Source: an uncultured Pelagibacteraceae bacterium
GTDB taxonomy: Bacteria; Pseudomonadota; Alphaproteobacteria; Pelagibacterales; Pelagibacteraceae
Assembly: GCA_902533945.1 (NCBI GenBank)
Contig: CACANS010000004.1
Location: forward strand, 1-52,875
Length of the DNA stretch: 52,875 nucleotides
Reading direction: 5' to 3'
The notes under the pieces were generated by a model. That model had not been told where the DNA came from. It did not search any database and saw only the letters and a list, made by a program, of their open reading frames with translations. The position numbers were made by a program, and so were the translations under genes. Positions 1 to 52,875 of the stretch are shown here, piece after piece (position 1 is the first letter of the stretch; the number at the start of each line of letters is the position of its first letter).

Positions 1-433
1 ATAGTGGACCATTAAATTCTGTTACATCATCTAAAAAAATTGCAATATTCATTGCTCTAGCCGTTGGCATTAAATCATCATTGAACCATGTTCCATAATC
101 TTGATGCCACTGCCACACATCTCCTTCGAAAGCCATTTTTCCATTAATCTTGAATTGATGCATATATAGTTTTTCTTTGAGAATGTCTTCAACTGGTTGG
201 ATCATTCTTGGATGTCTCGCAAGCTTAGCGAAAGGTTTACTATACAAATGGGCAGCAAAATTAGTACGAACTAAATCACTACCTTTTTCTCTAAAATTAT
301 ATTCTGCTTTAATATTATAAAGTTTAGGAACTTCAGAAGATAAACACTTAACTTCTTCTTTAGTAAATAAATTAGGAAAAAATAAATATCCATCTTCATC
401 AAATTTTTTTAGCTGCTCTACTGTTAAATGCAT
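1..433 (-). CDS. Phytanoyl-CoA dioxygenase (PhyH) family protein, 3'-truncated by window edge
   Basis: This gene is absent from the ORF track because it runs off the window. Reading the minus strand from the ATG at 433 gives 144 codons without a stop, starting MHLTVEQLKKFDEDGYLFFP. The motif WQWHQDYGTW supplies the HxD (H110, D112) of the Fe(II)/2-oxoglutarate facial triad, and AMNIAIFLDDV follows in the usual position for the PhyH/ectoine-hydroxylase group. The distal His and the 2-oxoglutarate-binding Arg lie outside the window. It probably hydroxylates a small metabolite; the substrate cannot be told. It lies 68 nt downstream of the cyclotransferase-like gene on the same strand and may share its transcript. 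Confidence 0.8.
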   Translation of the reverse strand, partial: MHLTVEQLKKFDEDGYLFFPNLFTKEEVKCLSSEVPKLYNIKAEYNFREKGSDLVRTNFAAHLYSKPFAKLARHPRMIQPVEDILKEKLYMHQFKINGKMAFEGDVWQWHQDYGTWFNDDLMPTARAMNIAIFLDDVTEFNGPL

Positions 434-501
434 AGTATGATTTAAACATCAATCATTTGATTAATCAATGTATATAAAAGTATTGTTTAAGCGTTTTTCC
501 T

Positions 502-945
502 CTACCAATTTACTTTATATTTAATTGTATAATTAGATATTATTTTTTTTAATTTTTTTATATCTAAAAAACAATCTTTATATCCTTGAATAATTGTATG
601 TAAATAAGTGGAATTAGGTTTTTGTAGATAATATTTTTTTTGTATGTAGACCAAAACTTTCTTTCCTTTAAGGGTAAAATATTCTTTCTGATAATAATTA
701 TAATCAACACCTTCATATCCATCTAATTCTTTTTCATCTTTTTTAGTAATATTCCAAAGAGCTCCATCAACTTCTGATTTTTTATTTTTGACAATATTGG
801 CATGACCATAAACAGAATGATTGGTTTTATGACTAAAGCATAATTTATAACCATTTAAAGTATATTTTTTTATATATTTAGCCCCACTACATCTAGTATT
901 CATTTGATGGTGATTTAAATTACTGCCGTAAGCAAAATATAACAT
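502..945 (-). CDS. Gamma-glutamylcyclotransferase-like (GGCT/AIG2 fold) protein
   Basis: The 147-residue protein opens with MLYFAYGSNL, and YGSNL (residues 6-10) is the substrate-loop signature of the gamma-glutamylcyclotransferase fold. The segment LDGYEGV places a Glu at residue 78, where the catalytic acid of the family sits, followed by a Tyr-rich stretch. The length matches single-domain family members. The family cyclises gamma-glutamyl amines or peptides to 5-oxoproline, but many bacterial members have unknown substrates, so glutathione turnover is only one option. The start codon overlaps the stop of the upstream CinA-domain gene by one base (TAATG), implying translational coupling. 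Confidence 0.75.
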   Translation of the reverse strand: MLYFAYGSNLNHHQMNTRCSGAKYIKKYTLNGYKLCFSHKTNHSVYGHANIVKNKKSEVDGALWNITKKDEKELDGYEGVDYNYYQKEYFTLKGKKVLVYIQKKYYLQKPNSTYLHTIIQGYKDCFLDIKKLKKIISNYTIKYKVNW

Positions 946-1697
946 TAATCTTTTTCAACAATATCTATATTTTTTTCTTTAACAAATTTGATTATTTCTA
1001 AATTGCATTTATCAATTTTATTTTGTTCAGTGCTTCTTAAAACTATCGCAACTCCTAACCTGCCTGCTCTAAAAAAAGGATAGCTTCCAATGTCTACATC
1101 TTTATTATCATATTGAACTTTTGATAGTGATTTAGATATTTCACTTTCAACAGTTCTTAGGTTTATAGTTTGACTTATTATTGGTTCTCCTCCAATTAAT
1201 TTATTTATAATTCCTGCTAACATAGATTTCAATATTGAAGGTACGCCTGGCAAACAAAAAACATTTTCAACATTAAATCCAGGTGCTCCACTAGTAGGAT
1301 TATAAATTAAATCAGCAGTTGTTGGCATCCATGCCATTTTTTGTCTACCTTCATTAAATTCTCCAGGTTTATAATATTTTTCCAAAAGAGCCATTGCTTC
1401 TTTATGTGGTCCATATTTTAAATTAAATGCTTTTGATATAGATGATGCCGTTATATCGTCGTGGGTAGGACCTATTCCTCCGGTTGTAAAAACATAGTTA
1501 TATTTTTTTCTTAATTCGTTAACTGTCTCAATAATAATTTTTTCTGAATCAGGAATTGTTCTAACTTCCTTAACTTTAATGCCTAAAGAATTAAGCCAAA
1601 TAGATATTGTACTAGTATTAGTGTCTTGAGTTCTTCCTGATAATATTTCATTACCAATTACAATTATGCCAGCAAATATTTCTTTTTTATTTGTCAT
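945..1697 (-). CDS. CinA N-terminal (molybdopterin-binding-like, MoCF) domain protein
   Basis: The 250 residues match the COG1058 half of CinA: GNEILSGRTQDTNT near the N-terminus, then TTGGIGPTHDD at residues 71-81 (the nucleotide-binding MoCF loop), then SGAPGF and LPGVPS. Full-length CinA (about 400-430 residues) adds a C-terminal PncC nicotinamide-nucleotide amidase domain, which is missing here. The family is linked to ADP-ribose or NMN-related pyrophosphatase activity and to the archaic 'competence/damage-inducible' name; the exact role of stand-alone N-domains is unsettled. The gene is divergent from sfsA with only 22 bp between start codons. Confidence 0.85.
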   Translation of the reverse strand: MTNKKEIFAGIIVIGNEILSGRTQDTNTSTISIWLNSLGIKVKEVRTIPDSEKIIIETVNELRKKYNYVFTTGGIGPTHDDITASSISKAFNLKYGPHKEAMALLEKYYKPGEFNEGRQKMAWMPTTADLIYNPTSGAPGFNVENVFCLPGVPSILKSMLAGIINKLIGGEPIISQTINLRTVESEISKSLSKVQYDNKDVDIGSYPFFRAGRLGVAIVLRSTEQNKIDKCNLEIIKFVKEKNIDIVEKD

Positions 1698-1719
1698 TTA
1701 CAAATATAAATAAATTATA

Positions 1720-2406
1720 ATGAAATTTACCAGTACTTTAATTAAAGGCAAATTAATCAAACGATATAAGAGATTTTTTACAGATATAAAAGTGAATAAT
1801 TCAACAGTTACAGCACATTGTCCGAATACAGGATCTATGATGGGTTTACTGGATGAAGGAAATGATGTTTGGATAAGCAAAAATAATGATCCAAAAAGAA
1901 AATTAAAATTTACACTTGAAATAATTAAGTCAAAAAATAAACTTATAGGTGTTAACACTCATAGAGCAAATAGAATTGTTGAACATGGTTTAAAGAATAA
2001 ACTTTTTGAAGAATTTAAGTCAGTTAAAAAAATTAAACCTGAATTTAAATTTTCAAATGATACAAGATTTGATTTTTTATGTGATAAAAACATCATTGAA
2101 GTTAAAAACGTAACATTATTAAGAAAAAAAGAATTGGCTGAATTTCCTGATGCTATTACATCAAGAGGATCTAAACATCTGTCAAAATTAATTAAATCTC
2201 TAGAAAACGGTTATAAACCTTATGTCTTATTTTTAACTCAAATTCAGGATATAAATAGCTTTAGGATAGCAAAAGACATTGATAATGATTATTATCAAAA
2301 TTATTTAATTGCTAAGAAATCTGGAGTAAAATTTTTAGCTTACAGATGCAAATTAAGTTCTAAAGAAATTAAAATTGAAAAAAAAATTAGTATTTTGAAT
2401 GACTGA
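1720..2406 (+). CDS. sfsA: SfsA family protein (sugar fermentation stimulation protein homologue)
   Basis: The 228-residue length is typical for SfsA. Conserved family blocks are visible: HCPNTGSM (residues 33-40), RFDFLC (116-121), IEVKN (126-130) and FPDAITSRGSKHL (142-154). The RxD and ExK residues resemble a nuclease-like PD-(D/E)xK core; in E. coli SfsA was described as a DNA-binding protein affecting maltose metabolism, but its molecular role is poorly known. The last codons overlap the start of map by 8 nt, so it heads the long plus-strand operon running into the purine genes. No clear promoter can be assigned in the 22 bp shared with the divergent gene. Confidence 0.9.
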   Translation: MKFTSTLIKGKLIKRYKRFFTDIKVNNSTVTAHCPNTGSMMGLLDEGNDVWISKNNDPKRKLKFTLEIIKSKNKLIGVNTHRANRIVEHGLKNKLFEEFKSVKKIKPEFKFSNDTRFDFLCDKNIIEVKNVTLLRKKELAEFPDAITSRGSKHLSKLIKSLENGYKPYVLFLTQIQDINSFRIAKDIDNDYYQNYLIAKKSGVKFLAYRCKLSSKEIKIEKKISILND

Positions 2407-3172
2407 TAATTATTTAGAAAAATTTGAAAAAATGCGTAAAGCTGGAAGTTTAGCTTCCAATACTTTAGATATGATTTCAACTTGTATAAAACCAGGAATT
2501 ACAACAAATGAAATAGATAAATTAGGTTATGAATTTATCAGAGATAATGGAGGTTATTCTGCTCCTTTATATTACAGAGGATTTAAAAAATCATTATGTA
2601 CATCTTTAAATCATGTTGTTTGTCACGGTATACCTTCTGAAAGAATTTTAAATGATGGAGATATTTTAAATATAGATGTAACAGCAATTGTAGAAAATTA
2701 TTATGGTGACACGAGTAGAATGTTTTGTGTTGGAAAAGCACCAATTAAAGCAACTAATCTAATTGAAGCAACCTATCAATCCATGATGCATGCTATTAAA
2801 ATATTAAAACCTGGAATTAAACTTGGCGATATAGGTTTTGAGATACAGTCATATGTTGAAAAAAAAGGATACTCAGTTGTAAAGGATTTTTGTGGACATG
2901 GTATAAGCAATGTTTTTCATGAAGCTCCTAATATACTTCATTATGGAAAAAAAAATACTGGTATAGAATTAACTCCAGGAATGACATTTACAATTGAACC
3001 AATGATTAATGCAGGTAAGTTTGAAACAAAAGTTCTTAACGATGGATGGACTGCTGTAACTAAAGATAAATCTTTATCAGCACAATTTGAACATACATTG
3101 GGTATAACTGAAAATGGTTATGAAATTTTTACAGAATCTGTTAGAGGTTTACATAAGCCTCCATATAATTAA
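2399..3172 (+). CDS. map: Methionine aminopeptidase, type I
   Basis: This cytoplasmic enzyme removes N-terminal Met from nascent proteins. The five metal ligands of the pita-bread fold are all present: D93 (NIDVT), D104 (YYGDTSR), H167 (FCGHGI), E200 (FTIEP) and E231 (QFEHT); H76 in VCHGIP is the substrate-side His. The length of 257 is normal for type Ia, which lacks the insert found in type II. The start overlaps sfsA by 8 nt and the stop overlaps purB by one base, so it is translated within the same compact operon. Confidence 0.96.
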   Translation: MTDNYLEKFEKMRKAGSLASNTLDMISTCIKPGITTNEIDKLGYEFIRDNGGYSAPLYYRGFKKSLCTSLNHVVCHGIPSERILNDGDILNIDVTAIVENYYGDTSRMFCVGKAPIKATNLIEATYQSMMHAIKILKPGIKLGDIGFEIQSYVEKKGYSVVKDFCGHGISNVFHEAPNILHYGKKNTGIELTPGMTFTIEPMINAGKFETKVLNDGWTAVTKDKSLSAQFEHTLGITENGYEIFTESVRGLHKPPYN

Positions 3173-4464
3173 TGATAAATAGATATTCCAGAAAAGAACT
3201 AACAAATATTTGGTCAGAACAAAATAAATATAAAATTTGGCTCGATATAGAATTAGCAGCTGCACAAGCTATGGAAAAATATAAAATTATTCCAAAAGGT
3301 GTCTCATCCTTAGTTAAAAAAAAAGGAAAAATAAATGTAAAAAGAATTCATCAAATAGAAGCAAAAGTTAAACATGATGTTATTGCATTTTTAACCTCAA
3401 TTACTGAAAAATCAGGAATTAAATCAAGATACCTTCATCAAGGAATGACTTCTTCTGATGTTATAGATACAGGTTTTAACATTCAATTAGTTCAATCAGG
3501 AAATATTCTTATTAATGACATAAATAAAATACTTAGTGTGTTAAAAAAACAGGCAAGAAAATATAAATATACTGCTTGCATAGGCAGAAGTCACGGTATA
3601 CATGCTGAACCAACTACATTTGGATTAAAGTTAGCTTCTTATTATGAAGAATTTAAAAGAAATAAAAGAAGATTATTAAGTGCAATATATGAAGTATCAA
3701 CCTGCGCACTGTCAGGTCCTGTAGGAACATTTGCAAATATAAATCCTAGAGTTGAAGTTTATGTTGCAAAAAAATTAAAATTAAGACCCGAACCTATATC
3801 TTCCCAAATAATTCCAAGAGATAGGCATGCATATTATTTTTCAGTTTTAGGAATTATTGCTGGATCAATTGAAAGAGTCGCAACAGAAATTAGACATCTT
3901 CAAAGGTCAGAAGTATATGAACTTCAAGAATTTTTTTCAAAAAAACAAAAAGGATCTTCAGCAATGCCTCATAAAAAAAATCCTATTTTAAGTGAAAATC
4001 TTACTGGATTATCGAGAATGGTTCGTAGCTATGTCACTCCCGCCCTTGAGAACATAGCACTTTGGCATGAAAGAGACATTTCTCATTCTAGTGTTGAAAG
4101 AAATATTGGACCCGATGCAAACATAACGTTAGATTTTGCTTTGGTTCGTTTATCCAATATTTTAGATAAAATGATAGTTTATCCTAAAAAAATGTTAAAA
4201 AATTTAGAAAGTACCAAAGGTTTAATATTTTCACAGGAAATTATGCTTCAATTAACTAAATCAGGTGTTTCAAGAGAAAAAGCATATAGAATGGTTCAAA
4301 AGAGTACTAAAGAAAGTTTTTCAAAAGATAAAAAATTAATAGATATAATAAAAAATGATAAATATATAAGTTCTAAGCTTTCTGAAAAAAACATAAAAAA
4401 TATTTTTACCTATAAAAAACATTTAAATAATGTTGATTATATTTTTAAAAGAATATTTAGATAA
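3172..4464 (+). CDS. purB: Adenylosuccinate lyase
   Basis: PurB acts twice in purine synthesis, cleaving SAICAR to AICAR plus fumarate and adenylosuccinate to AMP plus fumarate. The fumarase/aspartase superfamily signature GSSAMPHKKNP is at residues 261-271 and carries the flexible catalytic Ser loop; GRSHGIHAEPTTFG (about 138-151) contains the catalytic His141, and HQGMTSSDV is at 89-97. The length of 430 fits the bacterial enzyme. It overlaps map by one base and abuts a glycosyltransferase gene (one-base overlap), which separates it from purC. Confidence 0.96.
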   Translation: MINRYSRKELTNIWSEQNKYKIWLDIELAAAQAMEKYKIIPKGVSSLVKKKGKINVKRIHQIEAKVKHDVIAFLTSITEKSGIKSRYLHQGMTSSDVIDTGFNIQLVQSGNILINDINKILSVLKKQARKYKYTACIGRSHGIHAEPTTFGLKLASYYEEFKRNKRRLLSAIYEVSTCALSGPVGTFANINPRVEVYVAKKLKLRPEPISSQIIPRDRHAYYFSVLGIIAGSIERVATEIRHLQRSEVYELQEFFSKKQKGSSAMPHKKNPILSENLTGLSRMVRSYVTPALENIALWHERDISHSSVERNIGPDANITLDFALVRLSNILDKMIVYPKKMLKNLESTKGLIFSQEIMLQLTKSGVSREKAYRMVQKSTKESFSKDKKLIDIIKNDKYISSKLSEKNIKNIFTYKKHLNNVDYIFKRIFR

Positions 4465-5240
4465 TGTTAATCTCAATATTAATTTCAAATTATAATAAGA
4501 ATAAGTATTTACAAAAATGCATAGAATCTTGTTTAAATCAATCATATTCTAATATTGAGATATTTTTTGGTGATAATGAATCTAGTGACGATTCATTATC
4601 AACAGCAAAAAAATATGGATTAACAAATATATTCACTATAAAAAGAAAATACGAGTCTTCTGCACTAAATCAAATTCATGTAATTTATGAATTATTTAAT
4701 AAATCTAAAGGCGATCTAATATTTTTACTAGATTCAGATGATTATTTTGAAAAGGATAAAATAAGTAAAATTACTGAAATTTTTATAAAAGATAATTCAA
4801 AAAATGTTATATGCGATATACCAAAAATTATTAATCTAAATGGTTCATTTAATAAATTTAACTATAAAACAAATATAGATTTTAAAAAGAGATGGCCTAC
4901 AATATTTCCTACAAGCTGTATTACATTAAGAAGAAAAAGCTTAAATGATTTTTTTAATTTTTCTTTTCATGAAGAATACCCTGACTTAGAGATTGATTTC
5001 AGATTGGCAACATACTTTTATAATATAAAAAAGGAATTATTTATCGAAAAACAAGTTTTAACAAACTACTTGCAAGTAGAAAATAGTATAAGTTCAAAAT
5101 ATAAAAAATACACTTTTAGGTGGTGGAGAAAAAGACACCAAGCTTTTAATTTCTTAAAAAAAATTCTTGATTTTCACAATATTACTCATTCCAAAAGTAT
5201 AGATTACATAGTAACAAGCATGTTAAATAAATATATTTAG
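4464..5240 (+). CDS. Glycosyltransferase family 2 protein
   Basis: The protein has a GT-A fold. It starts with ISILISNYNKNKYL, has GDNESSDDS after the second strand, and a DSDD metal/nucleotide-sugar motif at residues 90-93 (FLLDSDDYF). A candidate acceptor-side acidic motif, HEEYPDLEIDFRLA, lies further on. At 258 residues it is a compact single domain with no membrane segment. The sugar donor and acceptor are unknown, though glycan or lipopolysaccharide synthesis is likely. It is out of place between purB (one-base overlap) and purC (2 nt gap), so it must be co-transcribed with purine genes. Confidence 0.85.
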   Translation: MLISILISNYNKNKYLQKCIESCLNQSYSNIEIFFGDNESSDDSLSTAKKYGLTNIFTIKRKYESSALNQIHVIYELFNKSKGDLIFLLDSDDYFEKDKISKITEIFIKDNSKNVICDIPKIINLNGSFNKFNYKTNIDFKKRWPTIFPTSCITLRRKSLNDFFNFSFHEEYPDLEIDFRLATYFYNIKKELFIEKQVLTNYLQVENSISSKYKKYTFRWWRKRHQAFNFLKKILDFHNITHSKSIDYIVTSMLNKYI

Positions 5241-5242
5241 AT

Positions 5243-6025
5243 ATGAAAAAAAGAAAAAAACTCTACGAAGGAAAAGCAAAAATTATTTATTCTACGGATG
5301 ATAAGAATTTAGTTATTCAGCATTTTAAGGACGATGCAACAGCATTTAACAATCAAAAAAAAGCTACTATAGAAGGAAAAGGAATTTTAAATAATAGAAT
5401 TTCAGAACATATTCTCTCTTCTCTTTCAGAAATAGGCATTAATAATCATCTTATTAAAAGATTGAATATGAGAGAACAGCTTGTTGAATTGGTAAATATT
5501 ATACCAATTGAATTTGTAATAAGAAATATCGCAACCGGTTCTCTAACAAAAAGATTGGGAATTGAAGAAGGAACAATCCTTGATTATCCTTTAATCGAAT
5601 ACTGCTTAAAAAATGATAAACTTGGTGATCCAATAATTTCGCGTGAACATATTTTAAATTTTAAATGGTTAGATATATTAGAGTTAGATTTAATTAACGA
5701 ACAATGTTTAAGAATTAATGATTTCCTTCAAGGGATTTTTAGAAGTGTAGGAATTAAATTAGTTGATTTTAAAGTAGAATTTGGAAAGACAAAATCAAAT
5801 GACAAAATAATTTTAGCGGATGAAATAAGTCCTGATACTTGCAGGTTGTGGGACCAACTAACAGATAAAAAATTAGATAAGGATAGATTTAGAAAAAATT
5901 TAGGAAAAGTAGTTGAGTCTTATCAAGAAGTAGCTAGAAGACTTGGAATTCTTCATGAACAATCAAATATAAGACCAATAAAATTCTCTAAACCTACAGC
6001 TGTTAAAATTAAAAAAAATAAATGA
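5243..6025 (+). CDS. purC: Phosphoribosylaminoimidazole-succinocarboxamide synthase (SAICAR synthetase)
   Basis: PurC condenses CAIR with aspartate using ATP to give SAICAR. YEGKAKIIY at residues 8-16 is the ATP-binding glycine-rich start; FVIRNIATGSL (91-101) and LADEISPDTCRLWD are the hallmark substrate and metal segments. The length of 260 is slightly above the usual 235-240, with a Lys-rich tail. The tail overlaps the purS start by 4 nt (ATGA), giving coupled translation with the FGAM synthase genes that follow. Confidence 0.96.
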   Translation: MKKRKKLYEGKAKIIYSTDDKNLVIQHFKDDATAFNNQKKATIEGKGILNNRISEHILSSLSEIGINNHLIKRLNMREQLVELVNIIPIEFVIRNIATGSLTKRLGIEEGTILDYPLIEYCLKNDKLGDPIISREHILNFKWLDILELDLINEQCLRINDFLQGIFRSVGIKLVDFKVEFGKTKSNDKIILADEISPDTCRLWDQLTDKKLDKDRFRKNLGKVVESYQEVARRLGILHEQSNIRPIKFSKPTAVKIKKNK

Positions 6026-6255
6026 AAATAAAAGTAATTGTTACTCTTAAAAAAGGAGTGCTTGATCCTCAAGGAAAAGCAATAAAACAAACGTTAAATG
6101 GAATGACATTTTCTGATGTAAAACAAGTAAGACAAGGAAAATATTTTGATATTGATGTTAATATGGAGGATGAAAAAAAAGCAAAAGCTAAAGTTGAAGA
6201 AATGTGTAAAAAACTTTTAGCAAACCTTGTAATTGAAGATTATAAAATTCTATAA
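6022..6255 (+). CDS. purS: Phosphoribosylformylglycinamidine synthase subunit PurS
   Basis: This 77-residue protein is the small bridging subunit of the three-part FGAM synthase (PurS-PurQ-PurL) used by Alphaproteobacteria and Gram-positives. KVIVTLKKGVLDPQGKAI at the start and VKQVRQGKYFDI in the middle are diagnostic. PurS dimers hold PurQ against PurL and help ammonia transfer. Its presence agrees with the small (730-residue) PurL downstream. It overlaps purC by 4 nt and is separated by 6 nt from purQ. Confidence 0.94.
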   Translation: MKIKVIVTLKKGVLDPQGKAIKQTLNGMTFSDVKQVRQGKYFDIDVNMEDEKKAKAKVEEMCKKLLANLVIEDYKIL

Positions 6256-6261
6256 AAATTA

Positions 6262-6945
6262 ATGAAATCAGCAGTAATAGTTTTTCCAGGATCTAATTGT
6301 GATAGAGATATGGATGTTGCATTAAAAAAATTTGGTTTTAAAAATCAGATGGTTTGGCACAATAATCTTGAAATACCTAAGAGTGATTTAATTGTTCTTC
6401 CTGGTGGTTTTTCATACGGAGATTATTTAAGATGCGGAAGCATTGCAGCTAAATCAAAGATAATTAATTCTGTAGTTAAATTTGCAAATTCGGGTGGTTT
6501 GGTTTTAGGGATATGTAATGGATTTCAGATACTTACTGAAACAGGTCTATTACCAGGTATTCTTCAACAAAACAAATATCAAAAATTTATATGTAAAAAT
6601 GTTTATGTAAAAATTAATGATAAAAAAAATAAATACTTCAAAAACATAAAAAAAGAAATATTAGAATTGCATATAGCTCACAATGAAGGAAATTATTTTT
6701 GTTCAGATGATGAATTGAAATATTTAAAAGATAATAATCAAATTGCAATTACTTATTGTGACAAAAATGGTAAGGAAACTGAAGATCTCAACCCCAATGG
6801 TGCATTAAGTAATATAGCTGGAATATTTAATAAGAATAAAAATATATTGGGTATGATGCCACATCCTGAAAGAATGATAGACAAATATCTTTCAAGTAAT
6901 GACGGCGAATTTTTCTTTGAAAATTTAATAGAAAATTTAAAATAA
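6262..6945 (+). CDS. purQ: Phosphoribosylformylglycinamidine synthase, glutaminase subunit PurQ
   Basis: PurQ is a class I glutamine amidotransferase that releases ammonia for PurL. The nucleophile Cys85 lies in LGICNGFQ, and the His201/Glu203 pair in MMPHPERM completes the triad; FPGSNCDRD near the N-terminus and [14 protein letters not shown] at residues 46-59 form the oxyanion-hole region. The length of 227 is standard. The stop overlaps the purL start by one base (TAATG). Confidence 0.96.
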
Positions 6946-9137
6946 TGAAAGTTACCGAACAAATTGCAATAGATCATGGTTTAAAAAAAGAGGAATTTAA
7001 TAAAATTTGTGATCTATTAAAAAGAATACCAAATTTAACTGAACTTGGTATTTTTTCTGCTATGTGGAATGAGCACTGCTCATATAAATCATCAAGTATT
7101 CACCTAAAAAAACTTTATACAAAAGGAAAAAAAGTTATTCAAGGTCCTGGTGAAAATGCTGGTGTCATTGATATTGAAGACGACGATGCGATAGTTTTTA
7201 AAATTGAAAGTCATAATCACCCCTCTTTTATAGAACCCTACCAAGGCGCAGCAACAGGTGTTGGGGGAATAATGAGAGATGTTTTTACAATGGGTGCAAG
7301 ACCAATAGCAAATTTAAATTCTATTCATTTTGGTTCTCCACAACATCCTAAAACGAAAAATTTATTAAGAGGTGTAGTTAAAGGTATTGGCGGTTATGGA
7401 AATTGTATGGGAATACCAACTATAGGTGGCCAAACTTGCTTTGACGATTCTTATAACGGAAATATTTTAGTTAATGCAATGACAATAGGATTAGTTAATA
7501 AAAAAAAAATTTTTTATTCCAAAGCTGCGGGTATTAATAAACCAGTAATTTATGTTGGGTCAAAAACTGGTCGTGATGGAATTCATGGTGCAAGTATGGC
7601 TTCAGCTATTTTTGATGATAAAATAGAGGAAAAAAAACCGACAGTTCAAGTTGGAGATCCCTTTACAGAAAAACTATTATTAGAAGCATGTTTAGAGTTA
7701 ATGGCAGGTAAATCAATTATATCTATCCAAGATATGGGGGCAGCGGGATTAACATCTTCAAGTATTGAAATGGCATCAAAGGGTAATTTAGGTATTGAAT
7801 TAAATTTAAGTAAAGTTCCGTGCCGTGAAGATAAAATGACACCTTATGAAATTATGCTATCTGAAAGCCAAGAAAGAATGTTGATAGTTTTAGAAAATGG
7901 AAAAGAAGAAGAAGCAAAAAAGATTTTTGACAAATGGAATTTAGATTTTGCAATTATTGGAAAAACAACTGATACCAAAAAAATAGAACTTTTTTTTGAT
8001 AATAATAAAGTAGCAGAAATTCCAATAAATATATTAGCGGAGAGTGCTCCTGTTTATGATCGAAAGTGGAAAAAAACTAAACTCCCACAAAAAATAAAAT
8101 TTAAAAAAGATGATTTTAAAAAATTAAAAATTACAGAAGTTCTTAAAAAAATTCTAAGTTTGCCAAATATTTCTAGCAAAGAATGGATCTGGCAACAGTA
8201 TGATCATACAGTAATGGGGGATACCATTCAAAAACCCGGTTCAGATTCAGGAGTTGTAAGAGTTCACGGAACCAATAAAGCAATAGCTACATCTGTGGAT
8301 TCTTCTGCAACGTATTGTTATTCTCATCCACTTACAGGTGGAAAGCAAGTAGTTTGCGAAAGTTGGAGAAATTTAATTTCTTGTGGATCTGAACCAATGG
8401 CTATTACTAACTGTCTAAATTTTGGTAACCCTGAAAAAGAAAAAAATATGGGAGAATTTGTTGAATGTGTTGAAGGTATTAGTGAAGCAAGTAAATTTTT
8501 AGATTATCCAGTGGTTTCTGGAAATGTATCTTTTTACAATGAGACTAAAGACAAAGGAATCAAACCTACGCCTGCAATTGGAGGAGTTGGTTTGATTAAA
8601 GATTATAAACAAATGATCACCATGGATTTAAAAAAAAGTAAAAATTTAATTTTGGTTATTGGAAAAACTGGGGGCCATTTAGACCAAAGTATTTTTGCAA
8701 TAAACATATTAAATGAAAAAAAGGGTCCTCCGCCAGAAATTAATTTATTTAACGAAAAAAATAATGGTAAAACAGTTTTAAAATTAATAAAAGAAGGTTT
8801 GGTTAATTCTGCTCACGATGTTTCGTTAGGAGGAATAATTACTGCTATTTCAAAAATGGCAATTAAAGGAAAAAAAGGTTTTAAACTTAATAAGATTAAA
8901 GTTTTAATTAATAAATTTGATTATTATTTTGGTGAAGATCAAGGAAGATACATAATTGAAATAGAACCAAATAATCTCAAAAAAGTAGAAAAAATTTTAA
9001 AAGATAATTCGGTTCATTATGATAGCGTTGGTTTAGTGACAGAAAATGATATAATAGTAGATAAAGAGCCATTTCTGCATATTGACGATTTAGTTAAATC
9101 TAATAAAAGTTGGTTAGAAGATTTTATGGATAAATAA
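6945..9137 (+). CDS. purL: Phosphoribosylformylglycinamidine synthase subunit PurL (small type)
   Basis: PurL is the ATP-dependent synthetase subunit converting FGAR to FGAM. At 730 residues it is the small PurL that needs separate PurS and PurQ, both encoded just upstream. Recognisable blocks are [11 protein letters not shown] (N-terminal), [34 protein letters not shown] and, in the second half, [12 protein letters not shown], with [10 protein letters not shown] near the C-terminus, consistent with duplicated AIR-synthase-like halves. The BolA-like gene begins 1 nt after its stop. Confidence 0.97.
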
Positions 9138-9138
9138 T

Positions 9139-9366
9139 ATGACTATGGATTTAAAGGAAATAGAAAAATTAATTAAAGAAGCAATGCCAGATGCAAAAAT
9201 AGAAATACAAGACCTAGCTGGTGATGGCAATCATTATTCAGCAACAATTACATCATCTACGTTTGCAGGAAAAAGTAAAATAGAACAACATAAAATGGTT
9301 TATAACTCGTTAAAAGGAAAAATGGGAAATGAGTTACATGCATTAGCAATTAAAACAAAGGAGTAA
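9139..9366 (+). CDS. BolA family iron-sulfur/redox partner protein
   Basis: The 75-residue protein is of the BolA2-like type: GDGNHYSATITSSTFAGKSKIEQHKMV carries the conserved fold strand and His residues used to coordinate a [2Fe-2S] cluster with a CGFS glutaredoxin, and NELHALAIKT is the typical end. BolA-Grx heterodimers act in iron-sulfur trafficking and iron sensing. The partner glutaredoxin gene starts 1 nt after this stop, which supports joint function. It sits between purL and grxD in one operon; PurL itself is not an Fe-S enzyme. Confidence 0.92.
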   Translation: MTMDLKEIEKLIKEAMPDAKIEIQDLAGDGNHYSATITSSTFAGKSKIEQHKMVYNSLKGKMGNELHALAIKTKE

Positions 9367-9367
9367 T

Positions 9368-9700
9368 ATGGACCAACAAATAAATGATTTAATTAATAAT
9401 GAAATAGACAATAATGAAGTTTGTCTTTTTATGAAAGGAACTCCTGAAGCTCCTCAGTGTGGTTTTTCAATGGCTGTATCTAACATCTTAAAAATTTTAG
9501 AAGTAAATTTCAAAGGTGTAAATGTTTTAGAAAATGAAAAACTAAGACAAGGCATAAAGGAATTTAGTGACTGGCCAACAATACCTCAGCTGTATGTCAA
9601 AAAGGAATTTATTGGTGGTTGTGACATTATTAAAGAAATGTTTGAAAATGGGGAGTTGTTAAAAATATTTCAATCTAAAGAGATTAATTATAAAAAATAA
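9368..9700 (+). CDS. grxD: Monothiol CGFS glutaredoxin (Grx4 type)
   Basis: The 110 residues form a single glutaredoxin domain with the monothiol CGFS motif at residues 31-34 (PQCGFS), preceded by LFMKGTPEAP, a hallmark of Grx4/Grx5 proteins. WPTIPQLYV and FIGGCDIIKEM provide the cis-Pro and glutathione-binding loops. It assembles as a [2Fe-2S]-bridged dimer or as a heterodimer with BolA proteins and delivers clusters in the cytoplasm. Adjacent placement after the BolA gene is the common alphaproteobacterial arrangement. Confidence 0.95.
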   Translation: MDQQINDLINNEIDNNEVCLFMKGTPEAPQCGFSMAVSNILKILEVNFKGVNVLENEKLRQGIKEFSDWPTIPQLYVKKEFIGGCDIIKEMFENGELLKIFQSKEINYKK

Positions 9701-9739
9701 TAATTCATTAATTATTAAAAAAAAATAAAACATAATATA

Positions 9740-10333
9740 ATGAGGGCAGATAAAGAAGTTTTTTACAAAATAGCATATAGTGATATTGAAAAAATTAATT
9801 ATAAAAATGTTTTAGATCTGTGTTGTGGAACTCTAAATAGTCTAAAACATATAAATAAATCAGAAAGATATATTGGTGTTGATGCAGTAAAAGAAGTTAT
9901 TGAAATAGCAAGAAAAAGATATCCTAATTCAGAAACTTATATATCTAAAATTGAAGATTTTAATATCAATGAACAATTTGACCTTATTGTCTGCTTTGAA
10001 GCAATAGGAATAAACAGAGATCCATTAAAAGAAGGAATTAAATATACTCCAGATTATATACAAAAAATTTTTGATAAGATAATAAGTTTTCAAAAACCTG
10101 GATCGTACCTAGCAATTAATTTGGGCCCTCAAATATTGAATGATCATGAAAATTTTATAAAAAAAATTATTAATACTGAATATAAAATTTTAAATTTTTA
10201 CCATTACGGAATGTGGAATCAAAGATACCCTTACTACATAGCTAAAATAATATCTTTTTTTGTTTATAGATTTCCTTTATTAACTAAAAATAAGAAAAAT
10301 AAATATTTTTATTATTTTTTAAAAAAAAATTAG
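9740..10333 (+). CDS. Class I SAM-dependent methyltransferase, unknown substrate
   Basis: The 197-residue protein has a Rossmann-type methyltransferase start: VLDLCCGTLNSL (motif I, SAM-binding loop), YIGVDAVKEVIEIA (acidic Asp at strand 2) and FDLIVCFEAIG (motif IV). The C-terminal third is rich in Phe, Tyr and Lys and may contact lipid or nucleic acid. Substrate not recognisable. It lies 39 nt after grxD, the largest gap in this run, so it may have its own promoter. It converges on rpsD with 13 nt between stops. Confidence 0.75.
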   Translation: MRADKEVFYKIAYSDIEKINYKNVLDLCCGTLNSLKHINKSERYIGVDAVKEVIEIARKRYPNSETYISKIEDFNINEQFDLIVCFEAIGINRDPLKEGIKYTPDYIQKIFDKIISFQKPGSYLAINLGPQILNDHENFIKKIINTEYKILNFYHYGMWNQRYPYYIAKIISFFVYRFPLLTKNKKNKYFYYFLKKN

Positions 10334-10346
10334 TAAATTAAAAAAC

Positions 10347-10964
10347 TTATCTTGAATAATATTCAATCACAAGATTAGGTTCCATTACAACAGGATAAGG
10401 AACTTCTTCAAATTTTGGCACCCTTACAAATTTAACTTTTTTGTTTTTTTCATCTACTTGAATATATTCTGGAGTTTCTCTCTCTTTGTTAGCAAGTGCA
10501 ATGTCAATCATTGCTAGTTCTTTAGATTTATCTCTTATCTCAATACTGTCTTCTTCTTTCACTTGATAGCTAGAAATATTAACTTTTTTTCCATTAACTC
10601 GAACATGGCCATGGTTTATTAATTGCCTAGAAGAAAAAATTGTGCTTGAAAGCTTAGATCTGTAAATAACTGCATCTAATCTTCTTTCTAATAAACCAAT
10701 TAAATTTTCAGCTGTATCTCCTTTTTTCATAATTGCTTTTTTGTAAAGATTTCTGAATTGTCTTTCGTTAATATTTCCATAGTAAGATTTAAGTTTTTGT
10801 TTAGCATTTAACTGAACGCCATAATCAGAAGGCTTTGATGATTTACTTTGTCCATGTTGACCAGGAGGATATGCTCTAGAATTAAAAGGACTTTTAGGTC
10901 TTCCCCATAAATTGACTTTTAATCTTCTATCGACTTTATGTTTAGAATTTAATCTTTTTGTCAT
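10347..10964 (-). CDS. rpsD: 30S ribosomal protein S4
   Basis: S4 binds 16S rRNA early in 30S assembly. The 205-residue sequence starts MTKRLNSKHKVDRRLKVNLWGRPKSP, then YPPGQHG and the S4 RNA-binding domain RRLDAVIYRSKLSSTIFSSRQLINHGHVRVNGKKV. As in other Alphaproteobacteria the gene stands apart from the rpsM-rpsK-rpoA cluster. It is separated from the upstream trmJ-like gene by 36 nt and is the last gene of a long minus-strand run. Confidence 0.98.
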   Translation of the reverse strand: MTKRLNSKHKVDRRLKVNLWGRPKSPFNSRAYPPGQHGQSKSSKPSDYGVQLNAKQKLKSYYGNINERQFRNLYKKAIMKKGDTAENLIGLLERRLDAVIYRSKLSSTIFSSRQLINHGHVRVNGKKVNISSYQVKEEDSIEIRDKSKELAMIDIALANKERETPEYIQVDEKNKKVKFVRVPKFEEVPYPVVMEPNLVIEYYSR

Positions 10965-11000
10965 TTAATGAAACGCTTTATAAACACAAGAATAATTTTG

Positions 11001-11717
11001 TCAATCAGACTTTTTTTTAACTAAACTAACAAATACACTCGATAAAATACGAGTTTCTTTTTCTGATAAATCCATTTTATAAAATATACTCCTCAAGTTT
11101 TCCAACATTTTAGGTTTTTTTTCTTGTGGTTTAAAAAAATTTATTTCTTCAAGGTGTTGGATACATAAATTTAACATTGCTTGGATATTTTTTTTTGATG
11201 CTGGTTTAATTTTTTTTGACTTAGAATATTTTGATTTTTTTATATTCAATAATTGAAAAACAGCTTGGGCTACAATTATTAAACTATGTGATAAATTTAA
11301 TGATTTGAATTTAGTATTACTGGGTATTTGTAATACATAATTTGAAAAACTTATTTCATTATTTGATAAACCTGATGCTTCTGGACCAAATAAAAAAGCA
11401 ACTTTTTTGTTAAAGTCTATTTTATTTAATTCATTCAACTTTATATGTTTAACGTTTTTATTTCTAAATCTAGATGTTGTAGAAATTAAACAATCTATAT
11501 TTTTCATTGCATTATCCAATTTTTGATAAACTTTACTTTTTTTTATAATTTCATTAGCACCTACCGAAGTGGCAACTATTTTATCATTAGGAAAAATAGG
11601 TTTAGGATTAATAATAATTAATTTAGAAAAATTAAAATTTTTCATAGCTCTTGCGCAAGCACCTATATTTTCTGATAATTGCGGTTTGTGTAAAATAAAA
11701 GAAATATTATTGAACAT
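11001..11717 (-). CDS. trmJ: SpoU-family RNA 2'-O-methyltransferase, TrmJ-like
   Basis: SPOUT-fold trefoil-knot methyltransferase of 238 residues. Motif 1 is HKPQLSENIGACARAMKNF, with the Asn/Arg signature; motif 2 is FLFGPEASGLSNNEI; motif 3 is SLNLSHSLIIVAQAVFQ. This combination and length match TrmJ, which methylates position 32 of the tRNA anticodon loop. The C-terminal helices (from about residue 165) correspond to the TrmJ extension. The target is inferred by family. The ATG overlaps the cimA stop by one base. Confidence 0.85.
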   Translation of the reverse strand: MFNNISFILHKPQLSENIGACARAMKNFNFSKLIIINPKPIFPNDKIVATSVGANEIIKKSKVYQKLDNAMKNIDCLISTTSRFRNKNVKHIKLNELNKIDFNKKVAFLFGPEASGLSNNEISFSNYVLQIPSNTKFKSLNLSHSLIIVAQAVFQLLNIKKSKYSKSKKIKPASKKNIQAMLNLCIQHLEEINFFKPQEKKPKMLENLRSIFYKMDLSEKETRILSSVFVSLVKKKSD

Positions 11718-13318
11718 TAAAGGCTTGCGGGTGCTTTATCTTTGAATAGTTTATAATCTAAACTATCAACAAGTGCTTTAAACGATGCATCAATAATATT
11801 TGCAGAAACTCCTATAGTAAACCAGTTTTTACCTCTTGAGTCGGTACTCTCAATTGAGACTCTTGTTACAGCTTCTGTTCCAGTATTAAGAATTCTAACT
11901 TTATAATCTACCAGTTTTAAATCTTTTAAATATTGAGAATATTTTACAAGTTTATCTACATTATTTCTTATTGCGTTATCAAGCGCATGGACAGGACCAT
12001 TGCCCTCTCCTTCACAAATAATTAATTTCTTATCAACTTCTAATTTAGCTTTAGCGGAAGAAATAATTTCTCCTGAGCTATTCTTTTTTACGGAAACATC
12101 GTACTCTTTAATTGAGATATATCTTGGAATTTCACCCATTATTCTTCTTGCAAGTAATTCAAATGATGCGTCTGCACCATCATAACTGTATCCAATGAAT
12201 TCTCTATCTTTAACTTCTTCTAAAAGTTTTTTTATTTTTGGATCATCTTGTTTAAAATCTATTCCGATAGATTTTAATCTTGAAACGATGTTAGATTTTC
12301 CAGATTGATCTGAAACGACTATATTTCTTACATTGCCTACTTCTTCAGGGTTGATATGTTCATATGTTTTTGGATCTTTTTGAACAGCAGATACATGTAA
12401 GCCACCTTTGTGTGAAAAGGCTGCAGCTCCCACGTAAGGTAAGTGCTGGTTAGGTTTTCTATTTAATATTTCATCAAGTAACCTCGAGCACTGAGTTAAT
12501 TTACCAATATTTTCCTTTTTAATATTTATTTCATAATTTTTTGAGTAAGTAGTTTTTAAGTGTAATGTTGGAATTACAGACATTAGATTTGCATTTCCAC
12601 ATCTTTCGCCTAGACCATTAATTGTTCCTTGTATTTGCCTAACACCTGACAAAACTGCTACTAAAGAGTTTGCAACCGCATTTCCGGTATCATTATGAGC
12701 ATGAATTCCAAGGTTTTTACCTGGTATTGATTTAGTTACTTCATTTACAATTTCGGAAACTTCATTAGGTAGTGTACCACCATTTGTATCGCAAAGTACA
12801 ATCCATCTGGCTCCATTGTCGTATGCGGATTTAAGACATGAAAGAGAATATTCTTTATTATTTTTAAAACCATCAAAAAAATGTTCTGCATCAAACATAA
12901 ATTCTTTTTTTTCTTTAACAAAAAGCTTTGCGCTTTCAGAAATATTTTCTAAATTTTCTTCATTCGATATTCCTAGTGCTACATCTACGTGGAAGTCCCA
13001 AGATTTACCAACCAAACATACTGCAGGTGTATTGCTATTTATTATAGATGAAAGTCCCGGATCATTATCAGCACTTCTACCTGCTTTTTTTGTCATTCCA
13101 AAAGCTGTTAATACTGAATTATTTAATTTAATTTTTTTTTGAAAGAACTCTGTATCACTAGGATTAGCCCCGGGCCAACCCCCTTCTATATAATCTACGC
13201 CCAAATCATCTAGAGCTTTCGCTATTTTTAATTTATCATCTATTGAAAAATCAACACCTTGAGTTTGTGCTCCATCTCTCAATGTAGTATCAAATATATA
13301 TATTTTTTCTTTGCTCAT
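11717..13318 (-). CDS. cimA: (R)-citramalate synthase
   Basis: The enzyme condenses pyruvate with acetyl-CoA to citramalate, the first step of the threonine-independent isoleucine route. The 533 residues start with FDTTLRDGAQTQGVDF, whose R14-D15 begin the catalytic DRE-TIM barrel; DYIEGGWPGANPSD and GIHAHNDTGNAVANSL follow. The GGWPGANP wording and the 'TQGV' after RDGAQ distinguish CimA from 2-isopropylmalate synthase. The C-terminal LeuA-type regulatory domain is present (GEGNGPVHALDNAI), so isoleucine feedback control is plausible. It overlaps cysS by 4 nt. Confidence 0.92.
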   Translation of the reverse strand: MSKEKIYIFDTTLRDGAQTQGVDFSIDDKLKIAKALDDLGVDYIEGGWPGANPSDTEFFQKKIKLNNSVLTAFGMTKKAGRSADNDPGLSSIINSNTPAVCLVGKSWDFHVDVALGISNEENLENISESAKLFVKEKKEFMFDAEHFFDGFKNNKEYSLSCLKSAYDNGARWIVLCDTNGGTLPNEVSEIVNEVTKSIPGKNLGIHAHNDTGNAVANSLVAVLSGVRQIQGTINGLGERCGNANLMSVIPTLHLKTTYSKNYEINIKKENIGKLTQCSRLLDEILNRKPNQHLPYVGAAAFSHKGGLHVSAVQKDPKTYEHINPEEVGNVRNIVVSDQSGKSNIVSRLKSIGIDFKQDDPKIKKLLEEVKDREFIGYSYDGADASFELLARRIMGEIPRYISIKEYDVSVKKNSSGEIISSAKAKLEVDKKLIICEGEGNGPVHALDNAIRNNVDKLVKYSQYLKDLKLVDYKVRILNTGTEAVTRVSIESTDSRGKNWFTIGVSANIIDASFKALVDSLDYKLFKDKAPASL

Positions 13319-14676
13319 TTAAATTTCCAGAGGGTTTTATCATCTTTGTCTTCAATTAAAACTCCTTTGTCTAATAATTCATTTCTGATTTGATCTGCAG
13401 CTTTATAATCTTTATTTTTTCTAGCATTATTTCTTTCAGCAATTTTTTGTTTGATTTCTTCCTCGGAAATCTTTGATTTTTTTCGCTTAAATTCGTCCCA
13501 TGAACTTTTACTTTCTCTCATTAAACCAATAAAATTACATGCTGAAACAAATATTTCTTTATCCTTAATTGTACCTTTTTGAGATTTTTCAAATAACTTA
13601 TGAAGTTTAGCAATATAAGCAGGTGTATTTAAATCATCATATAAGGGTGAGAGATAATCTTCAGGAACTAAAACCTGTTTTTTAATATCTATATAACTGT
13701 CATACCACTTGTTAATCGTTTTTTCACACTCAGATAAAAGTTTATCATTCCAATCTAAAGGCTGTTTATAGTGAGAACTGATCAACGCTAATCTTAATAC
13801 TTGTCCACTTACTTTGTTTTTAAAATCTTCAATTTTTAAAATGTTTCCTTGAGATTTTGCCATTTTTTCATTTGAAATTGTAATAAAGCCATTGTGTACC
13901 CAATAATTTGCGAATACATCTGAATCATTGGCACATCTTGATTGAGCAATTTCATTTTCATGATGAGGAAAAATTAAATCTATTCCACCACCGTGTATAT
14001 CAAATTTTGTACCAAGATATTTTTTTGACATAACAGAACATTCCAAATGCCAACCAGGTCTACCTTTTCCCCAAGGTGAATCCCAAAATGGTTCATTTTC
14101 CTTAGATGGTTTCCATAAAACGAAATCTTCTGGGTTTTTCTTATTTTCTGATATTTCTACTCTTGAACCTGCAATCAATTCTTCTAACTTTTTGTTTGAA
14201 AGTTTTCCATAATCTTTAAATTTTTTAACTTCGAAATAAACATGTTTATTTATTTCATAAGCAAATTTTTTTTTTATTAAATCTTCAGTCATTTTAATCA
14301 TAAGTGAAATGTTTTCTGTAGCTTTTGGCTCTTCGTTTGGTTTTTCGCATTTTAAATAGTTACAATCATTATGATAACTCGCTGTTATTTTTTTTGTTAA
14401 ATCTTCAATAGATATTTTTTTTTCAATGGATGATTGAATAATTTTATCATCAACATCAGTTATATTTCTTACGTATAAAACTGATTTATGTCCGTACTTG
14501 CACTTTAAAACTTTATATAAAATATCAAAAACTACTAGTGGTCTAGCATTTCCAATATGAGGATGGTCATAAACAGTGGGTCCACAAACATACATGCCCA
14601 CGCTACTTTCATTGATTGGTGTAAATTTTTCTTTTTTATTACCAAGACTGTTTGTTAAATATATATCTTTATTCAT
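13315..14676 (-). CDS. cysS: Cysteinyl-tRNA synthetase
   Basis: Class I synthetase charging tRNA-Cys. The HIGH signature is PHIGNARP near residue 45, preceded by MYVCGPTVYD, whose Cys is a Zn ligand and substrate sensor; KMSKS appears as KMAKSQGN. The ORF-track start is a TTG at 14697 inside nadE; the ATG at 14676 (MNKDIYLTNSLG) lies 2 nt after the nadE stop and fits the family N-terminus better, giving 453 residues. The C-terminal DALR-type helical domain is present (AERNNARKNKDYKAADQIRNEL). Confidence 0.96.
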   Translation of the reverse strand: MNKDIYLTNSLGNKKEKFTPINESSVGMYVCGPTVYDHPHIGNARPLVVFDILYKVLKCKYGHKSVLYVRNITDVDDKIIQSSIEKKISIEDLTKKITASYHNDCNYLKCEKPNEEPKATENISLMIKMTEDLIKKKFAYEINKHVYFEVKKFKDYGKLSNKKLEELIAGSRVEISENKKNPEDFVLWKPSKENEPFWDSPWGKGRPGWHLECSVMSKKYLGTKFDIHGGGIDLIFPHHENEIAQSRCANDSDVFANYWVHNGFITISNEKMAKSQGNILKIEDFKNKVSGQVLRLALISSHYKQPLDWNDKLLSECEKTINKWYDSYIDIKKQVLVPEDYLSPLYDDLNTPAYIAKLHKLFEKSQKGTIKDKEIFVSACNFIGLMRESKSSWDEFKRKKSKISEEEIKQKIAERNNARKNKDYKAADQIRNELLDKGVLIEDKDDKTLWKFK

Positions 14677-14678
14677 AT

Positions 14679-15416
14679 TTATTTTGGTATTTTGCAAACT
14701 GGAATTGCTTCCATTTTATGTAAATTACCTTCTCTTATTTTTAAATATTTTTTTCTATTTTTTGAATTTTCATTTATCATTGCCTCCTCTAATTCTTTAT
14801 AAGTTAAGCCGAGTTGCCCTTCATCAGTTCTTCCATCGTCCCATAATCCGTCTGTAGGTTGAGCTTCTATTATTTCTTTTATTACACCAAGTTCTTTACC
14901 TATTTCCCATATTTCAGTTTTCGTACAGTCTGCTAGTGGTGAGATATCAACTCCTCCATCTCCATATTTTGTGTAAAAACCTACACCGAAGTCTTCAATT
15001 TTGTTTCCAGTTCCAACTACAATTCCATTATTAGCTGAAGCGACTTGATAAAGTGTTGTCATTCTTATTCTAGCTCTTGAATTTGCCATACCATGATCAT
15101 TATCAAACTTTGATAATTTTGATTTAAATGAATTAAATACTTCATCCAGTTCAATTGTGTATGCTTGAACATTTTTAAATTTCTTTTTTAACCAATCTCT
15201 GTGTTGAATACTTAAATCGTGTTGGTTGGTTATTTGTTTTATTGGCATAGTTAAAACTATAGTTTTTAAACCTGTCATAGCTGATAAAGTGCTTGATACA
15301 GATGAGTCTATACCTCCAGATATTCCAATTACTAATGATTCTGCTTTTTTTGGCATTGAATTCACATAATTCAATATCCAATCTTTTATAAATATAATTT
15401 TTTTACTTACTTCCAT
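14679..15416 (-). CDS. nadE: NAD+ synthetase, ammonia-dependent type
   Basis: NadE amidates nicotinic acid adenine dinucleotide to NAD in the last step of NAD synthesis. The P-loop SGGIDS lies at residues 33-38, and GTGNKIEDFGVGFYTKYGDGGVDISPL is the conserved deamido-NAD/ATP pocket. At 245 residues there is only the synthetase domain; the N-terminal nitrilase-like glutaminase domain of the long form (about 540 residues or more) is absent, so free ammonia is the expected nitrogen donor. It is 38 nt downstream of the DAHP synthase gene. Confidence 0.94.
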   Translation of the reverse strand: MEVSKKIIFIKDWILNYVNSMPKKAESLVIGISGGIDSSVSSTLSAMTGLKTIVLTMPIKQITNQHDLSIQHRDWLKKKFKNVQAYTIELDEVFNSFKSKLSKFDNDHGMANSRARIRMTTLYQVASANNGIVVGTGNKIEDFGVGFYTKYGDGGVDISPLADCTKTEIWEIGKELGVIKEIIEAQPTDGLWDDGRTDEGQLGLTYKELEEAMINENSKNRKKYLKIREGNLHKMEAIPVCKIPK

Positions 15417-15454
15417 AATTCAAATATACGTTAAAGGATTTCTTTTATAAACGT

Positions 15455-16834
15455 TTAAGAAGCCGCTCTAATTCCGCTTCTTACATAAATAGAATTCTTT
15501 TTAATCTCATCAGAAATTAGAAATGCAAGCTCTAGTGCTTGATCAGCATTTAATCTTGGATCACAATGAGTATGATATCTACTTGAAAGATCCTGATCTG
15601 AAATATTTTTTGCACCACCGGTACATTCTGTCACATTCTGACCAGTCATTTCTATATGTAGTCCACCCGCGTAAGACCCTTCGCTTTGATGAACAGCAAA
15701 AACATTTTTTACTTCTTTTACCACATTATTAAAAGGTCTTGTTTTAAATCCAGTCGTAGACTTAATTGTATTTCCATGCATTGGGTCACATGACCAAATA
15801 ACATTAAGACCTTCTTTTTTAATTCCTCTTATTAATTTAGGTAAAAATTTTTCTACTTTATCATGACCAAACCTTGAAATTAATGTAATTTTTCCTTTTT
15901 CATTCTTAGGATTAATCACATTGCAAATTTTAGCTATCTCATCTGGTTTAGATGTTGGACCACATTTAATACCTATTGGATTTTCAATACCTCTACAAAA
16001 CTCAACATGGCCTCCATCAAGTTGCCTTGTTCTATCTCCTATCCAAACAAAATGTGCTGAGGTATCATGATATTCTCCAGTTGTAGAATCTACTCTAGTC
16101 ATATTTTCTTCAAAAGGTAACAGTAATGCTTCATGGGAAGTCCAAAAATTTACCGTTTTCAACCTTCTATTAAAATCCGAATTTATCCCACAAGCATCCA
16201 TAAATGCTAATGCGTCAGCTATTTTGTCCTCTAGTTCTTTAAATTTCTTAGCTTGAGGACTTTTTTTTATATATCCTAAATTCCAAAGATGAACTTTTTT
16301 TAAATCCGCAAAACCACCGTGGCAAAACGCTCTTATTAAATTTAATGTAGAAGCTGATTGCGAGTAAGCTTTAAATAATCTTTTTGGGTCAGGCATTCTT
16401 GACTTTTCAGTAAACTCAATACCGTTTATATTGTCACCTAAATAACTTGGTAATTCTTTATCACCCTTTTTTTCTGTTGGTGCACTTCTTGGTTTAGAAA
16501 ATTGTCCAGCAATCCGACCAAGTTTAACTACTGGTAAAGATGCAGAATAAGTTAAAACCAAAGACATTTGTAAAATGAGTTTAAAATAATCTCTTATATT
16601 GTCCGGATTAAATTCAGCAAAACTTTCAGCACAATCTCCTCCTTGCAACAAGAAAGCTTTACCATCAACAACATTTGAAAGTTGTTCCTTTAAGTGTCTT
16701 GTTTCTCCAGCAAAAACCAAAGGTGGAAAGTTTTTTATTTTGTTAAGAACCATATTTAGTTCTTTTTCATCATCATACTTTGGTATGTGCTTTACAGGAT
16801 AATTTCTCCAACTATTAATTTTCCATTTTTTCAT
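15455..16834 (-). CDS. Class II (plant-type) DAHP synthase
   Basis: The enzyme condenses phosphoenolpyruvate and erythrose 4-phosphate to DAHP, opening the shikimate pathway. Class II features are LLQGGDCAESFAEF (metal-binding Cys), VVKLGRIAGQFSKPRS, WIGDRTRQLDGGHVEF and CDPMHGNT, and the length of about 460 matches. The ORF track starts at a TTG (16840). I prefer the ATG at 16834 because an AGG sits 6 nt upstream of it, while the TTG directly follows that AGG and leaves no ribosome-binding spacer. Only class II homology is seen here; class I paralogues may exist elsewhere. Confidence 0.94.
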   Translation of the reverse strand: MKKWKINSWRNYPVKHIPKYDDEKELNMVLNKIKNFPPLVFAGETRHLKEQLSNVVDGKAFLLQGGDCAESFAEFNPDNIRDYFKLILQMSLVLTYSASLPVVKLGRIAGQFSKPRSAPTEKKGDKELPSYLGDNINGIEFTEKSRMPDPKRLFKAYSQSASTLNLIRAFCHGGFADLKKVHLWNLGYIKKSPQAKKFKELEDKIADALAFMDACGINSDFNRRLKTVNFWTSHEALLLPFEENMTRVDSTTGEYHDTSAHFVWIGDRTRQLDGGHVEFCRGIENPIGIKCGPTSKPDEIAKICNVINPKNEKGKITLISRFGHDKVEKFLPKLIRGIKKEGLNVIWSCDPMHGNTIKSTTGFKTRPFNNVVKEVKNVFAVHQSEGSYAGGLHIEMTGQNVTECTGGAKNISDQDLSSRYHTHCDPRLNADQALELAFLISDEIKKNSIYVRSGIRAAS

Positions 16835-16869
16835 ATTCAACCTAAAGGTGTTCTATCAAAGATTATCGA

Positions 16870-18690
16870 TTATTCAACTGTTACAGATTTTGCTAAATTT
16901 CTTGGTTTATCTATATCATATCCTTTTTTTAATGCTGAATAGTAAGCTAATTTTTGCAACGGGATTGTAATTAAAAAAGGTAATAAATCATCTGTGGCAT
17001 TTTCAACTTCAACTTTCTCCCAAATATTTTCAGAATGAATTTCATCTTTATTTTTATTTGTAATTAACAAAACCTTAGCGCCTCTAGCAATTACTTCTTG
17101 CATATTTGAAATTGTTTTTTTGTAATATTCATCTCTAGGCGCTAATACTACGACTGGCATACCTTCTTCAATTAAAGCTAGTGGACCATGTTTCATTTCA
17201 CCTGCTGGGTAACCTTCAGCATGAACATATGCTAACTCTTTTAATTTTAATGCTCCTTCTAAAGCAATTGGAAAAGAATATCCACGTCCTAAAAACATTG
17301 ATCCTTTAATATTTACGAACGAACTACATAAGGACTCTATTTTACTTTCGGTTTCCAGAGTCTGATTAACCAATTTTGATAAAGAAAATAAAGATTTTAT
17401 TTTTTTATGATATTCATTTTTATTTATATCATTTCTCATTATTGCAAGTTTTAAACATAAAATATACAAAACAAGCATTTGTCCTAAAAAAGCTTTGGTT
17501 GAAGCAACACCAATTTCTGGTCCACAATGTATAGGTAAAACAAATTTTGACTCTCTTGCAATCGAACTTTCAACAACGTTCACAACACTACATGTTTTCA
17601 TTTTTTTTTTATTGCATAGATCTAATGCAGCAAAAGTATCTGCTGTTTCACCTGATTGTGATACAAATACATATAATGTTTCATTGTTAAATCTGTTTTT
17701 TCTATATCTAAATTCAGAAGCTATATCGACTGTAACATTTAGTGTAGTTATTTGTTCAAACCAATATTTTGCCATTAAACATGAGTGATATGCTGTTCCA
17801 CAACCTATTAAAACTATTGATGAAATTTCATTTTTCTTCCATGGAAAATTAAAAATATTAATAGAGTTACTTATTTTATCAAGATACTCGTTAATACAAT
17901 TTTTTATTGTTGTGGGTTGCTCATCTATTTCCTTAGCCATAAAATGTTTATAATCTCCTTTGTTATAATTTTGCTCGCTAGAAGAAAGTGTTAAAATTTT
18001 TTTATTTACTTTGTTTCCATCTGCATCAAAAAATTCAACATCATCTTTTTTAATTATACAAAACTCACCATCATTTAAATAAGAAATTTTATTTGTCATG
18101 GATTTTAATGCATAAGAGTCAGAACCAAGATAATTTTCATTTGGTCCATATCCAACTGCAAGTGGAGATCCTCTTCTTGCACCAACTATTAAATCAGGCT
18201 GATCTTTAAAAATTATACCTAATGCAAAGCTACCGTTTAGCTTACTTAAAGTTTTTAAAACTGATTTTTTTAAATCATTTGTTTTTAAATACTCAGTTAT
18301 CAAATGTACAATAACTTCTGTATCTGTCTGAGATTTAAATTTATGACCTTTTTTAATTAAAAAATTTTTTAAAATAGTAGAATTTTCAATTATTCCATTA
18401 TGAACAACAGACACTTTCTCTGATGAATGTGGGTGAGCATTTATTGTACTTGGTATCCCGTGAGTTGCCCATCTCACATGGCCTATTCCAATATTCCCTA
18501 ACAATTTATTTTTAGATAAATTTTTTTCTAAAATATCTACTCTTCCTTCACATTTCACTTCATTAATAAAACCTTTGCTTAGAGTAGCTATACCTGCTGA
18601 ATCATAGCCTCTATACTCTAGTTTTCTTAAAGAATTAATTATTGAAGGTGTAACTTGTTTATTGCTTGTAATGCCTACTATACCACACAT
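16870..18690 (-). CDS. glmS: Glutamine-fructose-6-phosphate aminotransferase (isomerizing)
   Basis: GlmS makes glucosamine 6-phosphate, the entry to peptidoglycan and lipid A precursors. The N-terminal nucleophile Cys2 is in MCGIVGI; LEYRGYDSAG and GHVRWATHG are the glutaminase signatures. The two SIS isomerase halves show IGCGTAYHSC and SQSGETADT, and the C-terminal DKPRNLAKSVTVE is the conserved tail that caps the active site. Full length at 606. It overlaps the GlmU-like gene by one base. No glmS ribozyme or other leader is possible, as there is no intergenic space. Confidence 0.97.
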   Translation of the reverse strand: MCGIVGITSNKQVTPSIINSLRKLEYRGYDSAGIATLSKGFINEVKCEGRVDILEKNLSKNKLLGNIGIGHVRWATHGIPSTINAHPHSSEKVSVVHNGIIENSTILKNFLIKKGHKFKSQTDTEVIVHLITEYLKTNDLKKSVLKTLSKLNGSFALGIIFKDQPDLIVGARRGSPLAVGYGPNENYLGSDSYALKSMTNKISYLNDGEFCIIKKDDVEFFDADGNKVNKKILTLSSSEQNYNKGDYKHFMAKEIDEQPTTIKNCINEYLDKISNSINIFNFPWKKNEISSIVLIGCGTAYHSCLMAKYWFEQITTLNVTVDIASEFRYRKNRFNNETLYVFVSQSGETADTFAALDLCNKKKMKTCSVVNVVESSIARESKFVLPIHCGPEIGVASTKAFLGQMLVLYILCLKLAIMRNDINKNEYHKKIKSLFSLSKLVNQTLETESKIESLCSSFVNIKGSMFLGRGYSFPIALEGALKLKELAYVHAEGYPAGEMKHGPLALIEEGMPVVVLAPRDEYYKKTISNMQEVIARGAKVLLITNKNKDEIHSENIWEKVEVENATDDLLPFLITIPLQKLAYYSALKKGYDIDKPRNLAKSVTVE

Positions 18691-19301
18691 TATTTTTTCC
18701 TTTTATAATTACTAACTGTAATTTGATTACTTCTTGTTAAAGCTAAAGATTTCTTTTTAACGTTTTTTGTAATAACGGAACCTGCTCCAATAATACTTTT
18801 TTCACCAATGGTAATGGGTGCTACTAAAGAAGAGTTAGAGCCTACAAAAACTTTATCCTTAATTTTTGTTTTATTTTTTTTAATCCCATCATAATTACAT
18901 GTAATTGTTCCTGCGCCAATATTCACTTTTTTTCCAATTTGAGAATCTCCAATATAAGATAAATGATTTATTTTTGATCCTTTGCCAATAGTACTTTTTT
19001 TTACTTCAACAAAGTTACCCACTCTCGAGCCTGTTTTTAAAACTGATCCTGGTCTTAATCTTGCATAAGGTCCAACAGTCACATTATTTTCTACTTTAGT
19101 ATTTTCTAAATGTGAAAATGAATAGACTCTTACATTGTTACTAATTTTTACTTTTTTACCAATTACAACATAAGGATCGATAGTAACATTTTTCCCAATT
19201 ATTGTATCTTTAGAAAAAAAAACTGTTTCTGATGCAATCATCTTAACACCTTTTTTTTTAAATTTTATCCTTAATTTATCTTGTAAATTTATTTGTTTCA
19301 T
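18690..19301 (-). CDS. GlmU C-terminal acetyltransferase domain only (left-handed beta-helix)
   Basis: The 203 residues correspond to the C-terminal half of GlmU, which acetylates glucosamine 1-phosphate. Hexapeptide repeats run from about residue 30 to 180. [12 protein letters not shown] (78-89), GNFVEVKKS (95-103), INHLSYIGD (111-119, catalytic His113) and [11 protein letters not shown] (129-139) match the GlmU acetyltransferase active site. The N-terminal uridylyltransferase domain (about 230 residues, GxGTRM-type start) is entirely missing, yet the first 20 residues still resemble the GlmU linker helix. The next gene, glmS, is in the same pathway. The uridylyl transfer to UDP-GlcNAc must come from another protein. 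Confidence 0.85.
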
Positions 19302-19373
19302 TTATTACAAATCCTTATAGTTTAGTTGTAATGGTATTTAATTCACAAAATATTTCCTAATAATACTTTTTAA

Positions 19374-20063
19374 ATGACTCAAAAACTTACAATATTGTTT
19401 GATCTTGACGGCACGTTAGTAGATACAGCTCCAGATTTGATGAATGCTCACAATCACGTAATGAAAAAATTTGGTTATGAAACTAAATCAACTGAAGATA
19501 TCAGAAATTTAGTTGGAAAAGGTACAAAATCGTTAATAGGTAGATCTGTATGGGGCCAAGCAAAAAAAGAGTTTGGAAAAGTTGATAATAATGAAATTAA
19601 AAAAGAAATGGTAAGTGAATTTATAAATTATTATGCAAAAAATATAGCTAATGAAAGTAAATTAATAAATGGAGTTTTAGATTTTTTGAAATGGTGTAAA
19701 AAAAATAATATATCAATGGGTGTATGTACTAATAAACAAGACTATCTTGCTGTAGATTTGTTAAAAAAAATTAATATCTATCAATATTTTGAATATGTTG
19801 CTGGAAGTAATACTTTCGATTACTGCAAACCTGATCCAAGACATTTGACTGATATTATTGAAATTTTACAAGGTGATTTAAAAAAAAGTTTAATGATTGG
19901 TGATAGTGAAACTGATTCAAGTACAGCAAAAGCTGCTAATATACCTTTTATACTTTTAGAGGATGGTTACACTGAAAAAAAAGTTAAAGAAATTCCTCAT
20001 GATCATTTAATAAAAGATTTTATTGGTATTGAAAAAATAATATCCTCATACATTCATGATTAA
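19374..20063 (+). CDS. gph: HAD-family phosphoglycolate phosphatase
   Basis: This is a 229-residue haloacid-dehalogenase hydrolase. Motif I is LFDLDGTLVDTAPDL with nucleophile Asp and acid/base Asp (DLD); motif II is the GVCTNK segment, with motif III Lys in YCKPDPRHL; motif IV is MIGDSETDSSTA. The cap-domain layout and the TLVDTAPDL wording match Gph, which removes 2-phosphoglycolate formed by DNA repair or photorespiratory-type chemistry. Other HAD phosphatases share these motifs. The last codons overlap the LysE gene by 8 nt. Confidence 0.85.
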   Translation: MTQKLTILFDLDGTLVDTAPDLMNAHNHVMKKFGYETKSTEDIRNLVGKGTKSLIGRSVWGQAKKEFGKVDNNEIKKEMVSEFINYYAKNIANESKLINGVLDFLKWCKKNNISMGVCTNKQDYLAVDLLKKINIYQYFEYVAGSNTFDYCKPDPRHLTDIIEILQGDLKKSLMIGDSETDSSTAKAANIPFILLEDGYTEKKVKEIPHDHLIKDFIGIEKIISSYIHD

Positions 20064-20655
20064 TGTAGAAATTTTAATAGCTTTAATTAGTTTTTACTTT
20101 GTAATGTATGTAACACCTGGTCCAAACAATGCGATGGTTCTTGCTTCTGGAATAAAGTTTGGTTTTATAAAGACCATACCTCACATGACTGGTATTACTA
20201 TTGGTCATGTTTTGCAGTTAGTATTGGTATGCCTAGGTTTAGGAAAAATTTTTCTAATTTTTCCTCAACTACAAAATATTTTAAAGATATTATGTGCACT
20301 TTATCTTTTATATCTTGGATATAAAATTATCGGATCTTTTAGTAAAATCAAAGAGGATGATTCAAGACCCTTAAAATTTCATGAAGCTGCATTATTTCAA
20401 TTAGTTAACCCTAAAGCATGGACAATATCTAGCATGGCTGCTTCAGGTTTTTTGCCAAAAGATGGGGATTTATTTTTTTCAATTTTACTAATTGGAATGG
20501 TTGCTCTAATTATTTGTCCTTTATCTATATCACCTTGGGCAGCTTTTGGATCGGCAATAAGAAATATAGTGAAGAATAATAAAATAAAAGCATTAATTGA
20601 GTATTTTCTAGCAATTTTACTTTTGATAACAGCAATTATTATTGTATTACATTAA
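20056..20655 (+). CDS. LysE/RhtB family exporter
   Basis: The 199-residue inner-membrane protein has about six hydrophobic segments. The family signature YVTPGPNNAMVLASG is at the end of helix 1, and VNPKAWTI is conserved mid-protein. Relatives export amino acids such as lysine, threonine or homoserine lactones; substrate cannot be told. It overlaps gph by 8 nt and is 20 nt upstream of prpD, so it may be transcribed with the propionate genes. Confidence 0.85.
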   Translation: MINVEILIALISFYFVMYVTPGPNNAMVLASGIKFGFIKTIPHMTGITIGHVLQLVLVCLGLGKIFLIFPQLQNILKILCALYLLYLGYKIIGSFSKIKEDDSRPLKFHEAALFQLVNPKAWTISSMAASGFLPKDGDLFFSILLIGMVALIICPLSISPWAAFGSAIRNIVKNNKIKALIEYFLAILLLITAIIIVLH

Positions 20656-20665
20656 ATATATTTTT

Positions 20666-20678
20666 AGGAGACAAAGTG
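20666..20678 (+). promoter_or_regulatory. Shine-Dalgarno and GTG start of prpD
   Basis: AGGAG followed by ACAAA and GTG is one of the few clear ribosome-binding sites in this compact genome and fixes the prpD start on GTG at 20676. It implies independent initiation rather than coupling to lysE. Confidence 0.75.
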
Positions 20679-22178
20679 ATAGTGCATAATATAAAAGTTT
20701 ATCCATCTAAAGCGTATTTGCCTAAAAAAAAACAATTAGCATGGAAATTAGCAGAAATAGCAACTGACAATTCAAAAATTAATAAAAAATCATTAAACAT
20801 GGTTATAAATAGAATTATTGATAATGCTTCTGTAGCAATTGCTTCGTTAAATAGAAAGCCAGTAATTTCTTCAAGAGAAATGGCTATGAGACATCCAAAA
20901 AAAAATGGAGCAACTTTATTTGGTGTAAACTCAAAACTTAAATTTGATTGTGAGTGGGCTGCATGGTCAAATGGAACTGCAGTAAGAGAATTAGATTTTC
21001 ACGATACATTTTTAGCTGCAGATTATAGTCATCCTGGAGATAATATTCCACCACTTATAGCTGTGGCACAACAAAAAAAAGTTAGTGGCATAAACTTAAT
21101 TAAGGGAATTATTACAGCATATGAGGTTCAAGTTAATTTAGTAAAAGGTATTTGTCTGCACAAACATAAAGTTGATCATATTGCTCATCTTGGTCCGAGT
21201 GTTGCTGCAGGTCTAGGTGCAATGTTAAAACTAAATACGGAAACAATTTATCAAGCAATCCAGCAGGCATTGCATGTAACAATTTCTACAAGACAATCAA
21301 GAAAAGGAGAAATTTCAAGCTGGAAAGCTTTCGCTCCAGCTCATGCAAGTAAATTAGCAATTGAAGCTGTCGATAGAGCTATGCGAGGTGAAGGAGCACC
21401 AAGTCCTATTTATGAAGGTGAAGATAGCGTTATTGCAAGAATTTTAGATGGAAAAAAAGCACTATATAAAGTTCCTTTACCAAAAAAAAATGAAGAAAAA
21501 AAAGCAATATTAGAAACTTACACAAAAGAATATTCTGCAGAATATCAAGCCCAAGCTTTAATAGATATTGCAAAAAAACTTAATAAAAAAATTAATAATT
21601 TAAATCAAATAAAAAAAATAGATATTTATACAAGCCACCATACTCATAATGTAATAGGAACAGGTGCAAATGATCCTCAAAAAATGAATCCTAATTCTAG
21701 CAGAGAAACTTTGGATCACTCAATAATGTATATTTTTGCAGTAGCTTTGGAAGATGCAAATTGGCATCATGTAAAATCCTATACAAAATCAAGAGCAAAT
21801 AGAAAAAGTACAATAAAAATATGGCACTCAATAAAAACTCATGAAGATAAAAAATGGACTAAAAAGTACCATAACTCGAATCCTAAAAATAAATCTTTTG
21901 GAGCAAAAGTTATTGTAACATTAAAAAATGGTAAAAAAATAATTGAGCAACTTGATAAGGCTGATGCTCATCCATATGGATTAAGACCATTTACGAGAAA
22001 AAATTATATTAGCAAGTTTTTAATTTTAACAAAAAATATTATTTCAAAAAAAAAAAGTGACAAGTTTCTAAAAAATGTTCAAAATTTAAAAAATTTAAAA
22101 TCTGGTCGATTAGATAAGTTAAACATTGAAATTAATAAATCACAATTAAAAAGAAATAAAAGAAAAGGAATTTTTTAA
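20676..22178 (+). CDS. prpD: MmgE/PrpD family 2-methylcitrate dehydratase
   Basis: PrpD dehydrates 2-methylcitrate in propionyl-CoA oxidation. The 500-residue protein has family blocks NGTAVRELDFHDTF, YSHPGDNIPPLIAVA, GPSVAAGLGAMLKL, WKAFAPAHASKLAIEA and SRETLDHSIMYIFA. The start is a GTG at 20676, supported by AGGAG at 20666-20670 with a 5-nt spacer; a second GTG two codons on is less well spaced. The neighbours prpB and prpC complete the pathway core. The C-terminus is unusually Lys-rich. Confidence 0.93.
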   Translation: MIVHNIKVYPSKAYLPKKKQLAWKLAEIATDNSKINKKSLNMVINRIIDNASVAIASLNRKPVISSREMAMRHPKKNGATLFGVNSKLKFDCEWAAWSNGTAVRELDFHDTFLAADYSHPGDNIPPLIAVAQQKKVSGINLIKGIITAYEVQVNLVKGICLHKHKVDHIAHLGPSVAAGLGAMLKLNTETIYQAIQQALHVTISTRQSRKGEISSWKAFAPAHASKLAIEAVDRAMRGEGAPSPIYEGEDSVIARILDGKKALYKVPLPKKNEEKKAILETYTKEYSAEYQAQALIDIAKKLNKKINNLNQIKKIDIYTSHHTHNVIGTGANDPQKMNPNSSRETLDHSIMYIFAVALEDANWHHVKSYTKSRANRKSTIKIWHSIKTHEDKKWTKKYHNSNPKNKSFGAKVIVTLKNGKKIIEQLDKADAHPYGLRPFTRKNYISKFLILTKNIISKKKSDKFLKNVQNLKNLKSGRLDKLNIEINKSQLKRNKRKGIF

Positions 22179-23074
22179 TGCATTTTGTTAAAAAAAAACC
22201 TGAGGAAAAAAGAGAACTATTAAATCAAAAATTAAAATCTAATAAAATTTTAAGAGTTCCTGGTGCATATAATCCACTTACTGCAAAACTTATTGAAGAA
22301 ATTGGATATGATGCTGTTTATGTATCTGGAGGTGTTATGGCAAATGATTTAGGTTTCCCCGACATAGGTTTAACAACGCTGGAAGATGTAAGTACAAGAT
22401 CTTATTTAATTTCAAGAGTAACAAATTTACCCACCATAGTGGATATTGATACAGGATTTAAATCATGTGAGAAAACAATTCAAACATTTGAAGAATTTGG
22501 TGTTGCTGCAGTTCATTTAGAAGATCAAATTGAACGTAAAAGATGCGGTCATTTAGAAAATAAGGAATTAATTTCTACTGACAAAATGGTAGGCAAAATC
22601 AAAGAATGCGTAAAAGCAAAAAAAGATAAAAATTTCAAAATAATAGCAAGATCAGATGCTAAAGAAGTTGAGGGCATTGATAAAATGATTGATCGATGTA
22701 AAGCATACATTGATGCAGGAGCTGAGATTATTTTTCCTGAAGCTCTAGCTAATGAAAAAGATTTTGAATTTGTTAGAAAAAATCTAGACTGCTACTTACT
22801 AGCAAATATGACGGAATTTGGTAAAACAAAATTATTAAATTATAAAGAATTAGAAAATTTAGGTTATAATATTGTTATATATCCAGTTACAACACAAAGA
22901 TTAGCAATGAAAAATGTGGAAGATGGCTTGCGTGCTATTTTTGACGATGGACATCAAAATAATATTATTGATAAAATGCAAAGTAGAAAAAGATTATATG
23001 ATCTAGTTGATTACGAAAAATATAACTCACTAGATGAAAAAATTTATAACTTTAGTACTGAAGGTCATGAATAA
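22178..23074 (+). CDS. prpB: 2-methylisocitrate lyase
   Basis: PrpB splits 2-methylisocitrate to pyruvate and succinate. The 298-residue isocitrate-lyase-superfamily barrel shows VYVSGGVMANDLGFPDIGL, TIVDIDTGF (metal-binding Asp), HLEDQIERKRCGHLE with the catalytic Cys in KRCGHL, and IIARSDAKEVEG. The length and KRCGH motif fit methylisocitrate lyase rather than phosphoenolpyruvate mutase. One-base overlaps on both sides with prpD and prpC indicate a single translationally coupled unit. Confidence 0.93.
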   Translation: MHFVKKKPEEKRELLNQKLKSNKILRVPGAYNPLTAKLIEEIGYDAVYVSGGVMANDLGFPDIGLTTLEDVSTRSYLISRVTNLPTIVDIDTGFKSCEKTIQTFEEFGVAAVHLEDQIERKRCGHLENKELISTDKMVGKIKECVKAKKDKNFKIIARSDAKEVEGIDKMIDRCKAYIDAGAEIIFPEALANEKDFEFVRKNLDCYLLANMTEFGKTKLLNYKELENLGYNIVIYPVTTQRLAMKNVEDGLRAIFDDGHQNNIIDKMQSRKRLYDLVDYEKYNSLDEKIYNFSTEGHE

Positions 23075-24198
23075 TGAGCGATGAAATCAAAAAAGGTCTA
23101 TTAGGAATTGTAGTTGATGAAACTCAAGTATCTAAAGTAATGCCAGAAATTAATTCTCTAACTTATAGAGGTTATGCTGTTCAAGATTTATGTGAATTTT
23201 GTAGATTTGAAGAAGCTGCCTATCTAATACTTAATGGAGATCTTCCAAATAGTATACAGTTAAAAAAATTTGAAAAAGAAGAAAAATCAAATAGAGATTT
23301 AAGTAAAAATCTTAATGAAATAATCAAACATATGCCAAAAAAATCTCATCCAATGGATGTAGCTAGAACTGCTGTTAGTATAATGGGATTAGAAGATAAA
23401 GACACAACAAATAATTCTCCTGAAGCAAATATGAGAAAAGCAATGAGAATTTTTGCAAAAACCCCTACTGCACTGGCTGCTTTTTATAGAATAAGAAAAG
23501 GTAAAAAAATTATTAAACCTAAAAAAAATCTTTCTTTTGCTGAAAACTTTTTTTATATGTGTTTTGGAAAAGTTCCAAATAAAGAAATAGTAAAAGCTTT
23601 TGATGTTTCTTTAATTTTATATGCTGAACATAGCTTTAATGTTTCAACTTTTACTGCAAGAACTATAACAAGTAGTTTATCAGATATTCATGGAGCAATT
23701 ACAGGAGCTATTGCAAGTTTAAAAGGACCTCTGCACGGAGGAGCGAATGAGGAAGTAATGCATATGATGAATAAAATTAAAAAACCTGAAAACGCACTTA
23801 AATGGATTAATAATACTTTAAGTAAAAAAGAAGTTGTTATGGGATTTGGCCATAGAGTTTATAAATCAGGTGATTCAAGAGTTCCTACTATGGAAAAATA
23901 TTTCAAAAATGTATCAAAAATAAAATCTGATAAAAAATTTATTAAAATTTACAATATTGTTAAAAAAGTAATGATAGATAAAAAAAATATTCATCCTAAC
24001 GTTGATTATCCAACAGGTCCTACTTATCATTTAATGGGTTTTGATACTGATTTTTTTACTCCGATATTTGTTACATCAAGAATTACCGGTTGGTCAGCTC
24101 ATGTTATGGAACAACATAAAGCCAACAAATTAATTAGACCTCTATCTAAGTATAGTGGTCACAAACATCGTAAAGTAATGTTGCTAAATCAAAGATAA
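23074..24198 (+). CDS. prpC: 2-methylcitrate synthase / citrate synthase family
   Basis: PrpC condenses propionyl-CoA with oxaloacetate. The 374-residue protein has LTYRGYAVQDL near the N-terminus, GPLHGGANEEVM with a catalytic His, GFGHRVYKSGDSR with the second His, and DFFTPIFVTSRITGWSAHVMEQ, whose Asp is catalytic. The short type II-like length and position after prpDB favour methylcitrate synthase over the TCA enzyme, although some PrpC proteins accept acetyl-CoA. No prpR regulator or prpE propionyl-CoA synthetase is adjacent. Confidence 0.92.
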   Translation: MSDEIKKGLLGIVVDETQVSKVMPEINSLTYRGYAVQDLCEFCRFEEAAYLILNGDLPNSIQLKKFEKEEKSNRDLSKNLNEIIKHMPKKSHPMDVARTAVSIMGLEDKDTTNNSPEANMRKAMRIFAKTPTALAAFYRIRKGKKIIKPKKNLSFAENFFYMCFGKVPNKEIVKAFDVSLILYAEHSFNVSTFTARTITSSLSDIHGAITGAIASLKGPLHGGANEEVMHMMNKIKKPENALKWINNTLSKKEVVMGFGHRVYKSGDSRVPTMEKYFKNVSKIKSDKKFIKIYNIVKKVMIDKKNIHPNVDYPTGPTYHLMGFDTDFFTPIFVTSRITGWSAHVMEQHKANKLIRPLSKYSGHKHRKVMLLNQR

Positions 24199-24199
24199 A

Positions 24200-25234
24200 T
24201 TGAAAAACCTATCAATATTTAAAGTTATATATATTAATTTTTTTTTACTTTTATTTTTATTACTTATAATTGAATTAACATTTGGTTATTGGTTTAAAAA
24301 TAAATTTAATCTTAAGTTGGCTGCTGAAAGAAATATAGAAAGAATTTATAAATTTAATTTTGAACTACATAAAGGAACATCTTTATATAAAAGAGATAAT
24401 CTTGCATTTAGAATAGGAAAAAAAGAAGTAAAACCGAAAAATATTGATATAGTTTTTTCAGGTGGTTCAACGACTAATCAAAAATTTTTAAATTATAAAG
24501 ACACTATAGTTGGAATTCTAAATACTAAAAAAGTTTCAAAAAACATAGTAAATGCAGGTATTGATGGAATGTCTATTATTGGACATTTAAATAGTTTTGA
24601 AAATTGGTTTGATAAAATTAAAAATTTAAAACCAGAGTACTTCATATTTTATATAGGAATTAATGATCAAAATATTATTAAAAAAAATTCTAAACCTAGA
24701 GCAATTGATTTTTTAGAAGAAAATAGCCAAAAGGAAAATATCGCTGAATATTTACAATCTAGCTCTTTTTTTTACACTAAATATAGAGTTTTAAAAACAA
24801 ATTTATTTTTAAAATTTAATTACAGTAAGTTTGCTAACATTGTGAATGAAAATACAAAAGTATATGGTGAAAGAAACAATGATAATTTTATTGAGTATGA
24901 AAAATTTAAATACAACGAAATTGAAACTCCTTTAATTAATCAAAATTATCTTAAATATTTAGAAGAACTGACAAATAAAGTATTAAAAAGAGGATCAAAA
25001 GTTATTTATATTACTCAAATTTCCGGAACTGGAATAAATAAAGATTTGTATATAATTTCAGAGACAATTATAAATCATTGTAATGAAAAAAATTTACATT
25101 GTTTAAACTTAGCTAAAAATGCAAATTTACAATATGAAGATTTTTATGATTGGACACATTTAAATAAAAAAGGTTCAGTTAAAGCAGCTAATTTTATTTA
25201 TGAGAATCTTTTAAATATTGTTTTTAAAAATTAA
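24200..25234 (+). CDS. Membrane-anchored SGNH/GDSL-like hydrolase
   Basis: The 344 residues begin with a strongly hydrophobic segment (about residues 6-30), then a periplasmic domain with SGNH blocks: FSGGSTT (S90 as candidate nucleophile), GIND at 153-156 (block III Asn) and DWTH near the C-terminus (D317, H320). The family includes O-acetyl esterases and acyltransferase-related enzymes of surface polysaccharides; function here is unknown. The start is a TTG 1 nt after the prpC stop, since no Met occurs before the membrane segment. It is convergent with nrdB, overlapping it by 4 nt. Confidence 0.7.
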   Translation: MKNLSIFKVIYINFFLLLFLLLIIELTFGYWFKNKFNLKLAAERNIERIYKFNFELHKGTSLYKRDNLAFRIGKKEVKPKNIDIVFSGGSTTNQKFLNYKDTIVGILNTKKVSKNIVNAGIDGMSIIGHLNSFENWFDKIKNLKPEYFIFYIGINDQNIIKKNSKPRAIDFLEENSQKENIAEYLQSSSFFYTKYRVLKTNLFLKFNYSKFANIVNENTKVYGERNNDNFIEYEKFKYNEIETPLINQNYLKYLEELTNKVLKRGSKVIYITQISGTGINKDLYIISETIINHCNEKNLHCLNLAKNANLQYEDFYDWTHLNKKGSVKAANFIYENLLNIVFKN

Positions 25235-26238
25235 GAAAATGCTTCTGTCCAATTTCCTTGAGTCGATGCTTTAGAATACTCTGTCGCTCTACCCTCAAAA
25301 AAATTCATATGCTCTACAGCATTAAGCATTGTATCTAACCAAGTTAGTGGATTTTTATCAACTTTATAAATTGGCTCTAAACCTAACTGAACCAATCTTC
25401 TATTTCCAATAAATCTTATATAATCCTTAACTTCTTTGGCGGTTAAACCTTCCATAGGTCCCATTTCAAAAGCTAAATCTATAAATGCATCTTCGTGATT
25501 AATTATTGTTCTACATGATTCATATAGTTCCTTTTTAAGTTGTGGAGTCCATATTTGTGGGTTTTCTTTTATAAATTCTTTAAAGAGTCTAATCATTGAA
25601 TTACAGTGCAAAGTTTCATCTCTAACTGACCAGGTAACAATTTGCCCCATACCTTTCATTTTATTGTGTCTTGGAAAATTTAACAAAATTGCAAAACTTG
25701 CAAATAACTGAAGACCTTCTGTAAATGCACTGAATACTGCAACTGTTTTTGCAATATCTTCTTTTGAATTTACATTAAATCCTTGCATATAATCGTATTT
25801 ATCTTTCATCTCTTTATATTTCATAAAAGCAGAATACTCAGATTCTGGCATACCAATAGTATCTAATAAGTGTGAGTAAGCAGCTATATGAACTGTTTCC
25901 ATTGCTGCAAATGCAGTCATCATCATAAGTACTTCTGTTGGTTTAAAGACCGTTGTATAATGTCTTAGATAACAATTGTTAACTTCGACATCTGCTTGAG
26001 TAAAGAATCTAAAAATTTGAGTTAATAAATTTTTTTCAGATTGTGATAAATTTTTTTGCCAATCTCTTACATCATCCCCTAGTGGAACTTCTTCTGGCAA
26101 CCAATGAATTCTTTGCTGAGTAAGCCATGCGTCGTAGCACCATGGGTATCTAAAAGGTTTATAAACCGGGTTTTCAACTAAAAGTCCCATTTTCTTTGGT
26201 TGAATTATTTCTGAATTAATTTTTTTAACTACTGACAT
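25231..26238 (-). CDS. nrdB: Ribonucleotide reductase class I, beta subunit
   Basis: NrdB carries the di-metal centre and radical that drive ribonucleotide reduction with NrdA. Ligands are visible: an Asp in FFTQADVEVN, Glu and His in METVH, with the radical Tyr four residues after His (HIAAY), Glu in FTEGLQ, and Glu/His in RDETLH. No N-terminal ATP-cone is present. The track start is a GTG at 26247. The ATG at 26238 (MSVVKK) is better because GAGGAG lies 8 nt upstream of it, inside the nrdA tail; this gives 335 residues overlapping nrdA by 10 nt. Confidence 0.95.
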   Translation of the reverse strand: MSVVKKINSEIIQPKKMGLLVENPVYKPFRYPWCYDAWLTQQRIHWLPEEVPLGDDVRDWQKNLSQSEKNLLTQIFRFFTQADVEVNNCYLRHYTTVFKPTEVLMMMTAFAAMETVHIAAYSHLLDTIGMPESEYSAFMKYKEMKDKYDYMQGFNVNSKEDIAKTVAVFSAFTEGLQLFASFAILLNFPRHNKMKGMGQIVTWSVRDETLHCNSMIRLFKEFIKENPQIWTPQLKKELYESCRTIINHEDAFIDLAFEMGPMEGLTAKEVKDYIRFIGNRRLVQLGLEPIYKVDKNPLTWLDTMLNAVEHMNFFEGRATEYSKASTQGNWTEAFS

Positions 26239-28166
26239 GATAAACACTCCTCGTATTCTGGTTGATCGTCTTGTTGTTTTTTTGATTTATATACATTTGC
26301 TGTAATATCAGTAGAATTTACATCATTAACATTTTCAGCTCTCTGTATTGATTTTGATCTGCAATAGTAAAGGCTTTTCAATCCTTTTTTCCATGCTTGG
26401 AAATGGATTTGATGAAGATCTCTTTTGTGTACATCTGCGGGTAAAAATATGTTTATAGATTGAGCCTGTGAAATATGTGGAGTTCTGTCTGCACCTAAAT
26501 CCACAACCCATCTTTGATCCAATTCAAATGCTGTTTTGAAAACATCTTTTTCTTCTTTTGTTAAAAAATCTAAATGTGAAACAGAACCTTGGTTTGTTGT
26601 TATGCTGGACCAAGTCTCATCATTATCCTTTTCATATTTAGATAAAATATTTTTTAAGTATTTATTTTTGACATTAAATGATCCGGATAATGTTTTGTGG
26701 GTATAGCTATTTGCAGCTATGGGTTCAATTCCTGGCGAAGTTCCTCCACAAATAATAGATATGGATGCTGTTGGTGCAATAGCTGTCTTATTAGAAAATC
26801 TTTCTTTAATTCCATACTCTTCAGCATCAGGACATGCTCCTCTCTCTTCTGCTAAAAACTTTGATGCTTTATCAACATCCTGTTGTATGTGATCAAATAT
26901 TTTTTTGTTCCAGACTTTACTCATAACAGACTCAAATGGTATCATTTTTTTTTGAAAGTACGAATGTAAACCCATAACACCTAATCCAACACTTCTTTCT
27001 CTTAAAGCTGAGTATTTTGCATCACGGAATTCGTCAGGAGCTTTTTCTATAAAATCAGTTAAAACATTGTCTAAAAATCTCATTACATCTTCTATAAAAT
27101 TTTTATCATCTTTCCATTCGTCGTATTTTTCAATATTTAAAGATGACAAACAACAAACAGCTGTTCTGTCTTTTCCGTCTTTATCCACTCCAGTCGGTAA
27201 TGTTATTTCGCTGCACAAATTAGATGTCTTAACAGTTAATCCTGCAAGTTTGTGGTGTTGAGGAATTTGTCTATTCACAGTGTCTATAAAAATTATATAT
27301 GGTTCTCCGGTTTCGACTCTAGCTGTCAAAAGTCTTATCCATAAATTTCTAGCAGATACCTTTGATTGGACAGAACCATCTTTTGGACTTTTTAATCCCC
27401 ATTGTTCATCTAATTCTACAGCTCTCATAAAAGCATCAGTAACTAAAACTCCATGATGTAAATTTAATGCTTTTCTATTTGGGTCTCCGCCGGTTGGTCT
27501 TCTCATTTCAATAAACTCTTCAATTTCAGGATGGTCAATTGGAAGATAACAAGCGGCCGAACCTCTTCTTAATGAACCTTGGCTAATTGCCATTGTTAGT
27601 GAGTCCATTACTTTGATAAAAGGAATTATCCCAGACGTTTTTCCTACTCTTCCAATCTTTTCACCGATTGACCTCAAATTTCCCCAGTAGCTTCCTATTC
27701 CACCGCCTTTTGCAGCTAACCAAACATTCTCACTCCATAAATCTAAAATTCCATTTAGACTGTCGCCTGCTTCATTTAAAAAACACGATATAGGCAAACC
27801 TCTTTTTGTCCCACCATTAGAAAGAACTGGTGTTGCAGGCATAAACCACAAATTGCTTATATAATTATATAATCTTTGTGCATGAAGATTGTCATCAGCA
27901 TAATAACTAGCAACTCTTGCAAATAAATCTTGGTAAGATTCATTAAGACCTAAATATCTATCACTTAATGTTGCTTTTCCAAAAATTGTTAAATTTATAT
28001 CCCTAGATCTATCAATTTTAATTGTTATTCCTTTAGAGTTTTGAAAAAGCTCTGTTTCGTTATTAAGTGTAAATAAGTCTGGTCTTTTTTCTTGGTTTTG
28101 ATTAGTTGTATTGGGTGAATATTCAGAAACAGCTTGTTTTAATGCCTGAGACAAAATTTTGTTCAT
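26229..28166 (-). CDS. nrdA: Ribonucleotide reductase class I, alpha subunit
   Basis: This large catalytic subunit reduces ribonucleoside diphosphates. LPISCFLNEAGDSL holds the first active-site Cys, SNLCSEITLP the Asn and the radical Cys with its Glu, and the C-terminal EECLSCQ is the redox-shuttle Cys pair reduced by thioredoxin or glutaredoxin. PTASISIICGGTSPGIEP is the phosphate-binding region. At 645 residues it is shorter than E. coli NrdA (761) and lacks the N-terminal ATP-cone (no VxKRDG segment), so dATP inhibition at that site is not expected. A LexA-type box and promoter lie upstream. Confidence 0.96.
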   Translation of the reverse strand: MNKILSQALKQAVSEYSPNTTNQNQEKRPDLFTLNNETELFQNSKGITIKIDRSRDINLTIFGKATLSDRYLGLNESYQDLFARVASYYADDNLHAQRLYNYISNLWFMPATPVLSNGGTKRGLPISCFLNEAGDSLNGILDLWSENVWLAAKGGGIGSYWGNLRSIGEKIGRVGKTSGIIPFIKVMDSLTMAISQGSLRRGSAACYLPIDHPEIEEFIEMRRPTGGDPNRKALNLHHGVLVTDAFMRAVELDEQWGLKSPKDGSVQSKVSARNLWIRLLTARVETGEPYIIFIDTVNRQIPQHHKLAGLTVKTSNLCSEITLPTGVDKDGKDRTAVCCLSSLNIEKYDEWKDDKNFIEDVMRFLDNVLTDFIEKAPDEFRDAKYSALRERSVGLGVMGLHSYFQKKMIPFESVMSKVWNKKIFDHIQQDVDKASKFLAEERGACPDAEEYGIKERFSNKTAIAPTASISIICGGTSPGIEPIAANSYTHKTLSGSFNVKNKYLKNILSKYEKDNDETWSSITTNQGSVSHLDFLTKEEKDVFKTAFELDQRWVVDLGADRTPHISQAQSINIFLPADVHKRDLHQIHFQAWKKGLKSLYYCRSKSIQRAENVNDVNSTDITANVYKSKKQQDDQPEYEECLSCQ

Positions 28167-28225
28167 TTATAATACCTTTTTACTACTTTTTTTGTAAAAC
28201 AACTAGATGTTGTATGTAGATCTCA

Positions 28226-28253
28226 TTAATATACTATATAAATTTGAAATCAA
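28226..28253 (-). promoter_or_regulatory. Candidate sigma-70 promoter for nrdAB
   Basis: On the minus strand a TTGATT hexamer (28248-28253) is followed after 16 nt by TATTAA (28226-28231), leaving about 50-60 nt to the nrdA ATG. The -35 hexamer is directly next to the GAAC-N7-GAAC box. AT-richness makes chance matches likely, so only the combination is convincing. Confidence 0.45.
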
Positions 28254-28255
28254 TA

Positions 28256-28270
28256 GAACATATATAGAAC
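28256..28270 (-). promoter_or_regulatory. LexA/SOS-type operator GTTC-N7-GTTC upstream of nrdAB
   Basis: The plus strand reads GAAC ATATATA GAAC (GTTC-N7-GTTC on the minus strand), an exact match to the alphaproteobacterial LexA box. It is embedded in an 11-nt tandem repeat (28253-28274; 10 of 11 bases identical). It lies about 90 nt upstream of nrdA and 50 nt upstream of the divergent phosphomutase gene, and abuts the candidate nrdA -35 element, where a bound repressor would block RNA polymerase. Confidence 0.6.
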
Positions 28271-28320
28271 ATACAAAAAAAATATCAATAAAAAAGTTAA
28301 AAAAATGTACATATATTTAA

Positions 28321-29766
28321 ATGCTAAAATCCATAAAAATTGATCCTTTAGGTTTTAGAGAATACGATGCGCGATGGTTGTATCCTGAAAAGATAAATTC
28401 AGAGGGGATAAAATTAGTAGGTAAAGGTTTTGGAACACAAATTAATAATAAAATAAAAAATCCAAGAGTTTCGGTTGGTCACGATTACAGATCATATAGT
28501 GAAGAAGTAAAGAAGAGTTTTGTAGATGGTTTAGTCTCAACTGGGTGTAATGTTGAAGATATAGGGTTATGTTTATCACCAACAATCTATTTATCGCAAT
28601 TTAAATTAAATACTGATGCAGTAGCAATGATTACTGCAAGCCACAATGAAAATGGCTGGACAGGAATTAAAATGGGTATTGAAAAAGGTTTAACACACTG
28701 TAAAGACGAAATGTCTGAACTGAAAGATATTGTTCTAAATAAAAAATTTATTAAAGGTGACGGTTCTTATAAAAAAATAGAAGATTTTGCTAAAATTTAT
28801 ATCGATGATTTGTCTAAAAATAAAATTAAAAAAAAAATCAAAGTAGTTGTTGCTTGTGGCAATGGAACAGCAGGAATTTTTGCACCAGATATTTTAAGAG
28901 GAATTGGGTGTGACGTTGTAGAATTAGATTGTAATTTAGATTTTAATTTTCCAAAATACAATCCAAATCCAGAGGATATGAAAATGCTTCATGAAATAGC
29001 TAAATCAGTAAAAGAAAACAATGCTGATGTTGGATTTGGTTTTGATGGAGATGGTGATCGTGTTGGAGTAATTGATAACAATGGAAACGAAATTTTTGCA
29101 GATAAAATCGGTTTACTAATTGCAAGAAATATTTCAAATAAACATCAAAATTCAAAGTTTATTGTAGATGTTAAATCTACTGGATTGTTTGAAAAAGATG
29201 CAATTTTAATAAAAAATAATTGTAAAACAATATACTGGAAAACTGGACATTCTTATATAAAAAGAAAAGTTAATGAAGATAATGCAATAGCTGGTTTTGA
29301 AAAAAGTGGACACTTTTTCTTTAATAAACCTTTGGGATATGGATTTGATGATGGAATAAATTCTGCAATACAAATTTGTCATTTATTAGATAACCAAAAT
29401 TCAAAAATTAGTGAATTAAATGAAAGTTTGCCAAAAACTTTTCAAAGTCCAACAATGGCTCCTTTTTGTAAAGATGAGGATAAATATATTTTAATTGATA
29501 ATTTAACCTCTAATATTAAAAAATTAAAAAATGATAATATTAAAATAGATGGACTAACTATAAATAAAATATTGACAGTTAATGGAATTAGATTTTCTTT
29601 AGAAGATGGTTCGTGGGGATTAATAAGAGCATCCTCAAACAAACCTTCATTAGTGGTTGTTACTGAAAGTCCTGCATCTGATGATAGAAAGAAAAAGATC
29701 TTTGAATTCATTGATGAATTACTCCAAAAAACTGGCAAAATTGGTGAATACGACCAAAAAATTTAA
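28321..29766 (+). CDS. Phosphomannomutase/phosphoglucomutase family
   Basis: Alpha-D-phosphohexomutase of 481 residues. The phosphoserine loop is ITASHNENGWTG, the metal loop FGFDGDGDRVG, and the sugar-specificity segment GFEKSGHFFF; a C-terminal phosphate-binding domain follows (VVVTESPAS). It interconverts hexose 1- and 6-phosphates for polysaccharide and nucleotide-sugar synthesis (glucose or mannose; phosphoglucosamine mutase is less likely from the GFEKSGH loop). The gene is divergent from nrdA and convergent with the TauE-type gene. Confidence 0.88.
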   Translation: MLKSIKIDPLGFREYDARWLYPEKINSEGIKLVGKGFGTQINNKIKNPRVSVGHDYRSYSEEVKKSFVDGLVSTGCNVEDIGLCLSPTIYLSQFKLNTDAVAMITASHNENGWTGIKMGIEKGLTHCKDEMSELKDIVLNKKFIKGDGSYKKIEDFAKIYIDDLSKNKIKKKIKVVVACGNGTAGIFAPDILRGIGCDVVELDCNLDFNFPKYNPNPEDMKMLHEIAKSVKENNADVGFGFDGDGDRVGVIDNNGNEIFADKIGLLIARNISNKHQNSKFIVDVKSTGLFEKDAILIKNNCKTIYWKTGHSYIKRKVNEDNAIAGFEKSGHFFFNKPLGYGFDDGINSAIQICHLLDNQNSKISELNESLPKTFQSPTMAPFCKDEDKYILIDNLTSNIKKLKNDNIKIDGLTINKILTVNGIRFSLEDGSWGLIRASSNKPSLVVVTESPASDDRKKKIFEFIDELLQKTGKIGEYDQKI

Positions 29767-29773
29767 TTTAGAA

Positions 29774-30607
29774 TTAAATACTTAGATATCTATATAAAAA
29801 GATAGTTCCTACTACATATAAAAAAATCCCAAAAAAACTCTGTAATTTTGATTTATCAAGTTTATGAACTCTGTTAGCTCCTATTCTCGCCATAAACATG
29901 GTTATTGGTATAAATATTAAAAAAGCAGGAATATTTATAAATCCTACGCTTAATGGTAAATCAGCTTTTAAAAAAGAACCTGAAATTAAAAAACCTATTG
30001 CACCAAATAAAGAAATCACTGAACCAATGGCGGCTGCACTACCTATTGCTTTATTAATTGGATAGCCAAAATATTTTAAGATAGGAACATTCATAATTGC
30101 TCCTCCTATGCCCATAGTAGATGAAACAAATCCTGAAACAAAACCAAGTAAAATCCTTGGCATTAGATTAAAATTCACTTTTAACTTATCTGTTTTATCC
30201 TTAATGTTTAATAAGTAAGCTCCACACAAATAAACGATTATAGTAAAAAATAATAAAAGAGATTTGGTATGCAAAATAGCTGCAAATGTAGTTCCTGATA
30301 AAACTCCAATTATTACAAAAATTGCATAATTTTTGATAACACTAAAATCAACTGATCCATGTTTTTTATGAGTTAGTACAGAAATTATAGAAGTGGGGAT
30401 AATTATTGCAAATGAAGTGCCAACCGCTAAATGCATCAAATAATCCTGATTTATGTTTAAACTGTCAAAGATAAAAAATAGAAAAGGAACAGTAATAAGC
30501 CCACCTCCAATTCCAAACAATCCCGCAAGAAAACCAACTGGAAAAGCAGTGAGGACCATTAATAATATGAAAAAAAAATATTCGTTTGTAATAATTGAAC
30601 TAATCAA
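29774..30607 (-). CDS. TauE/SafE family membrane permease
   Basis: The 277-residue inner-membrane protein has about eight hydrophobic helices. The duplicated family motif is visible in GLFGIGGGLITVPFL (first half) and STMGIGGAIMNVPIL (second half). Members move sulfite, sulfoacetate, taurine-derived or other organosulfur anions, but most are unassigned. It follows the dusA gene by one base on the same strand. Substrate is not deducible. Confidence 0.88.
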   Translation of the reverse strand: MISSIITNEYFFFILLMVLTAFPVGFLAGLFGIGGGLITVPFLFFIFDSLNINQDYLMHLAVGTSFAIIIPTSIISVLTHKKHGSVDFSVIKNYAIFVIIGVLSGTTFAAILHTKSLLLFFTIIVYLCGAYLLNIKDKTDKLKVNFNLMPRILLGFVSGFVSSTMGIGGAIMNVPILKYFGYPINKAIGSAAAIGSVISLFGAIGFLISGSFLKADLPLSVGFINIPAFLIFIPITMFMARIGANRVHKLDKSKLQSFFGIFLYVVGTIFLYRYLSI

Positions 30608-30608
30608 T

Positions 30609-31592
30609 CTACCCTACTGATCTTGCTTGAGGTGCTAATTTGACTTTATCCATAATATGATCAATTTTTTGCACATCAGCATCTCTAACACACATATTTT
30701 TTGTCAGATAATTTTTCCAAAAACTCGAGCCAGTTTTTCCATGAAACAAACCTAAAGTATGTCTCATTATTTGATTCATTCGAGTTCCATTTTTAATTTC
30801 ATTTTTAACATACGGAACTAATTGTTCTATTACTTGTTCTCTAGATAAAACATTATTATTATTAAATAGTTCTTTTTCAATTTCAGCTAGCATATAAGGT
30901 GAATGATAAATTGATCTTCCTATCATAACTCCATCAACTTTATTTAAATGATTTTTAATTTCATGCGTTGATGAAATTCCACCATTAATAATTATTTCAA
31001 GATCTTTAAAATCTTTTTTTAATTTATACACCATTTCGTATTTTAATGGAGGAATATTTAAATTCTGTTTAGGAGTAAATTTTCCTAGCATAGCTTTTCT
31101 TGCATGAATTATAAATGTTTTAACTCCAGTTGATTTTAAATGATGTATAAATTTAAATAAACTTTCATAATCATCAACATCATCATAACCAATTCTTGTT
31201 TTTACAGTTACTGGAAGTTTTGTTTTTGTTTGCATTTCACTTAAACATTCAGCTACAAGTTTTGGTTCTTTAATTAAACAGGCTCCAAATTTATTTTTTT
31301 GTACTTTTTTACTAGGGCATCCTAAATTTAGATTAATTTCATCATATCCAAATTCTTCACCAATCTTAGCGGCCGATGCTAAAAGTTTTGGCGATGATCC
31401 CCCTAACTGTAATGCTACTGGTTTTTCTTTTAAATTAAACGAGAGTAATTTTTTTTTATCCCCTCTATCAATCGCTTCTGAAACAATCATTTCAGTATAA
31501 AGTAAGACATTTTTACTAATTAATCTTAGGAAATATCTTTCATGACGATCTGTGCAATCCATCATTGGTGCTACGGAGACTATTCTATTCAT
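30609..31592 (-). CDS. dusA: tRNA-dihydrouridine synthase A
   Basis: FMN enzyme reducing uridines in the tRNA D-loop. SVAPMMDCTDRHERYFLRLI is the DusA-type start, with TEMIVSEAI, then ALQLGGSSP and NLNLGCPSKKVQKNKFGACL, which contains the catalytic Cys. VKTRIGYDD and IIHARKAML (FMN phosphate/tRNA pocket) complete the barrel. The 'CTDRHERYF' wording and the length of 327 separate DusA from DusB and DusC. It lies 24 nt downstream of rpoZ. Confidence 0.94.
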   Translation of the reverse strand: MNRIVSVAPMMDCTDRHERYFLRLISKNVLLYTEMIVSEAIDRGDKKKLLSFNLKEKPVALQLGGSSPKLLASAAKIGEEFGYDEINLNLGCPSKKVQKNKFGACLIKEPKLVAECLSEMQTKTKLPVTVKTRIGYDDVDDYESLFKFIHHLKSTGVKTFIIHARKAMLGKFTPKQNLNIPPLKYEMVYKLKKDFKDLEIIINGGISSTHEIKNHLNKVDGVMIGRSIYHSPYMLAEIEKELFNNNNVLSREQVIEQLVPYVKNEIKNGTRMNQIMRHTLGLFHGKTGSSFWKNYLTKNMCVRDADVQKIDHIMDKVKLAPQARSVG

Positions 31593-31616
31593 AACCTTAA
31601 TAGATATATTATTTTT

Positions 31617-32135
31617 TTAAGAATTTGAAGTTTCAGTTTCTTCTTTAGAAGATTGTTCTGTTTCTTCTTCTTTAATTGTATCTAAAGATACATCTTCATC
31701 TGAATTTTCTGGTATATTTTGATCTGCTATTTCTGAACTTTGTTTTAGTTCAGATAAATCTTCTTTTGTAACTTGGATTTTTTCTGGAACTTTCCTAGCT
31801 CTTTTTGATGGCAAAATAGGTGTACCACTTTTTGAAACTTCACCTTTGTATAAATTTTCGAAGTCATCACCTATAATTTCATCAACATCTTCACCATCAT
31901 CAACTTGCTCAATATGTTTTCTCAGTTTATAGACTGCACTATCAATTAGCTCGCTAACTTTTACATTGTCATTAGCTATTTCTCTTAATGAAATAACAGT
32001 ATTTTTATCATTATCTCTTTCTAACGTAGGTTCGATTCCTGAATTTAATTGTGTTGTTCTTTCCTTTGCAACTAAAACTAATTCGTAGGGACTTTCGACT
32101 TTGTCGATACAATCTTCAACTGTTACTCTTGCCAT
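31617..32135 (-). CDS. rpoZ: RNA polymerase omega subunit with extended acidic tail
   Basis: The first about 85 residues are canonical omega: MARVTVEDCIDKV, SPYELVLVAKERTTQL, DNDKNTVISLREIA. Omega supports beta' folding and in many bacteria binds ppGpp. The total length of 172 exceeds the usual 90-130 because of a C-terminal extension, of which roughly residues 125-172 are rich in Glu, Ser and Asp and probably disordered. The usual neighbour spoT/relA is not present; dusA and an MFS gene flank it. Confidence 0.93.
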   Translation of the reverse strand: MARVTVEDCIDKVESPYELVLVAKERTTQLNSGIEPTLERDNDKNTVISLREIANDNVKVSELIDSAVYKLRKHIEQVDDGEDVDEIIGDDFENLYKGEVSKSGTPILPSKRARKVPEKIQVTKEDLSELKQSSEIADQNIPENSDEDVSLDTIKEEETEQSSKEETETSNS

Positions 32136-32176
32136 GCGAGGTATTTACCATTCAATATGACAAAATCAAGGAAATT

Positions 32177-33385
32177 CTATAATAATGTAGGATTTAACTT
32201 ACTCCTAATAAGAAATAATAAAAGTAAGGATAAAAATATATAAGTTCCAGATACAATAGATATATTTTCAATAGAGAAGCCAAGGTCAATTAAAATACCA
32301 AATAAAGCTGTTCCAAAAGCAGTTGCAAAAACCATTAGTGCTGTTGTTAAAGCTTTTATAGAACCAATATGCTTAACACCGTATATTTCTGCCCATGTAG
32401 AAGATCCCAAAACATTTGCAAGACCATTAGAAATTCCAATTAATCCTAGAAAAAAAAATGAAGAAATGGGGTTTTTAAAATAAAATAGAACTATAGCAGA
32501 AAGTAGTAAGGGTACATTCATATAAACTAATAAATTTCTACTTGAGTATCTATCTATTAAAAAACCAGAAAGAAATAATGTTATAACTGAAGTTATTGAA
32601 TAAACCATAAAGGATTGTGCAATAACATAAGGTCCCCAACCTTTTGAAGTTAGAATAAAAGATTGATAAACAAAAACGCCAGTTGCTATCCATGGCATTG
32701 CCAACATATTTAAACAAACAATATAAAATCTAAAATCTTTCAAAACTTCTATTCTTTTCCATTGTTTAATATTTTTCTCTTTAAAATTATCTTCATCAGA
32801 TGGTTCTCTGGAGTCTAAATTAATTTTTTTTACTAAAAAAAATGATGCTAATGGTAAAAAAATTATAACAAGTATAGATATAGCAATCCAAATATTTCTC
32901 CAATCAGTTAAGCCAAGAAGAAAAATCATTAAAACTGGTAAAATAAATTCAGCAGTTGAAAGTCCAAACCATCCTGTGCTTAAAGCTTTCCCTCTAGATT
33001 TATTAAAATATCTTGAAATTGTAGTTGTTGCTGTATGAGACATCATTCCTTGACCTGAAAATCTCATTAAAAAAATTGCAATAAATAAAATATAAACTGA
33101 TGAAATTTTTGAAAAAAAGAAACAAGAAAATGATAATAAAATTATTACTAATAATGAAAACTTTAAAATGTTTATATCGTCAATCTTTTTTCCTATCCAA
33201 ATCAACAGAAAGCTACTTAGTAATGTAGCAGAAGCATAAATTGTGCCAAATTGTCCATGTGTTATAGATAAATCGTTTCTAATACTTGAGTTAAAAATTC
33301 CTAAAAAAAAACTCTGTCCAAAACTCGAAAAAAATGTAAAAATAAATCCAAATATAATTACTTTTAAACTTAAATTTTTAAACAT
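32177..33385 (-). CDS. Major facilitator superfamily transporter
   Basis: The 402 residues form about 12 hydrophobic helices with a central charged loop (about residues 190-215). The first loop contains IGKKIDDINI, an MFS loop 2-3 motif, and the second half has LSGFLIDRYSSRN in the equivalent position, the signature of the internal duplication. It resembles monocarboxylate/nitrate-like MFS carriers only loosely; substrate and direction unknown. The gene is divergent from the dehydrogenase gene with 8 nt between start codons. Confidence 0.82.
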   Translation of the reverse strand: MFKNLSLKVIIFGFIFTFFSSFGQSFFLGIFNSSIRNDLSITHGQFGTIYASATLLSSFLLIWIGKKIDDINILKFSLLVIILLSFSCFFFSKISSVYILFIAIFLMRFSGQGMMSHTATTTISRYFNKSRGKALSTGWFGLSTAEFILPVLMIFLLGLTDWRNIWIAISILVIIFLPLASFFLVKKINLDSREPSDEDNFKEKNIKQWKRIEVLKDFRFYIVCLNMLAMPWIATGVFVYQSFILTSKGWGPYVIAQSFMVYSITSVITLFLSGFLIDRYSSRNLLVYMNVPLLLSAIVLFYFKNPISSFFFLGLIGISNGLANVLGSSTWAEIYGVKHIGSIKALTTALMVFATAFGTALFGILIDLGFSIENISIVSGTYIFLSLLLLFLIRSKLNPTLL

Positions 33386-33393
33386 ATTATTTT

Positions 33394-34263
33394 ATGAGTT
33401 GTAATGTAGCTTTCATAGGTCTTGGTGTAATGGGTTACCCAATGGCAGGTTATATATCAAAAGCAGGACACAATGTAACTGTTTTTAATAGAACCCAATC
33501 AAAAGCTGATAAATGGATAAAAGAATTCAAAGGAAATAAAGCTGATACACCAGCTAAAGCTGCTGCTGGAGCTGATTTTATATTTACATGTGTAGGTAAT
33601 GATAATGATTTAAGAGAAGTAACATTTGGTGAAAAAGGAATTTTTAAAACTATAAAAAAAGGAGCTGTATACATTGATAACACTACCGCGTCAGCAACTA
33701 TTGCTAGAGAAATTTATACTTATGCAAAAAAAAATAGTTTTGGATTTTTAGATGCACCTGTTTCAGGTGGTCAAGCTGGCGCTGAAAACGGTGCGTTAAC
33801 AGTAATGATAGGTGGAGACCAAGAAGATTTTGATAAAGCAAAAGATAAGATTGATTGTTATAGCAAAAAAATGAAGTTGCTTGGTAAATCTGGATCAGGA
33901 CAGTTAGCAAAAATGGTAAACCAAATATGTATTGGTGGTCTTGTGCAAGCTTTATCTGAAGCTATTAATTTTGGGATGAATGCAGGTCTTAAAATGGAAG
34001 ATGTAATAGAAGTTATATCAAAAGGTGCAGCTCAATCTTGGCAAATGGAAAATAGATACAAAACAATGATTGATGATAAGTTTGAATTTGGTTTTGCAGT
34101 AGATTGGATGAGAAAAGATCTTAAAATCGCAATTGAAGAAGCAAAAAAAAATAATTCACCACTTCCTATAACTGAAGTAATAGATAAATATTATGCTGAA
34201 GTACAAGATATGGGTGGAAATAGATGGGATACTTCAAGTTTAATTAGAAGATTTAGAAAGTAA
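33394..34263 (+). CDS. NAD(P)-dependent 3-hydroxyisobutyrate dehydrogenase family
   Basis: The 289-residue beta-hydroxyacid dehydrogenase has the Rossmann GLGVMGYPMAGYI at the N-terminus with NRT after strand 2, DAPVSGGQAGAENGALTVMIGG (substrate Ser-Gly-Gly), and GSGQLAKMVNQ, whose Lys is catalytic. Related enzymes act on 3-hydroxyisobutyrate, tartronate semialdehyde, or succinic or glyoxylic semialdehydes; the substrate is undetermined. The next gene begins 5 nt after its stop. Confidence 0.88.
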   Translation: MSCNVAFIGLGVMGYPMAGYISKAGHNVTVFNRTQSKADKWIKEFKGNKADTPAKAAAGADFIFTCVGNDNDLREVTFGEKGIFKTIKKGAVYIDNTTASATIAREIYTYAKKNSFGFLDAPVSGGQAGAENGALTVMIGGDQEDFDKAKDKIDCYSKKMKLLGKSGSGQLAKMVNQICIGGLVQALSEAINFGMNAGLKMEDVIEVISKGAAQSWQMENRYKTMIDDKFEFGFAVDWMRKDLKIAIEEAKKNNSPLPITEVIDKYYAEVQDMGGNRWDTSSLIRRFRK

Positions 34264-34268
34264 AAAGT

Positions 34269-34868
34269 ATGCAGCCAGCATACTATGAAAATTTAGAGGA
34301 AATTAAAAATAAGTATTGGTCAATGCTAGATGATGCGGTGACTAATAGAGGTTCACCGTTTAGAATTCCTGTTTTTATTTGTACTCATCAAAATGAAGTG
34401 GATGGTAGAATTGTTGTTTTACGAAAATCAGATAGAGGAAATAATTTATTACAATTTCACACTGATTTAAGATCTCCAAAGGTAGATATTTTAAAAAAAA
34501 ATAATAACGCTTCTCTAGTTTTCTACGATAAAGAAGAAAAGATACAATTAAGAGTAAAAGTTGAGTGTGAAGTAAATAATCAAAATTCTACAACCGAAGA
34601 GTCGTGGAAAAAAACTCAACATATAAGCAGACGTTGTTATTTAACAGATAATCCTCCAGGTACTACATCGGAAAATCCAACTTCTGGAATGATATCTAAA
34701 TTAGAAGATTTTGATTACACTATGGAACAAAGTGAAGAAGGTTATAAAAACTTTACAGTTATAAAATGTAAAATTAAATCTATTGAATGGCTTTATCTTG
34801 CAGCTAAAGGACATCGAAGAGCCAAATTTGATTTAGAAACTAATAAGAATGTTTGGTTAGTTCCTTAG
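34269..34868 (+). CDS. Pyridoxamine 5'-phosphate oxidase-like FMN-binding protein
   Basis: The 199 residues show a split-barrel PNPOx-like fold: RIVVLRKSDRGNNLLQFHTDLRSPKVDIL contains the basic FMN-phosphate-binding stretch, and NNASLVFYDKEEKIQLRVKVECEV the dimer-forming strands. It belongs to the broader 'pyridoxamine 5'-phosphate oxidase family' rather than canonical PdxH, as the PdxH C-terminal RLHDR-type motif is absent. The substrate could be a flavin-reduced or deazaflavin-reduced small molecule. It probably shares a transcript with the preceding dehydrogenase. Confidence 0.75.
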   Translation: MQPAYYENLEEIKNKYWSMLDDAVTNRGSPFRIPVFICTHQNEVDGRIVVLRKSDRGNNLLQFHTDLRSPKVDILKKNNNASLVFYDKEEKIQLRVKVECEVNNQNSTTEESWKKTQHISRRCYLTDNPPGTTSENPTSGMISKLEDFDYTMEQSEEGYKNFTVIKCKIKSIEWLYLAAKGHRRAKFDLETNKNVWLVP

Positions 34869-35744
34869 TTAATGTCCGCTGTCACTATAATTTTTATATC
34901 TGTTGTAGGTACACCAAGTTCTATTTTTTTTAATTTTTTTTAATTTTTTATGAGAATATCTGCTTCTCCAATCATAATTATTATCAGGAGCAATCCCTCT
35001 GCCTACCTCAGCAGCCATTGCACATTTTAAATATACTGGATTAAAAGGTTTGTCAGAAGTTGGCTCTAAAAAAACTAAATCTTTCATGTCTGGACAAGTA
35101 GGATCACCATGATCATACAAACTTTTTCCAAGGCTAAACTTATCACCTGTGCTCGGGCCTCCGATAATTGTATTGCCAACATGACTTTTTGAGCTTCCTT
35201 TGGTACATTCCCAAGCAAAACCTGCTACATGTGTTAATTCATGAAGTGTCATTAAAATTCTTTTGTGACTGCCGCGTATATATTTACTTTTTAAAAATAT
35301 ATATCCATGGTGCACAGACCCTTGGCCGCCATCTCGATGACTCACATCGACCCATGCGAAATATAATTTATTTGGATCATTAAAACCCAATTTAGTTAAA
35401 TAGGCATCAGGATAATTCATACCATAATTACCTTTGTATTTTTTATCAAATCGTACAAAAGAGATATCTAATTTTCCATCCTTTCTAAAATCATATCTAA
35501 ATTTTTGTTTACCTTTTGTCATATCAAGCATTTTTTGATTTGCTTCCAAGAGTTCAGACTCCATTTCTCCACTAATATCCCACTCATTATCTTTACTATT
35601 CTTGTTTAATAAGTATATGAAATGAACTTGGGGTTGATCTGTTACGTCAGGTTGATCTTCAAAAAATCTTCCTGGCTTTTCATCAGATGCAAATACTGAC
35701 GATGAAAAGATTAATAATATTAATGTTAATATAATTTTTTTCAT
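34869..35744 (-). CDS. Secreted protein with HExxH zinc-metallopeptidase-like motif
   Basis: The protein has a clear signal peptide (MKKIILTLILLIFSSSVFA, cleavage after residue 19) and a 270-residue mature domain with several Cys. HELTHVAGFAWEC at 168-180 contains HExxH (168-172) followed by xxG, as in metzincins, but the third metzincin His is replaced by Trp, so another residue would have to bind zinc. C180, C217, C241 and C278 could form disulfides. I do not recognise the family. A periplasmic or exported peptidase is plausible, but enzymatic activity is unproven. Confidence 0.6.
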   Translation of the reverse strand: MKKIILTLILLIFSSSVFASDEKPGRFFEDQPDVTDQPQVHFIYLLNKNSKDNEWDISGEMESELLEANQKMLDMTKGKQKFRYDFRKDGKLDISFVRFDKKYKGNYGMNYPDAYLTKLGFNDPNKLYFAWVDVSHRDGGQGSVHHGYIFLKSKYIRGSHKRILMTLHELTHVAGFAWECTKGSSKSHVGNTIIGGPSTGDKFSLGKSLYDHGDPTCPDMKDLVFLEPTSDKPFNPVYLKCAMAAEVGRGIAPDNNYDWRSRYSHKKLKKIKKNRTWCTYNRYKNYSDSGH

Positions 35745-35748
35745 TTTT

Positions 35749-36261
35749 TTAGAATATAGATTTTGAATATTTTTTCCAATTATCTTGATAATGCTTTGTA
35801 TTTACAAACACTGCTTTTTTTTCTTCTTCAGTAACTTCTCTTACAACTTTACCGGGCGATCCTATTACTAATGAGTTATCTGGTATCTCTTTGTTTTCAG
35901 TGATTAAAGCTTTTGCACCTATGATACAGTTTTTTCCAATCTTGGCGTTGTTAAGAATTACTGCACCAATTCCAATTAGACTATTGTCCCCTATCGTACA
36001 TCCATGAAGCATAACCATATGTCCAACGGTAACATTTTTTCCAATTTTTAAAGGATAACCGGGGTCTGTGTGTAAAACACTTCCATCTTGAACATTTGAT
36101 CCTTCGCCTATGTGAATATTTTCAATATCACCTCTTAAAGTTGCATTGAACCAAATACTAGAATTTTTTTCTAAAGTTACATCCCCAATAATAACTGCGT
36201 TAGGTGCGACCCAATTTTCGCCTGAATTTTTTGTTTTTTTATTTTCCAAATCGTAAAACAT
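35749..36261 (-). CDS. Gamma-carbonic anhydrase family protein (left-handed beta-helix)
   Basis: The 170-residue hexapeptide-repeat protein has metal ligands at H64 (VLHTDPG), H81 (VGHMVM) and H86 (LHGCTIG), the gamma-CA trio. [12 protein letters not shown] and [11 protein letters not shown](IENIHIG) are typical of the YrdA/PaaY/CaiE group. Many of these proteins bind zinc yet show weak or no anhydrase activity, so the true function may be different (bicarbonate supply or thioester hydrolysis). It lies 4 nt upstream of the secreted HExxH gene on the same strand. Confidence 0.88.
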
Positions 36262-36280
36262 ACTTTATATAATACTTAAC

Positions 36281-36838
36281 ATGGCTCTTACAAAAACTCC
36301 AATATGTCATTTTGGAAAAAAAGCTGAAAAATTTGAATTAAATTCAACCGATAATAAAAAAATTTCACTTAATGACGTTAAAGGTGAAAATGGTACTTTG
36401 ATTATGTTTATTTGTAATCACTGCCCTTATGTTAAAGCTGTAATTGAAGATATTGTTGAAGATTGTAAAAAATTAGAAGCTAATAAAATAAAATCTGTAG
36501 CAATTTGTTCTAATGATGTGAAAAACTATCCAGAAGACTCTTTTGATAATATGATTAAGTTTTCAAATAATCATAATTTTGGATTTCCTTATCTTTTTGA
36601 TGAAACGCAAGAAATTGCAAAAAAATTTGGAGCTGTATGTACACCAGACTTTTTTGGTTATAATAAAAACTTAGAGTTACAATACAGAGGAAGAATTCGA
36701 GAACTAAAAGAGCTAAAACCAACTAGAGGTGGTGATAGTGATTTATACAAAGCAATGAAACAAATAGCTGAAACTGATAATGGTCCTAAAGATCAAATTC
36801 CAAGTATGGGCTGCAATATTAAGTGGATAAATAATTAA
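36281..36838 (+). CDS. Thioredoxin-fold (AhpC/TSA-like) protein with CNHC motif
   Basis: The 185-residue cytoplasmic protein has a thioredoxin fold. The redox motif is CNHC (Cys45, Cys48) in FICNHCPYVKAV, and VCTPDFFGYN supplies the cis-Pro region. The N-terminus KAEKFELNSTDNKKISLNDVKG resembles TlpA/AhpC-like proteins, with no signal peptide. The partner is unknown. Its stop overlaps the start of the following glycosyltransferase by one base. Confidence 0.85.
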   Translation: MALTKTPICHFGKKAEKFELNSTDNKKISLNDVKGENGTLIMFICNHCPYVKAVIEDIVEDCKKLEANKIKSVAICSNDVKNYPEDSFDNMIKFSNNHNFGFPYLFDETQEIAKKFGAVCTPDFFGYNKNLELQYRGRIRELKELKPTRGGDSDLYKAMKQIAETDNGPKDQIPSMGCNIKWINN

Positions 36839-37917
36839 TGTATTTAATAGTAGCGAGATCTTTCCCTCCAGAAATAGGCGGCATGCAAAAATTAATGTGG
36901 GGATTAGCAAAGTCGATATCTAAATATGATTTAACAAAAGTTATAACAGATTTTCAAGAAAACCATGAAGAATTTGATGATAATGTTTCATTTACAATTG
37001 AAAGAGTAAAAGGATTTAAATTACTTAAGAAGTATAGAAAATCTAACTTAATTAATAGTTTTTTAAAAACAAATAAAGTTAAATGCATTATTGCTGATCA
37101 TTGGAAAAGTTTAGAATTGATTAAAACTGATAATAAAAAAATTTGCTTAATTCATTCAAAAGAAATTAATCATAAAAAAGGTTCTGGATTAAATAATAGA
37201 GTTTTAAATGTTTTAAACAATGTTGATTATGTCGTTTCAAATTCAAATTTTACAAAAAATTTAGCTACAGAAATTGGAGTAAATCCTGAAAAAATATTAG
37301 TAATTAATCCAGGAATAGAGCCAATAAAAGACATAGATAAAAAAAGCCAAACAGAAGCGGAAAAACTACTAAGAAAGAAAAAACCTAAAATAATTACAGT
37401 TGCAAGATTTGATAAGAGAAAAAATCATGAGAAAGTTATTATGGCTATTAAAAATTTAAAGCAAATATATCCAAATATTATATATATTTGCGTAGGTTAC
37501 GGAGAAGAAGAAGAAAACATTAAAAAACTTATAAGTGAACTAAATTTAAATGAAAATGTATTGCTTATAAAAAATGCCTCTCAAAATTTAACAAATGCAC
37601 TGATTTCAAAATCAAATATATTTGTTATGCCTTCTGTTATTCATAAAAAATCTGTTGAAGGATTTGGTATATCATTTATTGAAGCTGCAGAGTTAGGTGT
37701 CCCCTCTATTGGTGGTAAAGATGGTGGTGCGTCGGATGCTATTATTAACGACAAAACTGGTTTGATTGTTGATGGTAATAATCTTGATGAAATATATTCT
37801 TCAATAAATAAATTATTAGAAAGAAATAAATTTATGGAGTTTGGAAAAAATGCCAAAGAAAACTCAAAAAATTTTTATTGGGACAAAATAATAAAAAAAT
37901 ATCTTGAAATAATATAA
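36838..37917 (+). CDS. Glycosyltransferase family 4 (GT-B) protein
   Basis: The 359 residues form two Rossmann-like halves. The N-terminal loop SFPPEIGGMQKLMWGLA is typical of GT4 enzymes; the C-terminal half has ARFDKRKNHEKVI (phosphate-binding Arg/Lys) and the E-x7-E motif EGFGISFIEAAELGVPSIGG. It probably transfers a hexose to lipopolysaccharide or another surface glycan. Convergent with the GT9 gene (2 nt apart), suggesting a small glycan locus here. Confidence 0.9.
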   Translation: MYLIVARSFPPEIGGMQKLMWGLAKSISKYDLTKVITDFQENHEEFDDNVSFTIERVKGFKLLKKYRKSNLINSFLKTNKVKCIIADHWKSLELIKTDNKKICLIHSKEINHKKGSGLNNRVLNVLNNVDYVVSNSNFTKNLATEIGVNPEKILVINPGIEPIKDIDKKSQTEAEKLLRKKKPKIITVARFDKRKNHEKVIMAIKNLKQIYPNIIYICVGYGEEEENIKKLISELNLNENVLLIKNASQNLTNALISKSNIFVMPSVIHKKSVEGFGISFIEAAELGVPSIGGKDGGASDAIINDKTGLIVDGNNLDEIYSSINKLLERNKFMEFGKNAKENSKNFYWDKIIKKYLEII

Positions 37918-37919
37918 AT

Positions 37920-38861
37920 TTATTTAAAATAATTACTTAATCTCTCAAAAACTTTTTCTGCTGACAATTTTTTAAGATCATTAACTTGTATTGGTTTAAA
38001 ATTTTCTCTTTCAATACTAACCTTTTCCGCAGTTGTATGGGATCCGAACAAAGTTAATCCTTTTGCGTTTAAATGAGCAGCCATATGAGCTGGACCTGTG
38101 TCGTTTGCTACAACTACAGAACTATCTTTAATAAGCGAAGATAATTGTGAAATATTAATAGCTTTATTATTATCTAAAATTGATATTGCATCCAATTCTT
38201 CAGAATCTTTTATTTCATTGGAACCTGGTGCTGTAATAATTTTATATTGATCATTATATTTTTCCTTAATTAATTTAATTAAATTACTATAGTAAGGCCA
38301 TTTCTTTAAAGATAAATGCGGCGAGCAAAAAGGAAATAGAAGAATATATTTATCTAAATTATATTTATTTTTTAAATCAGTTATATCTGTGCAACTCCAT
38401 GTAAAATCTGGAAATAAAGTATTTTTTGTTATTAATCCTGAAGTTTTCAATTGATGATCAAATCTTTTAAGAACAGGTTTTTTATCAAACTCTTCTTTTG
38501 AGTGATTTGATGGCAGAGTTGTTTGTGATGATGACCATAATTCTGGATTATTGTTAGAAAATAATATTTTTTTATAAAAACTTGTTCTTGAAGAATTTTG
38601 CAAATCAAAAAATTTTTTGAAGTTAAGTTTTTTTAATTTTTTCATTAAGAAATAGAGATAAACTAGATTAAACCTAGAAAGTCTTTTATCTAATATAACA
38701 TCCTTCAAATACGGATTCTTTTTAAATAAATCTAGATAAGGTTTTGTTGTTAGTAAATAAATATCATCATTGGTGTGATTTTCATATATATCTTGAATAG
38801 CACCACATGATTGAGCTATATCTCCTAATGAACCGTGTTTAATAATTAATATGTTAGACAT
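37920..38861 (-). CDS. Glycosyltransferase family 9 (heptosyltransferase-like)
   Basis: The 313-residue GT-B protein begins ILIIKHGSLGDIAQSCGAI, the GT9 start with GDI. The C-terminal half has VVANDTGPAHMAAHL, the DTGPxH motif that binds the nucleotide sugar, and LFGSHTTAEKV. The family builds inner-core lipopolysaccharide. Whether the sugar is heptose is not shown. It is divergent from the small helical gene at 38894. Confidence 0.9.
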   Translation of the reverse strand: MSNILIIKHGSLGDIAQSCGAIQDIYENHTNDDIYLLTTKPYLDLFKKNPYLKDVILDKRLSRFNLVYLYFLMKKLKKLNFKKFFDLQNSSRTSFYKKILFSNNNPELWSSSQTTLPSNHSKEEFDKKPVLKRFDHQLKTSGLITKNTLFPDFTWSCTDITDLKNKYNLDKYILLFPFCSPHLSLKKWPYYSNLIKLIKEKYNDQYKIITAPGSNEIKDSEELDAISILDNNKAINISQLSSLIKDSSVVVANDTGPAHMAAHLNAKGLTLFGSHTTAEKVSIERENFKPIQVNDLKKLSAEKVFERLSNYFK

Positions 38862-38893
38862 ATTTTTAACAACTTATCACACTATAAAATTTT

Positions 38894-39283
38894 ATGAATA
38901 AAATTCTAGTTGAGGTATCAGTTGGTGAACTTTTAGACAAAATTTCTATTCTAGAAATTAAAAAAGAAAAAATTAAAAATCAAGAAAAACTTAAATTTAT
39001 CACTGATGAATATAATATTTTAAAAGCTGAATTGAATAAAAATATTAAACTTGATGAAAAATTAAGTGGTCTTTTTGGTTCACTAAAGGATATAAATTCT
39101 AAATTGTGGGTCATAGAAGATAAAAAAAGAATGTGTGAAAAAAATACTGATTTTGGAGAAAAATTTATTAAACTATCTAGAGATATTCATTTTTTAAATG
39201 ATAAAAGAGCTAAAATTAAATTAGATATAAATAATCATACAGGTTCAAAAATAAAAGAAATTAAAGAATATACAGCTTATTGA
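38894..39283 (+). CDS. Small helical protein, DUF6165-like
   Basis: The 129-residue protein starts MNKILVEVSVGELLDKISILEIK and continues as charged helices with little hydrophobic core. The opening matches my memory of the DUF6165 family found near glycosyltransferases; I cannot verify this without a search. No signal peptide or membrane segment. The function is unknown; its place beside the GT9 gene suggests a glycan-related accessory role. The 3' end overlaps the permease gene by 7 nt on the opposite strand. Confidence 0.6.
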   Translation: MNKILVEVSVGELLDKISILEIKKEKIKNQEKLKFITDEYNILKAELNKNIKLDEKLSGLFGSLKDINSKLWVIEDKKRMCEKNTDFGEKFIKLSRDIHFLNDKRAKIKLDINNHTGSKIKEIKEYTAY

Positions 39284-39951
39284 TAACCATATTTTTTCTC
39301 TAAAAATTTTATTGAATTGTGAATTATAAAAGTCATAAATAAATAAATACCGCCAGCAACAATAAATACTTCTATAGGTTTAAATGTTGTAGAAATTATA
39401 TATTTTGCAACTCCTGTCAAATCCATCAATGTTACTGTGCTTGCTAGAGAAGTTCCTTTCATCATTAATATAATTTCATTTCCATAGGCTGGGAGAGATT
39501 GTCTGATTGCTATAGGAATTTGAATTTTATAAAAAATTATTTTATTAGATATTCCCAAACTTTTTCCTGCTTCAATAAATCCTGGTTTGATTGTTTGAAA
39601 TGCCGATCTAAGTATTTCCGATGTATATGCACCAGTATTTAAAGCGAATGCTATAATTGCACACCAGTAGGGTTCTTTAAAAACAACCCATAAAAAAGTT
39701 GATCTAAAGTATTCTATTTGCCCTAGACCAAAATAGATAATAAATATTTGAACAAGTAATGGTGTGCCTCTAAATACATAAGAGTATCCGTAAGCAAATT
39801 TATTTATAATTTTATTTTTATTTAATCTTAAAATTGCAAATAATAACCCAATAAATAAACCAAAAAATAAAGATAGAGATAATAATTTTAACGTTACGAC
39901 AGTAGCACCTAATAACTTTGGAAAACTGGTTATCATTAAATTTATATCCAT
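39277..39951 (-). CDS. Polar amino acid ABC transporter permease (HisM-like)
   Basis: The 224-residue inner-membrane protein has about five helices. FRGTPLLVQIFIIYFGLG is the His/Gln-type permease signature, and the EAA loop is EAGKSLGISNKIIFYKIQIPIAIRQSLPA, which docks to the ATPase. It forms a heterodimer with the product of the upstream gene, whose stop it overlaps by one base. No ATP-binding gene follows, so the ATPase must be elsewhere. Confidence 0.9.
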   Translation of the reverse strand: MDINLMITSFPKLLGATVVTLKLLSLSLFFGLFIGLLFAILRLNKNKIINKFAYGYSYVFRGTPLLVQIFIIYFGLGQIEYFRSTFLWVVFKEPYWCAIIAFALNTGAYTSEILRSAFQTIKPGFIEAGKSLGISNKIIFYKIQIPIAIRQSLPAYGNEIILMMKGTSLASTVTLMDLTGVAKYIISTTFKPIEVFIVAGGIYLFMTFIIHNSIKFLEKKYGYQ

Positions 39952-40643
39952 TAAAAGCCCCTACTATATTTAATTTCCAATCTATTAATTAACTTCATGC
40001 TTAAAAATGTAAGTAATAAATATAAAACTGCTGCAAATGAATAAAAGAAAAGTGGATCTCTAGTTGACCCAGCAGCAATGTATGATTGTCTCATTATTTC
40101 AACTAAACCTGTAACTGATATTAAAGATGTATCTTTTAAAGTAATTTGCCAAACATTACTCAAATTAGGAATTGCTAATCTTAACATTTGAGGCATGATT
40201 ACTCTAAAAAAATAAACAAATCTCTTAAGTCCTAAAACTTGTGAAGCTTCAAATTGTCCTTTGTCTATAGATTGAATAGCTCCTCTAAAGACTTCTGTTG
40301 AATATGCGCCAGATATGATACCGATAGCAAATGACCCAGTTATAAATGCATTAATTTCAATATATTCGTTATATCCAAATATTGATGCCACAAACATAAC
40401 AGCGCCGCTACCTCCAAAAAAAAATAAGTAAATTACTAATAATTCTGGAACTCCTCTAATTACTGTAGTGTAAGAATTTGCAATAAGATTAAAAAATTTA
40501 TTTTTAGATAGTTTAAGAGGAGTAAATATTAATGCGAATAAAAAACCTATAAGCATAGCTGTTATCGAAACAGCAATCGTCATTAAAGTAGCAATAAATA
40601 ATTCATCGCCCCAACCAGTTTTTCCAAATGCTAGAAGTTCCAT
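39951..40643 (-). CDS. Polar amino acid ABC transporter permease (HisQ-like)
   Basis: The 230-residue permease has IRGVPELLVIYLFFFGG and the EAA loop EASQVLGLKRFVYFFRVIMPQMLRLAIP. This RGVPEL wording is typical of HisQ/OccQ members of the lysine-arginine-ornithine-histidine-octopine group. It lies 44 nt downstream of the binding-protein gene, with a strong hairpin in that gap. Confidence 0.9.
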   Translation of the reverse strand: MELLAFGKTGWGDELFIATLMTIAVSITAMLIGFLFALIFTPLKLSKNKFFNLIANSYTTVIRGVPELLVIYLFFFGGSGAVMFVASIFGYNEYIEINAFITGSFAIGIISGAYSTEVFRGAIQSIDKGQFEASQVLGLKRFVYFFRVIMPQMLRLAIPNLSNVWQITLKDTSLISVTGLVEIMRQSYIAAGSTRDPLFFYSFAAVLYLLLTFLSMKLINRLEIKYSRGF

Positions 40644-40649
40644 AAAGAC

Positions 40650-40674
40650 TGGCGACTATATATTATAGTCGCCA
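40650..40674 (-). promoter_or_regulatory. Strong intercistronic hairpin between binding-protein and permease genes
   Basis: TGGCGACTATA and TATAGTCGCCA are perfect 11-bp inverted repeats around a 3-nt loop (TAT), with a GC-rich base that stands out in this AT-rich genome. On the minus strand it follows the binding-protein stop (40688) and is not followed by a run of U, so it resembles an mRNA-stabilising or attenuating stem that favours the binding-protein transcript. Confidence 0.7.
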
Positions 40675-40687
40675 AATCTAAAATTAA

Positions 40688-41515
40688 TTACATGGAAGCG
40701 TCGAAACCAAACCACTTAGTAGCAATTCGGCTAATCACTCCATCTTTTCTTGCTTGATTAATAGCTTTATTAAATGCGTTTAAAAGCTCAGTATCATCTT
40801 GTCTAATACCAACTCCTACACCATTACCAAATGCACCACCTGAAAAAGTTGGTCCAGTTAAAACAACTGGTTTACCAGATTTTTCTGCATAATCACTGAA
40901 TGCTACTGCAGCAGCTAATGCAGCATCACATCTACCAGATGCTAAATCTAGGTTAACCTCGTCTTGTGTTTTATAAGTTCTTACATTTACTTTTCCAACG
41001 TCACCTGAATCTAAAAAGTTTTGGTGAATTGTTGCTGTTTGAACACAAACCGTTTTCCCAGCTAAGGCTGCAGTAAGAGTTTTTAATGCTTTTTTTGCAG
41101 CAGCATTAGGATTAGTTAAATTTATTCCAGCAGGTGTGTCCATACCTTCAAGACTAGAACCTTTCATAACAGCTAATGAGGCAACTTCGTCAGCATAACC
41201 TTGAGAAAAACTAATTGCCTTTTGTCTTTCTGCGGTAATTGACATTCCTGCCATTATTGCATCAAACTTTCTCATTATAAGTGCTGGGATCATTCCATCC
41301 CAATCTTGTTCAACGATTACACATTGTTTACCCATATATCTACAAAGTGCCCAAGCTAGTTCAACTTCAAAACCAATAAGTTTACCTGAAGCATCTTTAG
41401 AATTCCAAGGTGGGTAAGCGCCTTCCGTTCCTATTTTTATTTTATCAGCATTAGCAGATATTGTTAAAAACAAAGTGATCAATAACCCTAAGCTAAATTT
41501 TTTAATTATATTCAT
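40688..41515 (-). CDS. Periplasmic basic amino acid (Lys/Arg/Orn/octopine-type) binding protein
   Basis: Type 3 solute-binding protein of 275 residues. A Sec signal peptide ends near SANA (residue about 23). The mature N-terminus IGTEGAYPPWN, IGFEVELAWALC, QDWDGMIPALIMRKFDAIMAGMSITAERQKAISFS is the signature of the ArgT/HisJ/OccT group, including the Ser/Arg amino acid-binding residues. A strong GGAGG lies 4 nt upstream of ATG. Ligand specificity within the group is uncertain; arginine or ornithine would fit the adjacent polyamine enzyme. Confidence 0.88.
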   Translation of the reverse strand: MNIIKKFSLGLLITLFLTISANADKIKIGTEGAYPPWNSKDASGKLIGFEVELAWALCRYMGKQCVIVEQDWDGMIPALIMRKFDAIMAGMSITAERQKAISFSQGYADEVASLAVMKGSSLEGMDTPAGINLTNPNAAAKKALKTLTAALAGKTVCVQTATIHQNFLDSGDVGKVNVRTYKTQDEVNLDLASGRCDAALAAAVAFSDYAEKSGKPVVLTGPTFSGGAFGNGVGVGIRQDDTELLNAFNKAINQARKDGVISRIATKWFGFDASM

Positions 41516-41574
41516 TTTCCCTCCAATAATATAAAAGTGAGTATTCCATAAAATTTAAGATTTAAAAAGAATAA

Positions 41575-42615
41575 TTAACTGTTTATTGACGTGGCAAAAT
41601 TCCAAGAACAGTCAAAACTTGGTATATAAACTCTATCTAATGCGGTGTTTCCAAAATTTTTATCAAACAACTTCAACCATTTGCTAACTTGTTTTGGTTT
41701 TTTATCTTGGCTCCCTACTTGAGCAGTTATAGTGCCACTTGGTTTTAATATCCTTTTAAGCGAGTTTATATTTTTAGCAGCAAGATCAATACAATATTGA
41801 TCATCATTAAGATCAACAAATATCTTATCATATTTATTATCTTCTACTTTTTTAATGCTCTCAAATGCATCGCCCCAAATACATTTTACTGAATTTTTAC
41901 TTGTTGCTTTTTTACCCACTCTAGATAAATGCTTGTCACAAACTTCAACAACTTCTGGATCTAATTCATACCAGTCGATAAAATTAAAGTTTCTACTTAT
42001 ACATTCTCTTGCTACACCACCATCGCCACCACCAATAATAGCTGCATTTTCTTTACTTTGATTTAATTTTAAACCTGAATTAACAAAAGTCGAGCTATAC
42101 AAATGTTCATCTTTTTCAGCAACTTGTAATTCACTATCAATAAATAATGATTTACCAAATTGCTCAAGATCCAATATTTCAATATGTTGACCTACTTTTG
42201 ATGTAAAGTCTTCTAAAACATTCTTCACCATGTAGTATTTTTTTAAACCTGGTGAACTATAAATATCGTCATAAAGATTGATTGTGTCTCTATTAAATTC
42301 TTTTTTTACTATTCTTTTGTGATTAATTTCTTTTTTTATAATATCTAGAGAAACATTTGGATTAACTTTCCCACAAGTAAAAAAATCAAAACTAATAATT
42401 CCTTTTTCGGGAAATGTATGAAAGCTAATATGACTTTCGGCTAATAAAGCTACTAAAGTGAAACCTTGTGGTTCAAACTTGTATTTAGATATTTCCAATA
42501 CTGTAACCTTTGCTTTTTTTGCAATTTTATAGACAAGTTTTTCAAAAAATTTTGGTTCATATTCCTTGGTGGTACCAAGGATATCTAGTGTGATATGTTC
42601 GCCTACCTTAGCCAT
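41575..42615 (-). CDS. Fused S-adenosylmethionine decarboxylase-spermidine synthase (SpeD-SpeE)
   Basis: One 346-residue chain carries two enzymes. Residues 1-115 are a bacterial AdoMet decarboxylase: the self-cleavage site is E60-S61 (LLAESHISFHTFPE), with His66 and Cys81 (FFTCG) spaced as S63/H68/C83 of the Thermotoga enzyme. Residues about 125-346 are an aminopropyltransferase: QVAEKDEHLY, GGGDGG (195-200), YELDPEVV, WGDAFE and the catalytic-Asp segment FVDLND. It would decarboxylate SAM and transfer aminopropyl to putrescine, releasing MTA. It lies 28 nt downstream of the aldolase gene and 59 nt upstream of the binding-protein gene. Confidence 0.9.
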   Translation of the reverse strand: MAKVGEHITLDILGTTKEYEPKFFEKLVYKIAKKAKVTVLEISKYKFEPQGFTLVALLAESHISFHTFPEKGIISFDFFTCGKVNPNVSLDIIKKEINHKRIVKKEFNRDTINLYDDIYSSPGLKKYYMVKNVLEDFTSKVGQHIEILDLEQFGKSLFIDSELQVAEKDEHLYSSTFVNSGLKLNQSKENAAIIGGGDGGVARECISRNFNFIDWYELDPEVVEVCDKHLSRVGKKATSKNSVKCIWGDAFESIKKVEDNKYDKIFVDLNDDQYCIDLAAKNINSLKRILKPSGTITAQVGSQDKKPKQVSKWLKLFDKNFGNTALDRVYIPSFDCSWNFATSINS

Positions 42616-42643
42616 AGCTCCCCAATTTTAAATTATAAAAAAA

Positions 42644-43303
42644 TTATGCTTTTTTATAATGTTTTATTTTATCCAAAATTTTATTCATTTCTGCCCATGA
42701 AAGAATCTTGGGTTTACCAATTTTTAAAGCAATTATGTATTGATGGCAAATATTTTCTACTTCTTCAGCAAGTTCAAATGCTTGTTTTAAATTTGTACCA
42801 AATGCAACCTGTCCGTGGTTTGACATCAGGCATGCTTTTCTTTTTTCTAGCGCTTTAAGAATATTAGTTGAAAGATCATCAGTGCCAAATGTTGCATATT
42901 CTGCGCATTTAATATCATCACCTCCAGCTAAAGCTACCATATAATGAAACGCTGGTATTGGATTACCATGAGCTGAAACAGCAGTTGCATGTGGTGAATG
43001 TGCATGAACTATTGCTTTAGCTTCTATTTTTTTTAAATAAATATCTTGATGAAAGCGCCATTCAGAAGATGGATTGAGTCCGGTATTAAACAATTTAAGG
43101 TTGTCATATTTTTCTTTTAAAGCTAAAAAAACTATGTCTTCAGGAATCAAACTTTCATATCTTTTTCCTGAAGGTGTTAAAAGAAAACCATCTACTCCAT
43201 TGTTATTAGCTCTAACAGAAACATTTCCTGATCTTAAAGGAGATAAATTGGTGCTATTTAATTTTTGTGCATATTCAATCACTTGTTTCTTTAATTCAAT
43301 CAT
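42644..43303 (-). CDS. Class II aldolase, FucA-like; likely 5-methylthioribulose-1-phosphate aldolase
   Basis: The 219-residue protein closely resembles E. coli FucA: NPSSEWRFHQDIY, IVHAHSPHAT, HYMVALAGGDDIKCAEYATFG and SNHGQVAFG. The catalytic Glu and zinc His residues (E81, H100, H102, H163) fall at FucA E73, H92, H94, H155 with a constant offset of 8. It sits behind mtnP and mtnA, overlapping mtnA by 4 nt, so its probable substrate is 5-methylthioribulose 1-phosphate, split to DHAP and methylthioacetaldehyde as in the DHAP shunt. The dehydratase MtnB shares the fold and is the main alternative. Confidence 0.8.
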   Translation of the reverse strand: MIELKKQVIEYAQKLNSTNLSPLRSGNVSVRANNNGVDGFLLTPSGKRYESLIPEDIVFLALKEKYDNLKLFNTGLNPSSEWRFHQDIYLKKIEAKAIVHAHSPHATAVSAHGNPIPAFHYMVALAGGDDIKCAEYATFGTDDLSTNILKALEKRKACLMSNHGQVAFGTNLKQAFELAEEVENICHQYIIALKIGKPKILSWAEMNKILDKIKHYKKA

Positions 43304-44370
43304 TTAAATAATTTCCTTAATCCATCTGAAGAAGCTTCACAAATACCTTTTTCAGTTATTAGAGCCGTAACATATTTGGATGGAGTAACATCAAAAGCTA
43401 AATTCATTGCTTTGCTTTTTTTAGGATAAACTCGAATTTTTTTAACATTTCCACTTTCGTCTAAACCCTCTACATGAGAAAGTTCTTCTGAATTTCTTTC
43501 TTCAATAGGAATATCTTTATAATCTTTAAGATCCCAATCTATTGTTGAGCTTGGTAATGCTACATAAAAGGGTACATCATTATCTTTAGCTGATAATGCT
43601 TTAAGATAAGTTCCAATCTTATTACAAACATCTCCTGTAGCTAGAGTTCTATCAGTTCCAACAATACACATATCTACCTCTCCTCTTTGCATTAATATTC
43701 CACCTGTATTATCTGCAATTATAGTATTTGGTATTTCTTCTTCATTTAATTCATACGAAGTTAAATTAGCTCCTTGATTTCTTGGTCTTGTTTCGTCTAC
43801 CCAAACATGAACTGGTATTCCTTTTTTGTGAGCATGATAGATTGGAGAGGTCGCTGTTCCCCAATTAATTGTTGCAAGCCAACCAGCATTACAATGAGTT
43901 AAAATATTTACTGTATCCTTTTTTTTATTATAAATTTGTTCAATAATTTTAAGGCCATTTAATCCAATATTTTCACAAAATTTAATATCTTCCTCGCAAA
44001 TTTCTTTTGCTTCGTTTAATGCTATTTCTAAAATTTTATCACTATTAACACCTGATAATTTATTCATCATCCTATCAACTGCCCATTTTAAATTTATAGC
44101 TGTTGGTCTTGAATTAATTAAATTTTCTGCAGATTTTTGTAAAAAAGAATGATCATTATTTTCAATAATCCCTAAAACTAATCCATAAGCAGCTGTAGCA
44201 CCAATTAAAGGAGCCCCTCTTACTTCCATAATTTTTATAGCATTAATTGCGTCTTTTACCGTTTTAAGATCTTTAATAATAAATTGATGTGGAAGTTTTG
44301 TTTGATCAATAATTTTAACAACATTATTTTCAAACCAGATTGTACGATATTCTTTGCCTTCAATTTTCAT
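43300..44370 (-). CDS. mtnA: Methylthioribose-1-phosphate isomerase
   Basis: MtnA isomerises 5-methylthioribose 1-phosphate to the ribulose form. The 356-residue eIF2B-alpha-like protein has VRGAPLIGATAAYG, THCNAGWLAT with the catalytic Cys, VWVDETRPRNQGANLTSYEL and GTDRTLATGDVCNKIGTY with the catalytic Asp. This set distinguishes MtnA from ribose-1,5-bisphosphate isomerase. ATGA overlaps join it to mtnP upstream and to the aldolase downstream. Confidence 0.93.
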   Translation of the reverse strand: MKIEGKEYRTIWFENNVVKIIDQTKLPHQFIIKDLKTVKDAINAIKIMEVRGAPLIGATAAYGLVLGIIENNDHSFLQKSAENLINSRPTAINLKWAVDRMMNKLSGVNSDKILEIALNEAKEICEEDIKFCENIGLNGLKIIEQIYNKKKDTVNILTHCNAGWLATINWGTATSPIYHAHKKGIPVHVWVDETRPRNQGANLTSYELNEEEIPNTIIADNTGGILMQRGEVDMCIVGTDRTLATGDVCNKIGTYLKALSAKDNDVPFYVALPSSTIDWDLKDYKDIPIEERNSEELSHVEGLDESGNVKKIRVYPKKSKAMNLAFDVTPSKYVTALITEKGICEASSDGLRKLFK

Positions 44371-45236
44371 TTGTTTAGAACTCTTCCAGCAATTGTTTTT
44401 AATTTATTTTTTGTTTTTTGAGTTCTTTTTTCTGGAGCGGTAATTATTGCAACATCCAAACAATTGTTTGTTGGATCCTTTGGATCAATGTGTTTTTCAA
44501 AATTATCTATAAGATTTTTAATCATATTTTTTGCTTTTGCTGCGTTACCTAAAAGTACTTTTATAACTTGTTGTACGTCAACATTTGCATGATCAGGATG
44601 CCAACAATCATAATCAGTTACCATTGAAACTGATGCATATCTTATTTCAGCTTCCCTTGCTAATTTAGCTTCTGGCATATTAGTCATACCAATAACATCC
44701 GCTTTCCAAGATCTATATAAATTTGACTCGGCTAATGTTGAAAATTGCGGTCCTTCCATAACAATATAAGTTCCACCTTTTTGGTAAGGAATATTCTCCT
44801 TTTTAATTGCATCTTCACATGCATTCATTAAACCATTTGATGTAGGATGAGCCATTGATACATGGGCAACAATTTCATCATCGAAAAATGTTTTACTTCT
44901 TGCAAAAGTTCTATCTATAAATTGATCTACAATAACAAATTTTCCTGGATTTAATTCTTCTTTTAAAGAACCTACTGCAGAAACTGAAACTATATCAGTA
45001 ACACCGAGTTGTTTTAGAGCATCAATATTAGCTTTAAAATTTATTTTTGATGGAGAAATAAAATGTCCCCTGCCATGTCTTGGAAGAAAAAAAACATCTT
45101 TTTCCTTAAATTTTGTCTTTAAAATTTGATCAGATGGTTTTCCCCATGGTGTATTAATATCTAAAAGTTCTCTATCTTTAAATTCTTCCACATCGTATAA
45201 ACCACTTCCACCAATAATTGCTAATTTATTTGTCAT
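44367..45236 (-). CDS. mtnP: 5'-methylthioadenosine phosphorylase
   Basis: MtnP phosphorolyses MTA to adenine and 5-methylthioribose 1-phosphate. The 289-residue nucleoside-phosphorylase protein has GGSGLYDVEEF (phosphate loop), LPRHGRGH, VMEGPQFSTLAES, GMTNMPEAKLAREAEI, and SMVTDYDCWHPDHANV, whose Asp-containing purine pocket marks adenine-specific MTAP rather than guanine-type PNP. It is the first gene of the unit running through mtnA, the aldolase and speDE, and is divergent from apt, which would recycle the adenine. Confidence 0.93.
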   Translation of the reverse strand: MTNKLAIIGGSGLYDVEEFKDRELLDINTPWGKPSDQILKTKFKEKDVFFLPRHGRGHFISPSKINFKANIDALKQLGVTDIVSVSAVGSLKEELNPGKFVIVDQFIDRTFARSKTFFDDEIVAHVSMAHPTSNGLMNACEDAIKKENIPYQKGGTYIVMEGPQFSTLAESNLYRSWKADVIGMTNMPEAKLAREAEIRYASVSMVTDYDCWHPDHANVDVQQVIKVLLGNAAKAKNMIKNLIDNFEKHIDPKDPTNNCLDVAIITAPEKRTQKTKNKLKTIAGRVLNK

Positions 45237-45276
45237 ATTATTTAAAATGATCTATTTATTTATAACTTAAAATTTT

Positions 45277-45804
45277 ATGGATTTAAAAGAATATATTAGG
45301 TCAATACCTGACTATCCTAAAAAGGGAATTTTATTTAGAGATATAACAACACTAATAAAAAATGAAAAAGCATTTTCAAATACAATTGATCAGATAATTG
45401 AAAAGTCAAAAAATTTTAAAATAGATAAAATAGCTGCCATAGAATCAAGAGGATTTGTATTTGCATCAGCAGTTTCTTATTTATTAAAAAAACCCTTTAT
45501 ACTACTTAGAAAAAAAAACAAACTACCAGCAGACACATACTCAGTAGATTTTCAATTAGAATATGGAAAAGCAACCATAGAAATGCATAAAGACTCTATT
45601 GAAAAAGATGATTCTGTTTTAGTTATTGATGATTTGATTGCAACAGGAGGTACAGCTGAGGCTGCGGCAAAACTAATTGGAATGGCTGGAGCTAAAGTAT
45701 CTGGATTTATATTCGTAATTAATCTTTTTGATTTAGGCGGTGCAGATAAATTAATTAAGAATGGTTACAAAATAGTAAATCTAATTGAATTTCCTGGACA
45801 CTAA
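45277..45804 (+). CDS. apt: Adenine phosphoribosyltransferase
   Basis: Apt converts adenine plus PRPP to AMP. The 175 residues have IPDYPKKGILFRDITTL at the N-terminus, IAAIESRGFVFASAVSYLL, ILLRKKNKLP, and the PRPP loop VLVIDDLIATGGTAEAAAKL. It starts 40 bp from the divergent mtnP, which releases adenine from MTA. The stop overlaps the convergent GT2 gene by 4 nt. Confidence 0.96.
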   Translation: MDLKEYIRSIPDYPKKGILFRDITTLIKNEKAFSNTIDQIIEKSKNFKIDKIAAIESRGFVFASAVSYLLKKPFILLRKKNKLPADTYSVDFQLEYGKATIEMHKDSIEKDDSVLVIDDLIATGGTAEAAAKLIGMAGAKVSGFIFVINLFDLGGADKLIKNGYKIVNLIEFPGH

Positions 45805-46703
45805 TCATCAATATTTACTCTATATTTTGATTTTTTTAAAAAAATAGAATTTATCAATCCTAAAAATCTATAAGTATAAATAATTCTTTGTTTCTTGTTA
45901 AAAGTAATAGAATAAAAAATAATTCTTAATACTGATCTCAAAAGTCTAGATAGAGATTTAATTAAAGAATATAAATAACCGAAATTTTTTTTGTTATAAT
46001 AAAAAAAAGACCACATATAATGCCAATTTCTTAATTTATGTGAATGAATTTCAAAATTTTCATCAACATTGAAAGAGCTTTTCCAGCCCATATGATCAAT
46101 TTTTAAATCTGGACACATATATACCTTTTCATTTCTTTTTTTTATAGACATACATAAATCAGTTTCCTCGAAAAATAAGAAAAAATTTTCATCAAAAAAA
46201 ATTTTGTTACTGAATTTTTTCATATTAAACAAAATAGTGTGACCCACTATCCAATCTACTTCATATAAATTTGATTCTTTATCAAAATGAGCACTCTTTA
46301 AATCTTTTTTACTAAAGAATCCAGCTGGTTTAAAATCTGTTTTATTATTATAAGTAGCGCCAATTAAAGTGAAATCAATATTCCCTGATAAATATTTATT
46401 TATATTTGAAAAAAAATTATCTTTGCAAACAGTATCTGGATTTAAAATTAAAGCATAATTTGTTTGTACTTTATTTAATCCAAAGTTATTGCCTCCACCA
46501 TAACCTAAATTTGATCCTGAACAAATCACTTCTATATTGGAAAATTTGCTTTGTATTTCTTTTAAATATTTAAAGCGACTAGAATTTTCAACTATTAATA
46601 TTTTAACTTTTGGATTGATTGATTTTAAACATTTTTTAAGTATCTCTAAATTAGTTTTATAAGTAAGGATTACTGCTGTTAATTGATGTAAATAACTATC
46701 CAT
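45801..46703 (-). CDS. GT2 glycosyltransferase, rhamnosyltransferase-like
   Basis: The 300-residue GT-A protein has VILTYKTNLEILKKCL, SNLGYGGGNNFGL, LILNPDTVCKDNF (NPD metal motif), VDWIVGHTILFN and FDENFFLFFEETDLCMSIKKR. The last two blocks are those of WbbL-type rhamnosyltransferases, with FxEExD as the acid/base region. Residues 240-300 contain aromatic membrane-associating segments. It is divergent from the dTDP-rhamnose genes, which would make its donor. Confidence 0.82.
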   Translation of the reverse strand: MDSYLHQLTAVILTYKTNLEILKKCLKSINPKVKILIVENSSRFKYLKEIQSKFSNIEVICSGSNLGYGGGNNFGLNKVQTNYALILNPDTVCKDNFFSNINKYLSGNIDFTLIGATYNNKTDFKPAGFFSKKDLKSAHFDKESNLYEVDWIVGHTILFNMKKFSNKIFFDENFFLFFEETDLCMSIKKRNEKVYMCPDLKIDHMGWKSSFNVDENFEIHSHKLRNWHYMWSFFYYNKKNFGYLYSLIKSLSRLLRSVLRIIFYSITFNKKQRIIYTYRFLGLINSIFLKKSKYRVNIDD

Positions 46704-46757
46704 AATTTAGACTTATTTAATTATATACTTCTTTTTTTATTAATGTAAAAAAATTAA

Positions 46758-47780
46758 ATGAAAAAAATTATTGTTACTGGTGGATTAGGTTTTATTGGTA
46801 GTAATTTAATTAAAATATTATTAAAAAAAAACTATTATGTAGTAAATCTAGACAAAATCTCCTACGCATCGAATTTTTATAATACTAAAGAATTTCAAAA
46901 TAGTAAAAAATATAAATTTATTAAATGTGATATAAATGATCAAAAAAAAATTTTTTCAACTTTAAAAAAATACAAACCAAGTTGTATATTTAATTTGGCT
47001 GCAGAAACTCATGTTGATAGATCTATTGATGGCCCAGGACCATTTATTAAAAATAATATTAATGGAACTTTTTCAGTACTCGAAGCAGTTAGAAAATACT
47101 CAAAAATAAATAAGTCGTTAAAACTAATTCATATATCAACTGATGAAGTCTATGGTGACGTTTTGAAAGGTAGAAGCAAAGAAGATCATTCTTATAAACC
47201 AAGTTCTCCTTATGCTGCATCAAAGGCATCGTCCGATCATCTTGTATTATCGTACGTAAGAACTTATGGTTTAAATGCTATAATAACTAACTGTTCAAAT
47301 AACTACGGGCCAAGACAACACCCTGAAAAGCTAATCCCAAAACTTATTTATAATATTTTACATAACAGTTTTCTGCCAATATATGGAAAGGGTAAAAATT
47401 CTAGAGAGTGGATATATGTTGATGACCATTGTGAAGCTTTAATTAAAATTTTTATTAAAGGAAAAGTTGGGGAATTCTATAATATTGGATCTAATAAGAA
47501 TTTAAACAATATTGAAGTTACTAAATCTTTATTATCAATTGCTAAAAATATTTTTAAAATTAATACTAAAGCTAAAATTAAATTTGTAAAAGATAGACCT
47601 GGCCACGATTTAAGATATGCGATAAATAGTTCAAAAATTAAAAACAAGTTAAAATGGAAACCTAAAACTAATTTTAAGCAAGGATTATATAAAACATTTT
47701 TATGGTATATGAATAATCAAAAATATTATAAAGGTATTTCAAAAAAGAATATTGTAAAAAGACTGGGAGTTAAAAAATGA
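46758..47780 (+). CDS. rfbB: dTDP-glucose 4,6-dehydratase
   Basis: RfbB makes dTDP-4-keto-6-deoxyglucose. The 340-residue extended SDR has GGLGFIGSN (residues 8-16), NLAAETHVDRSIDGPGPF, ISTDEVYGDV with the Thr-Asp-Glu catalytic set, YAASKASSDHL (YxxxK) and NCSNNYGPRQHPEKLIPKLI. It overlaps rfbA by 4 nt. The first gene of a four-gene dTDP-rhamnose cluster. Confidence 0.95.
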   Translation: MKKIIVTGGLGFIGSNLIKILLKKNYYVVNLDKISYASNFYNTKEFQNSKKYKFIKCDINDQKKIFSTLKKYKPSCIFNLAAETHVDRSIDGPGPFIKNNINGTFSVLEAVRKYSKINKSLKLIHISTDEVYGDVLKGRSKEDHSYKPSSPYAASKASSDHLVLSYVRTYGLNAIITNCSNNYGPRQHPEKLIPKLIYNILHNSFLPIYGKGKNSREWIYVDDHCEALIKIFIKGKVGEFYNIGSNKNLNNIEVTKSLLSIAKNIFKINTKAKIKFVKDRPGHDLRYAINSSKIKNKLKWKPKTNFKQGLYKTFLWYMNNQKYYKGISKKNIVKRLGVKK

Positions 47781-48646
47781 TTAAAAAAGGAATTGTTTTA
47801 GCTGGTGGAATGGGAACAAGAATGAGTCCATTAACAAAAGCTGTTAATAAACAATTATTACCGATATACGATAAACCGTTAATTTATTATCCACTTTCTC
47901 TTTTAATGTTAGCTAAAATTAAAGATATACTAATTATTGTTAACAAAGGTCAATTAAGCCAGTTCAAAAAAATTTTACCTAATGGAAACAACTTAGGAAT
48001 TAAAATCACATATAAAGAACAAGATAGACCAAAAGGTCTTCCTGACGCTTTTATCATTGGAGAAAAATTTATAGAAAAAGACAATGTCGCTCTAATTTTA
48101 GGTGATAATTTTTTTTACGGACAAAATTTACGTAGCATGCTTTTAAAATGCTCAAAATTAAAAAAAGGTGCAAAAATATTAATTCATCCTGTTTCTAACC
48201 CTGAATTATATGGTGTTGCTAAATTAAATAATAAAAATAGAATTATTCTTTTAAAAGAAAAACCTAAAAAATTTATCTCTAAATTTGCTGTAACTGGATT
48301 TTATTTTTTTGATAATAAAGTTATTAGTTATGCAAAAAAATTGAAACCCTCGAAAAGAAATGAATTAGAAATAATTGATTTATTAAAGAAATATAAAAAT
48401 TCTAAAAATCTTTATGCAGATTATGTTGGTAGAGGTGGTGCTTGGCTTGATACAGGTTCAATTGATGATTTTTACAAAGCCAGCTCTTTTGTATCTGCTA
48501 TAGAAAGCAGACAAGGATTAAAAATCGCCTGCCTAGAAGAAATTGCACTAAATAATAAATGGATAAATAAAAAAGAAATTTTAAATTCAATAAAATTTTA
48601 TGGAAAGTGTGAATATTCAAATTATTTAAATAAATTAATAAAATAA
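47777..48646 (+). CDS. rfbA: Glucose-1-phosphate thymidylyltransferase
   Basis: RfbA makes dTDP-glucose, the first dTDP-rhamnose step. The 289-residue protein begins GIVLAGGMGTRMSPLTKAVNKQLLPIYDKP, with the nucleotidyltransferase G-x-G-x-R-x and product-binding Lys; LILGDNFFYG and GAWLDTGSIDDF complete the active site. The length and last segments match RmlA. One-base overlap with rfbC. Confidence 0.95.
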   Translation: MIKKGIVLAGGMGTRMSPLTKAVNKQLLPIYDKPLIYYPLSLLMLAKIKDILIIVNKGQLSQFKKILPNGNNLGIKITYKEQDRPKGLPDAFIIGEKFIEKDNVALILGDNFFYGQNLRSMLLKCSKLKKGAKILIHPVSNPELYGVAKLNNKNRIILLKEKPKKFISKFAVTGFYFFDNKVISYAKKLKPSKRNELEIIDLLKKYKNSKNLYADYVGRGGAWLDTGSIDDFYKASSFVSAIESRQGLKIACLEEIALNNKWINKKEILNSIKFYGKCEYSNYLNKLIK

Positions 48647-49164
48647 TGAAAAAAATTAAAACTCCTTTTAAAGGATTGCTTATATATCAAAACAAAAGAT
48701 TTGATGATAAGAGAGGATTTTTAAGAGAAGTATTTCATAAATATATAATTAAAAAAAACTTAATATTCTCTGTAACTTCAAGTTCAAAAAAAAATGTTCT
48801 TAGAGGTTTACATCTTCAAACAAAAAAATCACAAGACAAATATATAACAGTTTTAAAAGGTAAAATATTGGATGTAGTTGTTGATTTAAGAAAAAAATCA
48901 AAAACATTTGGTAAACATTTTAAAATTATACTGGATGAAAACAACAGTAAATTTTTATTTATACCAAAAGGATTTGCTCATGGATTTTTAGGACTAGGTA
49001 AAGAAAATATTGTATTATATAGCTGTACAAATTATAGACATGCTAAGAGTGAAAAATCTATTCTATGGAATGATAAAGATCTAAAAATAAACTGGGGAAT
49101 AAAAAATCCTATAATTTCAAAAAAAGATAGATCTGCACAAAAATTTAAAGATATTAAATTTTAA
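48646..49164 (+). CDS. rfbC: dTDP-4-dehydrorhamnose 3,5-epimerase
   Basis: This is a 172-residue cupin epimerase. RFDDKRGFLREVFH, NVLRGLHLQTKKSQDK (catalytic His in RGLHLQ), GKILDVVVDLRKKSKTFGKH and FIPKGFAHGFLGL are the RmlC hallmarks. The KxKSQDKYI wording replaces the common PQAKLV, but the pattern is intact. It lies 7 nt upstream of the rfbD-like gene. Confidence 0.93.
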   Translation: MKKIKTPFKGLLIYQNKRFDDKRGFLREVFHKYIIKKNLIFSVTSSSKKNVLRGLHLQTKKSQDKYITVLKGKILDVVVDLRKKSKTFGKHFKIILDENNSKFLFIPKGFAHGFLGLGKENIVLYSCTNYRHAKSEKSILWNDKDLKINWGIKNPIISKKDRSAQKFKDIKF

Positions 49165-49171
49165 AACTTAA

Positions 49172-49888
49172 ATGAAAAATAATAAAATAATTTTTACCGG
49201 AGGAAGTGGTAGATTCGGTAGTGTTTTAAAAAAAAATAAAACTAAATATAAAGTTTTTTTTCCAACAAAAAAAAAATTAGACATAACAAATTATAAAAAA
49301 TCTTTTAACTATATAAAAAAAATTAAACCAAAATTTCTTATTCATGCTGCTGCATTATCAAGACCAATGAGTATTCATGATAAAGATATTAATAAAAGCA
49401 TTGATATAAATATAGTTGGAACATGCAATATTGTTAAAATATGCTCAAAACTAAAAATTAAATTAATTTTTTTTTCCACAAATTATGTTTATCCATCTAA
49501 ATCAGGAATTTATAATGAAAACAATAGCGTCCTTCCAAGAAATACTTACGCATGGTCAAAATTAGGTGCTGAGTCAGCAGTTCAAATGTATAAAAATTCC
49601 TTAATTCTAAGAATATGCATGACCGAAAAACCTTTTATTCACAAAAAAGCTTTTGCAAATATGAAAACTAATTTTATGTTTCAAGAAAACTTAGCAAAAA
49701 ATCTTTATAAATTGATAAATCTAAAAGGAATAATAAATGTTGGTGGTAAAATACAATCTGTATATAATTTTGCTAAAAAACATAATCCTCAAGTTAAAAA
49801 AATTTTTGCTAGTAAATCTCAACAAAAATATTTTCCATTAAATTCAACAATGAATATTTCTAAATTCAAGAAAATAATAAAAAAATAA
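49172..49888 (+). CDS. SDR sugar-nucleotide reductase, RfbD-like (short)
   Basis: The 238-residue protein is an SDR with GGSGRFG (10-16), KLDITNYKKS, HAAALSRPM, STNYVYPSKSGIYNE and YAWSKLGAE (YxxxK at 126-130). In position and overall order it matches dTDP-4-dehydrorhamnose reductase, the last step of dTDP-rhamnose synthesis, but it is some 50 residues shorter than RmlD (about 290), and TNYVYPS differs from the usual DYVFDG. It may have another sugar substrate. No frameshift is visible. Confidence 0.7.
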   Translation: MKNNKIIFTGGSGRFGSVLKKNKTKYKVFFPTKKKLDITNYKKSFNYIKKIKPKFLIHAAALSRPMSIHDKDINKSIDINIVGTCNIVKICSKLKIKLIFFSTNYVYPSKSGIYNENNSVLPRNTYAWSKLGAESAVQMYKNSLILRICMTEKPFIHKKAFANMKTNFMFQENLAKNLYKLINLKGIINVGGKIQSVYNFAKKHNPQVKKIFASKSQQKYFPLNSTMNISKFKKIIKK

Positions 49889-49902
49889 ATTTTCAGTATC
49901 AT

Positions 49903-49920
49903 TGGAGCACCAGTGGAGCA
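49903..49920 (+). repeat. Direct repeat TGGAGCA-N4-TGGAGCA beside tRNA-Met
   Basis: Two 7-nt copies, 11 nt apart, lie in a locally GC-richer spot between the rfbD-like gene and the 3' end of tRNA-Met. The meaning is unknown; an attachment-site arm or protein-binding site is possible. No integrase gene is in the window. Confidence 0.35.
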
Positions 49921-49942
49921 ATAATTTGGAATCCGTCTAGAA

Positions 49943-50019
49943 TGGTAGCGGGAAGTGGGATCGAACCACTGACCTCGGGCTTATGAGTCCCGCGCTCTAA
50001 CCAACTGAGCTACCCCGCC
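49943..50019 (-). tRNA. tRNA-Met (CAT anticodon), CCA encoded
   Basis: The minus strand folds as a cloverleaf: acceptor GGCGGGG with TCCCGCT (two G-U ends), D arm GCTC-AGTTGGTTA-GAGC, anticodon loop CTCATAA, T arm AGTGG-TTCGATC-CCACT, discriminator A and genomic CCA. The anticodon stem CGGGA/GCCCG has an A-G mismatch at its loop end (31-39). The A/U-poor acceptor G1-U72 pairing fits elongator tRNA-Met rather than initiator (which has C1-A72); a CAT tRNA-Ile with lysidine is the alternative. Confidence 0.92.
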
Positions 50020-50038
50020 ATACAATTCGTATTGATAT

Positions 50039-50067
50039 ATAATACTTTTTATTTTTTAAGCAATCAA
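50039..50067 (-). promoter_or_regulatory. Candidate sigma-70 promoter for tRNA-Met
   Basis: On the minus strand TTGATT (50062-50067) is followed by a 17-nt spacer and TATTAT (50039-50044), about 20 nt before the tRNA 5' end. Spacing is ideal and the -10 matches five of six consensus bases. Confidence 0.55.
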
Positions 50068-50106
50068 GAATTGTCTAATTTCCCTTATTAAAGGTAATCC
50101 AAATTA

Positions 50107-52752
50107 CTAATACTGTTTATTTTTAAATATAGCTTGAGAAATCGAAACAACAAAAGAAGTTATTCCATAAGCCATTAGTATCAAAATTATAATAAATAAA
50201 AATAAAGCAAATCTGTTAATCTCTTTTTCGGTTGGTTTTTTATTAACTTCTTCTATAATTTTTTTGTTTTCTTCCTTTAAAATTTTATTTTTGAAAATTT
50301 CTTTTTCAAATTTTATTTTTTCATTTTCTTTAAGAAGTTCAACAATTAATTGTTTACTGGCTTTATTTTCTTCTAGATTTTTTGAACTAAATAGTTTTAG
50401 TTTTTCGTTTTGGGCTTTTAGTTTAGCATTATCTTCTTGAATTTTTTTATTTAATTGTTTAAGTGCATTATTTAATTGTTTAAGTTCCTCAAGTTCTAAT
50501 AAATCTTTTTCAGAAATGGTATTTGCTATTTTTAAATCTTTCTTCAGTTTTGTATCAGGTACTGGAAGTTCTGACAATTTTTTCCCAAAAGACTTTGTTA
50601 GAGAAACAGCTGCAATTTGATTAATTAAACCGTCTTCATTGCCATACATTAAATCTAGATCAAAGTTCATATTTTTAGTCTCTTTTGTAAAAGAAAAACC
50701 AGCAAAATACCCAGTTGTTGAAGAAGATGCGGGAGATACATTTTTATTTTCTCCATCAGCTGTAATTTTTATAGAATTATTAAGATTATTGTTAAGATTA
50801 GCCCCAACATAAGGTTGGATAATAAAACCTTTGCCAAGTTCTTCGGTATATCTTACTTCAAATCCTGCACCCAGCACTTGTTCTATTGCTTCGTCGACTG
50901 ACAAATCACCTTCACTAAATTTTGCAAGATACTGAGGAAATCTTTGCAATCCTAAAGTTGACTGAACACTTAAATTTAATGAACCATCTTCACTTGTTTT
51001 TATTTCTTTTCCAAGTTTTGTATTAAACCCAGCAAATTCAGATAATAAATTTGTGCTTATTTTTGCTTTTGTATCTGTATCAAAATCAGTAACAGTTAGA
51101 TCGTTCAAACCAATCATAGGTGTAAAGGATGCTTTAAATCCATTATTTTCATAAACACTTTTTAAGCCTAGTGCAAAATTATCTCCTCCTAGGAACTCAC
51201 CATTGTCAAAGTCTCCATCTTGTCTTGTATAACCGAGGAAAATATTACTTCTTAAAGATCCCCAACTCATTGGGCTTAACTGACCCACAACACCTGACAT
51301 TTCTCCCTTATAAGTCCCATCTCTTTTCTGCGTGCTATGAAATATTTTAAACATTTTATCTTCAGGAAAATGCCAATTAATATAGTTTGCAGCATCAAAT
51401 AAACCTCTAAGCTTAGTTAAAACATTTTCGCTTCTGTATTTCGGATTGTTTTGAGCTATTTCAAGATCTTCACCAAGAATTGTTAGAGTACCGTCATCAG
51501 CTGTTCCATCACTATCTAAATCTTCTTCTGTTAAAGTATAAGTATCATTGCCTGTAAGATTGTTAGTAATTGTTAAATCACCATCATAGTTATAGACTGT
51601 AATAGTAATATCTTTTTTTATGCTGGGATCTAAGACTATAGTGGATTCTGTTTTTCCCAAGTCAATACCACCAGTAAACTCAGCTTCTTCTTTTACTTTA
51701 ATTGTAGTTCCCGAAGTTATTGTTCCACTTGCAGAAGGAATAATTATAATTGCTCTACCAAAATCGCCTGATCCAGCTGATATAGTTCCACTATTTTCAA
51801 TTGTTGCATTACTGTGAGCATTATTTGCGTCATTGTCTCCAATAGTAATGGCATGGTTGTTTGCGCCAAAAGCAGAAATTGTCCCTGAATTTATTATTTT
51901 TGTACCAGAACCATATTCTCCAACTTGAATTGTGGTGTAATCATAAGCATTTGGAGCTTGTCCATCAGTCCTTCCATGATGCGCATAATTATCTTGTTTT
52001 ATTGTTCCAGAATTAGTTATAGTCAAATTAGTTGTACCACCTAAATAAAATATTCTTCTACTGCTCTGCATTGTTCCAGAATTATTAAAATTAATTTCAT
52101 CAGTTGAGTCAAAGGCTTGAACTACTCCCCAATATGCATTTTTGCTACCAAAAGTTTCTGTACCTTGTCTTATTGTACCTGTATTTGTAAAATTAATGAT
52201 GGCTCCATTGTCTAAATCTGACATTCCAATAAGGTCCCAATTTCTTGCTGTATTTTCTATCGTTCCATGATTAACAATTGTTATAGTGTCTCCTGAGCTA
52301 CCTGCTCCATCTAAATCTAATACATCATAATCATTTACACGTTCGCCAGCTGCAATTTTTCCACCAACATTATTTGTAACTGTAATATCACCAGTAGCAC
52401 TTCTTAAATCTATTGTTCTATTATGTCCGGCCCAGACTGTTCCATTATTAGTAAGAGTAAAATTGACTGAACTTGATGCATCTATTGAGTCATCACAACC
52501 TGATCCACAAGCTCTAAGTTCAGTCGGGTAGCTCTCTTGTTGATGAGCAATTATATTTCCATTGTTAATTACGGTTACATTAGAGTGGCCTACAGCATCA
52601 ATTACTTTGTTACCATCGTAATAATATGTGTCACCAGAATCTACAGTAAAGGTTTCATCATCACTTAGTAATTGTCGCGATGTAAAAGTTTCAGCCCAAG
52701 CAAAAGTGCTATAAAAAAATAAACAAAAAACTATAACTAAAAACCTTTTCAT
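50107..52752 (-). CDS. Autotransporter-like beta-barrel protein with C-terminal coiled coil and membrane helix
   Basis: The track start is a TTG at 52788. I prefer ATG at 52752, which begins the signal peptide MKRFLVIVFCLFFYSTFAWA, giving 881 residues. About residues 60-325 contain eight or nine repeats of the type NxGTI (NNGNI, NNGTV, NHGTI, NTGTI, NSGTM, NSGTI), as in beta-helical passengers. Residues about 485-725 look like an outer-membrane barrel, with alternating strands and a last strand NQIAAVSLTKSFG. Unusually the chain continues: residues about 745-845 are a Leu/Lys/Glu-rich predicted coiled coil and 848-870 a hydrophobic helix ending in FKNKQY. Function unknown. Confidence 0.75.
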   Translation of the reverse strand: MKRFLVIVFCLFFYSTFAWAETFTSRQLLSDDETFTVDSGDTYYYDGNKVIDAVGHSNVTVINNGNIIAHQQESYPTELRACGSGCDDSIDASSSVNFTLTNNGTVWAGHNRTIDLRSATGDITVTNNVGGKIAAGERVNDYDVLDLDGAGSSGDTITIVNHGTIENTARNWDLIGMSDLDNGAIINFTNTGTIRQGTETFGSKNAYWGVVQAFDSTDEINFNNSGTMQSSRRIFYLGGTTNLTITNSGTIKQDNYAHHGRTDGQAPNAYDYTTIQVGEYGSGTKIINSGTISAFGANNHAITIGDNDANNAHSNATIENSGTISAGSGDFGRAIIIIPSASGTITSGTTIKVKEEAEFTGGIDLGKTESTIVLDPSIKKDITITVYNYDGDLTITNNLTGNDTYTLTEEDLDSDGTADDGTLTILGEDLEIAQNNPKYRSENVLTKLRGLFDAANYINWHFPEDKMFKIFHSTQKRDGTYKGEMSGVVGQLSPMSWGSLRSNIFLGYTRQDGDFDNGEFLGGDNFALGLKSVYENNGFKASFTPMIGLNDLTVTDFDTDTKAKISTNLLSEFAGFNTKLGKEIKTSEDGSLNLSVQSTLGLQRFPQYLAKFSEGDLSVDEAIEQVLGAGFEVRYTEELGKGFIIQPYVGANLNNNLNNSIKITADGENKNVSPASSSTTGYFAGFSFTKETKNMNFDLDLMYGNEDGLINQIAAVSLTKSFGKKLSELPVPDTKLKKDLKIANTISEKDLLELEELKQLNNALKQLNKKIQEDNAKLKAQNEKLKLFSSKNLEENKASKQLIVELLKENEKIKFEKEIFKNKILKEENKKIIEEVNKKPTEKEINRFALFLFIIILILMAYGITSFVVSISQAIFKNKQY

Positions 52753-52799
52753 AGTTCTAAATATGACATTGTAAAAGAAATTTAGCAATTATAGGAGCA

Positions 52800-52875
52800 T
52801 TAATTTTTCAAATATTTTATTAGTTTTTTAGCGATTTTTAGATGACCTTCTTTGTTTGGATGATCGTCAATAATA
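52800..52875 (-). CDS. 3' end of an SGNH/GDSL-hydrolase-like gene (partial)
   Basis: The last 24 codons read on the minus strand give IIDDHPNKEGHLKIAKKLIK and end at TAA (52800-52802). The pattern DDHPNKEGH, with the Asp and His two residues apart, followed by a helix, is the block V ending of SGNH hydrolases. The rest is outside the window. It lies 47 nt upstream of the autotransporter-like ATG on the same strand and is not in the ORF track. Confidence 0.6.
   Translation of the reverse strand, partial: IIDDHPNKEGHLKIAKKLIKYLKN

Follow-up and report, generated by a model that had tools for sequence, protein, structure and literature searches.

The published LexA consensus of Caulobacter is GTTCN7GTTC (PMC12700426, PMC9578287), and the nrd genes go unmentioned in the Caulobacter SOS papers that we examined. 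In Escherichia coli, nrdAB was reported to lie outside the LexA regulon, and the LexA protein of Vibrio cholerae did not bind in EMSA to a LexA-like sequence at nrdA (PMC5963079). In both of these bacteria nrdAB is equipped with NrdR boxes and rises after DNA damage. NrdR sites at known ribonucleotide reductase promoters form pairs of 16-bp boxes placed 31 bp apart, and the measured optimum is a 15-bp spacer, i.e. about three turns (PMC12051234). A literature search, which did not include the comparative LexA study of Proteobacteria by Erill et al. (2004), returned no report that LexA controls nrdAB in SAR11 or in any other alphaproteobacterium.

The window analyzed here, a stretch of 52,875 nucleotides, comes from an uncultured member of the Pelagibacteraceae (SAR11), whose source genome G000 (870 kb, 28% GC) is 69% complete; among named sequences, its nrdA is matched most closely by single-cell genomes of Pelagibacteraceae. 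A preliminary description had pointed to an exact match to the alphaproteobacterial GTTC-N7-GTTC operator near the nrdA promoter, and our analysis confirmed it: GAACATATATAGAAC lies in the intergenic region, with nrdA on one side and a divergent phosphomutase gene on the other (Table 1). The 11-nt tandem repeat described for this site is real by eye, as adjoining units TAGAACATATA and TAGAACATACA within 28254-28275 that differ in one base; since GTTC-N7-GTTC itself has a period of 11, repeat and box are for the most part one observation. An automated repeat search did not list, at its settings, a direct repeat at these positions. The TTGATT/TATTAA promoter-like pair reading into nrdA was also found where it had been placed, with a 16-bp spacing. 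On the minus strand TATTAA occupies 28226-28231, and TATATT at 28228-28233 qualifies just as well as the -10 element. The nrdA promoter was not picked out by a simple sigma-70 scan; nevertheless, its TTG and AGTATATT elements are kept across the family. Relative to the inferred start site, the box spans about -49 to -35, directly upstream of the -35 element.

Table 1. Features of the nrdAB locus, in coordinates of the window.
Feature	Position	Strand	Remarks
nrdB, class Ia ribonucleotide reductase small subunit	25231..26247	-	PF00268; overlaps nrdA
nrdA, class Ia ribonucleotide reductase large subunit, 645 aa	26229..28166	-	PF02867, PF00317
Probable NrdR box 2, ATACAACATCTAGTTG	28200..28215	-	Scores 11/16 in the window and as much as 13/16 in relatives
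-10 region of nrdA promoter, TATATT or TATTAA	28226..28233	-	AGTATATT conserved in family alignment
Probable NrdR box 1, CAAATTTATATAGTAT	28231..28246	-	Overlaps -10 region; 11/16 to consensus; weak in some other genera
-35 TTGATT of nrdA promoter	28248..28253	-	TTG fixed 2 bp after box in 40/40 representatives
Predicted LexA box, GTTCTATATATGTTC (nrdA sense)	28256..28270	-	Exact GTTC-N7-GTTC; conserved; common to lexA and umuD promoters
Phosphoglucomutase/phosphomannomutase gene	28321..29766	+	PF02878-PF02880, PF00408; divergent, possible second target

A single match to the box by itself proves nothing; it is conservation that does. The window holds one exact match against 0.54 expected, a number reached in 42 of 100 shuffles, and the whole genome holds six against 18 for the reversed control word, so that the word is depleted rather than enriched. 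Five of these six matches lie inside ORFs, and the nrdA site is the sole one outside. This lack of enrichment in both window and genome is what would be expected of a chance match in AT-rich DNA, a reading that is refuted by the comparison with relatives and to which we assign a negligible probability. The exact box was present at all of the first 30 congener nrdA loci and at 108 of 110 nrdA loci in total (some genomes being counted in two collections), the exceptions being L138, with one mismatch, and L076, where the box is lost. It was likewise found in 14 of 14 genomes from five other genera, in which the eight half-site bases are invariant and the spacer is variable (e.g. GTTCGTGTAATGTTC and GTTCATATTATGTTC). 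The box is carried by genome G131 (L249). After the nrdA upstream regions of Pelagibacteraceae had been reduced to 41 representatives sharing <85% identity, from six genera, 40 of them contained the exact box, compared with scores of 0 or 1 for 11 permuted words and of 0 for all other spacings from 3 to 14 in the same regions. In each of the 40 box-bearing representatives two bases separate the end of the box from the TTG of the -35 element. Family f2, the second one of the order, yielded distant reductase matches only (37-38% over ~106 residues, in ORFs of ~1200 aa) and thus no comparison.

Exact boxes were also noticed at other places. Some congeners have one at ~2.77 kb from the nrdA box, which we treated as coding sequence, as this distance puts it within nrdB, and recurrent boxes elsewhere, such as GTTCAATAAAAGTTC, were rejected as sites because they lie inside ORFs.

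The preliminary description proposed a search for lexA, and for the same box upstream of lexA and recA. A lexA gene was not found in G000, which the 69% completeness of the assembly would explain. The lineage does possess it: of 121 congeners 88 carry lexA, among them 17 of the 19 that are >=90% complete, and so do 11 of 11 genomes tested from other genera. Visual inspection of LexA from three relatives revealed that the Ala-Gly cleavage bond (AAG), the serine of GDSM and the lysine of KIVVALI are kept, which identifies it, as far as the protein sequence tells, as the cleavable type. The start codon of lexA is directly preceded by the exact box at 20/20 congener loci and 11/11 other-genus loci read. 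Upstream of recA the box has one half-site mismatch, GAAC-N7-GTAC, and is thus not exact, in 31/31 genomes (30 congeners and the source genome). Neither of the two proposed grounds for refuting the LexA reading, a lack of lexA or of such boxes at recA, applies to the lineage. In many lexA promoters (L009-L028, L273-L283) a second, variant box, GTAC-N7-GTTC, adjoins the start codon. It resembles the single variant box of recA, and the two perhaps represent a weaker class of sites.

Four complete relatives allowed the boxes to be surveyed genome-wide. In the congeners G012 and G082, with 13 and 15 exact boxes, the intergenic ones occur only before umuD, nrdA and lexA, and in G121 and G129, which belong to two other genera, before umuD, nrdA, lexA and mraZ; all remaining exact boxes of the four genomes are inside ORFs. 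The exact mraZ boxes (L337 and L336, respectively) are located 88-146 bp upstream of the gene. As the cell-division (dcw) cluster usually begins with mraZ, it is possible, judging by these boxes, that division is under SOS control in the two genera.

OmpR/PhoB-family response regulators bind 11-bp repeats, and both the period of 11 and the AT-rich spacer of the nrdA site would suit a regulator of this or another kind. We consider such an assignment very improbable, as outside genes the word otherwise occurs at lexA and umuD, at recA with one mismatch, and at hardly any other place, and is identical to the Caulobacter LexA consensus (PMC12700426, PMC9578287). The operator shares with the Caulobacter crescentus type not only the consensus but also its position before lexA and a LexA protein with HTH and S24-type cleavage features. 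On the other hand, the target set seen in the Pelagibacteraceae, in contrast to that of Caulobacter, is very small, comprising lexA, recA, umuDC and nrdAB, with mraZ in some genera. The operator itself is ordinary, and the unusual part is the make-up of the predicted regulon, since in E. coli and V. cholerae nrdAB does not belong to it.

A box placed between two divergent genes might serve either of them, and it had been suggested that this one could also act on the phosphomutase gene. That gene is divergent from nrdA in nearly all relatives. Moreover, TATAGA within the box could function as a plus-strand -10 element, as in the lexA promoter, and the TATA in the spacer is alike in the nrdA and lexA boxes (GTTCTATAAATGTTC and GTTCTATAAAAGTTC), where it may form the -10 element at lexA. 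However, other genera have lost TATAGA, and at L074 and L245, where another gene replaces the phosphomutase, the box stays with nrdA. The phosphomutase ATG is found at distances of about 50 to 80 from the box, whereas the distance to the nrdA -35 element is constant. The retention of the box at L074 and L245, together with the fixed 2 bp, favors nrdAB as the target. It is thus unlikely that a genuine LexA operator at this place has the phosphomutase gene as its main target, or serves both genes equally; an influence on that gene is conceivable as a side effect.

The nrdA promoter also appears to have a second input. Two probable NrdR boxes, scored against the NrdR box consensus, are situated over and downstream of the -10 region, at the 31-bp distance typical of known NrdR pairs; their 15-bp spacer agrees with the measured optimum (PMC12051234). 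In 36 of the 41 representatives an NrdR-like pair at 31 bp beats shuffled sequences (p<0.05), and 31 gives the best mean score among spacings of 26-36. The ACAACAT-TAGTTG of box 2 is nearly invariant in the family alignment, and nrdR is encoded by the source genome and 11 relatives (TIGR00244 above cut-off). The SAR11 pair differs from known ones in the weakness of box 1 in some genera and in the adjoining LexA box. At L076, where the LexA box is lost, both the -10 region and the NrdR boxes persist in the nrdA promoter, which makes this locus a natural test case.

The site and its conservation, its presence also before lexA and umuD, the variant at recA and the cleavable-type LexA of relatives were all seen directly; from these we infer the occupancy by LexA, the sign of its effect and the induction by damage. 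With high probability, a LexA operator just upstream of the -35 element represses nrdAB until DNA is damaged, alongside NrdR control. LexA bound at 28256-28270 would block the access of RNA polymerase to the -35 element and keep nrdAB low; DNA damage would lead to RecA filaments and self-cleavage of LexA, and the block would be lifted. The dNTP supply would then go up along with RecA, LexA and UmuDC, while the two NrdR boxes would add the usual dATP-sensing repression. In this way the promoter would read damage as well as the dNTP pool, which resembles the situation in E. coli and V. cholerae, with the damage side being a prediction in SAR11.

The position of the box, upstream-adjacent to the -35 element, would also permit LexA to activate or tune nrdAB instead of repressing it, and LexA of Rhodobacter sphaeroides reportedly has a dual role at recA. 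Nevertheless, we regard activation or tuning as improbable, since in the lexA and umuD promoters the box is near the start codon, a position from which one would expect it to repress, and since nrdAB goes up when lexA and recA are induced during infection by pelagiphage HTVC027P (PMC12753301). In this infection, host nrdA of HTCC1062 increased 3.1-8.9 fold and nrdB 2.5-5.8 fold, recA, lexA, umuD and umuC were also up, and HTVC027P is without nrd genes of its own. Altogether, 33% of host genes were altered, and the increases of nrd and SOS genes are discussed separately there (PMC12753301). Derepression by NrdR could be an alternative cause of the nrdAB increase under these conditions. An SOS cluster of lexA, recA and mucA goes up late in iron stress, and nrd genes are absent from the main text describing it (PMC2864753).

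Two other pelagiphages, HTVC168P and Eistla (L347, L348), carry their own nrdA and nrdB within a gene run. No LexA box was seen in the phage nrd stretch read, so the phage copies would escape LexA control.

Beyond the order, the exact box was found within 300 bases upstream of nrdA in 9 of 60 regions from other alphaproteobacterial families (L251, L253, L267, L287, L289, L292, L297, L298 and L313, two of which share a family). In the same regions permuted words scored 0-3 (mean about 0.9) and other spacings 0-1, i.e. the nine boxes represent about ten times the permuted-word background. At L251, L292 and L297 the box precedes a GTGACA -35-like hexamer by 3-6 bp, an arrangement like that of SAR11.

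Based on these observations, we suggest that the Pelagibacteraceae probably have a minimal SOS regulon of about four transcription units, in which nrdAB is strictly kept and dNTP synthesis is under joint LexA/NrdR control, a link that recurs in scattered other alphaproteobacterial families. Since SAR11 cells have few transcription factors, a regulatory site kept in six genera is informative. SAR11 are the most abundant bacteria of the ocean, and their small SOS response very probably raises the supply of DNA precursors directly. The predicted regulon indicates which SAR11 genes would be raised when sunlight, starvation or phage damages DNA, and offers a simple reason for the joint increase of host nrdAB, recA, lexA and umuDC in pelagiphage infection. 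It also suggests that a core metabolic operon, found outside the LexA regulon of model gammaproteobacteria such as E. coli and V. cholerae, can sit inside that of another lineage, as predicted here for SAR11.
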